Below are positions 1 to 64,000 of a DNA stretch of 64,000 bases, one piece after another (positions within the stretch are counted from its first letter, which is position 1; the number at the start of each line of letters is the position of its first letter). A program made the translations under genes and the position numbers. The stretch is taken from positions 682,001 to 746,000 of the forward strand of contig NZ_RWBG01000001.1 of assembly GCF_003944795.1 (NCBI RefSeq), in the 5' to 3' direction. This stretch comes from Mangrovimonas spongiae. GTDB taxonomy: Bacteria > Bacteroidota > Bacteroidia > Flavobacteriales > Flavobacteriaceae. The notes under the pieces were generated by a model, which saw nothing but the letters and a program-made list of their open reading frames with translations, made no database searches and was not told the DNA's origin.

Positions 1-1945
1 GTGGTATAAGAATACGTCCTATGGAGAACAAAAACCCGTCGCCAATTTTAGAAAACGCTTGATCGCGATCTCTAGGAACGGGTTGATAAACAGTTTTTTT
101 ATCTACTTTGGTTGTAGCCCAACGCCATTGATCGGCGTGTCTGTCCCAATCGCCAATTAGCATATCAAACAATCTGGCGCGAATAAATGCGGCCTCGTCA
201 ATAATAACATCTTCATCAGAGCGTATTTCTAGAAACATATCATCAGTTCCAATAAGCTCGTCTGAATACGCAAAGCTTTTAAGGTACCCGTGGTCGTCTC
301 CAGCGTGTTCTTCAATCATGTATAGCTCATCGCCAAATGTGTCAATATATTCTAAAAACGTCTCTTGTTTAGGGACGTAGTAAAGCTTAGGATTAGTATG
401 TAATACATTAATTGGAGTTGAAAGGTTATCAATTATAAATGGTGCATAAGGATGCGACCCTGTAAAGACATCAAAAACCAAACCTTCGGTATAGGTGTTG
501 CTAAATTGACCTTCTACATATTGATCTTTAAAAGCCACCGATTGAATAAAGTTTTGGGCGTTTTTACGCAACCCACGCATCACAAATTCCTTTCCTGTAG
601 AATCAGCTAGGCGTAAGGAGTTTGATTGTGTTCCGCCACCTTTTCGTATTGGGGTTAAACCGCCCATTAACGTATCTAACATAACCGTTTTTGCTAAAAT
701 GGGTTTGCTGTAAGCGTTGCGATAGCGATTACCCCATAAAAACTTATAAAATCCAGATTTTTTTGTTTCTTCTGGTGTGTAAACGGAGGCAGTTACAGTA
801 GGGTTGTGGTGTTGTTTAAAAGTTGTTTTTGGGTGAGTTTTTGAGGTGTAAATTTCAGTGTTAAAAAGTGTTTCTTTTGTGTTAGAATCGACATATTCAA
901 CAGTTGAAGAACCGTCTTCATAAATTAATAATTTAGCAAAACCGTTATTGCTTGAGGTAAATTGTGCGCCAGCTTCTAACTTGGTTGCTGTGGATTTAGA
1001 TCCAGAGCCACTAATTATTTGAGGTAAATTATCTTGAACAATATATTGCAAGCTATGCTCATGTCCAGATACAAAAATAACACGATCGTTTTCTTGAGCA
1101 ATTCTAATCATGCGTTTTCTAAACTCGTTGTAGCGTTTAAACTGAATATCGGCAGGAACAACTCCAGTTGTTTTTCTAAGCAGATTTTTTAGAGTGCCTA
1201 AAACAGGGAGAGGTTTTAAATGCTCTTGAAACGAATACTTGCCATTGTGCGGACCAAATGAAAATAAAGGATGATGCAAAGCAATAATAGTAGTTTTACC
1301 CCGTGATTTTTTTACATCGCTTTCAAACTCATCCCAAAAAACTTCTCGGGTTTTTATGTCGCACTTGTCATTCATGGTTGGGTGGTTGTTCCAATTGGTT
1401 AAATACCACTCAGAATCGACAATAATAAGCTCTATATCATCAGAAATAGTTTCGCGCTCTAATGGGCAACCGTGTTCTGGTAAAAAGGAATTTTTCCCTA
1501 AAGCATCGTCAATATAGTCTTCTTGACGTTCAAGACCATTTAAACCGTTGTACCAATCGTGATTTCCTGGAATAAAAATGGCTCTTCCTTTAAAGTCTTT
1601 TGTAGCTTGTGTTTGAACATACAATTGGTGTTCGGCAAAATCCCTTCCTTTTTTGCCCTTTTTTGGCATACCTTTAGGGTAAATGTTATCACCTAAAAAT
1701 AAAGCCGTACTATTTTTATCAGCAGTTTCTATAGTTTGTTTAAAATGCTGAAGAGCTTTTGTTGAAGTTCCTATTGGGGAGTTTCCTGCATCACCAATAA
1801 GATAAAACGTATGGGAAACAGGTTTATTAGGTAGGGTATAATTATCGTCAATATTCTTGTATTGCGTTTTAAATGTCGCGCAGCTAATAGCTAGAAAAGC
1901 TATAAGAAATAGAGAGAGAAATCTACTAAGTTTTAAATGCGTCAT
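1..1945 (-). CDS. Metallophosphatase lipoprotein with C-terminal extension (partial, runs off the window)
   Basis: I translated this by hand; it is open from ATG at 1945 to the window edge, at least 648 residues, and its C-terminus is missing. The start is followed by a short hydrophobic signal ending in LAISC, a lipobox with Cys22, so it is probably a lipoprotein. The calcineurin-like metallophosphoesterase signatures come in order: GDAG, GDNIYPKG, GNHDWYNG, HHPLFSFG, GHEHS. These supply the usual Asp/His/Asn ligands of a two-metal site. Beyond about residue 350 there is a long second region with GDWDRH (598-603) followed about 23 residues later by RDRDQ (625-629). That layout recalls the catalytic loop and metal-binding loop of atypical kinases, but this is inference. 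Substrate unknown. It diverges from the HD-PycTM gene across a 156-bp intergenic region. Confidence 0.85.
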   Translation of the reverse strand, partial: MTHLKLSRFLSLFLIAFLAISCATFKTQYKNIDDNYTLPNKPVSHTFYLIGDAGNSPIGTSTKALQHFKQTIETADKNSTALFLGDNIYPKGMPKKGKKGRDFAEHQLYVQTQATKDFKGRAIFIPGNHDWYNGLNGLERQEDYIDDALGKNSFLPEHGCPLERETISDDIELIIVDSEWYLTNWNNHPTMNDKCDIKTREVFWDEFESDVKKSRGKTTIIALHHPLFSFGPHNGKYSFQEHLKPLPVLGTLKNLLRKTTGVVPADIQFKRYNEFRKRMIRIAQENDRVIFVSGHEHSLQYIVQDNLPQIISGSGSKSTATKLEAGAQFTSSNNGFAKLLIYEDGSSTVEYVDSNTKETLFNTEIYTSKTHPKTTFKQHHNPTVTASVYTPEETKKSGFYKFLWGNRYRNAYSKPILAKTVMLDTLMGGLTPIRKGGGTQSNSLRLADSTGKEFVMRGLRKNAQNFIQSVAFKDQYVEGQFSNTYTEGLVFDVFTGSHPYAPFIIDNLSTPINVLHTNPKLYYVPKQETFLEYIDTFGDELYMIEEHAGDDHGYLKSFAYSDELIGTDDMFLEIRSDEDVIIDEAAFIRARLFDMLIGDWDRHADQWRWATTKVDKKTVYQPVPRDRDQAFSKIGDGFLFSIGRILIP

Positions 1946-2101
1946 ATTAAAAAAAACAAAAGCTAAAAGTAAGGATGTTGTCGTTGGGTTTATGTTTTTC
2001 TTTCAAAAAAAATTACTTTTACTGTAATTTGAAAGTTTTCAACTTAAAAATAGACAAAACTTTTCAGAAATCATTTGTCATCATAAAATCAAACTACAAT
2101 C

Positions 2102-3286
2102 ATGACTACATTAGAGCAACAATCACTCGATTTTGTGTTTAACCTTTTTAAAACTAAACTTTCTAGCACATTTTTATACCATAATTATACGCATACCGAA
2201 CGCGTTTTAAAAAGTGTTAACGAAATAATAGAAGCCGTAGGGTTGAGCGACGATGAAAAGCTAATTATTAGGTTAGCGGCCATTTTTCATGATGTGGGGT
2301 ATGCTACTTCTACAAAACAGCATGAAAAAGAATCGGCCAAGGTTGCCAAACGTTTTTTAGAAGACAAGAAGGTGTCTTCTGAGATTGTAAGTGGTGTTAC
2401 GCGTTGTATTTTGGCAACTTGTCTTGACGAAGCTCCAACAACGTTATTAGAGCAAATTTTGTGTGATGCTGATACCTCGCATTTTGGCAAAAAATACTTT
2501 GAAGAAACAAGTGAGTTGTTAAGAAAAGAGTTTGAAATTCAAGACGTGGTTTATTATACACATGATGAATGGTTGGAGGAGAATATTAAAATGTTGGCTG
2601 AAAAGCATAAATTTTTTACTGAATATGCAATTAAAAATTGGCAGCCACAAAAGGAGAAAAATTTAACCGATTTAATTAAGAAAAAGAAAAAGAAAGCCGA
2701 GCGTGTTGCTAAAGAAAAATTACGAGCTAAGTATAAAAAAGAAAGCCCGGAGCGAGGTGTGCAAACCTTTTATAGAGTAGCACTTAGAAACCATATTAAA
2801 TTAAGCGATATTGCTGATACAAAAGCCAATATTTTACTATCAGTAAATGCTATAATTATATCACTTATTATTTCAAACTTACTGTCAAAATTAGATAATC
2901 CATCTAATGCATATTTAATTTGGCCAACAGTTATTTTTGTGTTATTTAGTTTAATTTCTATTGTGTTATCTATAATCGCTACACGACCTAATATTACTAG
3001 AGGTGAGTTTACTAAAGAAGATGTGGAAAACAAAAATGTTAACCTCACGTTTTTTGGAAATTTTCATAAAATGAAACTTGAAGAGTTTGAATGGGCGGTT
3101 AACGAATTACTGCAAGATAAAGATTATGTGTACAGTTCCTTAACTAAGGATTTATATTTTTTAGGAAAAGTTTTAGATAGAAAATATAGAATACTTAGAA
3201 TAACCTATTCTATTTTTATGGTAGGAATTGTTGTATCTATATTAGCTTTTGGAATTTCGTTTAATATCATGCAAGGTGGTCATTAA
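2102..3286 (+). CDS. HD-domain hydrolase fused to Pycsar-effector-type transmembrane module (PycTM/DUF5706)
   Basis: 394 residues in two parts. Residues about 20-180 are an HD-superfamily phosphohydrolase with H27/H31, the H63-D64 doublet in AAIFHDVG and a further Asp pair at D122/D124, so the metal site looks intact. A lysine-rich linker (about 190-212) follows. Residues about 220-390 carry the signature of the Pycsar effector transmembrane family (formerly DUF5706): RNHIKLSDIADTKAN leads straight into a first membrane segment (about 244-262), then a second (271-293) and a third (366-388). PycTM proteins in Pycsar anti-phage systems are membrane effectors triggered by cyclic pyrimidine nucleotides made by a neighbouring cyclase. 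No cyclase lies nearby here. HD domains often hydrolyse nucleotide phosphoesters, so this could be a self-contained nucleotide-sensing membrane protein, or a housekeeping protein. Its stop overlaps the stop of the convergent GAF gene by 4 bp. Confidence 0.85.
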   Translation: MTTLEQQSLDFVFNLFKTKLSSTFLYHNYTHTERVLKSVNEIIEAVGLSDDEKLIIRLAAIFHDVGYATSTKQHEKESAKVAKRFLEDKKVSSEIVSGVTRCILATCLDEAPTTLLEQILCDADTSHFGKKYFEETSELLRKEFEIQDVVYYTHDEWLEENIKMLAEKHKFFTEYAIKNWQPQKEKNLTDLIKKKKKKAERVAKEKLRAKYKKESPERGVQTFYRVALRNHIKLSDIADTKANILLSVNAIIISLIISNLLSKLDNPSNAYLIWPTVIFVLFSLISIVLSIIATRPNITRGEFTKEDVENKNVNLTFFGNFHKMKLEEFEWAVNELLQDKDYVYSSLTKDLYFLGKVLDRKYRILRITYSIFMVGIVVSILAFGISFNIMQGGH

Positions 3287-5679
3287 GCTTTTATAACCTG
3301 CATTAAATCATCGTAATTATAATATGCTTTAGAGCCGTTTTTTGAAGTGTTTTTTAAGGTGTTTTTATACAATATACCAACTTTTATAGCTTTAAGTCCT
3401 GTAACACCTTGTAGATCTTCTAGTTCTACTATTTGAACGTTTTTATCTAACATGTTTTTATGCTGAAGAAACTTTACATAGCGTAAATATTCTTCTTCAT
3501 CTTCTTTTTGAGAGTAAACAATAGAAAGTTTTCCGGGCTCGGTAATACGTTGATTGGTGTTTTTTACAAAAGCTTTGTCAACACGCTTTTTTACCACTTC
3601 GTATCTGGCATTATACGTACCATCAACATCAAATTTCTTTTCGTCCATTCTAAACCTAATAGACATTGGTTGATTAAAAACTAAAATTAAAGAAGCTACA
3701 TTTAGTGGTACCAAGAAATCTTCTTTTTTGTTGTAAAATTCGTTTTCCATTTCGCACATAACCTGCATTTGCCACAAACGCAAATTATAAAGATAAATAT
3801 CGCTAAAACTATCTTCTCTTGTTATAGATTCACCAATATACATGTTGTGCTCTACACCATCGGTTTTAAAGCGCTCAAAGAAATGTGGGTACATTTGTTG
3901 GGCATCTTTTTGGCGTTTGTCTAGAAGCCTTGACATGGAGCGGTTAATAACTTTAACGGTATCATCAAACTGTTTTCTATGGTGATAAAATACCTTTAAA
4001 TCTGTATCTATTTTTGATTTGTAATTATAAATAGCATTAGATAAAGAAGTATCATTTTCAAGAAGTAAACCTAATAACGGATAAACATCATGTTTTAAAA
4101 ACTGACCAATTTGATGCTCGCTGTCAACTTTAAAGTTGTTGTTTAAAAGTTCAAGATATTCTTCAGTTTGAAATAATACCTGCTCGTAAACAGGCATACT
4201 GTTAAACTTGTAAGCTTTTTTAAGTAGCGAAACCGTTTCTTTTAATTGCTTTTTTAAATCTTGTTGTGTGGCTTGATTTCTGGCGTTAGAAGATCCTTTA
4301 ATATCGATCTGTCCAAATAAAGGATATACATTTCTAAAGGCAATCTTTTCAAACGTGGTATTTTTATTTTGATAAATATTATTATTTATAAAATCTATGG
4401 CAGCTTTTCTAAAACGCCAATGTACACTGGGGTGAATAGAGGTGCATTCTTGTTGTATAACAGCATCAACCAAATGTTCGTGAGCATTTTTTGAGCGTTC
4501 AACGGCGGCAACAATATAAGGCATAACTTCATTAAGTTTATTGGCGTTTATACTGTTAAGAGCTCTTGGGGTATATGAGACTAACTCTAAAATCCCCATG
4601 AGGCCATTTTCATTAGCAATTGGTGCAAAAATAGCACTTTTAATACCTTGTTCGTGTAAGGCTTTAATGTAGGAAATTTTACCTCTAGATCGGTGATATT
4701 GTAAATCAACATCAGAGATAGCAAAAAGCTTTCTGTCTTTTAGTAATTTTTCATAGCTATTATTACATAGTGCATCGAGACAATGCTCTTTTTCAAAGTC
4801 GTTAATAATATAACTGTGAATATCTTCACCAAAAAACCTTTCAAAAGAATCTTCTTTTTCATCGTATAAGGAGAAGCCTACATTAATGTCTTTAATTTTA
4901 TAAAATGCCCTGAAAACGTCTTCAAAATCTGAAATAAAACTCGCGTCTTTTGGGTTTTCAATTTTGATAAGGCTAGATTTAATGTTTGAAATAGATTGGT
5001 CGTCTGTCATATCAAACATGTTTGATATGACAAATCCCTTCATAATATAGCTATGCGGAGGGAACTTTTCTTTCCAAAGGTCTATATTGTCAAAATTATC
5101 AAGCAGTAAGCTAATGTCGTCTTCAGATAAATCAGGGGCTTTGTCTGTTTTTATGATCTCTGTAAAGTCGGCGTTATAAGTTATTTTATAATACCTAATT
5201 ACGCCATTTTTGTCTGGGATTTTGTAATAGAAAGGTCTTTTAAAATTAAGGTCGAAATGGTAATGATATTTTAAAATCGCCGCGCATCCAACAATATAAA
5301 ACTCTTCATTTGGCATGTTGGTAATGGTAGGCGTAAAGTTATCTCCAGCATCTTTTATAATATCTTTAAAGCGTTGCGAAGACCTAAATAAAACATCGCA
5401 AAATGGTAGTCCTGCGGTTTTAATTTCATTTTGAGTTAACAGGTCGCTAAACGAATCCTGAAGGATTTCATTAATATCTTCAGAAAACGTTTTTATTAAT
5501 TTGGTGTCTGTAAATCCTTCTCTAAGTTTAGGGTTCTTTTCAGCAATTTTCAATACAGCCTTTGCGCGTTGCGAACTCAAGGTATTTTCGCTTGATGCAA
5601 GGCGCTCGTATTGGTCCAGGAGTTTACCAAAACCAATTTTTAAAAATAAAGGCGATTCAAAATCTGTGTTTAAAGACAT
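3283..5679 (-). CDS. GAF-domain protein, cytoplasmic, function unknown
   Basis: 798 residues, no signal peptide and no membrane segment. A central GAF-like region (about 250-395) can be recognised from FSLYDEKEDSF through IKSAIFAPIANENGLMGILEL, the usual end of a GAF fold. The N-terminal 240 and C-terminal 400 residues match nothing I know; the C-terminal part is helical and charged and ends in a basic tail. GAF domains bind small ligands such as cyclic nucleotides, but no output domain (kinase, cyclase, HTH) is visible. A -7 box TAATTTTG lies four bases before the ATG, which suggests a nearly leaderless mRNA. The C-terminus overlaps the convergent HD-PycTM gene at a shared TTAA. Confidence 0.75.
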   Translation of the reverse strand: MSLNTDFESPLFLKIGFGKLLDQYERLASSENTLSSQRAKAVLKIAEKNPKLREGFTDTKLIKTFSEDINEILQDSFSDLLTQNEIKTAGLPFCDVLFRSSQRFKDIIKDAGDNFTPTITNMPNEEFYIVGCAAILKYHYHFDLNFKRPFYYKIPDKNGVIRYYKITYNADFTEIIKTDKAPDLSEDDISLLLDNFDNIDLWKEKFPPHSYIMKGFVISNMFDMTDDQSISNIKSSLIKIENPKDASFISDFEDVFRAFYKIKDINVGFSLYDEKEDSFERFFGEDIHSYIINDFEKEHCLDALCNNSYEKLLKDRKLFAISDVDLQYHRSRGKISYIKALHEQGIKSAIFAPIANENGLMGILELVSYTPRALNSINANKLNEVMPYIVAAVERSKNAHEHLVDAVIQQECTSIHPSVHWRFRKAAIDFINNNIYQNKNTTFEKIAFRNVYPLFGQIDIKGSSNARNQATQQDLKKQLKETVSLLKKAYKFNSMPVYEQVLFQTEEYLELLNNNFKVDSEHQIGQFLKHDVYPLLGLLLENDTSLSNAIYNYKSKIDTDLKVFYHHRKQFDDTVKVINRSMSRLLDKRQKDAQQMYPHFFERFKTDGVEHNMYIGESITREDSFSDIYLYNLRLWQMQVMCEMENEFYNKKEDFLVPLNVASLILVFNQPMSIRFRMDEKKFDVDGTYNARYEVVKKRVDKAFVKNTNQRITEPGKLSIVYSQKEDEEEYLRYVKFLQHKNMLDKNVQIVELEDLQGVTGLKAIKVGILYKNTLKNTSKNGSKAYYNYDDLMQVIKA

Positions 5680-5683
5680 AATG

Positions 5684-5691
5684 CAAAATTA
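5684..5691 (-). promoter_or_regulatory. -7 promoter box TAATTTTG for the GAF gene
   Basis: Exact match to the Bacteroidota -7 consensus TAnnTTTG on the minus strand, followed by only CATT before the ATG at 5679. Transcription would begin within about two bases of the start codon. I see no clear -33 TTTG. Confidence 0.5.
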
Positions 5692-5767
5692 ATTAAAAAA
5701 ATGCTGATATGCCTCTTTAGACGAAAAAGTCCTTAAAACGTTACATGTTGATGTTTTATAATATAAC

Positions 5768-8206
5768 TTATTGTACTGATTTTAATTCAACTTTTGCAGG
5801 CTGCAAGCCATCTCCTGATACCATAAGTGAAATATTACCAGTTTCTTTTGTAGATTGTACTAAAACAACAAGTTTTCCACTAAATAATTTCATAGTTGGT
5901 AAATGAAACATCTCTAGTGATGTGGCGTCACCATTACAGGCAGCACGATAAACACCTTTGCCGTCAACTTTAAATTTTAGTTGATTAGTAGCTGTAGGAC
6001 ACGGAATACCATTTTTGTCGACTACCGAAACCGTTACAAAGGCAATATCTTCGCCATTGGCTTTTATGGTTGAGGTGTCAGGCTCCAAAACCAATTGATG
6101 TGGTTTTCCAGAGGTTTTTATTTCTTTTTCCGCTGCTGGATTACCTTGATCATCAAAAGCGATAACTTTTAAGGTTCCAGGTTCGTATGTAACGTCCATC
6201 CACATTAAACGATAACGGTGTTGCGGTGAACTATTATTTTTGGTTTGAACGCCCAAACTTTTTCCGTTTAAGAACAATTCGGCGCTATTGTAGTTTGTGT
6301 ATACAAAAACAGGTGTGGTTTTTCCTTCGCGACCTTCCCAATTCCAGTGTGGTAATATATGAAGGGTTTTGTCTTTGGTGTTCCATCGGCTTCTGTATAA
6401 ATAATAACGGTCTTTTGGTAACCCAGCTAAATCGTTAATGCCAAAATAGGAACTTCGTGAAGGCCAAACTTCGTCGTATGGTGTTGGTTCGCCCAAATAA
6501 TCAAAACCTGTCCAAACAAATTCGCCTAAAACCCAAGGTTTGTTATCTTGTAAGATAAAATCGTCTTCTGGAAGATTTGACCAGCTGCAATATTCCAAAT
6601 CGTAAGATGACGATTGATAATCGTCGTGCTGCACCATACTCCCTTTTTCAACTGGGAAATGATAAACGCCACGTGAACTTACGGTTGAAGCTGTCTCGGA
6701 GCCTAAAATAAATCCTTGCGGGAAACGCTTGTAAGCGTCTTCGTATAAATGAACGCGATAATTTAAACCGGGAATATCCATAATGGCGCCAAAACCAGAT
6801 TCCATAACGGCCTTTACTTGATCCATACCTACGGTAACTGGGCGTGTTGGGTCTTCACGATGAAAAATATCTTGTAACCATTTGGCGCGTTTTACACCTT
6901 CGCTTCCCCATTGGTCTGGAACTTCGTTGCCAGAACTCCACATTATAATGGATGGGTGGTTTCTTGTAGCTCTTACCAAATTCACAACATCTTTTTCGGC
7001 ATAGTCGTCAAAATAAAGATTGTAACCATTTTTTACTTTTGTTTTTTTCCATTCGTCAAAGCTTTCGGCCAAAAATAAAAAGCCCATTTCGTCACATAGT
7101 TCCAGTTGTTCAAACGAAGGCATATTGTGGGAACTGCGTATGGCATTGACCCCCATATCTTTTAATATTTTTAATTGACGCCTTAAAGCTGATTTATTAA
7201 CGGCTGTTCCTAAAGGGCCTAAATCGTGATGTAGGCAAACACCTTTAAATTTAGTTGGAATACCATTCAAGTTGAATCCAGACTCTCTGTCATATTTAAT
7301 ATCACGAATTCCAAATTTTGTGGTGACTTCGTCTTTTAGGATATTACCAGCGTATAATTTTGAAACAGCGGTATATTGATATGGGTTTTCAGTGTCCCAT
7401 AAAACAGGATTGTTGACAGCAATATTTTGTTCAAACTGATTGCCAAAACGCGTTGAGGTTTCGTTGGAATTAACTTTTTTTCCATTGGCATCAAAAATAG
7501 TGGTGATTAACTTTAGGTTATCTCCCGTAACATTGGTTTTTACATTTACTTGAGCAATTTTATCAGTGATATTGGGTGTTGTAATAAAAGTTCCCCATTG
7601 ATTAATGTTTTCTTGGTTTTTTACAATCACGCGCACATTTCTGTATAACCCAGCACCAGGATACCACCTTGAAGATAAACCATTGTTATTTAGCTTTACA
7701 GCTAGGGTATTGTTTGTTGCTTTTATATGTTTAGAAATATCAAAATAGAAATAAGCATAGCCATATTTCCATTCACCTATTTTTTTTCCATTGATGAAGA
7801 CTTCAGGTTCGCTCATGGCGCCTTCAAAAAGAATTAAGACTTTTTTATTTTCATTGTAATTAGGAATATCAAATGTGTTTCGGTACCAAGCTTCACCTAT
7901 GTAAGGTAAAGCACCTGTTCGCCCTGTTTTTTCAGTAGCTACAGTTTCTCCGTTTTGAACAATCGCTACGTCTTGTTTGTCTATTTCTTTGTCAAAAGGA
8001 CCATAAATTGCCCAATCGTGTGGTACAGTTACAGATTCCCAATTGGTGTCATCATAGCCAATTGAAATAGCGTTTGGGTGACTTCCTTTTTGGAATTTCC
8101 ATCCCTCTTTTAGGGTGATGATTGCTCGAGTAGTCGTGTTGCTATCTGTTTTAGAACATCCAAAAAATATAAATAGTACTATGAAAAGAAGGCTTCTGTA
8201 TATCAT
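5768..8206 (-). CDS. Beta-galactosidase, GH2 family, lipoprotein
   Basis: 812 residues starting with a lipoprotein signal (FIFFGC, Cys17). The order is that of GH2: jelly-roll sugar-binding domain (about 30-200), immunoglobulin-like domain (200-300), TIM barrel (300-600) and C-terminal beta domains. The barrel shows GVCLHHDLG, NAIRSSHN, the acid/base E428 in SSGNEVP and the nucleophile E504 in LGSETAS. The length and C-terminal Ig-like domains suit the shorter GalB-like Bacteroidota enzymes rather than the 1000-residue LacZ type. It starts two bases after the GH53 stop, so the two are one operon: GH53 would cut galactan chains and this enzyme would release galactose for the gal genes next door. 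Another beta-linked substrate cannot be excluded. Confidence 0.9.
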   Translation of the reverse strand: MIYRSLLFIVLFIFFGCSKTDSNTTTRAIITLKEGWKFQKGSHPNAISIGYDDTNWESVTVPHDWAIYGPFDKEIDKQDVAIVQNGETVATEKTGRTGALPYIGEAWYRNTFDIPNYNENKKVLILFEGAMSEPEVFINGKKIGEWKYGYAYFYFDISKHIKATNNTLAVKLNNNGLSSRWYPGAGLYRNVRVIVKNQENINQWGTFITTPNITDKIAQVNVKTNVTGDNLKLITTIFDANGKKVNSNETSTRFGNQFEQNIAVNNPVLWDTENPYQYTAVSKLYAGNILKDEVTTKFGIRDIKYDRESGFNLNGIPTKFKGVCLHHDLGPLGTAVNKSALRRQLKILKDMGVNAIRSSHNMPSFEQLELCDEMGFLFLAESFDEWKKTKVKNGYNLYFDDYAEKDVVNLVRATRNHPSIIMWSSGNEVPDQWGSEGVKRAKWLQDIFHREDPTRPVTVGMDQVKAVMESGFGAIMDIPGLNYRVHLYEDAYKRFPQGFILGSETASTVSSRGVYHFPVEKGSMVQHDDYQSSSYDLEYCSWSNLPEDDFILQDNKPWVLGEFVWTGFDYLGEPTPYDEVWPSRSSYFGINDLAGLPKDRYYLYRSRWNTKDKTLHILPHWNWEGREGKTTPVFVYTNYNSAELFLNGKSLGVQTKNNSSPQHRYRLMWMDVTYEPGTLKVIAFDDQGNPAAEKEIKTSGKPHQLVLEPDTSTIKANGEDIAFVTVSVVDKNGIPCPTATNQLKFKVDGKGVYRAACNGDATSLEMFHLPTMKLFSGKLVVLVQSTKETGNISLMVSGDGLQPAKVELKSVQ

Positions 8207-8208
8207 TA

Positions 8209-9372
8209 TTAATTGTCTTGTGAACCGTTGTAAAATTGCATTCCTAAAGTGGCTTGATTATTATGGTCGAAAAGTGTGGCGTTGTCCCAATGCGAGCCTT
8301 GTCCCCATTGTGTGGAACAGCTGGTAGATACCCAGGCAGGTTCCCAATACACAATGCCTTCGCCACCAGCATTTTCAACTATAGATTGCAGTTGGTTTAA
8401 ATAGCCTAATTGCCCTTGTTGTGTAGCAGAATAACCAGATACCAAGGCATCGTTACTTAAAATGTTGCCTGCGCTGTCATTATCTGTCATAGTAAATGGG
8501 TAGGCTGTTTCAACAATCATTAAACGTTTGTTGTAAGTGTTTATTAGAGTGCTAAATGCTGTACCAACATTGTTAAGGTTATAGTCGCTCCAAATAGGAT
8601 AATACGAAAGTCCAATCCAATCATAATCGGTTATACCATTATCCGTAGCTTGCTCAAACCACCATAACCCATTTTCGGGTTGGGCGATGTGCAGCATGAC
8701 TTGGATATCTTTATTTTTTTCGGTTGAAATATTTCTAACAGCTTCAATACCTTTATTGATTAAGTGTGCGTTTCGTTGCCAATCTATAGGCCAAACCAGT
8801 TCACCTTGTTGTAAAATCATTCCGTTAATTTCGTTCCCAACTTGTACAATTTCGGGTAATAAATTGTTGTCTGATAATTCTTCTAGTGTATTGTAGGTAT
8901 AGTCGTAAAGTAGCTCCCCTAAAGCTTCTGTATTATCAATTTCGCTTAACCAAGCTGCTGGAATTTCTTGTTTACTAGGATCTGCCCAAGTATCGGAATA
9001 ATGAAAATCCAACAATACGTCCATTCCTTTCGCTTTGGCGCGTTGAATGGTTGTTTTTACATCTTCAAGGTTTGAGTAATTGGTCCAAGTTGGGTTATGC
9101 CAAAGGCGAACACGTACCAAGTTTGTTCCTGCTTCTTGAAAAATGGTATAGGGGTCTTTGGTATTACCATTAGCATCTTTATAAGTGGCACCGCAATCTT
9201 CCATTTCATTAACATAGGATAAATCGGCACCGTAATAGAATGACGTTTCGATAGGTGGGTTTGGATCATCGTCTGTTGAGCTAGTGTTATTTGAATTATT
9301 GCTATCCGAAGAACACGCAATAAAAGACAATATAAACAAGGCAATTATGTGGATGTTGCTGAGAGATTTCAT
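8209..9372 (-). CDS. Arabinogalactan endo-beta-1,4-galactanase, GH53, lipoprotein
   Basis: 387 residues with a lipoprotein signal (SFIACSS, Cys20). The mature part is a single GH53 barrel: YYGADLSYVNEME at its start, VRVRLWHNP, DFHYSDTWADP, the acid/base E181 in VGNEI, GLSYYPIW and the nucleophile E288 in IVETAYP. GH53 enzymes cut beta-1,4-galactan side chains of pectin. It is first in a minus-strand operon with the GH2 gene and diverges from gntR-galMKT over 115 bp, so the locus is well suited to convert galactan to galactose and then to glucose-1-phosphate. The serine/asparagine/aspartate-rich stretch after Cys20 is a spacer to the lipid anchor. Confidence 0.92.
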   Translation of the reverse strand: MKSLSNIHIIALFILSFIACSSDSNNSNNTSSTDDDPNPPIETSFYYGADLSYVNEMEDCGATYKDANGNTKDPYTIFQEAGTNLVRVRLWHNPTWTNYSNLEDVKTTIQRAKAKGMDVLLDFHYSDTWADPSKQEIPAAWLSEIDNTEALGELLYDYTYNTLEELSDNNLLPEIVQVGNEINGMILQQGELVWPIDWQRNAHLINKGIEAVRNISTEKNKDIQVMLHIAQPENGLWWFEQATDNGITDYDWIGLSYYPIWSDYNLNNVGTAFSTLINTYNKRLMIVETAYPFTMTDNDSAGNILSNDALVSGYSATQQGQLGYLNQLQSIVENAGGEGIVYWEPAWVSTSCSTQWGQGSHWDNATLFDHNNQATLGMQFYNGSQDN

Positions 9373-9451
9373 AATAATTAATCCTTTAAATCATTAAATT
9401 GTGTAAAAACAGTTGTGTATTATGCGAATTTAAAATTTTTTCTTCAAAAAC

Positions 9452-9470
9452 CCTACTAGTACCTACCAGT
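9452..9470. promoter_or_regulatory. Tandem 9-bp direct repeat, candidate operator of the galactan/galactose locus
   Basis: CCTACTAGT and CCTACCAGT, separated by a single A, lie just upstream of the gntR -7 box at 9476, in the space where the -33 element and spacer should be. Two near-identical half-sites at 10-bp spacing (one helical turn) are what a dimeric regulator would bind. The adjacent GntR protein is the obvious candidate, but this is inference. Confidence 0.6.
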
Positions 9471-9475
9471 TTTTA

Positions 9476-9483
9476 TATCTTTG
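9476..9483 (+). promoter_or_regulatory. -7 promoter box TATCTTTG for gntR-galMKT
   Basis: Exact TAnnTTTG match with only TATT before the ATG at 9488, implying a nearly leaderless transcript. The -33 position is occupied by the tandem CCTACYAGT repeat instead of TTTG. Confidence 0.65.
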
Positions 9484-9487
9484 TATT

Positions 9488-10486
9488 ATGAGTATTATTT
9501 CGGTTTCAGAAAAATTGGGTGTGCCAAAATACAAGCAGATAGTATCTTCGATAGAAGATGGACTGTCTAGCGGATTACTTAAAAAAGGCGATAAATTACC
9601 ATCTATAAATAGTATTCGGAATAAATTTGATTTGTCTCGAGACACCGTTTTAATGGCTTTTAACGAGTTAAAGATGCGTGGTATTGTCGAGTCGATTTCT
9701 GGAAAAGGCTATTATGTAAAAAGTGAAGATATAGGTGTTAAACAAAAGATTTTTTTGTTGTTTGATGAATTAAATGCTTTTAAAGAGGAGTTGTATTATG
9801 CTTTTTTACAAGAATTGGATGACGACATTCAAGTCGATATTTTCTTTCACCACTTTAGTTTTAATGTATTTCAAAAACATATTTACGATAGCATAGGCAA
9901 TTATAATTATTATGTTGTAATGCCTGCAAACTTACCAGATACTCATTTAGTCTTGGATAAATTACCAGAGGATAAGGTGTATCTTCTTGATCAAACATCA
10001 AAAGAGTTAGCACATTTTCCATCTGTTCATCAAAATTTTGAAGAAACAATTTTTAGTAATCTTAAGGATGCTTTTCATCTCATTGAAAAATATGAGAAAA
10101 TAACCTTGTTGTTTTCAGACATAAAACAGCCAAAAGGGGTGATAAGCGGTTTCCAGAAATTTGAGAAATCGGTAGATTTTCCTTGTGATATTATAGACTC
10201 GTTAAAGTATAGAGACATAAAAAAAGGTGAAGTTTATGTGGTTTTAGACGATCGTGATTTAATTTTTTTAATTAAAAAAATCAAAGAACAAAACTACAAG
10301 GTTGGTGAAGATGTAGGTATTATATCGTATAACGACACGCTTTTAAAGGAAGTTGTAGAAAATGGGATTACGACTATTTCAACCGATTTTAAAACTATGG
10401 GAAAACGATTGGCACAAATGCTTGCCAATAATGAAAAACTAAATGTAGAAAACCCCAACACATTAATTATTAGGAACTCATTATAA
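9488..10486 (+). CDS. GntR-type transcriptional regulator with sugar-binding-like C-terminal domain
   Basis: 332 residues. The N-terminal 78 are a GntR winged helix: PKYKQIVSSIEDGL, GDKLPSINSIRNKF, SRDTVLMAFNELKMRG and GKGYYV. The rest (about 85-332) resembles the periplasmic-binding-protein fold used by LacI/AraR-type regulators (GEDVGIISYND, TTISTDFKTMGKRLAQML) rather than the FCD or UTRA domains of most GntR proteins. It probably senses a sugar and controls both this gal operon and the divergent GH53-GH2 operon through the tandem repeat at 9452-9470. The start is fixed by the position of the helix and by the -7 box directly upstream. Its stop overlaps galM by one base (TAATG). Confidence 0.85.
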   Translation: MSIISVSEKLGVPKYKQIVSSIEDGLSSGLLKKGDKLPSINSIRNKFDLSRDTVLMAFNELKMRGIVESISGKGYYVKSEDIGVKQKIFLLFDELNAFKEELYYAFLQELDDDIQVDIFFHHFSFNVFQKHIYDSIGNYNYYVVMPANLPDTHLVLDKLPEDKVYLLDQTSKELAHFPSVHQNFEETIFSNLKDAFHLIEKYEKITLLFSDIKQPKGVISGFQKFEKSVDFPCDIIDSLKYRDIKKGEVYVVLDDRDLIFLIKKIKEQNYKVGEDVGIISYNDTLLKEVVENGITTISTDFKTMGKRLAQMLANNEKLNVENPNTLIIRNSL

Positions 10487-11352
10487 TGATAGATAACACC
10501 GAACATATAAAAACGATAGTTTTAAAAAACCAAGAAGCTAATACTTATGCCGAAGTAGATCTATCTTTTGGTGCTGCCTTAAAAAATCTTGTTTTACAAG
10601 GGGAAACTATTATTTCAAAACATAATAAAAAGCCCTTTGCTTCATCGATTTTGTTTCCTTTTCCAAACCGTATTAAGAATGGAGAATATAAGTTTAATGA
10701 TGAGTTGTATCAATTGGAAAAAGGGTCACCCGATATCGATTCGCATAATGCCATTCATGGGTTGGTGTTTAATAAAAATTTCACGATTGAAAGGCAAACT
10801 GAAAATGAAATTGCCTTAACCTATTCGCAACAAACACTAGAAAAAGGCTTTCCTTTCACGTTTGATATTTCGGTTACATATACATTGACAATGTCGGTAT
10901 TTCATATAGAAGTTGTAGTGGTAAACACCGATAGTAAGGCGTTTCCATTTGCTTTAGGTTGGCATCCGTATTTTGAAACGTCAAATTTAGAGAATAGTGA
11001 GTTGGCAATAAAAAGTACTGAAAAATTTTTAGTTGATGATAGAATGATTCCTAATGGGAAAACGGCAATCAATTGGAATGACTTTGAGACAATAAACAAT
11101 CAAGCATTTGATGACTGTTTTAAATTGTCTTCAAATGAAATTCAGCTTAAAACACCAGATTATCAAATTAAAATAAGCAGTTCGTCCAAAAATAATTATT
11201 TGCAGCTGTATACGCCAGAAGACCGACAATCTATGGCCATAGAGCCACAAACAGCACCAGCTAATTGCTTTAATACACAAGAAGGACTTCAAATACTGCA
11301 ACCAGACGACGTTTATAAATTACAATGGACCGTTGAATTAGAAGGCAAATGA
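10486..11352 (+). CDS. galM: Aldose 1-epimerase (galactose mutarotase)
   Basis: 288 residues, about the usual length for the shorter GalM family, with no signal peptide, so cytoplasmic. Catalytic residues are visible: H91 in NAIHGLV, H160 in LGWHPYF and E253 in AIEPQTAP. It converts beta-D-galactose to the alpha anomer used by galactokinase. It shares TAATG with the upstream gntR stop and overlaps galK by ATGA, so the three are translationally coupled. Confidence 0.9.
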   Translation: MIDNTEHIKTIVLKNQEANTYAEVDLSFGAALKNLVLQGETIISKHNKKPFASSILFPFPNRIKNGEYKFNDELYQLEKGSPDIDSHNAIHGLVFNKNFTIERQTENEIALTYSQQTLEKGFPFTFDISVTYTLTMSVFHIEVVVVNTDSKAFPFALGWHPYFETSNLENSELAIKSTEKFLVDDRMIPNGKTAINWNDFETINNQAFDDCFKLSSNEIQLKTPDYQIKISSSSKNNYLQLYTPEDRQSMAIEPQTAPANCFNTQEGLQILQPDDVYKLQWTVELEGK

Positions 11353-12497
11353 ATACAGAATTAACAGCTTATATAACAAAACAATTTCAGGAGAATTTTG
11401 GTGAAAATCCATTGATTATACATTCTCCTGGACGCATTAATTTAATAGGAGAACATACCGATTATAATGAAGGATTTGTGTTTCCCGCAGCTATAAATAA
11501 AGGTATTGTTACGGCTATTGGTAAAAGCAATAATTCAACTTGTAAAATTGTTGCTAGCGATTTGGAAGAAACCTATGAGTTTGCATTAAATGACATAAAG
11601 CCCATTCCAAATGGTCAATGGCGTAATTATATTATTGGTGTGGTAGGAGAATTGCAAAAGCGTGAGATTAATATTAAGCCTTTTAATGTTGTGTTTGGAG
11701 GTGATATTCCTAAAGGTGCTGGATTGTCATCTTCTGCAGCCTTAGAAAACAGTATTGTTTTTGGTTTGAATGAATTGTTTCAACTGGGATTAACTAAAGA
11801 AGAAATGATAGACATTTCCCAAAAAGCCGAACACAATTATGTTGGTGTTCGTTGTGGTATTATGGATCAATATGCTAGTATGTTTGGTGAAAAGGATCGC
11901 GCTTTATTGCTAGACTGTAGAACATTACAAGCTAAAACTTATCCTTTGGAGTTTAATGATTATCAAGTGATGTTAATAAACACAAACGTAAGTCATAATT
12001 TGGTAGATGCCGAGTATAATGATAGAAGAGCCGTTTGCGAGAAAGTAGCTTCCTTATTAAATGTTGATTTTTTAAGAGACGCTACAGAAGCAACTTTAGC
12101 GACTATTAAAAATCAACTCTCAGAAAGCGAATATCAAAAAGCATTATATGTTATTCAAGAAAATAAACGTGTTCTTGATGCTGGAGGGTTCTTGAAAAAA
12201 GGAGATATTAAAGGCTTTGGCGATTTGTTGTTTAAAGCACATTATGGGGCGCAACACCAATTTAAAATAAGTTGTAAGGAATTGGATTTTTTAGTTGAAC
12301 AAGCAAAAGAAAATCCAAACGTTATTGGTGCAAGAATGATGGGTGGTGGTTTTGGAGGTTGTACCATAAATATTATCAAAAAAGCAGCTGTAAATACATT
12401 TTCAACCCTTATTTCTAAAACATATAAAACACAGTTTAATAAAGATTGTTCTATTTATTTTGTTGAATTATCGCAAGGAACGCACCGTATAAATTAA
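11349..12497 (+). CDS. galK: Galactokinase
   Basis: 382 residues, the usual length. All three GHMP motifs are present: the galactokinase signature GRINLIGEHTDYNEG (28-42), the ATP loop PKGAGLSSSAALE (121-133) and the C-terminal GGGFGGCTI. The catalytic base D173 sits in CGIMDQYASMFG. It phosphorylates alpha-D-galactose to galactose-1-phosphate, the substrate of galT nine bases downstream. Confidence 0.96.
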   Translation: MNTELTAYITKQFQENFGENPLIIHSPGRINLIGEHTDYNEGFVFPAAINKGIVTAIGKSNNSTCKIVASDLEETYEFALNDIKPIPNGQWRNYIIGVVGELQKREINIKPFNVVFGGDIPKGAGLSSSAALENSIVFGLNELFQLGLTKEEMIDISQKAEHNYVGVRCGIMDQYASMFGEKDRALLLDCRTLQAKTYPLEFNDYQVMLINTNVSHNLVDAEYNDRRAVCEKVASLLNVDFLRDATEATLATIKNQLSESEYQKALYVIQENKRVLDAGGFLKKGDIKGFGDLLFKAHYGAQHQFKISCKELDFLVEQAKENPNVIGARMMGGGFGGCTINIIKKAAVNTFSTLISKTYKTQFNKDCSIYFVELSQGTHRIN

Positions 12498-12506
12498 AAA
12501 TTAGTT

Positions 12507-13535
12507 ATGGAAAATATCCAAGAATACTCACATAAACGTTACAACCCATTAACAGGTGAATGGGTGTTAGTCTCGCCGCATCGTGCTAAAAGACCTTGGC
12601 AAGGGCAGGAGGAAGAACCTAGTAAAGAACAACGACCGTCTCATGACCCAACTTGTTATTTATGTGCAGGAAATAAGCGTGCCAATGGAGAAACAAATCC
12701 AGATTATAATGATGTTTATGTTTTTGTAAACGATTTTTCAGCACTTCAAAAAGATTCTAAGCAGTTTACAGTTAACGATGGTTTAATTAAAGCGGAAGCC
12801 GAACAAGGTATTTGTAAAGTGATTTGTTTTAGTCCTGACCATTCCAAATCTTTGGCCGATATGAACGTGAAAGATATTCAAAAAGTAATTCACACTTGGC
12901 AAAACGAATATGTAACGTTAGGAAAGCAGCCTAATATAAATTATGTGCAAATTTTTGAAAATAAAGGTGCTGTTATGGGATGTAGTAATCCGCATCCACA
13001 TGGTCAAATTTGGAGTCAATCAACTTTGCCTAATGAAGTTGTAAAAAAAGATAATCAGCAAAAAGCATATTTTAAAACGCATCAAAAAACCTTGCTTCAA
13101 GATTATTTAAAGCAAGAATTAAAACTTAAAGAACGTCTTGTTTTTGAAAATAGAGCGTTTGTGGTTTTAGTGCCTTTTTGGGCTGTATGGCCTTATGAAG
13201 TGATGATTGTTCCTAAACAACCACAAGAAGACATAACCAAATTACCACGGGAAGAAACTATTTTGTTTGCCGAAGCTATTTCAGTGTTAACTAAAACTTA
13301 CGATAAGTTATTTAACACATCTTTTCCTTATTCTAGTGGAATTCATCAAGCACCAACAAATGGCGAAGATAACGACCATTGGCATTGGCATATGAGTTTT
13401 TATCCGCCCTTATTACGTAGTGCTACTGTAAAGAAGTTTATGGTAGGTTACGAAATGTTTGGCATGGCACAACGTGATATAACCCCAGAAACCGCCGCAA
13501 AAACATTAAAACATTTAGCCGATAATTTATATTAA
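12507..13535 (+). CDS. galT: Galactose-1-phosphate uridylyltransferase
   Basis: 342 residues, full length. The catalytic HPH triad is in GCSNPHPHGQIW with H165 as the expected uridylylated His. CYLC (50-53) and the late NDHWHWHM segment fit the metal-binding and second HIT-fold motifs. It exchanges UDP between glucose and galactose-1-phosphate. It ends the gal operon; galE and a galactose transporter are not in this window. A strong bidirectional terminator follows. Confidence 0.95.
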   Translation: MENIQEYSHKRYNPLTGEWVLVSPHRAKRPWQGQEEEPSKEQRPSHDPTCYLCAGNKRANGETNPDYNDVYVFVNDFSALQKDSKQFTVNDGLIKAEAEQGICKVICFSPDHSKSLADMNVKDIQKVIHTWQNEYVTLGKQPNINYVQIFENKGAVMGCSNPHPHGQIWSQSTLPNEVVKKDNQQKAYFKTHQKTLLQDYLKQELKLKERLVFENRAFVVLVPFWAVWPYEVMIVPKQPQEDITKLPREETILFAEAISVLTKTYDKLFNTSFPYSSGIHQAPTNGEDNDHWHWHMSFYPPLLRSATVKKFMVGYEMFGMAQRDITPETAAKTLKHLADNLY

Positions 13536-13544
13536 TAAGAAACA

Positions 13545-13573
13545 AAAAGCTTCAACGTATAGTTGAAGCTTTT
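13545..13573. terminator. Bidirectional intrinsic terminator between galT and the alpha-amylase gene
   Basis: Perfect 12-bp stem AAAAGCTTCAAC / GTTGAAGCTTTT with a 5-base loop, T-rich on both strands. It separates the convergent galT and amylase genes and probably serves both. Confidence 0.85.
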
Positions 13574-13608
13574 CTTTACTCAAGACAATAATTGTTTTTA
13601 AAGTTTGC

Positions 13609-16485
13609 TTAGAACTTTACAAGCTTAGTGGTTTTTATAGCTCCTGAGTTGTTTTGTGCTTTCACGATATATAAACTTTTAGCAAGATTGGAAATATTGA
13701 AGGCGTGATTTTTTGAGAAATTGCCGTTAAATTCTTGTACAATTTTTCCATTTAAGTCTATAATCTTTACATTATTTACTTCTGTGTTTATATAAAACGC
13801 ATCGTTTGCTGGATTAGGATAAATAGAAAGTGGTTGTTGTCTCACATCGTCAATACTTAATGTAGATGTGGCATTACCATAAATTCTAAATTGTCCAGCA
13901 GGAATACTTATCGTAGCGGTTGTACTAGTCACGTTAATTGAAGTGTTTCCTGTTTCGTCCATTAAATCGTACCAAGTTCCTGTATAAGGGAAATCTGGAA
14001 CAATATTTTGGGTGGTTACGCCAAAGTTGGCCAAAATCACAACATTTTTTAATTCGTTAGCAGGAATATTATCATCCCAAATATAAATTCTAGGTGTTGT
14101 ATTGCCAGAGTTTATAGCGTAATCGCCTTCAAAAACAGCTTCGTTAATTTTTAAATAGTTTAGCCTTGCCCAATCGTTATAAATTTGACTTCTATTGGCA
14201 TCACTTAACCAGTTATTAGTCCATTGCGGCTGTGGTTTTGTACTTAATTTACAATCGCCATCATTGTTGCCGTCGTAGTCGGTGTTTACAGAGCCATTAT
14301 CACAAGTCCAAATAGAAACATCCATACCTAAATCGGCAAAATGCCAAATCATTTTTGGTCCTGGAATAGTTAAAGAAATAGCACCAATAGACGACATTCT
14401 TTCTAGAGCCGTGTTTAAGTTAGTAACATCGTATCCGCCACTACTGTTTCCAAATTGAAGCATTTCGTACATAATACGGTCTTTATCGTGACTTTCTGGA
14501 TAACCAAGTGCTCTTTTTTCTGTAAAACCATTTGCTACGTTGCCCATAGCGTTGATGTTTCCTGAATTTCCTTGAGCAAGGTTTTTATAATCGTTCCATA
14601 TTTCTTTCCACATCATAATACCTTTACCTTCATTTATACGGTAATTGGCCCATTGTTGTTCTTCGGAAGTGCCTCCAAGATGCTCAAAAATTACATAATG
14701 ATCAGGATCTAAACTCCAGCTATAATCTGCATAAGATTTTAAAACATCTACACGATCTTGTTGATAAGAGTTCGTACAGTTTTCATCACTTTCAGAACAG
14801 TTTTGTGTAAATCCTTTGGTTAAATCCCAACGGAAACCGTCAATATTGAATTCTTCAATCCAATGCTTAACAACACGTTGTACATAATATTGTGTTCTGG
14901 ATTCTTGGTGATTAAAATCGTTACCTACGTTGTAACTGTGTCTAGGTGTTTGATTAAAATAAGGATTTTCGCTACTTGGTCCGCCCCAGCCATCGCCATC
15001 GGGATCGTCCATCCACATTCTAACCATTGGGTTTCTACCAAAAGCGTGATTTAAGGCGACATCTAAAATAACAGCAATATCGTTTTGGTGGCATACATCG
15101 ATAAACTCTTTAAGTTTATCCTTTGTTCCATAAAATTTATCTAAAGCCATATGAAATGACGTATTATACCCCCAACTTTCATTCCCTTCAAACTCCATAA
15201 CAGGCATTAATTCAATAGCATTAATGTTAAGATTTTTGAAGTAATCAATTTTGTCGATTAAATCTTGGAAGTTTCTGTCGCTGTCAAAATCACGAATAAG
15301 AACTTCGTAAATAATAAGGTCTTCTTTTTTTGGTTTTTGAAAATTGGTTACTTGCCAATTATATGGTATTTGTCCAGTTTTTAAAACCGTAACTTCGCGT
15401 TCTTGCCCTGTGGGATAAGAAGGTATGTTTGGATAAGTAGTTTCTGGAATCCAAGGATCATCGTAAGGTGATAATACAAGTGTGGAAAATGGATCAGCCG
15501 TTTTAACTAACTTTGGAGAGCCTGAAACAGGAGATATGGCACCTACCCAATATTGGTATGTATAATTTGTTTCTGGTGTTAACCCTGTTAATTCAACCCA
15601 AAACTTTCCTGTACTAGAGTCTTTTTTCATTGCATGAGATGCTGTAGGCTCCCAATTGTTGAAGCTACCTGCTATATAGACGAAGTCTTTATTTGGTGCA
15701 TCTAATACTAAAGTAGCTTTTGAATTATCAACTTCGTCATAATTTATACCATTTTCTAAATCAGCTGGCATATCTTCAGTATTACTATTGTTTACAAAAA
15801 TTGTAAATACTTTAGTGATTGTAGAACCATTTTGAGTGATTACTAATTCGCAATATTGATTTTCAGTTAAACCACTAAATAAATAACCGTTATAAAAAGT
15901 AGTATTGTTTTGGGTATGGACACTTACTCCATTTGCAAAAAGCTCATAGTTTGCAGGGCCTCCAGAGTTTTGTGCCAAAATTTGAGTGCCACCACCATTA
16001 TCTACTACTATAATTCCATTAGATGAATTGGAAGGATTAATCATGGTAACTTGGAAAGTTCCTACATTGAAGAAAAAATCGGTACACCCACTTGCTTTCA
16101 TTTCTTCAGTACCATCTTCATTTCTAAAAACTAATCCCATTTTAGTTGCTTGAGATGCTTCGGAAGTAGATAATGAAAAATAAGTCTCAGGTGTAATACT
16201 AATGCTCCAAGTTCCATCTTGGTTATCGGTCATTTCTCCTATGCCATCATCTTCTCCCCAATTACCAATAACATTAAACCCCCAAGGATCACTGTCATCA
16301 CCAATACCAGCATGCATATATACTTTTGTAGGATTATTAATGCCATTACAGTCAGTATCTGAGCTGTTTAAATCAACAGTTATATTTATGGACTCATCAA
16401 CTTGAAATGGAGACGGAGCTATTGTTACCTGTGAGTAAGAAACTGCATAGGCAAACAGAATTAAAATAAGTAATTTTTTTTTCAT
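13609..16485 (-). CDS. Secreted alpha-amylase, GH13, with T9SS type A sorting domain
   Basis: 958 residues. It begins with a cleavable signal peptide (about 1-18, ending SYSQ), followed by two beta-rich starch-binding-like modules (about 19-240) and a CBM48-like module with FVYIAGSFNNWEP (about 250-340). The GH13 barrel spans about 380-800: DVALNH (region I), GFRWDLTKG with nucleophile D554, VIFEHLGG with acid E601 and SHDKD with D667. Region IV has Ser where Asn is more common (NHD). The last 70 residues (889-958, from YPNPANDAFY to TTKLVKF) are a type A T9SS signal, so the protein should be exported to the surface or medium. It is the last gene of the susCDE operon, 85 bp after susE with a hairpin between, and plays the part of SusG as the extracellular starch-cleaving enzyme. 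Confidence 0.93.
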   Translation of the reverse strand: MKKKLLILILFAYAVSYSQVTIAPSPFQVDESINITVDLNSSDTDCNGINNPTKVYMHAGIGDDSDPWGFNVIGNWGEDDGIGEMTDNQDGTWSISITPETYFSLSTSEASQATKMGLVFRNEDGTEEMKASGCTDFFFNVGTFQVTMINPSNSSNGIIVVDNGGGTQILAQNSGGPANYELFANGVSVHTQNNTTFYNGYLFSGLTENQYCELVITQNGSTITKVFTIFVNNSNTEDMPADLENGINYDEVDNSKATLVLDAPNKDFVYIAGSFNNWEPTASHAMKKDSSTGKFWVELTGLTPETNYTYQYWVGAISPVSGSPKLVKTADPFSTLVLSPYDDPWIPETTYPNIPSYPTGQEREVTVLKTGQIPYNWQVTNFQKPKKEDLIIYEVLIRDFDSDRNFQDLIDKIDYFKNLNINAIELMPVMEFEGNESWGYNTSFHMALDKFYGTKDKLKEFIDVCHQNDIAVILDVALNHAFGRNPMVRMWMDDPDGDGWGGPSSENPYFNQTPRHSYNVGNDFNHQESRTQYYVQRVVKHWIEEFNIDGFRWDLTKGFTQNCSESDENCTNSYQQDRVDVLKSYADYSWSLDPDHYVIFEHLGGTSEEQQWANYRINEGKGIMMWKEIWNDYKNLAQGNSGNINAMGNVANGFTEKRALGYPESHDKDRIMYEMLQFGNSSGGYDVTNLNTALERMSSIGAISLTIPGPKMIWHFADLGMDVSIWTCDNGSVNTDYDGNNDGDCKLSTKPQPQWTNNWLSDANRSQIYNDWARLNYLKINEAVFEGDYAINSGNTTPRIYIWDDNIPANELKNVVILANFGVTTQNIVPDFPYTGTWYDLMDETGNTSINVTSTTATISIPAGQFRIYGNATSTLSIDDVRQQPLSIYPNPANDAFYINTEVNNVKIIDLNGKIVQEFNGNFSKNHAFNISNLAKSLYIVKAQNNSGAIKTTKLVKF

Positions 16486-16500
16486 ATTGTTTTTTTAAAC

Positions 16501-16539
16501 AATAAAAGGTCATGTGGAAAAACCTCATAACCTTTTATT
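16501..16539 (-). promoter_or_regulatory. 17-bp imperfect hairpin between susE and the amylase gene
   Basis: Arms 16501-16517 and 16523-16539 pair at 15 of 17 positions around a 5-base loop; the outer ten pairs (AATAAAAGGT / ACCTTTTATT) are perfect. It lies inside the operon, with no U-run of the normal kind after it, so partial termination, RNA processing or mRNA stabilisation is more likely than full termination. Confidence 0.6.
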
Positions 16540-16570
16540 TTCATAATAATATTATAATTTAGATATATTC

Positions 16571-17701
16571 TTATTCTACTGGGATTAAAATATAACCACC
16601 ATCTAAATCATTAAACCAAATGTTATAGATGCCTGCTGTTACAGGGATGTTGGCACCATCTAGAGTTCCAAAACCACTTAAGGGAGTATTATTACCCCAA
16701 TTGGTAGCCCAATCGTTTTCAGCTCTAAATTTCATTTCACCATCACCTATTTCAACGTCATTCATGTACCAGATATGAGGGTCAAATGTAGATTGCGTCA
16801 TGTCAGTGTCTGCGTCCCATCCGCCTACAGTTGCATCACCAATAATGCCTATTGTTGTATAGTCTGTAGCGGCAGAAGCATCATACGTATCTAATGTATA
16901 TGTCATAGCATCTGTATCTAATGTAAATTCATAATATCCACTATCGGTAATTGGGAAAGCGGTAGGGTCGCTCCCTGTACCATCGTTTACAGCAGCTTCA
17001 CCTGTACTGGCTCCAACACCCCATTGAGGTTGCCATTGTCCTAAGACTTCTAATAGTTTAAAGCCTTCTCCGCCACCAACAAAATAGCCTCTAAAAGTGT
17101 ACATATTTTCATTATCAGCATGTCTTATTATTGCAGGGTTATTATTGTTTTCACTCCATCCAGGTGCAGTTGCATCACCTACTAAATATAAATCTTTTAG
17201 TACTGGTTCAACAGTTTCGTCTCCTCCAATTAGAACTAGAGTTAATGCTTGAGATTCTGAAGTTAATTCAATGTCAGAGTCAGATCCAACATAGGCTCTT
17301 ACTCTAAAATATACCTCACCTGTATCTGGCATATCTTCCGTATCAGGATCGTTATCTAAACCAGCTTCTTCTGCGTAGTTTAGTAAGTCACCTATTGTAA
17401 CTGCGTACTCATTTGCGGAGGTTGTTCCAATAATTTCCATGTCGCTAAAATCACCAGTTATAGATTTCTGGATATCATAGCTAACATTTGTTTGAACATC
17501 AAAATTAGCATTGTCCCAAGTAAATCTTTCACCTAGATTGCTTGAAGTAGCAGTAGTTAAAACATATTCAGATGAGAATGAGTTTGTAAAAGAAAAGTCT
17601 CCTACAGGTTGAGCTATGTAAGATAAGTTATCATCATCTTGACATGAATAAAAGCCAAGTAAGCTCAAAAAAAGTAATGTTAAAATTTTTATTTTTTTCA
17701 T
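16571..17701 (-). CDS. susE: SusE/SusF-type outer-membrane starch-binding lipoprotein
   Basis: 376 residues with a lipoprotein signal ending GFYSC (Cys20), followed at once by QDDD, which resembles the acidic surface-export signal of Bacteroidota lipoproteins. An N-terminal SusE-like domain (about 30-155, with ENTR-like repeats of Ig type) is followed by two starch-binding modules, the first starting at LYLVGDATAPGW and the second at IGIIGDATVGGW. The second shows GEMKFRAENDWATNWG and GANIPVTAGIYNI, the aromatic-rich surface that grips amylose helices in SusE/SusF. It lies 15 bp after susD and would hold starch near the transporter. The family call is firm; whether it is E or F is not. Confidence 0.88.
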   Translation of the reverse strand: MKKIKILTLLFLSLLGFYSCQDDDNLSYIAQPVGDFSFTNSFSSEYVLTTATSSNLGERFTWDNANFDVQTNVSYDIQKSITGDFSDMEIIGTTSANEYAVTIGDLLNYAEEAGLDNDPDTEDMPDTGEVYFRVRAYVGSDSDIELTSESQALTLVLIGGDETVEPVLKDLYLVGDATAPGWSENNNNPAIIRHADNENMYTFRGYFVGGGEGFKLLEVLGQWQPQWGVGASTGEAAVNDGTGSDPTAFPITDSGYYEFTLDTDAMTYTLDTYDASAATDYTTIGIIGDATVGGWDADTDMTQSTFDPHIWYMNDVEIGDGEMKFRAENDWATNWGNNTPLSGFGTLDGANIPVTAGIYNIWFNDLDGGYILIPVE

Positions 17702-17716
17702 CGTATTAAATTTTAA

Positions 17717-19618
17717 TTAGTAGCCTGGGTTTTGTTGTAAATTTGGATTGGTTGATATTGAGTTTGTAGGGATTGGGAAAATGTTTCTAAACGAACCTAC
17801 TGAAGTTCCATTAGGTTGGTTTCCTTTCCATGGCCAAAGATAATTTCCTGATGTGAAATAATCGTATCTTATTAAGTCTGTGCGTCTTTGTCCCTCCCAA
17901 TATAACTCTCTAGAGCGTTCGTCTAATACAAAGTCTAAAGTTAAATCAGAACTTGTAATATTACCAGAAGGGCCTCCATAGGCTCTTGTTCTTAGTTCAT
18001 TAATTTTGTCAACGGCTAAACCTGTGTCACCGCCACCACCTCTTAAAGTAGCCTCGGCATAGTTAAGATATATTTCAGCTAGCCTAATTACAGGAAGGTC
18101 TGTGTCTACAAACTCTCCATTACTATCATTTCCTGGTCCTCCAGTTGATGTAACATTTTTAAATTTAGTGATAGCATATCCATCACTAAATTGCCCTATA
18201 CTTTCAATCTCTAAATTTTGACCGTCTGTGTAAAACATTGCTCTCATATCACCAGAAGCAGTCACCTCTGTTATGGAGTAAGTTAAGTTGTCTAAATCTA
18301 ATGTTATAAGATAAGGGCCATCGGCAGGAATAGGAATATTTCCTCCTCCAGCTTCTAAAGAGCCATCTAACTCGTTATCACCATAGTTGTTCCCCCAATC
18401 TTCATCAAATCTAAATTTAAAGTCGCCAGCTGTTAAATTAGCATAAAGTGAATATTGATTTGGTGAGGTTTCATACATTTCCATGTCTGGGCCATCCCAA
18501 GCATTTTCTGTAGCATCACCAACTAATCCCCAGTTAGAAAGTGTACCTCCTAAATCGTTATTAAGCTCATCGATATCAATAGTACCCATTTCAAATTTTT
18601 CAACTAAAGCAGAGGTTGTTCTATTACCTCCCCAACCGCCATTGACACCAAATAAAGAAGCGTCCATAGAGCCTCCAATTGCTGCATGTACTAAAAATGT
18701 AGAGCCACCATAGGTTTGAGATTGAACGCCATCAAAATTTAATGTAAAAATAAACTCATCTTGAGCACCATTGGTATTATTATCGGCAAGAAATAATTCA
18801 TCATAAGCTGTTCCGTTACCATTTACATCATTCGTGTTAATTGAATAACCAGAATTTATAACATTGTTAGAATACGTAACACAATCTGTATATCTAGGTG
18901 TGCCGATCCATACTTCAGCATTCAAGTACAATCTTGATAGTAAAGCCCATGCTGCAACTTGATCAACACGTCCATATTCATTAGAACTTGGAAGGTCGTC
19001 TTGTATTTCTAAAAGTTCTGTTTCAACAAAATTGAAAAGTTCAGGTCTGTCACTTTGACTTGGAAGTTCTGTTGAAATTTGTGTTGCTAAAGGAACGTTA
19101 GCATAAAAGTCAATAAGGTTATAATATGCAAAGGCTCTTAAAAAACGAGCTTCTGCGATATAAGATGCTACCTCAGGATCTGTAAGTTGTGAGGCATTAT
19201 CTATAAATGAATTACAAAATGAGACTTCTTGTGCTAGACGTAAATACATAGCTCCGGTAAAATCGTTACCAGCAGACCAATAAAGGCCATGTAAATCTGG
19301 AAGACCAGCATCTCCCCAACCAACTACAGCGTGATCTGTGGTTAGTTCGTTAAGGTTGAAAAGCATTCTAGAGAATTGAGAAAATCCTTCGTCTATTTCA
19401 GTAATATCAGGGTTTCCAGCAGGTCCCTGTTGCCCTGTAAGTGCCAAACTAGCATATAACTTGGCTAGTGCACTTCTAGCTTCAGATGCATTAACAAATA
19501 CATCTTCTTCAGTAAAGCTATCAGGGTCAATAGGTGATTGGTCTAAATCATCATGACATGAAAACATGAAGCATGTTATCGCTAAAAAGCATGTGAATTG
19601 TTTTATTTTATTTTTCAT
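17717..19618 (-). CDS. susD: SusD-family starch-binding lipoprotein with an embedded SusE-type carbohydrate-binding domain
   Basis: 633 residues, about 100 longer than the usual SusD. It has a lipoprotein signal (FMFSC, Cys21, then HDD). The SusD core is clear: ARFLRAFAYYNLIDFYANVPL (helical TPR region), the AWALLSRLYLNAE segment, and the C-terminal SusD region with LPVIRLAEIYLNYAEA and ELYWEGQRRTDLIRY. Between VEKFEMG (about 340) and RAMFYTDGQ (about 459) sits a foreign block (about 362-452; bases 18263-18535) with GLVGDATENAW, GDFKFRFDEDWGNNYG and GNIPIPADGPYLITL, which has the same motifs as the second module of the neighbouring SusE. It pairs with SusC (11 bp upstream) as the lid of the glycan importer. 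Confidence 0.93.
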   Translation of the reverse strand: MKNKIKQFTCFLAITCFMFSCHDDLDQSPIDPDSFTEEDVFVNASEARSALAKLYASLALTGQQGPAGNPDITEIDEGFSQFSRMLFNLNELTTDHAVVGWGDAGLPDLHGLYWSAGNDFTGAMYLRLAQEVSFCNSFIDNASQLTDPEVASYIAEARFLRAFAYYNLIDFYANVPLATQISTELPSQSDRPELFNFVETELLEIQDDLPSSNEYGRVDQVAAWALLSRLYLNAEVWIGTPRYTDCVTYSNNVINSGYSINTNDVNGNGTAYDELFLADNNTNGAQDEFIFTLNFDGVQSQTYGGSTFLVHAAIGGSMDASLFGVNGGWGGNRTTSALVEKFEMGTIDIDELNNDLGGTLSNWGLVGDATENAWDGPDMEMYETSPNQYSLYANLTAGDFKFRFDEDWGNNYGDNELDGSLEAGGGNIPIPADGPYLITLDLDNLTYSITEVTASGDMRAMFYTDGQNLEIESIGQFSDGYAITKFKNVTSTGGPGNDSNGEFVDTDLPVIRLAEIYLNYAEATLRGGGGDTGLAVDKINELRTRAYGGPSGNITSSDLTLDFVLDERSRELYWEGQRRTDLIRYDYFTSGNYLWPWKGNQPNGTSVGSFRNIFPIPTNSISTNPNLQQNPGY

Positions 19619-19629
19619 AATTTATTTTT

Positions 19630-22600
19630 TTAAAAATCTAAATTAATACCAAATACAAATGATCTTGGTCTTGGATAAAAACCGTTATCGATACCTCCAG
19701 GAATTTCTGGATCTAAACCATCATATTCAGTAAAAGTTGCTACATTTTGTATAGAACCATATAGTCTAACTATCACATCTTTAATGGCTTTGTCTAAAGT
19801 ATATCCAAGAGTAATATTATCAATTTTAAAGAATGAGGCATCTTGTACCCAGTGACTACTCATAAAGTTTCTTTCATCACTTTGATCAGTAAATCCAGAA
19901 TTTAAATATTCTGAATGCAAATTCCATAAGAAATCATTACTAGTTGGAATAGCTCCATCTCTGTAAGAATTTCCAGAAGCCACATTGTTATAGGCATAAT
20001 TACCTATGTTAGCCCGTGTAACTACAGCTAAATCCCACTTTTTATAGTTTAAATTTGTGTTTAGCCCCATAATTACATCTGCATAAGGGTCTTTATATAA
20101 ATATTTGTCTGAATCGTTAATAATATTATCGCCATTTCTATCTACAAATGCCCCCTCAATAGGATTTCCGTTAGCATCGTATACTTGTTGTAACACATAA
20201 AAACTAGAAGGTGATTCCCCTTCGGTATGTAGCTGAATGTTGTTGCCAACACCACCGCTAATACCTCCAACTTCTTGATTGAATGGTAGTCTTACAACTT
20301 CGTTTTCGTTGAAAGCTATATTGTAATTGATAGACCATTCTATGTCATCAGTTTGGATAGGAATAACATTTAAAGCAATTTCGACACCTCTATTTTCCAT
20401 ATCTCCAATATTTCTATCAATACTACTACCAAAATTGGTAAAAGGGTCAATAGATGAAAATGCGATTAAGTTTTCTGTTTTCTTTTTATAAAGGTTAATT
20501 GATCCAAACACTCTACTGTTAAAAAAGGCATAGTCTAAACCAAGGTTTATTGTATTACCTACCTCCCATCTTAACTCTTCATTGATAGGGTCAGGTCTGT
20601 AAGTTTGATAGAACGTGTTTCCAAATTGATAATTAGCGGAAGAGTTACTTCTCGTATATCGTGTTAGGAATAAATAATCTCCTAAGCCATTAACATTACC
20701 AATTTCACCATAGCCTACTCTTAGTTTTAAATCATTTATAAAACTAGCACTTTCTAAGAAGGGTTCTTTACTAATATTCCACGCCAATGCCGCAGATGGG
20801 AAGTATCCCCAACGATCGTCTGGGTTTAACTTAGATGATGCATCGGCTCTTAAAGATGCTGTAAGTAAATACTTTCCTTTATAATCATAATTTAATCGAC
20901 CAAAATAAGATAGTAAAACGTTTTTAGATTTATCAATGAATTCAAAATCAATATCAGTATCTGGGTTTCTGATATCTCTTTCTTCTGCTTCGCTATCATA
21001 ACTGTAATTGTCATATTCGAAAGATTGGTAAGAATATCCCGCAACGGCAGTTATGTTGTGAGTTTCATTAATAGACTTGTTGTATGTTAAATACGCATCA
21101 AATAGTTTATTTGTTGAGGTGTTAGAATACGTTGATCTTGAGCCATTCCATATCTCCCATGAATCAGCTAATAATGAGGTAGGCATTTGTTGTGAAGTGA
21201 TAGTTCTACCTGTACCATGCGATTTATCTAAACCAACATTAACTGTAGCTGTTAAGTCTGGGAAAAAGTGAAGCTTATAATCAACCTTAGCATTACCAAT
21301 AAAACGTCTTACTTCAGACACATCATCAACCAAATTAAGTTGCGCAACAGGATTTACCGTTGCTAAATTAATCTGACTTAATACCGGTAGCCCAGTACTT
21401 GGGTCTATAGCAGAAATAGGATTATACCAGCCATTATAACCACCAAATTGACTAACAATTTGAGGGTCGTTACTATATACTGGTTGGGTAGGGTCGAAAG
21501 TATTTGCAGCACCTATGGCGCCTCTATTTGCAAAAAAGTTTTCGGAATAATTACCTCTTGCATTAATTTCAAATTTCAAGTGGTCATCAAGTAAGCTAGG
21601 AGTTAAATTTAAAGAAGCTGTGGTTCTTTTAAAATTGTCACGACGTAAAATACCATCATGGTCAGTATACCCTACAGAAGCTCTCATTGGAATACCAAAG
21701 GCATTTCCTCTAGCACTTATAGAATGGTCTTGGCCAAAAGCGGTATTGTAAATTTCATCTTGCCAATCGGTGTTGGCATTGCCTAACAAAGAAAGTGTTT
21801 GCGCATCGGCATTAGGATGATTGTTAATCACTTGTCTGTACTCATCGCCATTTAATACATCTACATAATCAACAGCAGTGTGAACCGTTGTTGAGGTGTT
21901 TACGCTAAACTTAAATTCAGAATCTTTACCCTTTTTTGTGGTTATAATTATAACGCCATTTGCTGCACGAGATCCATAGATAGCAGTAGCTGAAGCATCC
22001 TTTAAAACAGTCATGGCTTCAATATCGTTAGGGTTAATCTGGTTTAGTGGGTTTCTAGACCCTCCAACAGCTCCATTGTCTAAAGGAAATCCATCAACAA
22101 CAATTAAAGGGTTATTGTTTAATGATAGAGAACCGTTTCCCCGAATTCTAATTTCTTGACCTTCTCCAGGAGCACCACTGCTAGAAGTGATAGACACCCC
22201 GGCTACTTTACCAGATATTAATTGTTGTGCTGAAACAACGGGGCCTTGGTTAAAATCATCAGATTTAATTAAATCAACAGATCCTGTTAAATCCTCTTTT
22301 TTTACACCACCATAACCAATTAAAACGACTTCGTCTAATTGAGCTGCGTCTTCAGCTAGACTTATATTAATTGTGGTTTGTCCATTATACGTTATTTCTT
22401 GAGTAATGTAACCAAGGTACGAGAATACTATAATATCACCAGAGTTAGCCTTAATTTGATAATTACCATCAAAATCTGTAGCCGTTCCTGTTGAAGTCCC
22501 TTTGATAATCACATTAACACCAGGAAGTGGTAATGATGATTCATCAGTTACTGTTCCAGAAACTTGATTTTGTGCCAACAGAAATGAAGGAACAAGCAAG

Positions 22601-22635
22601 AACAGAAACAGTAAGCTATTTAAAGTTGTTTTCAT
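19630..22635 (-). CDS. susC: SusC-family TonB-dependent outer-membrane glycan transporter
   Basis: 1001 residues, the expected size. Signal peptide (about 1-21, ending LLAQ), then a carboxypeptidase-D-like N-terminal domain (VSGTVTDESSLPLPGVNV to IVFSYLGY), the plug with VLKDASATAIYGSRAANG, and a 22-strand barrel ending with the aromatic residue of FVFGINLDF. It imports malto-oligosaccharides together with SusD, driven by TonB. It is the first gene of the minus-strand operon susC-susD-susE-amylase and diverges from the LacI-type regulator over 220 bp, which hold a perfect 16-bp palindrome. Confidence 0.95.
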   Translation of the reverse strand: MKTTLNSLLFLFLLVPSFLLAQNQVSGTVTDESSLPLPGVNVIIKGTSTGTATDFDGNYQIKANSGDIIVFSYLGYITQEITYNGQTTINISLAEDAAQLDEVVLIGYGGVKKEDLTGSVDLIKSDDFNQGPVVSAQQLISGKVAGVSITSSSGAPGEGQEIRIRGNGSLSLNNNPLIVVDGFPLDNGAVGGSRNPLNQINPNDIEAMTVLKDASATAIYGSRAANGVIIITTKKGKDSEFKFSVNTSTTVHTAVDYVDVLNGDEYRQVINNHPNADAQTLSLLGNANTDWQDEIYNTAFGQDHSISARGNAFGIPMRASVGYTDHDGILRRDNFKRTTASLNLTPSLLDDHLKFEINARGNYSENFFANRGAIGAANTFDPTQPVYSNDPQIVSQFGGYNGWYNPISAIDPSTGLPVLSQINLATVNPVAQLNLVDDVSEVRRFIGNAKVDYKLHFFPDLTATVNVGLDKSHGTGRTITSQQMPTSLLADSWEIWNGSRSTYSNTSTNKLFDAYLTYNKSINETHNITAVAGYSYQSFEYDNYSYDSEAEERDIRNPDTDIDFEFIDKSKNVLLSYFGRLNYDYKGKYLLTASLRADASSKLNPDDRWGYFPSAALAWNISKEPFLESASFINDLKLRVGYGEIGNVNGLGDYLFLTRYTRSNSSANYQFGNTFYQTYRPDPINEELRWEVGNTINLGLDYAFFNSRVFGSINLYKKKTENLIAFSSIDPFTNFGSSIDRNIGDMENRGVEIALNVIPIQTDDIEWSINYNIAFNENEVVRLPFNQEVGGISGGVGNNIQLHTEGESPSSFYVLQQVYDANGNPIEGAFVDRNGDNIINDSDKYLYKDPYADVIMGLNTNLNYKKWDLAVVTRANIGNYAYNNVASGNSYRDGAIPTSNDFLWNLHSEYLNSGFTDQSDERNFMSSHWVQDASFFKIDNITLGYTLDKAIKDVIVRLYGSIQNVATFTEYDGLDPEIPGGIDNGFYPRPRSFVFGINLDF

Positions 22636-22669
22636 ACAAAATAATTTGAATTAGTCTTTTGTTTGTTAG

Positions 22670-22686
22670 TTATATTTTTACTTCTC
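22670..22686. repeat. 17-bp motif shared with the symporter leader (copy 1)
   Basis: TTATATTTTTACTTCTC occurs here upstream of susC and again, exactly, at 23953-23969 upstream of the symporter gene. This copy also supplies one arm of a 9-bp inverted repeat, TATTTTTAC (22673-22681) / GTAAAAATA (22701-22709). Both copies sit in regulatory regions of the same locus. Confidence 0.55.
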
Positions 22687-22744
22687 GACGTTAAATCTAT
22701 GTAAAAATAACCTAAAAAAAGCCTGTGATTTTGCGACATCTACA

Positions 22745-22760
22745 ACGAAAACGTTTTCGT
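22745..22760. promoter_or_regulatory. Perfect 16-bp palindrome, probable LacI-family operator
   Basis: ACGAAAACGTTTTCGT is a perfect inverted repeat with a central CG, the layout recognised by LacI/PurR/CcpA-type dimers. It lies in the space between susC and the LacI-type regulator gene, 110 bp from the susC start and about 70 bp before the regulator's -7 box, so it may control both directions. Confidence 0.8.
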
Positions 22761-22815
22761 GTTAACAACTTTTTAAGGTTTTTGTATTTTGCGTGATAGA
22801 ATAGTTAGAATGCCT

Positions 22816-22823
22816 TATCTTTA
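22816..22823 (+). promoter_or_regulatory. -7-like box TATCTTTA for the LacI-type regulator
   Basis: Matches TAnnTTTG at all but the last base, 32 bp before the ATG at 22856. Confidence 0.45.
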
Positions 22824-22855
22824 GGCTTCTTTTAAAATATACAAAAAATATTTAT

Positions 22856-23896
22856 ATGAAGCGGAAAGTAACGCTCAAACAAATAGCAAAAGAGTTAGAT
22901 GTTTCAATATCAACGGTGTCTAAAGCTTTAAGAAATAGTAAGGAGATAAGTGAAGATACTAGAGAGAAGGTTCAGGCTTTTGCAAAACTATATAATTACA
23001 AACCTAATAACATTGCTTTAAGTTTAAAAAACAAAAAAACGAAAACAATAGGCATTATTATTCCCGAAATTGTACACCATTTTTTCTCGAAAGTCATTAG
23101 AGGTATCGAACTTGTAGCGAATAAGCGTGGTTATAATGTAATTGTTGGGCTATCTAATGAATCGTTTAATAAAGAGGTTATTAACATGGAAATGCTAGCC
23201 AATGGTAGTATAGATGGATTTATTTTATCTATTTCAAAAGAAACCTTACTGCAACAAGATTATCATCATTTTTACGAAACCATAAATCAAGGTATGCCTA
23301 TAGTTATGTTTGATCGTGTCGTTAACGATGTAAGATGCGATAAGGTAATTGTAGACGATTTAAAGGGCTCGAAAAAAGCCGTTAATAAACTAATAGAAAA
23401 TGGCTGTAAAAACATCGCTATAATTACAACAAAAGATTATGTTAGTGTCGGTAAATTGAGAACACAGGGCTATCTTGAGGCTTTAGAGGATCATAAAATT
23501 CAACCTAAATCTGAATTAATACTTAAAATAGTTGAAGAGTTGGATGCCGAAGATCATCTAGAAGATTTAGAAGCCGAAATAGAATGTCTTATAAAAAATA
23601 ATCCAGAAATAGATGGCGTTTTTGCTGTTAACGAGTTGTATGCACTTACGGCTATGAAGGTTGCGAAAAAGCTAAAAAGAAAAATACCTGCCGATATTCA
23701 GGTTATTGGCTTTACAGATGGGGTATTATCTAAACACGCCACACCAAGTTTAACAACTGTAAGTCAGCATGCGCAGCAAATGGGTGAAAAAGCAGCAGAA
23801 CTGTTAATAGATAATCTAGAGCATGAAGAGGAAGAAGAACACTATAAAACGGTAGTTATAGAAACCGAATTAATAGAGCGAGAATCAACAAAATAG
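22856..23896 (+). CDS. LacI-family transcriptional regulator of the starch/maltose locus
   Basis: 346 residues. The N-terminal helix-turn-helix is classical (VTLKQIAKELDVSISTVSKALR, with the hinge helix near NNIALSLKN), followed by a periplasmic-binding-like sugar-sensing domain (TKTIGIIIPEI, DGFILSISKE, VDDLKGSKKAV, ADIQVIGFTDG, TTVSQHAQQMG). Its position between the divergent susC operon and the symporter-phosphorylase operon makes it the likely regulator, analogous in place to SusR, which is a different family. The palindrome at 22745-22760 is its probable site. It could be an activator or a repressor. Confidence 0.9.
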   Translation: MKRKVTLKQIAKELDVSISTVSKALRNSKEISEDTREKVQAFAKLYNYKPNNIALSLKNKKTKTIGIIIPEIVHHFFSKVIRGIELVANKRGYNVIVGLSNESFNKEVINMEMLANGSIDGFILSISKETLLQQDYHHFYETINQGMPIVMFDRVVNDVRCDKVIVDDLKGSKKAVNKLIENGCKNIAIITTKDYVSVGKLRTQGYLEALEDHKIQPKSELILKIVEELDAEDHLEDLEAEIECLIKNNPEIDGVFAVNELYALTAMKVAKKLKRKIPADIQVIGFTDGVLSKHATPSLTTVSQHAQQMGEKAAELLIDNLEHEEEEEHYKTVVIETELIERESTK

Positions 23897-23927
23897 GATT
23901 TTAACATGGACTAATTAAAATCTTTTA

Positions 23928-23935
23928 TATCTTTA
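23928..23935 (+). promoter_or_regulatory. -7-like box TATCTTTA before the symporter operon
   Basis: Matches TAnnTTTG except for the last base. It would start an mRNA with a leader of about 94 bases carrying the inverted repeat at 23946-23983. Confidence 0.45.
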
Positions 23936-23945
23936 CCGCCTGAAA

Positions 23946-23983
23946 TCAAAACTTATATTTTTACTTCTCACCATAAGTTTTGA
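23946..23983 (+). promoter_or_regulatory. 11-bp perfect inverted repeat in the symporter leader, enclosing motif copy 2
   Basis: TCAAAACTTAT (23946-23956) and ATAAGTTTTGA (23973-23983) are perfect complements around a 16-base loop that carries most of the second exact copy of the 17-bp motif (23953-23969). It is either an operator just downstream of the transcription start or an RNA hairpin near the 5' end. Confidence 0.55.
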
Positions 23984-24031
23984 TAAGTTATACCGCTTGT
24001 CAAAATAGTATTAATTTAAAATATACTATTA

Positions 24032-25411
24032 ATGAAAAAGCGCGCCTTAAATTTTTGGGAAATCTGGAATATGAGTTTCGGTTTCCTGGGAATTCAATTT
24101 GGTTTTGCCTTACAAGGAGGCTTTATGTCTCGAATCTTTCAAACGTTAGGAGCTGATAAAGATGCTATTCCTTTACTTTGGATTGCAGCACCTTTAACAG
24201 GGCTTATTATACAGCCAATTATTGGGTATTTAAGCGATAAAACGTGGCACCCAAGATGGGGGAGACGTCGTCCATATTTTTTAATAGGAGCTATTTTAAG
24301 TTCCTTAGCGTTATTTTTTGTGCCGCATTCACCAGCATTATGGGTGGCTGCAGGGTTTTTATGGATTCTAGATGCTTCTATAAATGTTTCAATGGAACCT
24401 TTTCGTGCTTTAGTAGCTGATAAACTGCCTAATTCGCAACGATCGTATGGTTTTGTTGTACAAACTCTTATTATTGGTATTGGTACTTGGGTAGCAAGTA
24501 ATTTGCCCTGGATGGTGTCACAACTTGGTGTTAGCGATGCGGCACCAAAAGGCGTCGTGCCTATGTCGGTAAAAGTGGCGTTTGGTATTGGAGCCATAGT
24601 GTTTTTAGTAAGTATTTTATATACGGTATTTACCACGACAGAATATCCACCTGAAGATATGGAGGAATTTGAACGCGAACGCAAAAAGAAGAACCGCTTC
24701 ATTCCTGATATTTTAGAGAATATTGGAAAAATGCCACTAACAATGAAAAAACTAGGACTTATTCAGTTTTTTAGTTGGTTTGCGTTTTTTACGATGTGGA
24801 GCTTGGCAAATCCAGCGCTAACCGAACACGTTTTTAATACACCGGCACCTATAGAAACAGCTTTCGATTTAACAATCCCCTCGCAAGCCGAAGCTTTTGA
24901 TACAGCAAACACCGCTTTTCAAAAATCATCAAACTTAGTGGGGTCTGCAATGGGAGTTTATGGGTTATCTTCTATGGCTTTTGCGTTGCTACTAGCCTTT
25001 TATACATCTAAAAAACGCATTAATAGAAAGTTTGTGCATATGGGGTCGCTGTTTTTGGGAGGATTAGGCTTTATTTTAATGTTTTACGCTACGCCAGAAA
25101 CGCTAAAATACTGTTTCATATTAGTAGGTATTGCTTGGGGAAGTATTTTGTCAATGCCTTACGCAATGTTATCAAGTTCCGTAGATCCTAAGAAAATGGG
25201 CGTTATTATGGGAATATTCAATATGTTTATTGTAATCCCTCAAATTATTGCGGCTGTTGGCGGGATAAATTATGTGTCTAGTCTTTTAGGTGAAGACGCT
25301 ATTAATGCCATGACGATTGCTGGTATTAGTTTAATTCTAGCAGGACTATGCAATTTATTAATTGTTAATAAAGATGCTATTTCATATCAACCAGAAAACG
25401 AAATAAATTAA
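24032..25411 (+). CDS. Inner-membrane sugar:cation symporter (SLC45/GPH-like MFS), probable maltose importer
   Basis: 459 residues with about 12 hydrophobic segments. The N-terminus has GFALQGGFMSRIFQTLGAD and the loop 2-3 motif GYLSDKTWHPRWGRRRPYF, which is typical of the sucrose/maltose SLC45-like branch of the major facilitator superfamily. An unusual soluble insertion (about 268-295) lies in the central loop. It is first in a run with beta-phosphoglucomutase and maltose phosphorylase, so maltose is the likely substrate. It replaces the MalT/MalFGK type of importer. Confidence 0.87.
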   Translation: MKKRALNFWEIWNMSFGFLGIQFGFALQGGFMSRIFQTLGADKDAIPLLWIAAPLTGLIIQPIIGYLSDKTWHPRWGRRRPYFLIGAILSSLALFFVPHSPALWVAAGFLWILDASINVSMEPFRALVADKLPNSQRSYGFVVQTLIIGIGTWVASNLPWMVSQLGVSDAAPKGVVPMSVKVAFGIGAIVFLVSILYTVFTTTEYPPEDMEEFERERKKKNRFIPDILENIGKMPLTMKKLGLIQFFSWFAFFTMWSLANPALTEHVFNTPAPIETAFDLTIPSQAEAFDTANTAFQKSSNLVGSAMGVYGLSSMAFALLLAFYTSKKRINRKFVHMGSLFLGGLGFILMFYATPETLKYCFILVGIAWGSILSMPYAMLSSSVDPKKMGVIMGIFNMFIVIPQIIAAVGGINYVSSLLGEDAINAMTIAGISLILAGLCNLLIVNKDAISYQPENEIN

Positions 25412-25413
25412 AA

Positions 25414-26070
25414 ATGAACACAAAAGGATTCATATTTGACCTCGATGGCGTTATCGTAGATACAGCAAAGTATCATTTTTTGGCGTGGAAAAAATTAGCC
25501 AACAGTATCGATGTCGATTTTAATAAAGAACAAAACGAACAGCTTAAAGGCGTAAGCCGTGTAAAATCGTTAGAGAAAATTTTAGCCTGGGGGAATAAAA
25601 GTATTTCCGAAGATGAGTTTATGTCTTTAATGGCCAAGAAAAACGATGATTACTTAAGCTACATAAATAAAATGGGAGAAGATGAAATTCTTCCCGATGT
25701 ACCAAAAATATTAAACTATTTAAAAATCAATAATCAAGCAATAGCTTTAGGGTCTGCCAGTAAAAATGCTAGAAAAATATTGGAAAAAGTTAACCTTATT
25801 TCAAGCTTTCAGGCTATTGTAGATGGAAACGATGTTAGCAAAGCAAAACCCGATCCGGAAGTGTTTTTAATAGGAGCAAAATTACTAAATCAAAAGCCTG
25901 AAAATTGCGTGGTTTTTGAAGATTCCGTGGCTGGTATTCAAGCCGCAAATATTGCCAATATGATTTCTATTGGTATTGGTGATAAAAATGTGCTTCACGA
26001 AGCCGATTACATATTTAAAGATTTTACAGAAATCTCAACAGATTTTATAAAAGAATTAGTAAAAAAATGA
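25414..26070 (+). CDS. pgmB: Beta-phosphoglucomutase (HAD superfamily)
   Basis: 218 residues, the family length. HAD motif I FDLDGVIVDT with nucleophile D9 and acid/base D11, motif II serine in GSASKN, motif III lysine in KAKPDP, and motif IV EDSVAG. It converts beta-glucose-1-phosphate, released by the phosphorolytic GH65 enzyme, to glucose-6-phosphate. Two bases separate it from the symporter stop, and its stop overlaps the start of the phosphorylase by 4 bp (ATGA), which indicates tight coupling. Confidence 0.93.
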   Translation: MNTKGFIFDLDGVIVDTAKYHFLAWKKLANSIDVDFNKEQNEQLKGVSRVKSLEKILAWGNKSISEDEFMSLMAKKNDDYLSYINKMGEDEILPDVPKILNYLKINNQAIALGSASKNARKILEKVNLISSFQAIVDGNDVSKAKPDPEVFLIGAKLLNQKPENCVVFEDSVAGIQAANIANMISIGIGDKNVLHEADYIFKDFTEISTDFIKELVKK

Positions 26071-28373
26071 ATCAAGATTATATAAAACCAGATAATTGGT
26101 CCATTATAGAGGAAGGCTTTGAGCCAGAAAGAGTCAAGTCTTCAGAAAGTTTATTTAGTATCGGTAACGGTGCTATGGGACAACGTGCCAATTTTGAAGA
26201 AACTTATACAGGCGATACCTTTCAAGGTAGTTATATTGCTGGCGTATATTATCCAGATAAAACCCGAGTAGGTTGGTGGAAAAACGGTTATCCAGAGTAT
26301 TTTGCCAAAGTGCTAAATGCGCCAAATTGGATTGGCATTAACGTTCGTGTAAATGGTGAAGATTTAGATTTACATACATGTAAAAAAGTTGAAAACTTTC
26401 GTCGCGAACTTAATATGAAAGAGGGTTGGCTATCTAGAAGCTTTGTGGTTACATTACCAAATAATGAACAAGTGAAAGTGGAAGTACTTCGCTTTTTAAG
26501 TTTAGAGTTAGATGAAGTAGGCGCTATACAATATGCGGTAACGCCATTAAATGCTGATGCTGAAATCAGCTTTACACCCTATATAGATTCTGGTATTACC
26601 AACGAAGACACTAATTGGGACGACCAATTTTGGAATACCACTAAACTAACCCATACATCAAACCAAGCATTTATCGAGGCACACACAATGAAAACCAATT
26701 TTCATACCTGTACCTTTATGCAGTCGCAATGTTTTGTAGATGAAAACATTAGCGATATAGAACCTAAAATAGAGCAGACAGCTCAAAAGGTATCGTTTGA
26801 GTATTCAGCCTCTATTAAACAAAATCAAACCTTTACCATTCATAAATTTGGAGGTTATACCGTCGATAGAAATCACGATAAAGAGAGCTTGGTTACTGCA
26901 GCAAAAGCCACCTTAGAAAAAGCATTACAATTAGGTTTTGAAGGCTTGTTGGACACACAAAAACAAGCTTGGGCTAGTATTTGGGATATGGCCGATATTA
27001 CCATTGAAGGCGATGTAAAAGCGCAACAAGGTATTCGTTTTAATATCTTACAATTAAACCACACCTATATAGGAAAAGACGCCCGATTAAATATTGGGCC
27101 AAAAGGATTTACTGGAGAAAAGTATGGCGGAAGTACCTATTGGGATACCGAAGCCTATTGCATCCCATTTTATATGGCAACCAAAGATCAACAAGTTGCC
27201 AGAAATCTATTGGAATATCGTTATCATCATTTAGGAAAAGCCATCGAAAATGCCGAAAAATTAGGATTTACAAACGGGGCAGCTTTATATCCAATGGTCA
27301 CAATGAATGGAGAAGAATGTCACAACGAATGGGAAATTACGTTTGAGGAAATCCATCGTAATGGCGCTATTGCGTTTGCTATTTTTAATTATTATCGCTT
27401 TACGGGCGATTATAGCTATATTCCTGAAAAAGGCTTGGAAGTACTTATCGGTATTGCACGTTTTTGGCAGCAACGCGCAACGTTTTCAACAGCTAAAAAC
27501 AAATATGTTATTTTAGGTGTAACCGGACCGAATGAGTACGAAAACAACGTTAATAATAATTTTTATACCAACTATATCGCCAAATGGTGTATTGATTATG
27601 CCATAGAAAACATCAACAAAGTAAAATCAGAATACGCCTCGGATTTTACTAGAATTATGGAGAAAGCCAATCTGTCTGATGCTGAAATTTCCCAATGGCA
27701 ACAAGTAGCCGACGAGATGTATTTTCCATATTCCGAAGAACATCAAGTTTATTTACAGCAAGATGGCTTTTTAGATAAAGAATTAATCACGGTGGATAAG
27801 TTGGATGCAAACCAACGCCCTATTAATCAATACTGGTCTTGGGATCGTATTTTGCGTTCACCATACATTAAACAAGCCGACACCTTACAAGGGTTTTACT
27901 TTTTTGAAGACCATTTTTCGCAAGAAGAATTAGAAAAACATTTCGATTTTTATGAGCCTTTTACGGTACACGAAAGCTCATTGTCACCTTGTGTACACAG
28001 TATTCAAGCCGCCAAATTAGGTAGAATGGAACAGGCGTATACCTTCTATTTAAGAACTTCAAGATTGGATTTAGACGATTACAACAAAGAAGTTCACGAA
28101 GGCTTGCACATTACATCAATGGCCGGAACGTGGATGAGTATTGTTGAAGGTTTTGGCGGTATGCGTGTTAAAAATGATATGTTGAGTTTCGAGCCACAAA
28201 TCCCAAAACAATGGCAAGCATTTTCATTTAAAATCAATTTTAGAAATCAAATTTTAAAAGTAAACGTCTCTCAAAAGGAAACCAATTTTGAGCTAGAAGG
28301 AACTACCGGTTTAACCATTTTGGTAAATGGAAAACCTGTAACGGTTACACCAAATAATTTGGTGAAAGTGTAA
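26067..28373 (+). CDS. Maltose phosphorylase-type GH65 enzyme
   Basis: 768 residues, full GH65 architecture without a signal peptide: N-terminal beta-sandwich (about 1-270), helical linker, (alpha/alpha)6 barrel (about 320-690) and small C-terminal sheet. The barrel has the conserved ECHNEWE (417-423), which carries the proposed general acid of maltose phosphorylases, then GVTGPNEYENN, and KQADTLQGFYFF with the conserved phosphate-site Lys-Gln region. It phosphorolyses maltose to glucose and beta-glucose-1-phosphate, which feeds pgmB. Kojibiose or trehalose phosphorylase activity is possible within GH65, but the starch locus favours maltose. Confidence 0.92.
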   Translation: MNQDYIKPDNWSIIEEGFEPERVKSSESLFSIGNGAMGQRANFEETYTGDTFQGSYIAGVYYPDKTRVGWWKNGYPEYFAKVLNAPNWIGINVRVNGEDLDLHTCKKVENFRRELNMKEGWLSRSFVVTLPNNEQVKVEVLRFLSLELDEVGAIQYAVTPLNADAEISFTPYIDSGITNEDTNWDDQFWNTTKLTHTSNQAFIEAHTMKTNFHTCTFMQSQCFVDENISDIEPKIEQTAQKVSFEYSASIKQNQTFTIHKFGGYTVDRNHDKESLVTAAKATLEKALQLGFEGLLDTQKQAWASIWDMADITIEGDVKAQQGIRFNILQLNHTYIGKDARLNIGPKGFTGEKYGGSTYWDTEAYCIPFYMATKDQQVARNLLEYRYHHLGKAIENAEKLGFTNGAALYPMVTMNGEECHNEWEITFEEIHRNGAIAFAIFNYYRFTGDYSYIPEKGLEVLIGIARFWQQRATFSTAKNKYVILGVTGPNEYENNVNNNFYTNYIAKWCIDYAIENINKVKSEYASDFTRIMEKANLSDAEISQWQQVADEMYFPYSEEHQVYLQQDGFLDKELITVDKLDANQRPINQYWSWDRILRSPYIKQADTLQGFYFFEDHFSQEELEKHFDFYEPFTVHESSLSPCVHSIQAAKLGRMEQAYTFYLRTSRLDLDDYNKEVHEGLHITSMAGTWMSIVEGFGGMRVKNDMLSFEPQIPKQWQAFSFKINFRNQILKVNVSQKETNFELEGTTGLTILVNGKPVTVTPNNLVKV

Positions 28374-28381
28374 GTGAGTAA

Positions 28382-28411
28382 GCGTCATTTTGTGCAATGA
28401 TGTAGAATCTA
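28382..28411 (+). repeat. Possible degenerate REP-like element
   Basis: GCGTCATT...GAATCT shares both ends with the REP-like elements at 30353 and 47047 and, like them, lies just 5' of a start codon (28427). The central palindrome is decayed to TCATT/AATGA. Confidence 0.3.
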
Positions 28412-28426
28412 AAAAAAACATATATT

Positions 28427-30343
28427 ATGAAGTATCATATTGGTATTGTATTGGTTTTAATAACGTTGTTAGGTTGTAAAGAATCAAAGGAACAACAGCC
28501 AATGGAAGTGGATAAAACAATCCCGGTTTCAAACACTTCCTTAGAGCGTGTAGAACCACCACATTGGTGGGTTGGTTTTAAAAACACCAAACTGCAATTG
28601 TTGGTTAAAGACGATGGTATTGGTGGTTCTTCTGCACAAGTTGCTTATCCTGGCGTTATGGTAACCAAAGTGCATCAAGCTGATAGTCCCAACTATTTGT
28701 TTTTGGATTTAGAGATTGACAGCACTACAAAACCTGGGAAGTTTGATGTACTATTTGAAGATGAAAATGGCACAAAAAAAACGCATACTTATGAGTTAAA
28801 ATCAAGAATAATTTCTGCCGAAGATTATGTCGGTTTTGATAGTAGCGATGCCATTTATTTGATTACACCAGACCGTTTTGCTAATGGTGATCCCTCTAAC
28901 GATATAAATGAAAATTTACGGGAAACCACCATAAATCGTAACGATGATTACGGTCGTCACGGTGGCGATATTAAAGGTATCACTCAGCATTTAGATTACA
29001 TTGAAAAGTTAGGGTTTACGGCTATTTGGCCAACGCCAATGCTTATTAACGATATGCCGCAATCCTCATATCACGGGTATGCAATGACCGATTTCTACCA
29101 AGTCGATCCACGTTTCGGATCGTTGGAAGACTATAAAACCTTATCCCAAAAAATGCAGGAAAAGGATATGAAATTGATAATGGATATGGTGGCTAATCAC
29201 TGTGGGAGTAACCATTGGTGGATGGACGATTTACCCTTTAAAGATTGGGTGAATCAACAAGACGCTTTAGAAGCTGGTCAAAGACTAAAGAACTCCAACC
29301 ATCGCCGAACGGTAAACCAAGATACTTATGCATCAAAAAAAGATCAAGCCGAAATGAACGAAGGCTGGTTTGTTCGTGCGATGCCAGATTTAAATCAGCG
29401 CAATCCATTTATGGCAAATTATATCATTCAAAATAATATTTGGTGGATAGAAACGCTACAATTGGGAGGCATCCGTCAAGATACATATCCATATCCAGAT
29501 AAAGACTTTATGAGTGATTGGGCAGGCGCCATTATGACTGAATACCCTAATTTTAATATTGTAGGTGAGGAATGGAGTACCAACCCGTTGTTGGTAGCGT
29601 ATTGGCAAGAGGGGCAAAAAAATAAAGACGGTTATGAGTCCAATTTAAAATCTACAATGGATTTTCCAATGCAAAAAACCATTGTTCAAGCATTAAATGA
29701 AGAGGAATCTTGGGGGACAGGTTTAGTGCGTATGTATGATGGTTTGGCGAACGATTTTGGCTATACTAGACCAGAAGATATTTTGGTATTTCCAGACAAT
29801 CACGATATGAGCCGTATTTACACCCAATTGGAGGAAAACCTTACCAAAACAGAAATGGCATTGGCCTATATGGCGTGTATGCCACGTACCTTACAAGTGT
29901 ATTATGGTACAGAAGTGTTGCTAAGCGATGCCAAAAAACCTGGAGATCACGGGTTAATTAGAACCGATTTTCCCGGCGGTTGGGAAAACGATACCGTAAA
30001 CGGATTTACAGGTGAAGGTTTATCCGATGAGCAAACCAAGATGCAAGAGTTTGTAATGAAACTTATGAATTATAGAAAGCACAGCGAAGCCATTCACAAG
30101 GGGGAAACTGTTCATTTTGCACCAGAGAACGGTGTTTATGTTTTGTTTAGAACTATGGGAGATGAAACGGTTGTCTGTATTTTAAATAAAAATGAAGAGT
30201 TAGTTGAGTTGGATTTAAAGCGTTTTTCAGAAATGAATTTAAGAGGGAAAACATTCCACAACATAATATCTGGCAAGTCTGTACAATGGAATGGCACTTT
30301 AAAATTAAATAATAAAGGAGTAACACTATTGACCACAAAATAA
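28427..30343 (+). CDS. GH13 cyclomaltodextrinase/neopullulanase-like lipoprotein
   Basis: 638 residues with a lipoprotein signal ending LLGC (Cys17). Residues about 40-130 form the Ig-like N-terminal domain of cyclomaltodextrinases (PPHWWVGFKNTKLQLLV), followed by the barrel: DAIYLITPDRFANGD, DMVANHCG, GGIRQDTYPY with nucleophile D352, NIVGEEWS with acid E381 and FPDNHDMSRI with D460, and a C-terminal beta domain. The family degrades cyclodextrins, pullulan and malto-oligosaccharides, the role of SusA. Being a lipoprotein, it acts at the periplasmic face or cell surface. Confidence 0.9.
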   Translation: MKYHIGIVLVLITLLGCKESKEQQPMEVDKTIPVSNTSLERVEPPHWWVGFKNTKLQLLVKDDGIGGSSAQVAYPGVMVTKVHQADSPNYLFLDLEIDSTTKPGKFDVLFEDENGTKKTHTYELKSRIISAEDYVGFDSSDAIYLITPDRFANGDPSNDINENLRETTINRNDDYGRHGGDIKGITQHLDYIEKLGFTAIWPTPMLINDMPQSSYHGYAMTDFYQVDPRFGSLEDYKTLSQKMQEKDMKLIMDMVANHCGSNHWWMDDLPFKDWVNQQDALEAGQRLKNSNHRRTVNQDTYASKKDQAEMNEGWFVRAMPDLNQRNPFMANYIIQNNIWWIETLQLGGIRQDTYPYPDKDFMSDWAGAIMTEYPNFNIVGEEWSTNPLLVAYWQEGQKNKDGYESNLKSTMDFPMQKTIVQALNEEESWGTGLVRMYDGLANDFGYTRPEDILVFPDNHDMSRIYTQLEENLTKTEMALAYMACMPRTLQVYYGTEVLLSDAKKPGDHGLIRTDFPGGWENDTVNGFTGEGLSDEQTKMQEFVMKLMNYRKHSEAIHKGETVHFAPENGVYVLFRTMGDETVVCILNKNEELVELDLKRFSEMNLRGKTFHNIISGKSVQWNGTLKLNNKGVTLLTTK

Positions 30344-30352
30344 AACAAAACT

Positions 30353-30378
30353 TGTCATTCCGAACTTGTTTCGGAATC
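30353..30378. repeat. REP-like palindromic element, copy 1
   Basis: TGTCATTCCGAACTTGTTTCGGAATC contains the perfect 8-bp stem ATTCCGAA / TTCGGAAT around CTTGT. It ends 12 bases before the ATG at 30390. A second copy at 47047-47072 differs by one compensated base pair. Confidence 0.8.
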
Positions 30379-30389
30379 TTAATATAAGT

Positions 30390-33300
30390 ATGAAGCAAAT
30401 TAAATATATACTATTTTTCTTATTATTTCAAGTAGTAAATGCCCAAGTCACCATTGTAGTAGAAGAACTTCCCTCGCAAACCCCAGAGGATGCTACTATT
30501 TTTATTTCTGGTAATTTTGAAGGCTGGACAGGTGGGAATGAAGACTTTCAACTTAAAAACAATAATGGACAATACACAATAACGCTTCCAGAGCAAAAAA
30601 ATGCTATTAATTTTAAGTTTACCCAAGGGACATGGGAAACCGTTGAAAGCGACGAAAAAGGTTTAGCAATAGAAAATAGAACCTACGCTTTTGCTAAACC
30701 CAACGACACACTAAAGATAAAGATTAAAGGTTGGACACATCTTTTCGATGCGCAACCACAATCCACTGCAGCAAAAAATGTCTCGGTAATTTCAACCGAA
30801 TTTGAAATACCAGAGCTCAATCGAAAACGCCGTGTTTGGATCTATTTGCCACCTAATTACAAAGTGTCCAAAAAATCATTCCCCGTCGTTTATATGCACG
30901 ATGGCCAAAACTTGTTTGATGCATCAACATCCAATTTTGGGGAATGGGAAATAGACGAAACCTTAAACAAGCTCTTCAAGGAAAAACAAATGGAGCTTAT
31001 TGTTGTTGGTATTGATAATGGCGGCGACAAACGCTTAGACGAATATTCGCCTTGGGAACACGAAAAATATGGCGGTGGCGAAGGTGACGCCTACCTAGAG
31101 TTTGTAGTCAACACGCTAAAACCATACATCGATACCAATTACAATACATTAGCGGATAAAAGTAATACGGGTATTTTTGGAAGCTCAATGGGCGGTTTGA
31201 TTTCGCATTACGCGGCCTTAAAATATCCTCAAGTTTTTGGAAAAGTAGGGGTGTATTCACCTGCCTTTTGGTTCGCACCAGAAGTGTTCGATTTTACCCA
31301 AGCTAAAGCAAAAGTAACTGGCACAAGAATGTACTTTTTAGCTGGTGGAAAAGAAGGTGAAAAAGCAAGTTATAATGAAATAAGCCAAACCGTTCGCGAT
31401 ATGAACAAGATGGTCGAAACACTCAAAAATAATGGTTTCCCGTCAAAAAGCATCACGTCCAAAGTCGTTCCTGAAGGAAAGCACAACGAAAAACTATGGC
31501 GTGAAAATTTTAAAGAAGCTATACTTTGGTTGTTTCCAGAAGCTGTCACTGAAAGAAAATTCGTGAGTGCTGAATTTCAAGATGGCGAGTTTTTAAAGAT
31601 TGAAATGAATGATGGCGAATACAAAATTGAATTTTATACACCTGAAATTGTAGAAACAACTTTTGTTCCAAATGGCGAACAATTAAAACCCAATTCGCAC
31701 GCTGTTGTACTATCTAAAGCTGCGTCAGATATTCAATTCAAACAAAACGATTCACTGTTGACGTTTGGTACAGATGATTTTCAAGTTAAAGCGCATAAAC
31801 AACCTTTTAAAATAGCGTATTGGTATAAAGGAGAAGAAGTTACTTCAGAGCAATATGGTTATCAAAAAACAGATGATTTTGAAACCTTAAGCTTTAATTT
31901 AACCCCAGAAGAAATCTTATACGGTGGTGGAGCCAGAGCTTTAGGGATGAACCGTCGCGGACATCGTTTGGAGCTCTACAATAAAGCCCATTACGGTTAC
32001 GAAACGCATAGTGAACTAATGAATTTCACCTTGCCAATTGTCTTGTCATCAAATAAGTATTTACTACATTTTGATAACGCACCAATTGGCTTTTTGGATT
32101 TGGATAGTCAAGAAGATAATACCCTAACTTACGAAACCATTTCCGGTAGAAAAACCTATCAAGTTGTTGTGGGAGAGTCGTGGTATCATATAGTTGATAA
32201 CTATACTAATCTTACAGGAAAGCAACCTATGTTGCCGCGTTGGGCTTTGGGCAATTTTTCCAGTCGTTTTGGATACCATTCGCAAGAAGAAACCATTAAT
32301 ACCATTAAAAATTTTAAGGAGGAAGACATACCTGTCGATGCCATTATTTTGGATTTGTATTGGTTTGGAAAAGAAGTGATGGGAACTATGGGTAATCTAG
32401 AATTTGACAGAGATTCGTTTCCCAACCCCAAACAAATGATCAAAACCTTACGTGATCAAGATGTGGAAACCATACTTATTACCGAACCTTTTATTTTAAC
32501 AACGTCTAAACGTTGGGGCGAAGCAGTTGCCAATAAGGCTTTGACAAAAGATAGCTTGGGCAATCCGGCAACCTACGATTTTTTCTTTGGTAATACAGGT
32601 TTGGTCGATGTGTTTAGTAAATCGGGTTACAATTGGTTTAAAAACATTAATAAAAATCTTTTGAATTTCGGCGTAACTGGAATTTGGGGCGATTTGGGAG
32701 AGCCCGAAGTGCATCCGTCAAGCTTGGTTCACGAAACAGGAACTGCCAATGAGGTTCACAATATCTATGGCCACGATTGGGCAAAATTAGTACAAGAAGC
32801 ATTTCACGAAGCTAGACCAAATCAGCGACCATTTATTTTAATGCGTGCTGGTTATTCAGGCTCACAGCGCTACGGAATGGTGCCTTGGTCTGGCGATGTT
32901 AATAGAACTTGGGGCGGTTTGCAGAGTCAGCCAGAAATTGCCTTGCAAATGGGAATGCAAGGGTTAGCTTATATGCATAGCGATCTCGGTGGTTTTGCAG
33001 GAGCCAACCTAGATGATGAGCTTTATATACGTTGGTTGCAATATGGTGTGTTTCAACCCATTTTCAGACCACACGCACAAGAAAAAGTAGCGAGCGAACC
33101 CGTTTTTAGAAGCAAAAAAGCCAAAATATTGGCCAAACAAGCTATTGAACTACGTTACAAATTATTGCCTTACAATTACCAAATGATGTTTGAAAATCAT
33201 ACACAAGGCAAGCCCTTAATGCGACCTTTGTTTTTTGAAGAACCAAAAAATCAAGACCTATTGGGGTATTCTAAAACCTATCTTTGGGGATCTGATATTT

Positions 33301-33881
33301 TGGTAGCGCCAATTCTTAAAGCCGACCAAAAAAGGCAAGAGATTTATTTTCCAAAGCTATCTAATTGGTTTGACTTTTATTCCGATGAAAAATTTAAGGG
33401 AGGAAGTACTACAACCTGCGATTTAAAAGAAGAGAGTATTCCAACCTTTGTGCGCGGCGGAAGCTTTCTTCCAATGGCAAAACCTATGCAATCTACAAAG
33501 GAATACGATGGTAGCATTTTAGAACTTCATTATTATTTTGATGATTCCAAATCAGAGAAGTCTAAGAGCCAGTTGTACAATGATGATGGACTCACTTCAA
33601 ATACTTATGAAAAAGGGCTGTATGAAATCTTGCAGTTTGAAGCCGAAATTAAAGAACGTAACTTGGAAATTGAATTTGAAACGGAGTTAGGTGCAAACTA
33701 TCAATCAACAACAAAGCAAATTGAGCTTATCGTTCACAGTATTCAAAAGCAACCAAAACGTATAAAAGTTGATGGTAAACGTCAAAAAGCACGCTACAAT
33801 TCAAGTAAAAAAACAATACACATTCCAATCACTTGGAATACTAAGAACAATAAAACAATTACACTAAAACTAAACCTATAA
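30390..33881 (+). CDS. Fusion protein: starch-binding module, alpha/beta-hydrolase esterase and GH31 alpha-glucosidase
   Basis: 1163 residues from the ATG at 30390; an in-frame TTG at 30366 lies inside the REP-like palindrome and before the signal peptide, so I reject it. A Sec signal (about 1-19, ending VNAQ) without lipobox or T9SS tail points to the periplasm. Residues about 20-110 resemble a CBM20/CBM48-like module (ATIFISGNFEGWTGG). Residues about 130-385 are a complete esterase of the Fes/EstD type with YMHDGQNLFD and the serine elbow GSSMGG (S266). Residues about 420-1100 are GH31, with nucleophile D768 in GIWGDLGEPE and acid D836 in WSGDVNR. The GH31 part should remove glucose from malto-oligosaccharides; the esterase substrate is unknown. 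Confidence 0.9.
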   Translation: MKQIKYILFFLLFQVVNAQVTIVVEELPSQTPEDATIFISGNFEGWTGGNEDFQLKNNNGQYTITLPEQKNAINFKFTQGTWETVESDEKGLAIENRTYAFAKPNDTLKIKIKGWTHLFDAQPQSTAAKNVSVISTEFEIPELNRKRRVWIYLPPNYKVSKKSFPVVYMHDGQNLFDASTSNFGEWEIDETLNKLFKEKQMELIVVGIDNGGDKRLDEYSPWEHEKYGGGEGDAYLEFVVNTLKPYIDTNYNTLADKSNTGIFGSSMGGLISHYAALKYPQVFGKVGVYSPAFWFAPEVFDFTQAKAKVTGTRMYFLAGGKEGEKASYNEISQTVRDMNKMVETLKNNGFPSKSITSKVVPEGKHNEKLWRENFKEAILWLFPEAVTERKFVSAEFQDGEFLKIEMNDGEYKIEFYTPEIVETTFVPNGEQLKPNSHAVVLSKAASDIQFKQNDSLLTFGTDDFQVKAHKQPFKIAYWYKGEEVTSEQYGYQKTDDFETLSFNLTPEEILYGGGARALGMNRRGHRLELYNKAHYGYETHSELMNFTLPIVLSSNKYLLHFDNAPIGFLDLDSQEDNTLTYETISGRKTYQVVVGESWYHIVDNYTNLTGKQPMLPRWALGNFSSRFGYHSQEETINTIKNFKEEDIPVDAIILDLYWFGKEVMGTMGNLEFDRDSFPNPKQMIKTLRDQDVETILITEPFILTTSKRWGEAVANKALTKDSLGNPATYDFFFGNTGLVDVFSKSGYNWFKNINKNLLNFGVTGIWGDLGEPEVHPSSLVHETGTANEVHNIYGHDWAKLVQEAFHEARPNQRPFILMRAGYSGSQRYGMVPWSGDVNRTWGGLQSQPEIALQMGMQGLAYMHSDLGGFAGANLDDELYIRWLQYGVFQPIFRPHAQEKVASEPVFRSKKAKILAKQAIELRYKLLPYNYQMMFENHTQGKPLMRPLFFEEPKNQDLLGYSKTYLWGSDILVAPILKADQKRQEIYFPKLSNWFDFYSDEKFKGGSTTTCDLKEESIPTFVRGGSFLPMAKPMQSTKEYDGSILELHYYFDDSKSEKSKSQLYNDDGLTSNTYEKGLYEILQFEAEIKERNLEIEFETELGANYQSTTKQIELIVHSIQKQPKRIKVDGKRQKARYNSSKKTIHIPITWNTKNNKTITLKLNL

Positions 33882-33884
33882 ACA

Positions 33885-35321
33885 ATGAGAAAATTAATAG
33901 CTCTTTTGGTAACTATTACCGTTTTTACATCTTGTAAAGATGAGAAAAAAACAGAAAAAGAAAGTCCTGTTGTAGAAAAGCAGGAGGAAACAATGCCAGA
34001 TTTTAATACCAATGTAGAAGAACAAGCCGTGATTTACGAAGCTAATATTCGTCAGTATTCACCAGAAGGCACTTTTGATGCTTTCACGAAAGATATTCCT
34101 GTATTAAAGGATTTGGGCGTAAAGGTGATTTGGGTAATGCCAATTAATAGAATTTCTGAAGTAAAACGTAAAGCTACCGATGGACAGTTTACAAGCGATA
34201 TTGAGGATGAAGAAGAGCGTAAAAAGTATCTGGGAAGTTATTATTCGGTATCCGATTATCGTTCTATAAATCCAGAATTTGGAACTTTGGAAGACTTTCA
34301 AGAGTTGGTTGATACAGCTCACGAAAACGGTATTTATGTTATTGTCGATTGGGTACCAAACCACACAGGTTGGGATCACCCTTGGATTACAGAACATCCT
34401 GAATATTACACACAAAATGAAGCAGGCGACATCATCGATCCTATTAATCCAGACACTGGAGAATCTTGGGGTTGGACAGACGTTGCCGATTTAAACTACG
34501 ATAATCAAGAGATGCGTAATGCTATGATTGCCGATATGAAATATTGGGTAGAAGACGTCAATATTGATGGTTATAGAATGGACGTGGCGCATAAGGTTCC
34601 AGTTGATTTCTTTAAACGTGCTATAGATACGTTAAAAGCTGTAAAACCTGTGTTTATGTTGGCAGAAGCAGAGCAACCAGATTTATTACAAAATGGGTTT
34701 GATATGCATTACGGTTGGGAAGCACATCATATTTTTAATGATATAGCCAAAGGCCATAAAACCGTAAAAGCATTAGATGAGTATATGGTGAAAATCGACT
34801 CGACTTTACAAGACGATGACATCAATATGTACTTTGTTACTAATCATGACGAGAACTCTTGGGCTGGAACCTTAAAAGAACGTATGCCGGAAAACAAAGA
34901 GATTTTTACGGCCTTGAGTTATACTATTCCAGGAATGCCTTTGATTTATTCAGGACAAGAATACGATATGGATCATCGTTTAAAGTTCTTCGAGAAAGAT
35001 TCCATTCCAAAAACAAAAGGAGAGTATTTTGAATTGCTTATAAAGCTAGGTGAGTTAAAGAACACCAACAAAGCCTTAAACGGTGGAAAAGCAGCAGCAT
35101 CTTATGAAAGATTAAATGCTGAAAATGAAAATGTTTTGGTTTTTAAACGTGAAAAATCAGGAGATAAAATCATTTTTGTTGGTAATTTTACTGCAGAACC
35201 ACAAACTGTTACACCAGAAGCTTCAGGAGATTTTACTGATTACTTATCTAACCAAGCGATAAAGCTAGAAGGCAATGAAATAACATTACAACCTTGGGAA
35301 TATAAAATCTTAGTAAAGTAA
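33885..35321 (+). CDS. GH13 alpha-amylase lipoprotein, probably surface-exposed
   Basis: 478 residues, a compact GH13 enzyme with no extra domains. The lipoprotein signal ends FTSC (Cys17) and is followed by KDEKK, which resembles the Lys-Asp/Glu surface-export signal known from Capnocytophaga and Bacteroides lipoproteins, so it may face outward. Barrel motifs: DWVPNHTG, GYRMDVAHK with nucleophile D233, MLAEAEQ with acid E261 and VTNHDENSW with D322. It sits 3 bases after the fusion gene and 3 bases before the GH97 gene, so the three are cotranscribed. Confidence 0.9.
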   Translation: MRKLIALLVTITVFTSCKDEKKTEKESPVVEKQEETMPDFNTNVEEQAVIYEANIRQYSPEGTFDAFTKDIPVLKDLGVKVIWVMPINRISEVKRKATDGQFTSDIEDEEERKKYLGSYYSVSDYRSINPEFGTLEDFQELVDTAHENGIYVIVDWVPNHTGWDHPWITEHPEYYTQNEAGDIIDPINPDTGESWGWTDVADLNYDNQEMRNAMIADMKYWVEDVNIDGYRMDVAHKVPVDFFKRAIDTLKAVKPVFMLAEAEQPDLLQNGFDMHYGWEAHHIFNDIAKGHKTVKALDEYMVKIDSTLQDDDINMYFVTNHDENSWAGTLKERMPENKEIFTALSYTIPGMPLIYSGQEYDMDHRLKFFEKDSIPKTKGEYFELLIKLGELKNTNKALNGGKAAASYERLNAENENVLVFKREKSGDKIIFVGNFTAEPQTVTPEASGDFTDYLSNQAIKLEGNEITLQPWEYKILVK

Positions 35322-35324
35322 ACA

Positions 35325-37379
35325 ATGAAACATACAGTCGTTATACTTATTGCTGCAATGGTATTATCAAGTTGTAGTAAGCCAAAACAAAAGCGCTATC
35401 AGGCTAGTTCACCTGATGGTAATATTGAGGTCGATTTTAATGTAAATAATCAAGGTGAGCCGTTCTATTTGGTTGCATTCAACAATAAAGCCATTGTGGA
35501 TACATCGTATTTAGGCTTTGACTTTGTGAATGTTAAATCTATAAAAGATAACTTCAAAATAATCAATTCAACTGCATCAACTTTTAATGAGACTTGGCGA
35601 ATGCCTTGGGGCGAACAAGAAGATGTGGTGAACCATTACAACGAATTGAGAGTTGAATTAGAGGAAACTTCAGAATTAAATAGAAAAGTAAATCTTGTTT
35701 TTAAAGTGTATAACGACGGTATTGGTTTTAGATACGAATTTCCAGAGCAACCAAACTTTAAAGAAGCTTTAATTGCCGAAGAGCAAACCGAATTTAATCT
35801 AACTGAAGATTACAAAACCTTTTGGATTCCTGGTGATTGGGAGATTTACGAGCATTTATATAGTACGACTAAGCTTTCGGAAATTGATGCGATAAGCAAA
35901 CGTAATCATCCCAATTTGGCACAAACCCATATACCAAATAATGCGGTAAATACACCAGTAACAATGGTTGGTGAAGATGGTACGCATTTAAGCTTTCACG
36001 AAGCAGCACTGGTAGATTATTCAGGGATGACTTTAGAGGTCGATACTGAAAATTTAAACTTAAAAAGTGTATTAGTAGGTAGCGAAAACACCAAGCACAA
36101 AGTTAAACGTAAGGTGCCATTTCATACACCTTGGCGTACCCTGCAAATTGCGGAAAATGCCCCAGAATTAATCGAGTCGAAATTGATTATAAACCTAAAC
36201 GAACCTAATAAATTAGAAGATATATCTTGGTTTACACCAATGAAATATACAGGTGTTTGGTGGGAGATGCATTTAGGAAAATCGACTTGGGACTTGGCTT
36301 CCGGGAAACACGGTGCGACTACCGAAAATGTAAAAAAATATATCGATTTTTCAGCAAAAAACAATATTGGAGGTGTTTTGGTAGAAGGCTGGAATACAGG
36401 GTGGTCAGAAGAAGAAGGTGGCTTTGACTTTGTAACGCCTTATCCCGATTACAATCTTGATGAGGTGACACGTTATGCCAATGAAAAAGGTGTTGAAATA
36501 ATTATGCATCACGAAACTTATGGAGGCGTAGATACTTATATTAAGCAGCAGGATTCGGCCTATGCGCTGATGAAAAGCTTAGGAATTCATACCGTAAAAT
36601 CGGGATATGTGTTTACTCTATCTCCTAAGGGAGAATACCATCACGGGCAATTTATGGTAAACCATCATAACAATTCTGCAATTAATGGTGCTAAGTACCA
36701 AGTAGCTATAAATGCGCACGAGCCTATAAAAGCAACAGGTTTACGAAGAACGTATCCAAATATTATTTCTCGTGAAGGCTTACGTGGACAAGAATTCAAC
36801 GCTTGGGCAGAAGATGGCGGTAATCCACCAGAGCATTTACCAATTGTCGCTTTCACACGTATGTTGGCTGGACCAATTGATTATACACCTGGTATTTTTA
36901 ATATAAAGTTTGATAAGTATAAGCCAAATAACCAGGTTAATACAACCTTAGCGCAGCAATTAGCGTTGTATGTCGTTATTTACAGTCCTGTTCAAATGGC
37001 AGCCGATTTGTTAGAACATTACGAAGCCAACCCCAAAGCGCTTCAGTTTATAAAAGATGTTGGTGTGGATTGGCAACAAACCAAAGTACTCAATGGTGAG
37101 GTTGGGGATTTTGTAACCATTGCCAGACAAGAGCGTGACACAGGTAATTGGTTTGTTGGCGGTATTACCGATGAAAATGCAAGAACTATAACGGTTGATT
37201 TTAGTTTTTTAAACGACACTGAAACCTATCAAGCTACTATTTATAAAGATGGAGAAAATGCCCATTGGAATGATAACCCGTTGGATTTGGATGTTGAAAC
37301 TGTAAATGTCACAAAAGATTCTAAACTTACTTTAAATTTAGCCAAAGGCGGTGGTTTTGCTATAAGCTTGATGAAATAA
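35325..37379 (+). CDS. susB: GH97 alpha-glucosidase (SusB type), lipoprotein
   Basis: 684 residues with a lipoprotein signal ending LSSC (Cys17); the residues after it (SKPKQKR) are basic, so a periplasmic location is likely. N-terminal beta-sandwich (about 25-280), barrel (about 290-570) and C-terminal beta domain. Three glutamates, E397 in MHHETYGG, E466 in NAHEP and E490 in GLRGQEF, have spacings of 69 and 24, the same as E439, E508 and E532 of Bacteroides thetaiotaomicron SusB as I recall them. This marks the inverting, alpha-glucosidase branch of GH97. It releases glucose from malto-oligosaccharides. It is the last gene of the operon, followed by a terminator. Confidence 0.93.
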   Translation: MKHTVVILIAAMVLSSCSKPKQKRYQASSPDGNIEVDFNVNNQGEPFYLVAFNNKAIVDTSYLGFDFVNVKSIKDNFKIINSTASTFNETWRMPWGEQEDVVNHYNELRVELEETSELNRKVNLVFKVYNDGIGFRYEFPEQPNFKEALIAEEQTEFNLTEDYKTFWIPGDWEIYEHLYSTTKLSEIDAISKRNHPNLAQTHIPNNAVNTPVTMVGEDGTHLSFHEAALVDYSGMTLEVDTENLNLKSVLVGSENTKHKVKRKVPFHTPWRTLQIAENAPELIESKLIINLNEPNKLEDISWFTPMKYTGVWWEMHLGKSTWDLASGKHGATTENVKKYIDFSAKNNIGGVLVEGWNTGWSEEEGGFDFVTPYPDYNLDEVTRYANEKGVEIIMHHETYGGVDTYIKQQDSAYALMKSLGIHTVKSGYVFTLSPKGEYHHGQFMVNHHNNSAINGAKYQVAINAHEPIKATGLRRTYPNIISREGLRGQEFNAWAEDGGNPPEHLPIVAFTRMLAGPIDYTPGIFNIKFDKYKPNNQVNTTLAQQLALYVVIYSPVQMAADLLEHYEANPKALQFIKDVGVDWQQTKVLNGEVGDFVTIARQERDTGNWFVGGITDENARTITVDFSFLNDTETYQATIYKDGENAHWNDNPLDLDVETVNVTKDSKLTLNLAKGGGFAISLMK

Positions 37380-37382
37380 TAA

Positions 37383-37404
37383 AAAAGCTCCGGAAGGGGC
37401 TTTT
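37383..37404. terminator. Intrinsic terminator between susB-like GH97 and the T9SS type B protein
   Basis: AAAAGCTCC / GGGGCTTTT stem with one G-U pair and a GGAA tetraloop, T-rich downstream on the plus strand. The right arm touches the TAA of the convergent minus-strand gene at 37403-37405. Confidence 0.75.
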
Positions 37405-40400
37405 ATCTTTTTAATGTAAAATGTCCTTTATGTGTTGTACCGTCTTCACGTTTTACTAAAAACCAATAATCATTGGTGGGCATATTATTACCATTATAGG
37501 TGCCGTCCCAGCCTATACTATTTCCATTGAAGGAGGAAAGTATTTTACCATACCTATCAAAAACAACGACTTCAATATTTGGTTCTGCTTGAGACTCGTT
37601 TATTTGCCAATAATCATTATAGCCATCATTATTAGGGGTGAAAAATTGTGGGTTATTAAGAAGAGATATGTCTTCCGAAATAATACCACAGTTGTTTAAA
37701 TCTTTTACAAAAACGGTATAAGCTCCAGGTTCTAAACCAACAAAAACGTTTTCTTCTTGATAGGTGATACCATCTATTGAATAGGCATAATCGCCACTAC
37801 CTGATACAGTTATAGTGAAGGTGTTGTTGTTCGAAGTCCAATCAGAGATATCAATATTTTCAATAGTAGCGATACTTGATGACGTTACTGTAAATGTTTG
37901 TGTTGATTCGCAAAAATTGTCTCCATAAAGGTTCTTAACAGAAACAGTGTATGTACCACTTTCACTAACGGTAATATTTTGAGTTGTTTCACCTGTAGAC
38001 CATTCATAAGCATCATATCCAGAAATAGCATTAAGGCTAACTAAACTGCCATTGCATATAGTGATGTTTTCATCTGCATTAAAGTTTGGTATGGTTCCTA
38101 TGTTTAGCTGAAATGATGTGGTAGCATAACAAACATTTAAAGTGTTATGAATAACTCTAACATAAATGATTTGTGGATTTGAAGTGTTTACATAATTATT
38201 TGGCAATGGGTTGTCTCCAGAATTGGCATCTATTTGACTTAAATGATAAGTGATGGTAAAATTATCTGGATTTTGATTGCCTAGAATTTGAGAGTTTTGA
38301 TTTGTTAAATCAAAGGTGGATGAGGCACTTTCGTTTGAACATGTAAACATATTATCCGGAGTATTAATATTTACAACAGGTAAGAGGTCTTCAATGTTTA
38401 TTACAGCATTTTCAATGTTCCCACAAGCATCCTCGACTTCTATTTCGTAGATGCCTGGCGCTAGATTGGAAAAAATATTATTCTCTCCATTGTCAAAACT
38501 ATAAGGTGAAATAATACTAAAATTATAAGGTTCAACCCCTGCAACATCTACCAAAACATCTGAAGGGCCAGTGCCTCCTTCACATCCTAAATTATATATA
38601 CCTGATAAAATTAAATCTGAAGAGACTTCAAACTCGTTAAAAATATCTAAGCAAAAATTATCTGAGTTAATGTCATTATAAGATTGAAATACTTTAATTA
38701 ATCTAAAGGTTCCTGTTAAGAAAATATTATAAAGTGTTTCCTCATTTTCAATTTCAATAGCTGTGTCTGGATTAGGAATATCACCTTCTGTATATAATTC
38801 TTCTGTGTATGGATGCCCCCAAGAACCTGTTTCTGGAAAAAATTTTTGAAACCAATAACTTTTATTTGTTACTGAATCGTCAGCGTCTAAAACTCCAACA
38901 TCAAAAGAGCCACAGTTTCTATTTAATGTGTAAGCGTTAGGTGTGCTGATATATGAATTGATATAAATATTTGGAAAGTATTCAAAGCCACATTCATCAA
39001 TAATTTCAAAAGTATAATCTCCAGAAGGAAGATTGTTTAAAACAATGGCGCCTTGACCATTAATAAGGTGAGAAATATCGTGAGGTATATTTTCATTATA
39101 ATTGTTAGGTGCTGCAGTAATTGTGATGGATGTTATATTTCCATGTCCGCTGGCAATTCTAATAGACCCTGTATCTGTTGAACAATCAGCTCTATTGATA
39201 ATAGATAGTTCTCTAAATGAAAATTCTGGGACTGTCGTATCTATAATATGTTCTCCGTCGCATTCGTCAATTAATGTTAAAGAGTAGTTACCACTAGGAA
39301 GGTTGTCCATTGAAAACACCCCATTTTCAATAAAACTAGAAACATCATCGGGTAAGGTGTTTGAGTAAGTGTTAGGTGCTGCTGTGAATATAACAGAAAC
39401 AATATCTCTATCTGGAATGGAAATATTTATTGAGCCATTTACACTACAGCCAGAGTTAGCGGCATCTACATCAGGTTCGGGAAGTTCTTCTTCTAGTACA
39501 ATAGCGTATTCGGCAGTATTTCCACAGGCATCCGTTACTAAAACAGAATAATAACCAAAAGGGATTGAAGCATTTGTAGTTTGAAAGAAAATTGAAGGTT
39601 CAGAGAAAGGTCCTGGATAGGTGTTATTATATTCATTTGGGGTAAACTCAGGTGGAGCTTCTACAAAATCGACTGTATAAGGTGGCATAAAGTTATCAAT
39701 CATTAAGTTAAGATGATACCCACAAAAAGCATCATAAGGCAGTAACTCTACAGTAGGGTTTGGATTAATTTCGTTGCTATTACTAAATTCATCACCACAT
39801 GAGTCGGTAATTAAAATATCTACATTAAAAACTTGATCACCATAAAGAGGAATTGTCTGCAAAATATCCATATAATGTTCAGCGCCAGAGGTAATAGTTT
39901 GTGTTATAGTAAATGTAGGTGAGCCGTCTGGAGGGAAAATAGTATAAGTAATGTCTAAAGGATAGATTATGGGGTTTTCAGGAGGCGAACTAATACTATT
40001 AGAAAGTTCAATGTCTGTACAGGAATTATGAATACTAGGAATAACACCATCCGATATTTCAATATTGTTAGTGTTTAATATTAGGGTGTAAGTTTTTGTA
40101 AGTGCATTATTGCAATCATCAAAAACTCTAATTACATATGTGCCTTCGGGTAAATTGTGAAATTCATTAGATGTTTGGATATTAGTTGTAACTGGGCCAG
40201 AAATAATTTCAAAACTTATAGCGCTACCTGATGTAACATTTACAATAAGACTACCAATGGTATCGCAATTATTAACAGTACTTTGGGTGATTTCAAAATC
40301 TAATTCTGTTGTTAAATCAGATATTGATACGTCCTGTTGCGCAGTATTTTCATTATCGTTTAGAGTCTGTGTGGCAATAACTCTATACTCTCCAGCATTT

Positions 40401-40672
40401 AGGTTGTTAAAAATATTATCAGACGTTTGTGCTATTGGGGTATTTATATCAGGGAAAGCATAAAGTGTATAGACTATTTCTGAGCCGCTAGTTGTATTGG
40501 AAACACTCATTTGCAGAGCGCCGTTTCCAGAACAGGTTTCATCAACAACAATTACTGTGAGGTCAAAGCTTGGCAGTTGAGCAAGACAAAATGTTGAAAA
40601 ATGCAAGGCAAAAAACACCAAAGCAAACTTTAGTTTTAAAGAGTATACTTTATGAAAAGCCTTATGATGCAT
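37403..40672 (-). CDS. Large repetitive surface protein with T9SS type B (gliding-associated) C-terminal domain
   Basis: 1089 residues. Signal peptide with a long N-region (about 1-32, ending CLAQ). The body is a chain of Ig/SprB-like beta modules of about 95 residues with repeated phrases: AAPN.Y.N..P.D at two places, NLPSG.Y......DEC or DACGN recurring, and ITVSESGTYTVSVKN near the end. The last 80 residues (1010-1089), FFTPNNDGYNDYW ... GWDGTYNG ... GHFTLKR, are the gliding motility-associated type B T9SS signal. It is probably a secreted adhesin or matrix protein that attaches to surfaces or glycans. No enzyme domain is visible. Confidence 0.88.
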   Translation of the reverse strand: MHHKAFHKVYSLKLKFALVFFALHFSTFCLAQLPSFDLTVIVVDETCSGNGALQMSVSNTTSGSEIVYTLYAFPDINTPIAQTSDNIFNNLNAGEYRVIATQTLNDNENTAQQDVSISDLTTELDFEITQSTVNNCDTIGSLIVNVTSGSAISFEIISGPVTTNIQTSNEFHNLPEGTYVIRVFDDCNNALTKTYTLILNTNNIEISDGVIPSIHNSCTDIELSNSISSPPENPIIYPLDITYTIFPPDGSPTFTITQTITSGAEHYMDILQTIPLYGDQVFNVDILITDSCGDEFSNSNEINPNPTVELLPYDAFCGYHLNLMIDNFMPPYTVDFVEAPPEFTPNEYNNTYPGPFSEPSIFFQTTNASIPFGYYSVLVTDACGNTAEYAIVLEEELPEPDVDAANSGCSVNGSINISIPDRDIVSVIFTAAPNTYSNTLPDDVSSFIENGVFSMDNLPSGNYSLTLIDECDGEHIIDTTVPEFSFRELSIINRADCSTDTGSIRIASGHGNITSITITAAPNNYNENIPHDISHLINGQGAIVLNNLPSGDYTFEIIDECGFEYFPNIYINSYISTPNAYTLNRNCGSFDVGVLDADDSVTNKSYWFQKFFPETGSWGHPYTEELYTEGDIPNPDTAIEIENEETLYNIFLTGTFRLIKVFQSYNDINSDNFCLDIFNEFEVSSDLILSGIYNLGCEGGTGPSDVLVDVAGVEPYNFSIISPYSFDNGENNIFSNLAPGIYEIEVEDACGNIENAVINIEDLLPVVNINTPDNMFTCSNESASSTFDLTNQNSQILGNQNPDNFTITYHLSQIDANSGDNPLPNNYVNTSNPQIIYVRVIHNTLNVCYATTSFQLNIGTIPNFNADENITICNGSLVSLNAISGYDAYEWSTGETTQNITVSESGTYTVSVKNLYGDNFCESTQTFTVTSSSIATIENIDISDWTSNNNTFTITVSGSGDYAYSIDGITYQEENVFVGLEPGAYTVFVKDLNNCGIISEDISLLNNPQFFTPNNDGYNDYWQINESQAEPNIEVVVFDRYGKILSSFNGNSIGWDGTYNGNNMPTNDYWFLVKREDGTTHKGHFTLKR

Positions 40673-40741
40673 TCTACATTGAAAGTTGAAAACATAAAGA
40701 TAGTAAAATGATTATCAAATGTTTTTTTGGGATGAAACAAT

Positions 40742-40749
40742 TAACTTTG
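40742..40749 (+). promoter_or_regulatory. -7 promoter box TAACTTTG for selO
   Basis: Exact TAnnTTTG. It places the transcription start at about 40752, which makes the first ATG at 40751 an unlikely start and favours 40790. Confidence 0.6.
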
Positions 40750-40789
40750 TATGATTATGTCTTTTGAAGAAAAAAATGAAAAGGATAAA

Positions 40790-42349
40790 ATGCAATTAAA
40801 AATAGACACCACATTTACTAAAGCACTTCCAGCAGATTCTATTAAGGAAAATTATGTCCGAAAGGTAGATCGCGCCTGTTTTTCTTATGTGTTACCTGCA
40901 ACCACTTCAAACCCAAAGTTGGTTCACGTTTCTTCAGAATTTGCCCAAAGTTTAGGTTTTGCCAAAACCGATTTAAAATCTAAAGCATTTTTAAACCTCG
41001 TATCAGGAAATACCATTTACCCAAATACCAAACCCTATGCTATGAATTATGGCGGTCATCAATTCGGTCATTGGGCAGGGCAGTTGGGCGATGGTCGTGC
41101 CATCAACTTATTTGAGATTAAACATAATAACCAACGCTGGGCATTGCAGTTAAAAGGCGCTGGAAAAACACCTTACTCGCGACAAGGAGATGGATTAGCC
41201 GTATTGCGGTCTTCCATTCGGGAATATTTGTGTAGCGAAGCTATGCATCATTTGGGAGTGCCAACCACACGTGCGTTGTCCTTAGCGTTAACGGGAGATC
41301 AAGTACTTCGAGATATGTTATACAACGGCAATGCCGAGTATGAGCCAGGTGCCATTGTTTGTCGCGTGTCACCAACATTTATCAGATTTGGTAGTTTTGA
41401 AATTCTAGCAGCACAACAAGACATAAAAACCCTAAAACAACTCGCCAATTATACCATAAAGCATTTTTATTCGCATTTAGGAGAGCCATCTAAAGAAACG
41501 TATATTCAGTTTTTTGCTGAAGTGTCTCAACGTACTTTAGAAATGATTATCCACTGGCAACGCGTGGGTTTTGTTCACGGTGTTATGAATACCGATAATA
41601 TGTCTATTTTAGGATTAACCATAGATTATGGGCCTTACGGCTGGCTGGAAGGTTTCGATTTTGGTTGGACTCCAAACACGACCGACGCACAACACAAACG
41701 CTACCGTTTTGGCAATCAGCCCAACATAGCACTGTGGAATTTGTATCAACTAGCCAATGCATTGTATCCGCTAATTGAAGATGCTAAACCATTAGAAGAT
41801 ATTCTAAATCAATTTAAAACCGATTTTGATGTCAAGTCCTTACAAATGATGCGCTCTAAATTAGGGCTGTTTGAAGATGATAATACAGATAAATTACTCA
41901 TTCAGAATCTGGAAGATAATTTATTGCTTACCGAAACCGATATGACCATATTTTTCAGAAAGCTGTCAGAATTAAAAAAAGATGAGTCAGAACAAGGACT
42001 TTCAATAATTTCTGAAGCCTTTTATGCTGAAACCATTTCCAAAGACATTAAAGAAAAATGGAATAAGTGGTTTACGAAATATGTCAATCGATTACAGCAA
42101 GAACAACTTTCAGATGATGAGAGAGAACAAAAAATGAATCAAGTAAATCCAAAATACGTCTTACGAAATTATATGGCACAACTTGCTATAGACGATGCTG
42201 AAAAAGGCGATTATAAATTACTAGACGAATTATTTACAATGCTGCAAAACCCATATAACGACCAACCTAAATACAACAAGTGGTTTGCCAAACGCCCCGA
42301 ATGGGCAAGACATAAAGTAGGATGTTCTATGTTATCCTGCAGTTCTTAA
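40790..42349 (+). CDS. selO: Protein adenylyltransferase SelO (YdiU family)
   Basis: 519 residues from ATG 40790; in-frame ATGs at 40751 and 40757 would add 13 or 11 residues. I prefer 40790 because it follows AAGGATAAA and lies 38 bases after the inferred transcription start, while 40751 would fall at or before it. SelO is a pseudokinase that transfers AMP rather than phosphate to proteins during oxidative stress. Conserved parts are visible: NYGGHQFGHWAGQLGDGRA, LKGAGKTPYSRQGDG, SSIREYLCSEAMHHLG, GVMNTDNMS and DYGPYGW. The C-terminus ends CSMLSCSS, with Cys where animal SelO has selenocysteine. Confidence 0.93.
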   Translation: MQLKIDTTFTKALPADSIKENYVRKVDRACFSYVLPATTSNPKLVHVSSEFAQSLGFAKTDLKSKAFLNLVSGNTIYPNTKPYAMNYGGHQFGHWAGQLGDGRAINLFEIKHNNQRWALQLKGAGKTPYSRQGDGLAVLRSSIREYLCSEAMHHLGVPTTRALSLALTGDQVLRDMLYNGNAEYEPGAIVCRVSPTFIRFGSFEILAAQQDIKTLKQLANYTIKHFYSHLGEPSKETYIQFFAEVSQRTLEMIIHWQRVGFVHGVMNTDNMSILGLTIDYGPYGWLEGFDFGWTPNTTDAQHKRYRFGNQPNIALWNLYQLANALYPLIEDAKPLEDILNQFKTDFDVKSLQMMRSKLGLFEDDNTDKLLIQNLEDNLLLTETDMTIFFRKLSELKKDESEQGLSIISEAFYAETISKDIKEKWNKWFTKYVNRLQQEQLSDDEREQKMNQVNPKYVLRNYMAQLAIDDAEKGDYKLLDELFTMLQNPYNDQPKYNKWFAKRPEWARHKVGCSMLSCSS

Positions 42350-42357
42350 TATATTTG
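42350..42357 (+). promoter_or_regulatory. -7 promoter box TATATTTG before tesB
   Basis: Exact TAnnTTTG directly after the selO stop and 18 bp before the ATG at 42376, so tesB and the genes that follow can be transcribed separately from selO. Confidence 0.45.
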
Positions 42358-42375
42358 TAAAAATAAGTTTTTAGA

Positions 42376-43239
42376 ATGACATCAATAGATGATTTATACA
42401 ACATACTTCACTTAAACCAAGTTGAAGATTTAAGCTTTCAAGGTGTAAGCAAAACCGTTGGTAGTCCAAATGTGTTTGGCGGTCAAGTTTTGGCGCAAGC
42501 CTTAAACGCCGCTTATCGTACCATTACCAATAACCGTGTGTTGCATTCTATGCATTCCTATTTTTTGGAAGCTGGCGATTTAACCCTGCCTATTACGTAC
42601 GATGTTGGCGTAATGCGTGATGGTGGTAGTTTTTCGGTACGTCGTGTAACAGCAAGCCAAAACGGGAAGCTCATTTTTATTTTGTCAGCATCGTTTCATA
42701 AAAACGAAACAGGATATAACCATCAAATTGATATGAAAACCGATGTTGCACAGCCTGAAGATTTATTGAGTTGGGACGATATGCTAGAGCAATTTGGCGA
42801 TACGTTACCCCAAAAAACCAAAACCTTTTTAGAAATTCCAAGACCAGTATCCTTTAAACCTACGCAAGTAGCCAATCCTTTTGACAAGAAAGATTTGCCG
42901 CCTTATATGGATGTTTGGTTTAAGGTAAAAGGAGATGCGTCCAACTACAATTTAGAAACAAAACAACAGATATTAACTTACATTTCAGACTATAATATTC
43001 TAGCGGTTGCTTTGCATAGACACGCCAGTAAAGCACATTGGGGCAATACACAAACGGCAAGTTTAGATCATTCTATGTGGTATTATCGCGATTTCGATTT
43101 TAACGATTGGATGCTTTTTTCTATGGATACACCAAGCACGTCTAATGCCAGAGGATTTGCTAGAGGAAACATTTATACACGAGATGGTGTTTTAGTGGCA
43201 TCTGTAGCACAAGAAGGGTTAATGCGACCAATACAATGA
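42376..43239 (+). CDS. tesB: Acyl-CoA thioesterase II
   Basis: 287 residues, the size of TesB, built of two hotdog folds. N-terminal FQGVSKTVGSPNVFGGQVLAQAL and HSMHSYFLEAGD are typical; the second hotdog has ASLDHSMWYYRDFDFNDWMLF and GRGNIYTRDG-like sequence at the end, with the expected Asp-Gln-Thr type active site spread over both. It hydrolyses medium- to long-chain acyl-CoA in the cytoplasm. Its stop overlaps the flavoprotein start by ATGA. Confidence 0.92.
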   Translation: MTSIDDLYNILHLNQVEDLSFQGVSKTVGSPNVFGGQVLAQALNAAYRTITNNRVLHSMHSYFLEAGDLTLPITYDVGVMRDGGSFSVRRVTASQNGKLIFILSASFHKNETGYNHQIDMKTDVAQPEDLLSWDDMLEQFGDTLPQKTKTFLEIPRPVSFKPTQVANPFDKKDLPPYMDVWFKVKGDASNYNLETKQQILTYISDYNILAVALHRHASKAHWGNTQTASLDHSMWYYRDFDFNDWMLFSMDTPSTSNARGFARGNIYTRDGVLVASVAQEGLMRPIQ

Positions 43240-44453
43240 GAACGTACGATGTGATAATTATTGGTGGCGGCGCAGCAGGTTTTTTTGCAGCCATTAACAT
43301 AGCTGAACAGAATCCAAGTTTAAGCATTTGTATTCTTGAAAAAAACAAGGAAGGCTTACAAAAGGTGAAAATTTCTGGTGGCGGTCGATGTAATGTGACA
43401 CACGCCGAGTTTATACCGCAAGAGTTGGTACAGAATTACCCTAGAGGTGAAAAAGAATTGTTGGGGCCGTTTCATCAATTTATGACAGGCGACACGATTG
43501 AGTGGTTTGAAAAGCGCGGTGTAGCATTAAAAATTGAAGACGATGGTAGAATGTTTCCCGTTTCAGATTCCTCGCAAACTATAATCGATTGCTTTATTAA
43601 CGAAGTTAAAAAGCACAACATAGACATTTTATATAGTCAGAATGTCACAAAAATATCACCACAAGAGCAGCCAACAAGTTTTGAAGTAAACACAAAGTCT
43701 GACCTTTTTCAATGTGAAAAATTACTCATAGCAACAGGAAGTAGTGTTAAGTTTTGGAAATTGATAGCCCAACTTGGTCACACTATTGTGAAACCTGTGC
43801 CGTCGTTGTTTACGTTTAATATAGATGATAGGCGTATTAAAGATATTCCCGGTGTCGTGGCTCAAGATGTTGAAGTTAAAATCCTTGAAACCGATTTAGT
43901 TTCAGAAGGCCCATTACTTATCACACATTGGGGAATGAGCGCACCCGTTATTTTAAAATTGTCGGCGTTTGGTGCTGTTACGTTGGCTAAAATGGATTAT
44001 AAATTCAATATTGAAATCAATTTTATAAAACAAGATTTTGATGCTTGTTTGCACCAGTTAAAAACAATAAAACAAGAATTAGGGAAGAAATTAGTGTTTA
44101 AATCGCCACAATTTGACTTGCCAAAACGGTTATGGCAACAATTGGTTTTGGCCTCAAAAATTAATCCAGACACACGTTGGGCAGATTTAAATAAAGAGCA
44201 ATTAGAAAATTTAACTACGCAATTAACCCAAGCCATTTTTAAAGTAGATGGGAAAAGCACCTTTAAAGAGGAGTTTGTTACCGCTGGTGGTGTCAATTTA
44301 AAAGAAGTTAATTTTAAAACCTTTGAAAGTAAATGCATTCCGAATTTATATTTTGCAGGGGAAGTGCTCAATATCGATGCGGTAACCGGTGGATTTAATT
44401 TTCAAAACGCGTGGACAGGCGCGTTTGTGGCTTCAAAAGCAATGTCGAAATGA
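43236..44453 (+). CDS. HI0933/BaiN-family FAD-dependent flavoprotein
   Basis: 405 residues. A Rossmann FAD site at the N-terminus (DVIIIGGGAAGFFAA), the family signature KISGGGRCNVTH, TAGGVNLKEVNFKT and the C-terminal FAD contact FAGEVLNIDAVTGGFNFQNAW. Members are widespread, and the best studied, BaiN, was proposed to act on bile-acid intermediates; most have no known substrate. It overlaps tesB at its 5' end and the DUF1697 gene at its 3' end by 4 bp each. Confidence 0.9.
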   Translation: MRTYDVIIIGGGAAGFFAAINIAEQNPSLSICILEKNKEGLQKVKISGGGRCNVTHAEFIPQELVQNYPRGEKELLGPFHQFMTGDTIEWFEKRGVALKIEDDGRMFPVSDSSQTIIDCFINEVKKHNIDILYSQNVTKISPQEQPTSFEVNTKSDLFQCEKLLIATGSSVKFWKLIAQLGHTIVKPVPSLFTFNIDDRRIKDIPGVVAQDVEVKILETDLVSEGPLLITHWGMSAPVILKLSAFGAVTLAKMDYKFNIEINFIKQDFDACLHQLKTIKQELGKKLVFKSPQFDLPKRLWQQLVLASKINPDTRWADLNKEQLENLTTQLTQAIFKVDGKSTFKEEFVTAGGVNLKEVNFKTFESKCIPNLYFAGEVLNIDAVTGGFNFQNAWTGAFVASKAMSK

Positions 44454-44977
44454 GATATATAGCCTTACTTCGTGGTATAAATGTTGCCGGACAGAAAAAA
44501 ATCCCAATGGCAGAGTTGCGCGAATTATTAACAAAATCGGGTTTTAAAAATGTACAAACTTACATTCAATCTGGTAATGTGATTTTTGAATCTAATGAAG
44601 AAAATACACAGCAATTAGAAGGTGAAATTCATAATAGCATTAAAGCACATTTTGGTTTTGAGGTGCCAGTTTTAGTGAAAACACCAACACAATTGCAACA
44701 AATTTTTAAGGATTGTCCTTTTCCTGAAACCAAAAAACAGAACAGTTATTTCTCGTTATTATATACGGTTCCAAACCAAGAGTTGGTAGATGAGGTCTCT
44801 AAGATTTCTTATGAAAATGAAGAAATTGTTATTACCAAAAACTGCATTTATTTTTATAGTGCAACAGGATATGGACGCACCAAATACAACAACAATTTCT
44901 TTGAACGCAAATTAAAAGTCACGGCAACGGCAAGAAACTACAAAACAATGCTAAAGTTGTTATCTTTGTCGCAATAA
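44450..44977 (+). CDS. DUF1697 family protein
   Basis: 176 residues from ATG 44450, which overlaps the preceding stop as ATGA. An in-frame ATG at 44411 would add 13 residues that lie wholly inside the flavoprotein gene and before the family start MRYIALLRGINVAGQKK. Other family marks: FKNVQTYIQSGNVIFES and the late TARNYKTMLKL. The fold is compact alpha/beta; no function is established. Confidence 0.88.
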   Translation: MRYIALLRGINVAGQKKIPMAELRELLTKSGFKNVQTYIQSGNVIFESNEENTQQLEGEIHNSIKAHFGFEVPVLVKTPTQLQQIFKDCPFPETKKQNSYFSLLYTVPNQELVDEVSKISYENEEIVITKNCIYFYSATGYGRTKYNNNFFERKLKVTATARNYKTMLKLLSLSQ

Positions 44978-44986
44978 TTAAAAAGA

Positions 44987-46069
44987 ATGACCGAACAAGA
45001 TTTTATTCCCAAACCATATAAAAATTCAGTTGAAAACGGCACTGTAACTTGGGAATCGCCAAGCAACATTGCTTTAATAAAATACTGGGGAAAACGCGAT
45101 CTGCAAATTCCAGAGAATCCTTCTATAAGCTTTACATTAAGTGAATGCAAAACCATAACCAAACTAACATATACAAAGAAAAACGACACTAAAGATTTCT
45201 CATTTGATGTGTTTTTAGATGGTGATAAAAAAGATGATTTCAAACCTAAAATTGAAACGTTTTTTAAGCGAATAGAAGTTTACGTACCATTTTTAAAAGA
45301 CTATCATTTCACCATTGAAACAAAAAACACCTTTCCGCATAGTTCTGGTATTGCATCATCGGCTTCAGGGATGAGCGCTTTGGCGTTGTGTTTAATGCGT
45401 ATTGAAAGACTGTTTAATAGCGAAATGTCAAATACGTTTTTTAATCAAAAAACATCGTTTTTGGCGCGTTTGGGTTCTGGTTCTGCTTGTAGAAGTATAG
45501 AAGGCAATTTAATTGTTTGGGGAGCAACAAAAAGTATAGAAAATAGCAGCGATTTGTTTGGTATAAAATATCCGTACAAAGTCCACGACAATTTTAAAAA
45601 CTATCAAGATACCATCTTGTTAATTGATAAAGGTGAAAAGCAGGTGAGTAGTACTGTTGGCCATCAATTAATGCATGGCCATCCGTTTGCCAAAGAACGT
45701 TTTGCACAGGCGCACGATAATATGGAAACGTTGAAGCCTATACTAGAAACAGGCGATTTAAATGCGTTTATTAATCTTATGGAAAGCGAAGCATTAACCT
45801 TGCACGCCATGATGATGACTAGTAATCCGTATTTCATTTTAATGAAACCAAACACCTTGGAAGTCATTAACCGTATTTGGAAATTTAGAACAGAGACAGG
45901 ACTTCATATTGGTTTTACGTTGGATGCTGGTGCGAATGTACATATTTTATATCCACAGTCAGAAAAAGCACAAATTCTTGAATTTATTGAAAACGAATTG
46001 GTTGCGTATTGTAAAAATGGTGAATATATTTGTGACCAAATTGGTTTGGGAGCAAACCAAATAGAATAA
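44987..46069 (+). CDS. mvaD: Diphosphomevalonate decarboxylase
   Basis: 360 residues. The signature NIALIKYWGKRD is close to the N-terminus, followed by the GHMP loop PHSSGIASSASGMSALAL, the LGSGSACRSIEG motif and the late TLDAGANVHIL with the catalytic Asp region. It converts mevalonate-5-diphosphate to isopentenyl diphosphate with ATP. It lies 9 bp after the DUF1697 gene and before the GHMP kinase, and shows that the organism uses the mevalonate route, as Flavobacteriia do. Confidence 0.94.
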   Translation: MTEQDFIPKPYKNSVENGTVTWESPSNIALIKYWGKRDLQIPENPSISFTLSECKTITKLTYTKKNDTKDFSFDVFLDGDKKDDFKPKIETFFKRIEVYVPFLKDYHFTIETKNTFPHSSGIASSASGMSALALCLMRIERLFNSEMSNTFFNQKTSFLARLGSGSACRSIEGNLIVWGATKSIENSSDLFGIKYPYKVHDNFKNYQDTILLIDKGEKQVSSTVGHQLMHGHPFAKERFAQAHDNMETLKPILETGDLNAFINLMESEALTLHAMMMTSNPYFILMKPNTLEVINRIWKFRTETGLHIGFTLDAGANVHILYPQSEKAQILEFIENELVAYCKNGEYICDQIGLGANQIE

Positions 46070-46106
46070 ATAATCGTATATTTACATAGTAGATTGCTAT
46101 TTAATT

Positions 46107-47036
46107 ATGAAAGGACCACTTTTTTACTCTAAAATCCTACTTTTTGGTGAATATGGAATTATCAAAGATTCCAAAGGATTGTCTATTCCGTATAATTTTT
46201 ATAACGGCGCTTTAAAAGTCACCAACAAAGATACCGAAGAAGCCAAAGCGTCTAACAGTGCATTAAGCCGTTTTGCCGATTATTTAGAGCAAATAGACAC
46301 TAACTTGGTTACTTTTGATATAGAAACTTTAACTAAAGATATCGCTGAAGGAATGTACTTCGACTCATCTATTCCGCAAGGTTATGGCGTAGGGAGTAGT
46401 GGTGCATTAGTTGCTGCGATTTACGATAAATATGCTAACGATAAAATAACTGTTCTTGAGAATTTAACACGAGAAAAATTATTACAATTAAAAGCTATTT
46501 TCTCAGAAATGGAATCCTTTTTTCATGGGAAATCATCAGGACTAGATCCATTGAATAGTTATTTGAGTTTGCCAATCCTTATTAATTCTAAAGATAATAT
46601 TGAAGCCACGGGTATTCCATCTCAAAAGGTAGATGGGAAAGGCGCTGTGTTTTTATTGGATAGTGGTGTTGTTGGAGAAACCGCACCAATGGTAAGTATT
46701 TTTATGGAAAATATGAAACAAGAAGGTTTCCGTAACATGCTTAAAGACCAGTTTATAAAACATACAGATGCTTGTGTGGAAGATTTCTTAAAAGGCGATG
46801 TTAAGTCGTTATTCAAAAATACTAAACAATTATCTAAAGTCGTATTGAGTCACTTTAAGCCTATGATTCCAAAGCAGTTTCACGAACTGTGGAAGAAAGG
46901 GTTGGAATCCAACGATTATTATCTGAAACTTTGTGGTTCTGGCGGTGGCGGCTATATCTTAGGATTTACAGAAGATATCAACAAAGCCCAAAAAGCCTTA
47001 AATGGTTATAAACTGGAAGTGGTTTATAATTTTTAA
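46107..47036 (+). CDS. GHMP kinase, probable mevalonate kinase
   Basis: 309 residues. GHMP motif 1 is SKILLFGEYGI, motif 2 is GYGVGSSGALVAA and motif 3 is LCGSGGGGYILGF; SGLDPLNSYLS with the catalytic Asp is typical of mevalonate kinases. It would make mevalonate-5-phosphate. Phosphomevalonate kinase is the main alternative, because both have the same fold and no other one lies here. It sits 37 bp after mvaD. Confidence 0.85.
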   Translation: MKGPLFYSKILLFGEYGIIKDSKGLSIPYNFYNGALKVTNKDTEEAKASNSALSRFADYLEQIDTNLVTFDIETLTKDIAEGMYFDSSIPQGYGVGSSGALVAAIYDKYANDKITVLENLTREKLLQLKAIFSEMESFFHGKSSGLDPLNSYLSLPILINSKDNIEATGIPSQKVDGKGAVFLLDSGVVGETAPMVSIFMENMKQEGFRNMLKDQFIKHTDACVEDFLKGDVKSLFKNTKQLSKVVLSHFKPMIPKQFHELWKKGLESNDYYLKLCGSGGGGYILGFTEDINKAQKALNGYKLEVVYNF

Positions 47037-47046
47037 CACACATTTC

Positions 47047-47072
47047 TGTCATTCTGAACTTGTTTCAGAATC
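47047..47072. repeat. REP-like palindromic element, copy 2
   Basis: TGTCATTCTGAACTTGTTTCAGAATC, stem ATTCTGAA / TTCAGAAT around CTTGT. It differs from the copy at 30353 only by C-G to T-A in the stem and ends 13 bases before the ATG at 47085. Confidence 0.8.
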
Positions 47073-47084
47073 CCATTAAAATCT

Positions 47085-47999
47085 ATGCTAACCAGAAAAC
47101 AAAAACATATTCTACTTAAGTTTTTTAGTATGTTTTCTGTTATTCGTGGTTATAATATTTTGGTTGTTGCTGTGGCTCAGTATTTAGCCTCTATTTACAT
47201 TTTAGCACACTATAAACCCGTTCGTGAAGTAGTTTTTGATGTAAACTTACTTATGCTGGTTTTGGCGTCTTCGGCAACTATTGCAGGCGGTTATATTATC
47301 AATAATTTTTACGATTCCGAAAAAGATTTAATCAACAGGCCAAGAAAAACTATGTTAGACCGTTTGGTCAGTCAAAATACGAAACTGTCTTTTTATTTTG
47401 TGTTGAATTTTTTAGCGGTTGTTTTGGCTAGTTATGTGTCGTTTAGAGCCGTTGTGTTTTTCTCTATTTATATTTTTGCCATCTGGTTTTACTCACACAA
47501 ACTCAAAAAAATGCCTTTTATAGGCAATTTAACATCGGCCATTTTAACCATTACGCCGTTTTTTATCATTTTTGTGTATTACAAGAATTTCGAGCACGTT
47601 ATTTTTGTGCACGCTATGTTTTTGTTTTTAATAATATCCATGCGAGAGCTTACCAAAGACTTAGAAAACCTTCAAGGCGATTTGGCGCAGAATTATCAAA
47701 CCATTCCTGTGGTTTATGGCGAAAAAGTATCAAAAATAATGCTTACTGTTTTAGGCGTGTTGACACTGCTTCCCGCATTGTTGCTTATTTTTCAATATCA
47801 GGTAGGAAAAATGAGCTATTATTTTTACCTAAGTATTGTGCTTTTGGTTGTTTTTGTAGTAATGCTTTGGCGGTCAAACTCAAAGTTACAATACCTCATT
47901 CTACATAACATTTTAAGGTTCATTATTGTACTAGGGGTGATTAGTATTCCGTTGATTGATATAGGTTTGGTGCTTAATAAAATCACTTTTATTCGATAA
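47085..47999 (+). CDS. UbiA-family prenyltransferase
   Basis: 304 residues with about eight or nine membrane segments. The two Asp-rich motifs that bind prenyl diphosphate through magnesium are present: NNFYDSEKDLINRP (NxxxDxxxD) and RELTKDLENLQGD (DxxxD). Similar flavobacterial proteins are often named geranylgeranylglycerol-phosphate geranylgeranyltransferase, but menaquinone or other acceptors are possible. Placed after two mevalonate-pathway genes, it consumes their product. A REP-like element lies between it and the kinase. Confidence 0.87.
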   Translation: MLTRKQKHILLKFFSMFSVIRGYNILVVAVAQYLASIYILAHYKPVREVVFDVNLLMLVLASSATIAGGYIINNFYDSEKDLINRPRKTMLDRLVSQNTKLSFYFVLNFLAVVLASYVSFRAVVFFSIYIFAIWFYSHKLKKMPFIGNLTSAILTITPFFIIFVYYKNFEHVIFVHAMFLFLIISMRELTKDLENLQGDLAQNYQTIPVVYGEKVSKIMLTVLGVLTLLPALLLIFQYQVGKMSYYFYLSIVLLVVFVVMLWRSNSKLQYLILHNILRFIIVLGVISIPLIDIGLVLNKITFIR

Positions 48000-48015
48000 G
48001 CAATAATTTATCGTA

Positions 48016-48023
48016 TATCTTTG
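48016..48023 (+). promoter_or_regulatory. -7 promoter box TATCTTTG before the pseudouridine synthase homologue
   Basis: Exact TAnnTTTG, 17 bp before the ATG at 48041. A small inverted repeat CGATAA / TTATCG (47994-48013) overlapping the ubiA stop lies just upstream. Confidence 0.6.
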
Positions 48024-48040
48024 CAAAAAAATTATAAGTA

Positions 48041-48919
48041 ATGAGCAGAAAGCAAGGAACAGGAGGAAAGAAAAGACCATCAGGGAGAGGGCAACGACAC
48101 AATAGCGGAAATAGGTCTAGCAGAGGCGGAAATAATTCCGGAGAGAAGAGCTTTGCACGTGGAAATGCTCCGATGAAAAAGAAAAACACACCGAGTAAAA
48201 GCAAGTCGTCTTCAGGAGACATTCGCTTAAACAAATATATTGCCAATTCAGGAATATGTTCGCGTCGTGAAGCCGATGAACACATTGCTATAGGTTTGGT
48301 AACTGTTAACGGAAAAGTAGTAACTGAAATGGGTTACAAGGTACAACTGGAAGACGATGTTCGTTTTGATGGACGCCGCATTAATCCAGAACCAAAAACA
48401 TACGTTTTATTAAACAAACCAAAAGGGTTTGCCACAACAACAAGCAATGCTAAGGATAGAACTGTAATGGATTTAGTGGCTAATGCCACCAATGCTAGAA
48501 TAAAACCTATTGGCCGTTTAGGACGAAATTCAACTGGTTTGTTATTGTTTACCAATGACGATACCGTTGTAAAAAAGTTTACTAACTCTAAAAATGGCGT
48601 ACCGCGCTTGTTTCAAATAGAATTAGATAAAAATCTTAAATTTGAAGACCTCAAGCAGGTAGAAGAAGGTCTGAAGATTGATGGTAAAGAGGTTGTTGTT
48701 GAGGAAATTAGCTACATTGAAGGTCAAAGTAAAAACCTAATTGGGCTAAAAATAAAGAACACCGGAAATTCTATAATCCGTAATATTTTTGATCATTTAG
48801 GCTACAACATCATAAAAGTAGACTGCGTGGCGATTGCGCATCTTACCAAGAAAGATTTGCCAAGAGGCTACTGGAAGCATTTAACCAAACAAGAGGTTAA
48901 TACGTTGAAGATGTTGTAA
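48041..48919 (+). CDS. RsuA/RluB-family pseudouridine synthase homologue lacking the catalytic Asp
   Basis: 292 residues. A basic, low-complexity N-terminal tail (1-60, rich in Arg, Gly, Ser, Lys), an S4 RNA-binding domain (about 63-115, IRLNKYIANSGICSRREADEHI) and the synthase domain (about 120-290). The family's catalytic motif is GRLDxxSxGLLLxTND; here it reads GRLGRNSTGLLLFTND, with Gly (codon GGA) in place of the catalytic Asp. The second conserved motif, usually NRQIRRM, is also altered to NSIIRNI. The protein may still bind ribosomal RNA but should be tested for activity. It lies between ubiA and the polyamine leader. Confidence 0.85.
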   Translation: MSRKQGTGGKKRPSGRGQRHNSGNRSSRGGNNSGEKSFARGNAPMKKKNTPSKSKSSSGDIRLNKYIANSGICSRREADEHIAIGLVTVNGKVVTEMGYKVQLEDDVRFDGRRINPEPKTYVLLNKPKGFATTTSNAKDRTVMDLVANATNARIKPIGRLGRNSTGLLLFTNDDTVVKKFTNSKNGVPRLFQIELDKNLKFEDLKQVEEGLKIDGKEVVVEEISYIEGQSKNLIGLKIKNTGNSIIRNIFDHLGYNIIKVDCVAIAHLTKKDLPRGYWKHLTKQEVNTLKML

Positions 48920-48990
48920 TTGTGTGTTTGAATTTTTTTTCAAAAAAAGTATTGTAATTCAAATTTTTGTATTTCATTTGCATCAGTTTT

Positions 48991-49099
48991 TTAGCTGAAC
49001 AAAGTGAACACTGTTTATACGTTTGGGCTTTTGGGAATTAGGAAGTCATATCCAAAAGCAACCCTTAAGAAGGGAAACCGAAATTTAAAGCTAACTTCC
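48991..49099 (+). ncRNA. Candidate structured RNA (stem plus pseudoknot) upstream of the arginine decarboxylase
   Basis: Pairings found by eye: an outer stem TTAGCT (48991-48996) / AGCTAA (49089-49094); inside it, GCTTTTGG (49027-49034) / CCAAAAGC (49052-49059), then hairpin CCCTT-AAG-AAGGG (49062-49074). The loop of the second stem carries GGAAGT (49041-49046), which is complementary to ACTTCC (49094-49099) directly after the outer stem, a pseudoknot. The density of pairing is unusual for an intergenic region. It could be a riboswitch or other cis-regulatory RNA of the polyamine operon, or a small RNA; I do not recognise the family. Confidence 0.5.
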
Positions 49100-49241
49100 G
49101 TAAATCACTACTCAAGCCAACATTTGTATGGCTTTATTCCTACAACCCAACGCCAACTGTTGGTTTGATAATCATTGTTTTTTATTAACATAATGTTGCG
49201 TTAACACGCATTTTTCATCTTTAAACTTTAATAAAAAAACA
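49100..49241 (+). promoter_or_regulatory. Remainder of polyamine leader: three hairpins, last one terminator-like
   Basis: Hairpins AAGCCA / TGGCTT (49114-49119, 49129-49134), AACCCAAC / GTTGGTT (49144-49165, one bulge) and TGCGT-TAAC-ACGCA (49197-49210) followed by five Ts (49211-49215). The last could act as an attenuator 27 bases before the ATG at 49242. Upstream (48920-48990) there is only AT-rich sequence with a weak TTTGAA / TTCAAA hairpin after the previous gene. No ORF is evident. Confidence 0.4.
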
Positions 49242-50642
49242 ATGAATACTAAATATATTGATTTAATCAATCAAACTTTTTATTTTCCACAAGACGAGTT
49301 TGCACTCGATGGACAGTTTTTAAAATTTCACGATATCGATCTCAAAGCATTGGTCGAGGAATATGGTGCGCCGTTAAAATTTACTTATCTGCCACAAATA
49401 TCCAATAACATCAATCGCGCAAAAGGCTGGTTTGCAGCTGCCATAAAAAAGCATAATTACCCAGCAACGTACAACTATTGTTATTGTACCAAGAGTTCAC
49501 ACTTTAAGCACGTGTTAAACGAAGCACTAAAGAATGATATTCATATTGAAACGTCTTCAGCTTTTGATATTGACATAGTGGAAAATCTAAAACAACAAGG
49601 TAAAATTACCGATGATACGTATGTGATTTGCAATGGTTTCAAACGTGCACAATATATAACCAATATTGCACGATTAATTAATGAAGGCCATAAAAATTGT
49701 ATCCCAATTATCGATAATTACGAAGAAATCGATTTATTGTCTGAAGTCCTCGACAGTAAATTTAAGGTCGGGATCAGAATAGCTTCAGAAGAAGAACCAA
49801 AATTTGAATTTTATACCTCAAGATTAGGAATTGGTTACAAAAACATTGTGCCATTTTACAAAAATCAAATACAGAATAATGATAAAGTAGAATTAAAAAT
49901 GCTTCACTTTTTCATCAACACAGGTATTCGTGATAATGCTTACTATTGGAACGAATTACTTAAGTGCTTAAAAGTGTACATTAGCTTAAAGAAAATTTGC
50001 CCAACTTTGGATAGCTTGAATATTGGTGGCGGATTTCCTATTAAAAATTCATTGGCATTCGATTTTGATTACGAGTATATGGTTGATGAAATCATTAATC
50101 AAATAAAAATAGCTTGTGACGAAGCCGAAGTTGACGTGCCAAACATTTTTACCGAGTTTGGAAGCTTTACCGTTGGGGAAAGTGGTGGCGCTATTTACGA
50201 AGTGTTGTATCAAAAACAACAAAACGATCGTGAAAAATGGAATATGATTAATTCATCATTCATTACAACCTTACCAGATACTTGGGCGATAAACAAACGT
50301 TTTATCATGTTGCCCATTAACCGTTGGAACGATAGTTATGAACGTGTGCTTTTGGGTGGATTGACATGTGATAGCGACGATTACTATAACAGCGAGCAGC
50401 ACATGAATGCCATTTATTTGCCTAAATACAACAAAGACAAGCCACTTTATATAGGCTTTTTCAATATTGGAGCTTACCAAGAAACCATTGGTGGTTTTGG
50501 CGGATTACAACATTGTTTAATTCCTTCTCCAAAACACATTTTAATAGATAAAGATGCCAATGGCAATTTAACAACAACATTATTTAGTGAACAACAAAAA
50601 AGTGAAGACTTACTTAAAATTCTAGGTTACGATGCAAACTAA
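49242..50642 (+). CDS. speA: Biosynthetic arginine decarboxylase (PLP, alanine-racemase fold)
   Basis: 466 residues, shorter than the 630-residue E. coli SpeA, as usual in Bacteroidota. The barrel starts with PLP-binding Lys in YCYCTKSSHFKHV; later LNIGGGFP (phosphate-binding glycines) and FTEFGSFTVGESGG follow, and the C-terminal domain has GGLTCDSDD with the active-site Cys-Asp. It makes agmatine from arginine. The downstream agmatinase gene overlaps its end by 11 bp, and the long structured leader upstream suggests post-transcriptional control. Confidence 0.9.
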   Translation: MNTKYIDLINQTFYFPQDEFALDGQFLKFHDIDLKALVEEYGAPLKFTYLPQISNNINRAKGWFAAAIKKHNYPATYNYCYCTKSSHFKHVLNEALKNDIHIETSSAFDIDIVENLKQQGKITDDTYVICNGFKRAQYITNIARLINEGHKNCIPIIDNYEEIDLLSEVLDSKFKVGIRIASEEEPKFEFYTSRLGIGYKNIVPFYKNQIQNNDKVELKMLHFFINTGIRDNAYYWNELLKCLKVYISLKKICPTLDSLNIGGGFPIKNSLAFDFDYEYMVDEIINQIKIACDEAEVDVPNIFTEFGSFTVGESGGAIYEVLYQKQQNDREKWNMINSSFITTLPDTWAINKRFIMLPINRWNDSYERVLLGGLTCDSDDYYNSEQHMNAIYLPKYNKDKPLYIGFFNIGAYQETIGGFGGLQHCLIPSPKHILIDKDANGNLTTTLFSEQQKSEDLLKILGYDAN

Positions 50643-51570
50643 AACTTACGCAGGAATCCCTGAAAAATATGCAAAATTAGACAGTTCTAAAATTGTATTA
50701 ATTCCAGTACCTTACGATGGTACGAGTACTTGGCAAAAAGGTGCCGATAAAGGTCCAGAAGCCTTTTTGCACGCTTCAGAAAACATGGAGTTGTATGATA
50801 TTGAAACACAAACCGAAGTTTATAAACAAGGAGTTTTTTTGGCCAATGCCGTAACCGAAAATAGTTCGCCGGAAACTATGGTAAATGCCGTGCATAAAGC
50901 CACTAAAAACTATATTAAGCGTAATAAATTTGTAACCATTTTTGGAGGCGAACATTCCATTTCCATTGGTACTATTCGCGCGTTTAATGAATGTTTTGAT
51001 AATTTAACAGTGTTACATATCGATGCGCATGCCGATTTACGAAAAGAATACGAAGGCTCTGCTTGCAATCACGCTTGTGCCGTTTACGAAGCAAGCCAGA
51101 CTACAAATTTAATTCAGGTGGGAATCCGCTCAATGGACATAATAGAAAAAACCGTTATGGACCACGACAAAACCTATTTTGCTCACGAACTGGCACAAGA
51201 CGATGCTTGGATGGATTCGGCATTAGACCAAATGACAGATAATGTGTTTATCACCTTTGACTTGGATGCCTTAGATCCGTCAATTTTACCAAGCACAGGA
51301 ACACCAGAACCTGGTGGTTTGTTTTGGTATGAAACCCTTGAGTTTTTAAAAATGGTATTTGAGGAAAAAAACGTGGTCGGATTCGATATTGTAGAACTTT
51401 GCCCTAATGAAAACGAAAAATCTTCAGATTTTCTAGCGGCTAAATTATACTATAAAATGCTAACATATAAGTTTATGGAGGAAGATATTGAAAACACTTA
51501 TGAAAGTAATTTTGAAAACAACAATAACGAAATAAATAAATTTTCTAAATTTAATGACGATGAGTACTAA
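50632..51570 (+). CDS. speB: Agmatinase (ureohydrolase)
   Basis: 312 residues. The arginase-family manganese ligands are all visible: GGEHSISIG, HIDAHADLR, and TFDLDALDPSILPSTGTPEPGG. It hydrolyses agmatine to putrescine and urea. A short Asn/Glu-rich tail (about 290-312) extends beyond the family core. It overlaps the upstream gene by 11 bp and the downstream DHS gene by 17 bp, so the three must be coupled. Confidence 0.93.
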   Translation: MQTKTYAGIPEKYAKLDSSKIVLIPVPYDGTSTWQKGADKGPEAFLHASENMELYDIETQTEVYKQGVFLANAVTENSSPETMVNAVHKATKNYIKRNKFVTIFGGEHSISIGTIRAFNECFDNLTVLHIDAHADLRKEYEGSACNHACAVYEASQTTNLIQVGIRSMDIIEKTVMDHDKTYFAHELAQDDAWMDSALDQMTDNVFITFDLDALDPSILPSTGTPEPGGLFWYETLEFLKMVFEEKNVVGFDIVELCPNENEKSSDFLAAKLYYKMLTYKFMEEDIENTYESNFENNNNEINKFSKFNDDEY

Positions 51571-52534
51571 AGGGCACATATCAAAATTCATAGAAAAATA
51601 CTATTTGCATTTTAATGCTGCTGCATTGGTAGATGCTGCTAAAGCTTACGAAGATCAATTAAATAGTGGTTCTAAGATGCTAGTATCATTAGCTGGAGCA
51701 ATGAGTACGGCCGAGTTGGGTAAGATATTTGCCGAAATGATTCGTCAAGACAAAGTACATATTATTTCTTGTACGGGAGCTAATTTGGAAGAAGATATTA
51801 TGAATTTGGTAGCACACTCACATTACGAGCGTGTACCCAACTATCGCGATTTAACCCCAAAACAAGAATGGGATTTACTTGAACGTGGCTTAAATCGTGT
51901 AACCGATACGTGCATTCCAGAGGAAGAAGCCTTTAGACGTTTGCAAGAGCACATTTTTAAAATATGGAAAGATGCCGAAGATGCAGGAGAACGCTATTTT
52001 CCGCACGAGTTTATGTACAAAATGCTGTTAAGTGGAGTGCTAGAAGATTATTACGAAATAGATTTAAAAGACTCGTGGATGTATGCCGCTGCCGAAAAGA
52101 ATTTACCAATTGTGGTTCCCGGTTGGGAAGATAGTACAATGGGAAACATTTTTGCAAGTTACGTGTTAAAAGGTGAGTTAAAAGCCAGTACCATGAAATC
52201 TGGAATTGAGTACATGACCTTTTTAGCCGATTGGTATACCGATAATTCCAAAAACGGTATTGGGTTTTTCCAAATTGGAGGTGGCATTGCTGGAGATTTT
52301 CCTATCTGTGTTGTGCCAATGTTATACCAAGATATGGAACGAACCGATACACCATTTTGGAGCTATTTCTGTCAAATTAGCGATTCTACCACAAGTTATG
52401 GATCGTATTCTGGAGCGGTGCCAAACGAAAAAATCACTTGGGGAAAACTAGATATTGATACACCTAAATTTATTATAGAAAGTGATGCTACCATAGTAGC
52501 GCCACTAATATTCGCCTATTTATTAGATATGTAA
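51554..52534 (+). CDS. Deoxyhypusine synthase homologue
   Basis: 326 residues; ATGs at 51554 and 51560 are both possible. The family core is clear: ALVSLAGAMSTAELGK, HIISCTGANLEEDI, and SYGSYSGAVPNEKITWGK with K298, which corresponds to the Lys that carries the aminobutyl group in eukaryotic and archaeal enzymes. Bacteria have no eIF5A, the normal substrate, so the bacterial enzyme must use another acceptor, possibly an amine (homospermidine or similar). Being in one operon with arginine decarboxylase and agmatinase, it probably takes part in polyamine synthesis rather than protein modification. Confidence 0.88.
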   Translation: MTMSTKGHISKFIEKYYLHFNAAALVDAAKAYEDQLNSGSKMLVSLAGAMSTAELGKIFAEMIRQDKVHIISCTGANLEEDIMNLVAHSHYERVPNYRDLTPKQEWDLLERGLNRVTDTCIPEEEAFRRLQEHIFKIWKDAEDAGERYFPHEFMYKMLLSGVLEDYYEIDLKDSWMYAAAEKNLPIVVPGWEDSTMGNIFASYVLKGELKASTMKSGIEYMTFLADWYTDNSKNGIGFFQIGGGIAGDFPICVVPMLYQDMERTDTPFWSYFCQISDSTTSYGSYSGAVPNEKITWGKLDIDTPKFIIESDATIVAPLIFAYLLDM

Positions 52535-52536
52535 TT

Positions 52537-52848
52537 ATGAAGGACAATTTAAAACGCGTCATTGTTGACTTTAAAAAACTAACACCAGAGATTTTGGCTT
52601 TATTGGTTGAAAAATATCCTGATGGATATGATGACGACCAAATAATCAAGTTTAAAAATGCCAAAAGTGAATTGGTAGAAGCTGTTGAAGTAACCACAGA
52701 AGATACCAAGTATTTGGTGAAAGTAAGTACCAAGTTAGCCGTAACTATGGAAAATTATGATGAGGAAGACTATGATGATTTTGAAGATGATGATCCAGAA
52801 GCAGTACAGCCACCAGAGGTAGAAGAAGCGGATAACGACGACGATTAA
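52537..52848 (+). CDS. Small acidic protein of unknown function
   Basis: 103 residues, two bases after the DHS stop, so cotranscribed with the polyamine genes. The first 75 residues are a mixed alpha/beta segment (RVIVDFKKLTPEILALLVEKYPDG); the C-terminal 30 are almost entirely Asp and Glu (DEEDYDDFEDDDPE). No family recognised. An acidic tail could bind cations such as polyamines or mimic nucleic acid, but this is a guess. A terminator follows. Confidence 0.8.
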   Translation: MKDNLKRVIVDFKKLTPEILALLVEKYPDGYDDDQIIKFKNAKSELVEAVEVTTEDTKYLVKVSTKLAVTMENYDEEDYDDFEDDDPEAVQPPEVEEADNDDD

Positions 52849-52910
52849 TTACCAGATTTAAATAACAACTAATTCAGATGTAACCTTCTGAAAACAGGAT
52901 ACTATGCTTT

Positions 52911-52942
52911 AAAAATAGATGGTTTTAAAGCCATCTATTTTT
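52911..52942 (+). terminator. Intrinsic terminator of the polyamine operon
   Basis: AAAAATAGATGG (52911-52922) / CCATCTATTTTT (52931-52942), 12-bp perfect stem with an 8-base loop and a T-run. Confidence 0.85.
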
Positions 52943-53002
52943 TGTTTAGTAATGTGTTTTTGTATTGAAAAATACATTAAATTTATAAAAAACACCATTC
53001 CT

Positions 53003-53416
53003 ATGAAAACACCATTCCACCTTGCATTGCCTTGTGTTAGTATTAAGGATACCACAACATTTTACACCAACGTTTTAAAAGCATCGGTTGGGCGTTCTGC
53101 ACAAAACTGGGTAGATGTTAATTTGTACGGCCATCAAATTACATTTACAAAAACAGGTCGTTTTAATTTTGATTATAGGAGTTATTCCTTAGGTGATGAA
53201 GTACTGCCATCATTTCATTTTGGTGTTATCTTAAATAAAGATGATTGGAACAAACTTTATTCATCACTAAAGAGTAACGATGTGTCTGTTACTAATAGCA
53301 TAGATTTTCTAGCAGGAAAAACAGGTGAACACCAATCGTTTTTTATAAAGGATCCTAATGATTATACCGTAGAATTTAAATGTTTTAAAGAGCCATCGGC
53401 CATTTTTAAAGAATAA
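53003..53416 (+). CDS. VOC (glyoxalase/bleomycin-resistance fold) family protein
   Basis: 137 residues from ATG 53003. A start at 52919 would fall inside the preceding terminator and add 28 residues unlike the family, so I reject it. PFHLALPCVSIKDTTTFYTNVLKASVGR is the first beta-alpha-beta unit; GVILNKDDWNKLY and FFIKDPNDYTVEFKCF close the second, with the metal ligands at H7 (HLALP), H in FHFG and the Glu of VEF. The substrate cannot be read from sequence. The stop overlaps the next start by one base. Confidence 0.85.
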   Translation: MKTPFHLALPCVSIKDTTTFYTNVLKASVGRSAQNWVDVNLYGHQITFTKTGRFNFDYRSYSLGDEVLPSFHFGVILNKDDWNKLYSSLKSNDVSVTNSIDFLAGKTGEHQSFFIKDPNDYTVEFKCFKEPSAIFKE

Positions 53417-54195
53417 TGTACCAGGTTGTTGCCTACCAAGTAGCCAGCACTATCCATACAAAAAGCGTAAAAGAACAGTTGGATTGGGAACTGCTGTTTT
53501 CGGATAGTGACGAATTGTTTTATAAATTTTCAAAAGATCAATTTATCTATATTTTTCAATATGGAATGGTTGGTTTTTTTAATCTCTCAACAGATGATAT
53601 AGGAGAAATTTTAAAACAGCTAAAACCATTTTCTAGAAATTTTTTTCAGGAAAGAATATCAGAAACCATCCATGTTGATGTTCAGCAGAACATCCTTAAA
53701 GTAGCGTTTGAAAAAGTCATTTTACCATATTTAGATACCGAAATGATACGGTTAGTTGTATTGAATGCTTCGCAATCCGTGGCGTTAAACCGCTATTCAG
53801 AAATTACTGAGGAATTATTGGAAGAAACCAACAAGCACACGCTCTATCTAGAACGCAAGGGTAAATTGGATATCTCTGGAAATAAGCTAAAGCGCTTTAT
53901 TGGTAAAACGCTTAATATTAAAAATAAGATTTCAGAAAACCTATATATTTTCGATGCGCCAGAGATTACATGGGAAAGTGAACAATTGAATAGATTAAAT
54001 ACCGATTTAAAACAGTCTTTCGACCTCACGGATCGTTATCATTTAATTCATGATCGCATCGAGATCATTAAGGAAAACCTCGAGCTGTTTAAAGATATTA
54101 TGGATCACAAGGAAAGCAGCAAACTAGAATGGATTATCATTATCCTAATTCTAGTTGAAGTAGTGGATATGTTTGTGGTAAAAATTTTCTTTTAA
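53416..54195 (+). CDS. RMD1/DUF155 family membrane protein
   Basis: 259 residues. The order matches the RMD1 family: an N-terminal globular part (DELFYKFSKDQFIYIFQYGMVGFF), a helical middle (QSVALNRYSEITEELLEE, DLTDRYHLIHDRIEIIKENL) and a single C-terminal membrane segment (LEWIIIILILVEVVDMFVV). Yeast relatives are linked to meiosis and mitochondrial translation; bacterial function is unknown. Its stop overlaps the convergent hydrolase by 4 bp at TTAA. Confidence 0.8.
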   Translation: MYQVVAYQVASTIHTKSVKEQLDWELLFSDSDELFYKFSKDQFIYIFQYGMVGFFNLSTDDIGEILKQLKPFSRNFFQERISETIHVDVQQNILKVAFEKVILPYLDTEMIRLVVLNASQSVALNRYSEITEELLEETNKHTLYLERKGKLDISGNKLKRFIGKTLNIKNKISENLYIFDAPEITWESEQLNRLNTDLKQSFDLTDRYHLIHDRIEIIKENLELFKDIMDHKESSKLEWIIIILILVEVVDMFVVKIFF

Positions 54196-55013
54196 AGGAG
54201 TGCTTTTAAGGCGTCATAATATTGCTTGGTAATATGTATGCCATTATGCCCGGCATCGGTTATAATTGTTAAATCGATATTTTCTGGAGCAATGGCTTGT
54301 AGTTTTTTAGAGTTTTCATCGATATGAACGAGGAAATCGCGACTACCGTGGAAAATTTTTATAGGGCATTTCACCTCTTTTATAAATTTGTAGGTAGGAA
54401 TGTCGTATTTAACTATAAATTCTGGAATAGGTGGCGCAATTTGTTCGGAAATTAATGTTTTCCAAGAGTAATAAGGCGCATTTATAATTAACATTTTTGG
54501 GTTGTTTTTGGAGGCTACATAGGTTGCTAATCCGCTGCCTAAAGAAAACCCTAGAGTAATAATGTTTTGTTCGCTATATCTGGTTTTTGCAAAATCATAC
54601 ACCTTTTGAGCATCATTTAATAATTGCTTGCTGTTGCTGTATTTTCCATCACTTTTACCATAACCTCTATAATCAACAAATAAAATATCGTAATTGTTTT
54701 CCAAATATAGAGGAGCACGTTTTCCCCAATCATGGATAGCTCCTGCGTTTCCATGATAATACACAATAACACCTTTTGATGCTTCGGCTTTAAAAAGTAA
54801 AGCGTTTAAAAACACATTGTCATCAACTTCAATATTTAATTCTTCAAAGGGTTCTTTAAAATCAAAAACATAGGTTTTGTCTAATGTTTTTGGGTTGAAA
54901 AAAAAGCGTTCTTGTTTAAAGTATAAAAAGACTAATACTAATACATGAAGTATTGCTAAAACAACAATAACTCTTAGTAAACGACGGAAAATTTTTGGGA
55001 AGTTTATTTTCAA
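54192..55013 (-). CDS. Membrane-anchored alpha/beta hydrolase
   Basis: 273 residues. An N-terminal membrane anchor (about 9-30, LLRVIVVLAILHVLVLVFLYF) precedes a serine-hydrolase core: oxyanion YHGNAGAIHDWG, nucleophile elbow GFSLGSG, acid near HGSRDFLVHIDEN and catalytic His in DAGHNGIH. Similar proteins of the FrsA/BAAT/DUF1749 range act on esters or peptides, substrate unknown. It lies 11 bp downstream of the purine nucleoside phosphorylase and shares its operon. Confidence 0.83.
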   Translation of the reverse strand: MKINFPKIFRRLLRVIVVLAILHVLVLVFLYFKQERFFFNPKTLDKTYVFDFKEPFEELNIEVDDNVFLNALLFKAEASKGVIVYYHGNAGAIHDWGKRAPLYLENNYDILFVDYRGYGKSDGKYSNSKQLLNDAQKVYDFAKTRYSEQNIITLGFSLGSGLATYVASKNNPKMLIINAPYYSWKTLISEQIAPPIPEFIVKYDIPTYKFIKEVKCPIKIFHGSRDFLVHIDENSKKLQAIAPENIDLTIITDAGHNGIHITKQYYDALKALL

Positions 55014-55024
55014 AAGACAAAAAT

Positions 55025-55837
55025 TTAAAGTGTTTTTATAAGCGCTTTAAAAAGCGTTATTAAGTTAGGTTCTGCTTTTTTTGCCATAGCAATAATGTCT
55101 TCAATATTTACAGGTTCTAGAGTCTCTGGATTGCATTCATCGGTTAATACCGAAATAGCAGCCACCTTTAGGTTTAAGTGATTAGCAACAATAACCTCAG
55201 GAACAGTACTCATGCCAACAGCATCGGTGCCTAGAGTTTTAAGCATGCGGTATTCGGCTTTGGTTTCTAACTGTGGGCCAATAACGCTAGTATAAACACC
55301 CGAATGAAGGGTTATGTTTTTGTTACTAGCTATGGTTTTTAGTTTGTTTTTGATGTTTGTGTTGTAGGGTTCACTCATATCAACAAAGCGTTCGCCTAAA
55401 AGCGAAACACCTTTAAAAGCTAGAGGAGAATTGCCTTGTAGGTTTATATGGTCGTCTATAAGCATAAGTTCCCCTTTTTTAAAGTTTAAGTTTATAGCGC
55501 CGCTAGCGTTAGAAATAAGTAAGGTGTGGATGCCTAGTTTTTCCATAATTCTAACAGGGTAAGTAACGTCTTGTAGTGAATACCCTTCGTAAAAATGAAA
55601 TCGACCTTGCATAACAACAACCTTTTTGCCTTCTAAACTTCCATAGATTAATTTTCCTTTATGAAATTCTACAGAAGCTGTAGGGAAATTAGGAATATGA
55701 TTGTAGCTAACTTCTTGTATTACGTCTATATCATTTACAATTTGATTTAAGCCAGTGCCAAGAATTATGCCTATTTCAGGACTGTCAAATCCTTTGTTTT
55801 TAAGGTAATCGGTGGTTTCGTTTATAAATTCAATCAT
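55025..55837 (-). CDS. Purine nucleoside phosphorylase (trimeric, PNP type I/II for inosine and guanosine)
   Basis: 270 residues, the trimer-type length. Marks: GIILGTGLNQIV (phosphate loop), MQGRFHFYEGYS, LISNASGAIN, LMLIDDHINLQGNSPL, and the purine-site residues in VYTSVIGPQLETKAEYRML and AVGMSTVPEVIVANH. It cleaves inosine and guanosine with phosphate to release the base and ribose-1-phosphate. Confidence 0.93.
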   Translation of the reverse strand: MIEFINETTDYLKNKGFDSPEIGIILGTGLNQIVNDIDVIQEVSYNHIPNFPTASVEFHKGKLIYGSLEGKKVVVMQGRFHFYEGYSLQDVTYPVRIMEKLGIHTLLISNASGAINLNFKKGELMLIDDHINLQGNSPLAFKGVSLLGERFVDMSEPYNTNIKNKLKTIASNKNITLHSGVYTSVIGPQLETKAEYRMLKTLGTDAVGMSTVPEVIVANHLNLKVAAISVLTDECNPETLEPVNIEDIIAMAKKAEPNLITLFKALIKTL

Positions 55838-55930
55838 AATTAAGCATTAAAATGATATTACGAATATAGGTTAAAATCGTTTTTCATAAGTGCAGTTGTC
55901 TTTAATGTTGTACACTCCAAAAACCAAAAA

Positions 55931-55965
55931 AGCCCTAAATCATTTGTTGTCAAATGTTTAAGGCT
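55931..55965 (-). terminator. Terminator of the tRNA-Phe gene
   Basis: On the minus strand, AGCCTTAAACATTTG pairs with CAAATGATTTAGGGCT (one G-U, one bulge) and is followed by six Ts, just downstream of the tRNA. Confidence 0.75.
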
Positions 55966-55971
55966 TCTTGA

Positions 55972-56047
55972 TGGTGGTGCCTCCAGGAATCGAACCAGGG
56001 ACACAAGGATTTTCAGTCCTTTGCTCTACCAACTGAGCTAAGGCACC
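55972..56047 (-). tRNA. tRNA-Phe (anticodon GAA), CCA encoded
   Basis: The minus strand folds as a normal cloverleaf: 7-bp acceptor GGTGCCT / AGGCACC, D-arm AGCTCAGTTGGTAGAGCA, anticodon loop CTGAAAA with GAA in the 5-bp stem AGGAC... , T-arm with GGTTCGATTCC, discriminator A and an encoded CCA (55974-55972). No other tRNA or rRNA is next to it. Confidence 0.95.
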
Positions 56048-56123
56048 AGTTGCTTAATTGCGGATGCAAATATAACGGCATTTTTAATAATCACAAAAGA
56101 AACTAAATAAAAAATTCCTTTTG

Positions 56124-56131
56124 TACCTTTA
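56124..56131 (+). promoter_or_regulatory. -7-like box TACCTTTA before coaX
   Basis: TAnnTTTG with A in the last position, 18 bp before the ATG at 56150. It would drive the coaX-to-PpiD run. Confidence 0.4.
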
Positions 56132-56149
56132 TCCCTTTATAAATTATAC

Positions 56150-56881
56150 ATGAATTTAATTATTGATATAGGAAATACAGCAGTTAAACTAGCTGTTTTT
56201 AAAGAGAGTAAGTTGCTTTTTAGTGTAAGAGATACAGTTGTAAACCTTGAAAAGAAAATACACGAAATATTTCTAGAATACCCCAAAATAAAGAACAGTA
56301 TTATTGCTTCGGTTGGTAATTTACCTCCAAATATTGTCAATTGGTTGAAGGATAAAGTCAATATTATTATTTTAAATAATGAAACAAAACTACCCTTCAA
56401 GAACCAATATAAAACACCAAAAACGTTAGGCGTTGATCGTATAGGGTTAATTAGTGCAGCTGTTGAAAAATATCCCAACAAAAATGTCCTTATAATCGAT
56501 GCTGGAAGTTGTATTACGTACGATTTTGTAACTGATAAGGCCGAATATCTTGGCGGCGCTATTTCTCCTGGGTTACGAATGCGTTATAAAGCTTTAAATA
56601 CTTTTACTGCAGGATTGCCATTGCTTGAAACTAAAATACCGCAATATTTTGTTGGAAACTCTACAGAAAGTTCAATGCATTCTGGTGTTGTGTGTGGAAT
56701 TTTAAATGAAATAGATGGTTTTGTTAAAGAATACCAAAATAAATATTCAGATTTAACAGTTATTTTAACAGGAGGAGACGCTAATTTTTTGTCTAAACAA
56801 TTAAAAAGTAGCATATTTGCCAACTCGAATTTCCTTTTACAGGGTTTGAACTATATTTTACGATTTAATTTAATTGAATGA
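56150..56881 (+). CDS. coaX: Type III pantothenate kinase
   Basis: 243 residues. The ASKHA-fold motifs are present: phosphate 1 LIIDIGNTAVKLAV, pantothenate site TLGVDRIGLI, phosphate 2 IDAGSCITYDF and GGAISPG, and adenosine LTGGDANFL. It phosphorylates pantothenate in coenzyme A synthesis; type III kinases are not inhibited by CoA. It overlaps the next gene by ATGA. Confidence 0.93.
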   Translation: MNLIIDIGNTAVKLAVFKESKLLFSVRDTVVNLEKKIHEIFLEYPKIKNSIIASVGNLPPNIVNWLKDKVNIIILNNETKLPFKNQYKTPKTLGVDRIGLISAAVEKYPNKNVLIIDAGSCITYDFVTDKAEYLGGAISPGLRMRYKALNTFTAGLPLLETKIPQYFVGNSTESSMHSGVVCGILNEIDGFVKEYQNKYSDLTVILTGGDANFLSKQLKSSIFANSNFLLQGLNYILRFNLIE

Positions 56882-58191
56882 TTAAAAAGCTTTTAATAGT
56901 TTTTCTTGCATTAATTGCATTTACTAGCTACGCTCAAGAAGATGCTGCTTCGCCTTATTCGTTTTACGGTATAGGTAGCCTAAAATTTAAAGGTACTGTA
57001 GAAAACCAAAGTATGGGTGGACTGAGTATTTTTTCTGATAGCATCCATGTTAATTTACGAAATCCAGCGTCTTATGCGAGTAAGAACTTAGAACTTTATG
57101 GTAATAAATCTAGACCAGTTAAGTTTACTGTTGGTGGAAGCCATTCTACAGCAAAACTAAAAAGCAACTCTGGAGAAGATAGGTATAATAGCTCAACATT
57201 CGATTATATTGCATTGTCCATCCCAATGAATAAGTTTGGATTTGGTTTTGGATTGTTGCCTTACACATCAGTTGGATATAAGTTAGAAACTTATGGAACC
57301 AATGGTATAGAAACAAGATTTAGAGGTGAAGGCGGAGTCAATAAAGCATTCTTGTCGGCAGGGTATCAAATTACCAATAATTTAAGTGCTGGTATAGATA
57401 TAAATTACAATTTTGGAAACATTCAAAACAATACGGTGTCTTATATTTATAATTCAGATGGCGAGTTAGCAAGATATCAAACCCGTGAAGATAATCGATC
57501 TGATCTAAGTGGTTTTAATATAAACTTTGGTGTTATTTATAAACAAAATTTGTCAGATAGATTAGAACTGACAACAGCAATGACTTATAAGCCAAAAAGT
57601 ACTTTAAAATCAAGTAATGAACGTTATTTTAATACACTTTCAATCACTAATTTAGAGAATGAAACCATCGTAAACTCTATCGAAGCCAATTTAGCGGCTA
57701 ATGGATTAAAAGAAACCGAGTTAGTTATGCCTGCTAAATTATCAGTTGGGGCAGGAATAGGACAACCAAGAAAATGGTTTGTAGGGGCAGAATACACATT
57801 TCAAAAAACAAGCGACTTTTCAAACGAATTGTACAATGCTAGTCAATCTGCAATAGCAACAAATTATAAAAATGCTTCAAATTTTTCTTTAGGAGGATTT
57901 TTTATTCCGGAGTATAATTCATTCTCAAGCTACTTAAAACGAGTGGTTTATAGGGCTGGAGTTAGGTTTGGCAACACAGGGTTGAGTATAAATAATGAAG
58001 ATATAAACGAGTTTGGCATATCTTTTGGATTAGGTTTACCAGTTGGGAACGCATTCTCAAATGCCAATCTAGGTTTCGAGATAGGAAAAAAAGGAACAGT
58101 TAACAATAACCTAATACAAGAAAACTTTGTTAATATTAACTTGAGCCTCTCTTTAAACGACAGATGGTTTATTAAAAGAAAATATAATTAA
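56878..58191 (+). CDS. Outer-membrane beta-barrel protein, function unknown
   Basis: 437 residues with signal peptide (1-20, ending SYAQ). The mature chain alternates Gly/aromatic strands typical of a barrel (SPYSFYGIGSLKF, FGFGFGLLPYTSVGY, FGISFGLGLPVGN) and ends NINLSLSLNDRWFIKRKYN. The first strands resemble FadL/OmpP1-like proteins. It overlaps coaX and precedes a TPR protein and lptC; similar runs in Flavobacteriia suggest an envelope role. Confidence 0.75.
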   Translation: MIKKLLIVFLALIAFTSYAQEDAASPYSFYGIGSLKFKGTVENQSMGGLSIFSDSIHVNLRNPASYASKNLELYGNKSRPVKFTVGGSHSTAKLKSNSGEDRYNSSTFDYIALSIPMNKFGFGFGLLPYTSVGYKLETYGTNGIETRFRGEGGVNKAFLSAGYQITNNLSAGIDINYNFGNIQNNTVSYIYNSDGELARYQTREDNRSDLSGFNINFGVIYKQNLSDRLELTTAMTYKPKSTLKSSNERYFNTLSITNLENETIVNSIEANLAANGLKETELVMPAKLSVGAGIGQPRKWFVGAEYTFQKTSDFSNELYNASQSAIATNYKNASNFSLGGFFIPEYNSFSSYLKRVVYRAGVRFGNTGLSINNEDINEFGISFGLGLPVGNAFSNANLGFEIGKKGTVNNNLIQENFVNINLSLSLNDRWFIKRKYN

Positions 58192-58216
58192 GCTTACATA
58201 CAATAAATTACGAATT

Positions 58217-59593
58217 ATGAAAACGAAGATTACATTACTAATTACCGTTTTGTTTTTAGGATTGGGAGTTACTACAGCTCAAAATGAAGACCTAAACACA
58301 CTTTCTATTATGACGGAATACGCCAAAGCAAAAAATTTCGATGCTGCGTACAAACCGTTTATGGAACTAAGAGAAAGAAACCCTAAATATCACAGAGGGA
58401 TTTACAAATACGGTGAAGATATTCTTGATGATAAAATTGAAAAAGCAACTGGCGCAGAGAAAGTAGCTTACATTAACGACTTATTAAAACTTTGGGAGCA
58501 AAGAGCAACGTATTTTGCCAGTAAAACACCTAAAGGAGAGTATGGAGCGAAAGCATGCCAGTTAATGTACGATTACAGAAAAGAGTTAAATAAAACCGAT
58601 GAGGAACTTTATGCATGTTTTGATGCCGCTTATAAAGCAGATCCTAAAACGTTTACAAATCCTAAATCGTTATACACATATTTCTCTTTAATGGTAGATT
58701 TATACGATGCAGGAAAGAAACAACCAGCAGAATTGTTTAACAAGTATGATGATGTTGTTGAAAAAGTAGAAAGCGAAGTAAGTAACTACTCAGAAAAGTT
58801 AAACAAGCTTATCGAAAAAGAAGATGCAGGAACAGCATTAACATCAAGAGACAAGTCTTATAAAAGATATTACGAAAGTTATTTAAAAGCTTACGATCAA
58901 ATTTCAAGTAGTATTGATAGTAAATTAGGTGAAAGAGCCGATTGCGAAAACTTAATTCCGCTTTATACTAAAGACTTTGATGCTAACAAGAACGATGCCG
59001 TTTGGTTACAAAGAGCCATGAGTATGATGTACCAAAAAGGTTGTACAGACGATGCTTTATTTGTGAAAGTTGTTGAACAAAAAAACAGTATCGAGCCAGA
59101 TGCTAACACAGCATTTTATGTAGGTATTCTTAAAGATAAAGCAGGGCAATCTTCCGAAGCACTTAAATATTACGAGCAAGCATTAAGCTTAGAAACAGAT
59201 GGCTTTAAAAAAGCAAAACTTTACAATAAAATTGCGATAAAGCTAAAAAGTAAAGGAAGTTATTCTAAAGCGAGAAACTATTTTAGAGAAGCGTTAAAAT
59301 TAAACCCTTCAAACGGAAGACCACATTTGTCAATTGCTGGAATGTATGCTAGTAGTGCAAATAGCTGCGGCGATTCAAGCTTTAATAAAAGAGCTGTATT
59401 CTGGTTAGCTGCAATAGAAGCAGAAAAAGCAGGACGTGTAGACCCTACGTTAAAAAGTTCAGCAGCTCAAACAGCAGCAAACTATAGAGCAAAAGCACCT
59501 CAAAAATCAGATATCTTTAGTAAAGGTAACGCAGGTGAAACGATTAGAATTGGTTGCTGGATAGGAGCTAGTGTTACAGTACCACAAATATAA
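58217..59593 (+). CDS. Tetratricopeptide-repeat periplasmic protein
   Basis: 458 residues with signal peptide (1-22, ending TTAQ). The N-terminal half is an alpha-helical repeat without clear TPR consensus; residues about 285-375 contain TPRs (AFYVGILKDKAGQSSEALKYY, KAKLYNKIAIKLKSKGSYSKA, ARNYFREALKLNPSNGRPHL). Several Cys residues in the mature protein may form disulfides. It is joined by TAATG to lptC. The role is unknown; a scaffold for envelope assembly is plausible. Confidence 0.8.
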   Translation: MKTKITLLITVLFLGLGVTTAQNEDLNTLSIMTEYAKAKNFDAAYKPFMELRERNPKYHRGIYKYGEDILDDKIEKATGAEKVAYINDLLKLWEQRATYFASKTPKGEYGAKACQLMYDYRKELNKTDEELYACFDAAYKADPKTFTNPKSLYTYFSLMVDLYDAGKKQPAELFNKYDDVVEKVESEVSNYSEKLNKLIEKEDAGTALTSRDKSYKRYYESYLKAYDQISSSIDSKLGERADCENLIPLYTKDFDANKNDAVWLQRAMSMMYQKGCTDDALFVKVVEQKNSIEPDANTAFYVGILKDKAGQSSEALKYYEQALSLETDGFKKAKLYNKIAIKLKSKGSYSKARNYFREALKLNPSNGRPHLSIAGMYASSANSCGDSSFNKRAVFWLAAIEAEKAGRVDPTLKSSAAQTAANYRAKAPQKSDIFSKGNAGETIRIGCWIGASVTVPQI

Positions 59594-60147
59594 TGCGTTT
59601 ACATTCTAAACATATTACAAAACTTATGGTCACAGCATTTGCTGTGACCATGTTTTTTTCATGCAAAAATAACTTCGAAGAGGTTAAAAAAATAGGCGTT
59701 TCGGAAAACGAGCCTATTGGTATTGCCGAAAATATTAATCTTAAATATACCGACTCTGGTAGAGTAACAGCAAATTTAAGAAGCCCTAAAATGTTAGACT
59801 TTACTAATAGAGAATTTGCTTTTAATGAATTTCCGGAAGGGATTACTTTGTATCTTTTTGACGAACAAAATCAAAAAAGTACTGTTATTTCAGATTATGC
59901 CATAGTTTACGATAAAACGGGGCTAGTAGATATGCAAGGTAACGTTATTTTAGCATCAGCAACAAACGACACCTTGTATGCGGATCAATTATATTACGAC
60001 CAAAACAAAGAGTGGTTATTTACCAACCAAGCTGTAACGTTTAAAACAGGAAGAGATCGTATTAATGGTACGGGATTCGATTCCGATGTAAAATTTAAAC
60101 AAGCACAAGTTTTAGAAATAGATGGTATCATCACACTTGATGAATAA
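59593..60147 (+). CDS. lptC: LptC-family LPS export lipoprotein
   Basis: 184 residues with a lipobox (FFSC, Cys24), unlike E. coli LptC, which keeps a membrane anchor. The mature part is a beta-jellyroll with the pattern SDYAIVYDKTGLVDMQGNVIL and TLYADQLYYDQNKEWLFT, where each phrase is one rung. LptC passes LPS from LptBFG to LptA. It overlaps the TPR gene by one base. Confidence 0.85.
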   Translation: MRLHSKHITKLMVTAFAVTMFFSCKNNFEEVKKIGVSENEPIGIAENINLKYTDSGRVTANLRSPKMLDFTNREFAFNEFPEGITLYLFDEQNQKSTVISDYAIVYDKTGLVDMQGNVILASATNDTLYADQLYYDQNKEWLFTNQAVTFKTGRDRINGTGFDSDVKFKQAQVLEIDGIITLDE

Positions 60148-60152
60148 TTCGC

Positions 60153-60160
60153 TATCTTTG
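60153..60160 (+). promoter_or_regulatory. -7 promoter box TATCTTTG, internal to the envelope operon
   Basis: Exact TAnnTTTG right after the lptC stop, 9 bp before the first ATG of the small protein at 60170. Confidence 0.5.
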
Positions 60161-60169
60161 CTGTATTAA

Positions 60170-60373
60170 ATGTCCTTATATATGAAAACCAAACTGTTCA
60201 AGTTTTTTCAATACGCGTATTTGTTTTTTGCAGTTGTATTTCTTTACGATGCTGTAAATAAATATATGACCGATGGTAGTATAGCTTACATGTCTTTGTT
60301 GTTAGCTGCAACTGCCGTGTTTATGTTTTTCTTCAGAAGAAAATTTAATAAAAGATTCGAGGATAAGGAGTAA
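60170..60373 (+). CDS. Small membrane protein of unknown function
   Basis: 67 residues with two hydrophobic segments (about 13-30 FFQYAYLFFAVVFLYDAV and 40-56 YMSLLLAATAVFMFFF) and a basic C-terminus (RRKFNKRFEDKE). ATG at 60182 (MKTKLFKFF) is an equally good start. Conserved position between lptC and the CorC-like gene suggests that it is real. Confidence 0.65.
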   Translation: MSLYMKTKLFKFFQYAYLFFAVVFLYDAVNKYMTDGSIAYMSLLLAATAVFMFFFRRKFNKRFEDKE

Positions 60374-60381
60374 TTAGCTCT

Positions 60382-61671
60382 ATGGGAACCGAGGTTGTAA
60401 TTATAATTATTTCTTTAATTTTATCGGCGTTTTTTTCAGGTATGGAAATCGCCTATGTGTCTTCAAACAAGATTCATATAGAAATAGAAAAAAAGCAGTC
60501 AGGTATACTTGCCAAAGTCTTATCTAAATTAACGGCCAAGCCCTCAAAATTTATTACAACTATGCTTATTGGTAATAATATAGCATTGGTAGTTTATGGG
60601 TTTTTTATGGGTGATTTATTGGTGGATTGGTTTCAAGAATCGTTGCTCCCATCAAATTATGCAGTCGTAAATTATTTGTTTGATGAGTTAAGTTTGCTTT
60701 CACAAACTGTAATATCAACACTAGTTATTTTAATAACAGCCGAATTTTTACCAAAAGTATTCTTTCAAATTTATGCCAACACATTATTAAAAGCGCTAGC
60801 CATACCTGCCTATATATTTTATGTGCTATTTTCTTTTGTGTCTCAATTTGTTATTTGGATTTCAGACTTTATTTTAAAATACGTCTTTAAAACTGAAGGC
60901 GACCAAGTGCAATTAGCTTTTTCAAAAGTAGAATTAGGGCATTATATAAGCGAGCAAATGGAATCGGTAGAAGAACATGATGAAGTTGATAACGAAATAC
61001 AAATTTTTCAAAACGCATTAGAGTTTTCCGATGTAAAAGCACGCGAAGTTATGGTACCAAGAACCGAAATTGTCGCGGTAGATGTAAACGAAACGCCTAA
61101 ACAACTTAACGCCCTTTTTACCGAAACAGGCTTTTCTAAAATACTCGTTTTTAAAGAAAATGTAGATGATATTTTAGGCTATATTCATTCGTTCGAGTTA
61201 TTTAAAAAACCTAAAACCATAAAATCTATAATCTTACCAGTCGAGTTTGTTCCTGAAACTATGCTAGTAAAAGATATTTTAAACGTGCTTATAAAAAAGC
61301 GCAAAAGTATGGCTGTTGTTTTAGATGAATATGGCGGAACTTCTGGAGTTATGACGGTGGAAGATATCGTAGAAGAACTTTTTGGCGAAATTGAAGATGA
61401 ACATGATACTGTAGCGTTAACAGAAGAAGTAAACGGCGATGTGTATAAGTTTTCGGCCCGATTAGAAGTTGATTATATCAATGAAACCTATAAATTGGAG
61501 CTTCCCGAAGGCGAAAACTACGAAACTTTAGGAGGATTAATTGTAGACCACACAGAGGAAATCCCCAAACAAAACGAAATTGTACTTATAGAACCATTTC
61601 AATTTACCATTTTAGAAGTGTCTAATACTAAAATAGACTTAGTCGAACTAAAAGTTTTAGAAGAAGACTAA
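60382..61671 (+). CDS. CNNM/CorC/HlyC-family membrane protein (DUF21, CBS pair, CorC domain)
   Basis: 429 residues. N-terminal DUF21 membrane domain of about four segments (about 1-165), a CBS pair (about 205-325, MVPRTEIVAVDVNETPKQL and KRKSMAVVLDEYGGTSGVMTVEDIV) and a C-terminal CorC/HlyC FAD-binding-like domain (about 345-429). The family is connected with magnesium or other cation efflux; GldE of gliding flavobacteria shares this layout, so that is an alternative, but gldD is not adjacent. Confidence 0.87.
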   Translation: MGTEVVIIIISLILSAFFSGMEIAYVSSNKIHIEIEKKQSGILAKVLSKLTAKPSKFITTMLIGNNIALVVYGFFMGDLLVDWFQESLLPSNYAVVNYLFDELSLLSQTVISTLVILITAEFLPKVFFQIYANTLLKALAIPAYIFYVLFSFVSQFVIWISDFILKYVFKTEGDQVQLAFSKVELGHYISEQMESVEEHDEVDNEIQIFQNALEFSDVKAREVMVPRTEIVAVDVNETPKQLNALFTETGFSKILVFKENVDDILGYIHSFELFKKPKTIKSIILPVEFVPETMLVKDILNVLIKKRKSMAVVLDEYGGTSGVMTVEDIVEELFGEIEDEHDTVALTEEVNGDVYKFSARLEVDYINETYKLELPEGENYETLGGLIVDHTEEIPKQNEIVLIEPFQFTILEVSNTKIDLVELKVLEED

Positions 61672-61730
61672 AATACTAAGGCCTTAATAATTAAAGAGAT
61701 TTTCTGCTTTTATTATTAAATAGAAAATGG

Positions 61731-61738
61731 TATTTTCG
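61731..61738 (+). promoter_or_regulatory. -7-like box TATTTTCG before the PpiD-like gene
   Basis: TAnnTTTG with C for T at position 7. It lies after the ATG at 61727, so initiation there is unlikely; the ATG at 61772 is supported. Confidence 0.45.
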
Positions 61739-61771
61739 CGCACGATAATTTTAATTCAACAAAAGAAAAGA

Positions 61772-63898
61772 ATGGCAGTTTTAAATAATATTAGAAAACG
61801 CGGACTATTTTTAATCATAATCATTGCATTAGCATTATTCTCATTTGTACTAGCAGATTTGTTTAGAAATAGCGATGCCTTAATGAACAAATCTCAAAAC
61901 GTTGTTGCTACCATAAACGGTAAAGATATTACCAGAGAAAACTTTATGCAAAAGGTAGAAGCCGCCCAAAGACAAATGGGAGGAAATGGTACAACCACTC
62001 AAGCAATGAATAGAGTGTGGAACCAAGAGCTAAGACAAGCCGTTCTACAAACACAATTTGAAGAATTAGGATTAAGCATTGAAACAGATGAAATGAAAGA
62101 CTTGCTAAGAACAAGCTTAGCAAACAATCCAAACTTTCAAAATGCCGCAGGACTTTTTGATGAGGCAAAAATGAACGAATATATTGCCAACCTAAAAGCA
62201 ACTTCAGATGTAGCTTACCAACAATGGGTAGATTACGAAAACAGTATAGCAACAAACTCTTTACAGCAAGATTACTTTAATATGGTAAAAGCTGGAATGA
62301 TGGGAACTGTTGCCGAAGGAGAATTAGAGTACAAACTTCAAAACGATAAAGTTGACATTAAATTTGTACAAGTGCCTTATAGCTCTATTCCAGATAGTAC
62401 AGTAACTGTATCAAAATCTGAAATTAAAGCCTACGTGCAAGACCACAAAAACGAATTTGAAGTTGAAGAAACTAGAGATGTACGTTATGTAATGTTTGAA
62501 GAAAAAGCTTCGTTAGAAGATGAAAACGCCATTAAAAAAGACCTTACAGATCTTTTAAAAGACAAGGTTGAGTATAATGACGTAACAGATAGTAACGACA
62601 CCATAGTTGGGTTTGGTCATGTAACAAACAACAAATCTTACATTAACAGACATTCTGATATTAAATTCCAAGATCGTTTTCAATTCAAATCAGAAATCTC
62701 AAAAACAATTGCCGATAGCGTTTATAACTTAAATGTAGGTGATGTTTACGGACCTTATAAAGACGCTGGTTATTTCAAATTAACAAAAGTAATTGAAACT
62801 AAAAACTTACCAGATTCTGCACAAGCAAGACATATTTTAATTCCTTTTGTAGGAGCGTCAAGTGCCGGTCCAGAAGTAACACAAACCGAAACTCAAGCAA
62901 AAACTACTGCCGACAGCCTATTAAATGAGTTGAAAAACGATTTATCTAAATTTGAAACTTTTGTAACAGAATTTTCTTCAGATCAAGGAAGTGTAGAAAA
63001 AGGTGGTAGATACGAATACTTTAGTTATAATACTATGGTGCCAGCTTTTAGAGACTTTGTTTTTGAAAATGACAAAGGCGAATTAGGCGTTGTAAAATCA
63101 CCGTTTGGCTTCCATATTATTGAAGTAGAAGGTCATAAAAACGAACAAAAAGTTCTTAAACTAGGAACTATTGCTAGAGAAATTGAGCCTTCAGAAAAAA
63201 CTATTGATAATGTATTTATGGATGTGTCTAAATTTGAAATAGCTCTTGAAGATGGCGATTTTGAAACATTAGCCAAAGAAAAAGAATATGCCGTACGCCC
63301 AGTTAATGGTGTGAAAATTCTAGATGAAAGTATCCCTGGTTTATCAAGCCAAAGACCAATAGTTCGTTGGGCTTTTGAAGAAGGAACAAAAGTGGGCGAT
63401 TATAAACGTTTTACAGTTCCAGGAGGCTATGCCGTTGTACAAGTAGTAGGAAAACATGCCGCTGGCTTAATGGATGCCGAAGAAGCTTCTGTAAAAGTAT
63501 TACCAATTTTAAGAAAGCAGAAAAAAGCAGCGCAAATTAGAGAGCGTATTACAGCAACGACATTGCAAGATTTAGCATCAGCAGAAAGTACTTCTGTAAG
63601 ATCATCAATGGCAATTAACATGAAAAACCCTACCATATCTGGTGCAGGACAAGAACCATTAGTTGTTGGACAAGCGTTTGCTATGGAAGAGGGTGAAACA
63701 TCAAACTTAATTGATGGTGAAAAAGGAGTTTACATGATTGAAGTAACTAAGAAATCACCTGCTGCTGGTATGGATAATTACCAAGGGTTTTCTTATCAAG
63801 TAGAACAGCAAAAAGTAAATTCTGTAAATTCTAAGCTATATAATGCTTTAAAAGACCAAGCAGAAATTGAAGATAATAGAGCCAATACGGTTCAGTAA
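61772..63898 (+). CDS. PpiD/SurA-like periplasmic chaperone and peptidyl-prolyl isomerase
   Basis: 708 residues from ATG 61772 (MAVLNNIRKRGLFLIIIIA), which follows AAAGAAAAGA; an in-frame ATG at 61727 would lie at or before the inferred transcription start. One N-terminal membrane anchor (about 11-30), a SurA-N-like helical part (TINGKDITRENFMQKVEAAQ) and a parvulin domain in the middle (about 365-480, ARHILIPFV ... FGFHIIEVEGHK), then a second, degenerate parvulin-like part. It aids folding of outer-membrane proteins at the periplasmic face of the inner membrane. The terminator at 63918 follows. Confidence 0.92.
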   Translation: MAVLNNIRKRGLFLIIIIALALFSFVLADLFRNSDALMNKSQNVVATINGKDITRENFMQKVEAAQRQMGGNGTTTQAMNRVWNQELRQAVLQTQFEELGLSIETDEMKDLLRTSLANNPNFQNAAGLFDEAKMNEYIANLKATSDVAYQQWVDYENSIATNSLQQDYFNMVKAGMMGTVAEGELEYKLQNDKVDIKFVQVPYSSIPDSTVTVSKSEIKAYVQDHKNEFEVEETRDVRYVMFEEKASLEDENAIKKDLTDLLKDKVEYNDVTDSNDTIVGFGHVTNNKSYINRHSDIKFQDRFQFKSEISKTIADSVYNLNVGDVYGPYKDAGYFKLTKVIETKNLPDSAQARHILIPFVGASSAGPEVTQTETQAKTTADSLLNELKNDLSKFETFVTEFSSDQGSVEKGGRYEYFSYNTMVPAFRDFVFENDKGELGVVKSPFGFHIIEVEGHKNEQKVLKLGTIAREIEPSEKTIDNVFMDVSKFEIALEDGDFETLAKEKEYAVRPVNGVKILDESIPGLSSQRPIVRWAFEEGTKVGDYKRFTVPGGYAVVQVVGKHAAGLMDAEEASVKVLPILRKQKKAAQIRERITATTLQDLASAESTSVRSSMAINMKNPTISGAGQEPLVVGQAFAMEEGETSNLIDGEKGVYMIEVTKKSPAAGMDNYQGFSYQVEQQKVNSVNSKLYNALKDQAEIEDNRANTVQ

Positions 63899-63917
63899 TT
63901 AGCTTTAAAATACAAAT

Positions 63918-63948
63918 AAAAAAGCCTCACATTGCGTGAGGCTTTTTT
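63918..63948. terminator. Intrinsic terminator after the PpiD-like gene
   Basis: AAAAAAGCCTCAC / GTGAGGCTTTTTT, 13-bp perfect stem with a 5-base loop and T-run. Confidence 0.9.
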
Positions 63949-64000
63949 TATAAAATCATCTTGTTGTAGGGGATAATAGTTTTATATCCTTTTTCTAAAA

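Follow-up and report, generated by a model that had tools for sequence, protein, structure and literature searches.

Control of polyamine synthesis by a leader open reading frame (ORF) has been described in Salmonella, and upstream ORFs are known in yeast, plants and mammals (passages of PMC6386406). In the Salmonella speF leader a putative RNA element was recognized first and a short ORF, orf34, was shown later; Rho termination, access to the ribosome-binding site and decay depend jointly on the translation of orf34, on the orf34 stop codon and on RNA folding (same passages of PMC6386406). The SpeFL product is a termination-arrest peptide that senses L-ornithine, with ornithine leading to an RF1 block, and TnaC arrests at UGA with RF2 bound yet inactive and arginine as the penultimate residue; when Trp is low, release uncovers a Rho site (sections of PMC8429421). 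In the leader of mgtA, a Mg2+-related gene, a structured RNA is combined with the short proline-rich mgtL ORF (passages of PMC6386406). Here we describe the leader of a speA-speB-deoxyhypusine-synthase (DHS) operon from a flavobacterium, for which a bipartite organization appears probable, namely a pseudoknotted RNA gating a translation start and, behind it, a leader peptide of the termination-arrest type.

The window is a stretch of 64,000 nucleotides of the Mangrovimonas spongiae genome (contig NZ_RWBG01000001.1, positions 682,001 to 746,000), and its own coordinates are used throughout. The genes around the leader are as follows.

End at 48919: pseudouridine-synthase-family gene, the upstream neighbour of the leader
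49242..50642, + strand: SpeA-like arginine decarboxylase gene (PF02784)
50632..51570, + strand: agmatinase gene (SpeB; TIGR01230 over cut-off)
51554..52534, + strand: deoxyhypusine-synthase-family gene (PF01916 over cut-off; every NCBIfam model under cut-off)
52537..52848, + strand: small acidic protein gene, with homologues in three other genomes that have their own copy of the element described below

The last four genes follow each other on one strand in this order. The top NCBIfam match of 49242..50642 is arginine decarboxylase, yet it stays under the cut-off (168 vs 369 bits), and at a guess the product of 51554..52534 belongs to a homospermidine/spermidine branch. Directly 3' of the deoxyhypusine-synthase gene, 52537-52848 encodes 103 aa with a D/E-rich tail, for which Pfam returned nothing above cut-off. 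Upstream on the operon's strand, a UbiA-type prenyltransferase (PF01040) lies within 44987-47999, and the other ORFs of that segment resemble what we take to be mevalonate-pathway enzymes. We compared the window with 80 SpeA relatives taken from named contigs, 81 leaders in all; the nearest relative, from Mangrovimonas sp. ST2L15, has 90% identity.

The original prediction had placed a conserved pseudoknotted RNA in this leader. The parts of the element in the window are listed here.

48985..49107, + strand: conserved structured RNA element, matched by the covariance models R1 (131.3 bits) and R2 (128.2 bits)
48991..48996, + strand: P1 5' strand TTAGCT, partner 49089-49094, the helix with the weakest support
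49022..49026, + strand: P2 5' strand TTTGG, partner 49078-49082
49027..49035, + strand: P3 5' strand GCTTTTGGG, partner 49051-49059
49041..49045, + strand: pseudoknot 5' strand GGAAG, inside the P3 loop, partner 49095-49099
49051..49059, + strand: P3 3' strand TCCAAAAGC, partner 49027-49035
49061..49065, + strand: P4 5' strand ACCCT, with a basal A.A in the window
49071..49075, + strand: P4 3' strand AGGGA, partner 49061..49065
49078..49082, + strand: P2 3' strand CCGAA, partner 49022-49026
49089..49094, + strand: P1 3' strand AGCTAA, partner 48991-48996
49095..49099, + strand: pseudoknot 3' strand CTTCC, partner 49041-49045

The outer stem, the inner stem, the CCCT/AGGG hairpin, the loop complementarity and the last hairpin of the original prediction were all found where it had put them. 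P2, a helix it did not include, closes a three-way junction, and A49094 is the base common to P1 and the GGAAGT/ACTTCC pairing; its two middle hairpins, AGCCA..TGGCT and CCAAC..GTTGG, fall within the half that codes for protein. In the consensus, P1 (TTAGCT/AGCTAA) is followed by a junction and by P2 (TTCGG/CCGAA), which encloses P3 (GCTTTTG/CAAAAGC) and P4, and the pseudoknot joins GGAAG, from the loop of P3, to CTTCC directly 3' of P1. Folded alone, the leader reaches -71.2 kcal/mol (z -1.83), a value equalled by 5 of 100 shuffles; such a single-leader energy would not by itself prove much about the structure, and the proof is comparative.

Searching with an iterated nucleotide profile recovered the element from 71 of the 81 SpeA leaders including the window, and R1 lists 68 of the 81 at E <=0.05, the last two being weak. 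R1 was built from 62 leaders (alignment A1), and R2 from 76 divergent copies (alignment A2), that is, 76 of 77 copies chosen at <88% identity, with L062 left out. In the 62-sequence alignment, 96.7% of cells are paired and 55 cells show two-sided change, compared with 8.4 +- 2.6 after shuffling, and on each of five measures 0 of 500 shuffles matched the observed value. Among the 76 divergent copies there are 188 double-change cells, spread over all five helices, vs 54.8 +- 6.7 in shuffles (0/500 as high), double-change counts being a test of a structure derived from the same sequences. Unaided, RNAalifold chose another long-range pairing instead of P1 and no pseudoknot, and the structure named above was used in its place. 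Single leaders illustrate the exchange of pairs: L144 has AGGAG/CTCCT in place of GGAAG/CTTCC, and in L181 (the site of L222) the entire P3 stem is replaced with GGAAGT and ACTTCC retained.

In a home-made test resembling R-scape (a tree, substitutions re-placed per branch, and an APC-corrected G test on 120 sequences), five of the eight best-ranked pairs overall were proposed ones. When the count was limited to the 31 proposed pairs, E values were 0.016 for P2, 0.0065, 0.006 and 0.03 for P3, and 0.029 for the outer pseudoknot pair, and those of P4 stayed above 0.05; over all pairs none was significant, the best E being about 1.6. For P1 in a fixed register this test gave nothing. With the register left free, P1 slightly beat swapped partners (2/200 as good) across the 41 leaders whose 5' strand diverges. 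Covariation beyond phylogeny, which the original prediction had made a test of its claim, was significant for P2, P3 and the pseudoknot over the proposed pairs, and was not significant over all pairs or for P1. Orthologous leaders keep the helices, so that its claim of a conserved RNA stands. Compensatory change among relatives, the general mark of a structured cis-regulatory RNA, is present, weakly so in P1, and the comparison supports a regulatory RNA that is both conserved and pseudoknotted ahead of the polyamine genes.

The family of this RNA had not been recognized in the original prediction, and Rfam 15 likewise gave the leader no match at gathering score: the only match in the window was a tRNA at 55975-56047, and the loci of 20 relatives gave tRNAs only. 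Permissive Rfam scans of the window and relatives yielded only matches far below gathering score. The family of the SpeFL/speF leader, which we take to be RF00517, was unmatched in the Rfam scans of the window and relatives.

Within and beyond this RNA lies a feature that was absent from the original prediction.

49004..49168, + strand: leader ORF of 54 aa from GTG to TGA, VNTVYTFGLLGIRKSYPKATLKKGNRNLKLTSVNHYSSQHLYGFIPTTQRQLLV
49100..49168, + strand: protein-selected C-terminal stretch of that ORF, codons 33-54 with the TGA stop (omega ~0.45; TGA in 104/122)

The ORF begins in the P1-P2 junction and traverses P2, P3, P4 and the pseudoknot. Its relatives are NTG-started ORFs of 50-58 codons (55 in 77 of 122) with the stop at a near-constant place. 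This set of 122 came from 129 distinct hits, from which the second copies L165, L166, L161 and L163 were removed together with L160 (no start codon), L127 (at a contig end) and L155, whose start lies beyond the searched span and which has an open 57-aa leader ending ILI-TAA. Since the set was chosen by an (A/G/T)TG rule, its unchanged start positions and gapless first 33 columns carry no weight, and the fair test of the start lies in the nucleotide alignments A1 and A2.

In A2 the start codon has T in 76/76 and G in 75/76 copies, with T 43, A 30, G 2 and one gap at its first base, and in the 62 rows of A1 the T and G are invariant, with T 51, A 7 and G 4 at the first base. On the trees the first base changes 8 (A1) and 7 (A2) times, never to C, and the second and third bases change 0 and 0 times (A1) and 0 and 1 times (A2). 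The remaining unpaired columns of A2 have a mean of 15.1 changes and a minimum of 3; in A1, which holds closer relatives, 15 further unpaired columns change <=2 times. From the start codon to the end of the pseudoknot, indels occur in 0 of 62 rows of A1 and 2 of 76 rows of A2 (L160 and L008, the latter gap being a mere placement of the start base), and just upstream of the start codon they occur in 16/62 and 27/76 rows, respectively. There is thus one clear frame-breaking indel among 76 divergent copies.

The two halves of the ORF are under different selection. For codons 2-32 omega is about 1.05 and changes are even over the codon positions (371/362/372), while for codons 33-55 omega is about 0.45 and changes gather at the third position (432/356/780), a contrast indicating that the RNA constrains the first half, whose frame remains open, and the peptide the second. 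The pairs are no by-product of the peptide, since 92.7% pairing in the 122 ORFs compares with 57.6-67.7% after synonymous shuffles; structure beyond the peptide, a mark of cis-regulatory RNA, is therefore present. A short upstream ORF with a kept start and frame, and selection concentrated in the C-terminal part that would occupy the exit tunnel (omega 0.45 vs 1.05), are likewise what leaders of the TnaC/SpeFL type display. Programmed frameshifting by the pseudoknot was also considered and rejected, the remaining two frames being without coding signal.

The peptide ends in the pattern hydrophobic-x-(I/V)-stop. Among the 122 ORFs the last residue is I in 69, V in 47, L in 5 and F in 1 (I/V in 116), the antepenultimate residue is I in 82 and F in 22, and the penultimate residue is Q in 56 and R in 36 (R or Q in 92); observed forms are ..FVPTTxxQIQV, ..IFRI, ..QIMI and ..PTTEKQIIV. 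The stop is TGA in 104, TAA in 11 and TAG in 7. In the 76 loci covering both stops, TGA ends the leader in 64 and speA in 3, and it ends 23 of 398 ORFs of >=200 aa in the same loci. The tree shows 15 changes of the leader stop. They fit a preference for TGA kept up across repeated change, and they mean that the TGA counts are not independent events. Comparison of the relatives shows this second module as an ORF running past the RNA into a protein-selected stretch that ends hydrophobic-x-(Ile/Val)-stop, mostly UGA, just as it shows the first as an RNA folding into P1-P4 and a P3-loop pseudoknot with the leader start codon in the P1-P2 junction. Selection on the C-terminal protein sequence together with a preferred TGA is a mark of a leader-peptide system, which would act through ribosome arrest.

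The same data bear on three other readings. The ORF might encode a small functional protein cotranscribed with speA, with the RNA as an unrelated element controlling translation of that ORF; a length of 50-58 aa and a protein-selected C-terminal half would suit it, but we regard it as improbable because the extreme C-terminus and the identity of the stop are conserved and the N-terminal half is free, and none of the three peptides tested matched a Pfam or NCBIfam family. Classical attenuation by charged tRNA through runs of regulatory codons could draw on some conserved Arg codons in the leader. The consensus, however, has no run of Arg codons, the conserved AGG belongs to the pseudoknot strand, and just 36 of 122 ORFs have a penultimate Arg (56 have Gln), so that this scheme is extremely unlikely.

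The third reading is a strict riboswitch: as an aptamer, the pseudoknot would bind arginine, agmatine or a polyamine, and the ORF would be a mere passenger reporting whether the start region is open. This reading would account for the strong conservation of some unpaired junction positions, for the lack of protein selection in codons 2-32, and for copies (described below) that precede genes for acidic or exported proteins, including those of genus g20, which has no speA match, and the copy L160, which has no intact ORF. Against it, the start codon and frame are kept throughout the element, and a passenger ORF should not give an omega of 0.45 and a preferred TGA in its C-terminal half; we consider this reading unlikely. 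The original prediction, a ligand-binding aptamer plus attenuator, is supported as to a conserved, pseudoknotted regulatory RNA and incomplete in taking it as a free-standing aptamer, since a conserved ORF traverses the element, with a protein-selected C-terminal half and a preferred TGA.

Two further features flank these modules.

48973..48980, + strand: promoter-like box TTCATTTG, a Bacteroidetes TAnnTTTG with one mismatch
49197..49215, + strand: terminator-like hairpin TGCGT-TAAC-ACGCA-TTTTT, a candidate attenuator 26 bases before the ATG at 49242

We take TAnnTTTG to be the consensus of the Bacteroidetes-type -7 box. TTTG stands at -24..-26 from the leader start codon in 60 of the 122 relatives and at -27 in the window, a position from which transcripts should begin near P1. 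The gap between the leader stop and speA measures 52-176 nt and its frame is not kept; terminator-like hairpins occur in 38 of 122 gaps, compared with 5-18 over ten shuffle rounds, and are absent by the rule used in 84, and the mean MFE z for gap folding is -1.38 (61 of the 122 gaps).

In the bipartite reading that we favour, the transcript would start at or just before P1, which would make folding and leader translation mutually exclusive: the fold would hide the 5' end and the leader start region until it is opened, and an entering ribosome would melt the fold. The pseudoknot would in this way gate initiation on the leader ORF, perhaps via ligand binding. The arrest, the ligand and the direction of control are parts that we infer. 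By analogy with TnaC, SpeFL and orf34, the nascent chain, once complete, may delay or arrest termination at its UGA codon, a release factor 2 stop, in a manner tuned by high or low levels of arginine or of a metabolite of the polyamine pathway, and the presence or absence of a ribosome at the stop would then decide between termination at the following hairpin (or by Rho) and continuation into speA. The sign of control could be induction by arginine as substrate or feedback by polyamines, each of which would fit.

The element is widespread in one family. R1 matches 189 of 397 Flavobacteriaceae genomes and R2 matches 194 of 397 in the family genome sample, adding five genomes to the R1 listing (G032, G067, G235, G272 and G280), whose leader peptides end LRI, LRI, IMI, IIV and IRI, four of them with TGA. 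Under stricter filters, with which weak matches are lost, R1 matched 1 of 395 genomes in the class sample, namely the window's own genome, and R2 matched 14 of 366 in the order sample, all 14 being Flavobacteriaceae; in the class and order samples, no genome outside Flavobacteriaceae had the element.

Not all copies precede speA. For 68 hits the downstream side was read (the 30 loci L099-L128 and 38 further hits): 62 precede speA, one is at a contig end (L127) and five precede other genes. In four of these (L165, L160, L166 and L161) the element stands before a gene for an exported protein of about 100 aa, and in L163 before a homologue of the small acidic protein 52537-52848. At L166 two copies lie back to back and divergent, 4834-4956 (-) before the exported-protein gene and 5181-5303 (+) before speA. 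At L160 (4553-4670, -), the RNA scores 62 bits, the start codon is missing at the conserved place, the frame is broken, and the exported-protein gene follows 3'. Homologues of the acidic protein with their own copy of the leader element occur in G377, G022 and G273. In G022 and G273, which belong to one genus (g20), the element precedes the acidic-protein gene, and a speA query that succeeded in 20 of 40 other genomes gave no match in either. Six of these seven non-speA copies, all except L160, keep an open frame; five of the six have no tail, and L165 ends VRI-TAG. The tail thus being mostly missing, the RNA and peptide modules need not act together.

A family of exported-looking acidic proteins of ~100-130 aa (..VYDGHEDYGYNF.., L191-L220) was seen in 64 of 299 family genomes, with at least 12 cases about 3-8 kb from a speA leader on the same contig. 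Its tested members have no Pfam match above cut-off, and it was not found in the window's own genome.

Leaders without the RNA were considered as well. The 29 family leaders without an R1 match comprise 13 of the 80 fetched and 16 from 27 genomes picked among those lacking R1. In seven of the 29, speA is preceded at a distance of 35-180 nt by an ORF with the ending hydrophobic-(R/Q)-(V/I)-stop, where shuffles lead one to expect 0.14, and one of the seven, L181, carries the RNA by R2. The strict tail pattern is missing from the other 22, of which L055, L057, L060, L066 and L073 end IMI, IIV or LIV. In four SpeA leaders from outside the family (L187-L190), no leader ORF with the tail pattern was found. 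In two leaders of genus g146 (L179 and L180) the RNA element was not found and a conserved leader ORF ends ..FANIRV-TGA; its ATG lies 4-5 bases past a TACATTTG box, which possibly makes the transcript almost leaderless.

Similar-ending leader ORFs without detected RNA raise the possibility that the leader peptide works alone, the RNA merely positioning or slowing ribosomes or protecting the 5' end and having no ligand of its own. C-terminal selection and TGA would be explained by this reading, as would the inferred transcript start at P1, but specific unpaired bases are conserved and the RNA is reused before other genes, mostly without an arrest-like tail; we judge it possible but rather unlikely. 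Returning to the bipartite leader, a bolder version of it may be put forward tentatively, as a possibility that we would not yet bet on: a serial two-sensor switch, in which a new pseudoknotted aptamer for a polyamine-pathway compound gates the start codon of an ORF whose nascent chain is a second, UGA-dependent sensor. In this version the RNA sensor would also serve by itself in front of acidic-protein and exported-protein genes, even in genus g20 with its undetected speA, forming a polyamine regulon of Flavobacteriaceae.

Within a single stretch of 165 nt, the first half carries an RNA fold and the second a peptide, two separable signals that can be told apart by codon statistics. The leader is a concrete candidate for polyamine or arginine sensing across a large bacterial family, and it carries a warning that conserved 'riboswitch candidates' may be translated.

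Several described systems share parts of this design. SAM-IV-type riboswitches have a P3-type hairpin loop that pairs just 3' of P1, and their core motifs differ from those of the element here; the likeness is in the loop-to-3'-flank pseudoknot, and the window and 20 relatives' loci gave no Rfam match at gathering score other than tRNAs. The mgtA leader, as those passages portray it, also has a short ORF alongside a structured RNA, but its gene is Mg2+ related and the mgtL peptide is proline-rich. With TnaC, as the cited sections describe it, the present leader shares UGA, which is preferred here, and a penultimate position occupied by R or Q in 92 of 122 ORFs; unlike TnaC (24 aa, Trp12 and Asp16 being conserved, with Pro24 at the C-terminus, by the same sections), its consensus has no C-terminal Pro. 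To our knowledge, no RNA pseudoknot is known in TnaC. The speF leader with orf34/SpeFL, upstream of ornithine decarboxylase, comes close as a polyamine-gene leader whose RNA element conceals a short ORF. SpeFL, within what the cited sections report, is a gammaproteobacterial peptide of 34 aa with consecutive Arg codons and inhibition of RF1, whereas the peptides here are mostly 54-58 aa and end at UGA; unlike in the speF leader, the pseudoknot overlaps the ORF start, and Rfam gives no match. In the titles and abstract openings screened from the open-access literature, a comparable system in Bacteroidota was not found. We propose that this leader may work like TnaC, SpeFL and orf34, a likeness in working that does not imply homology, and what we regard as new is the joining, within one stretch, of a probable leader peptide that works in the TnaC/SpeFL manner and a pseudoknotted RNA that is itself new.
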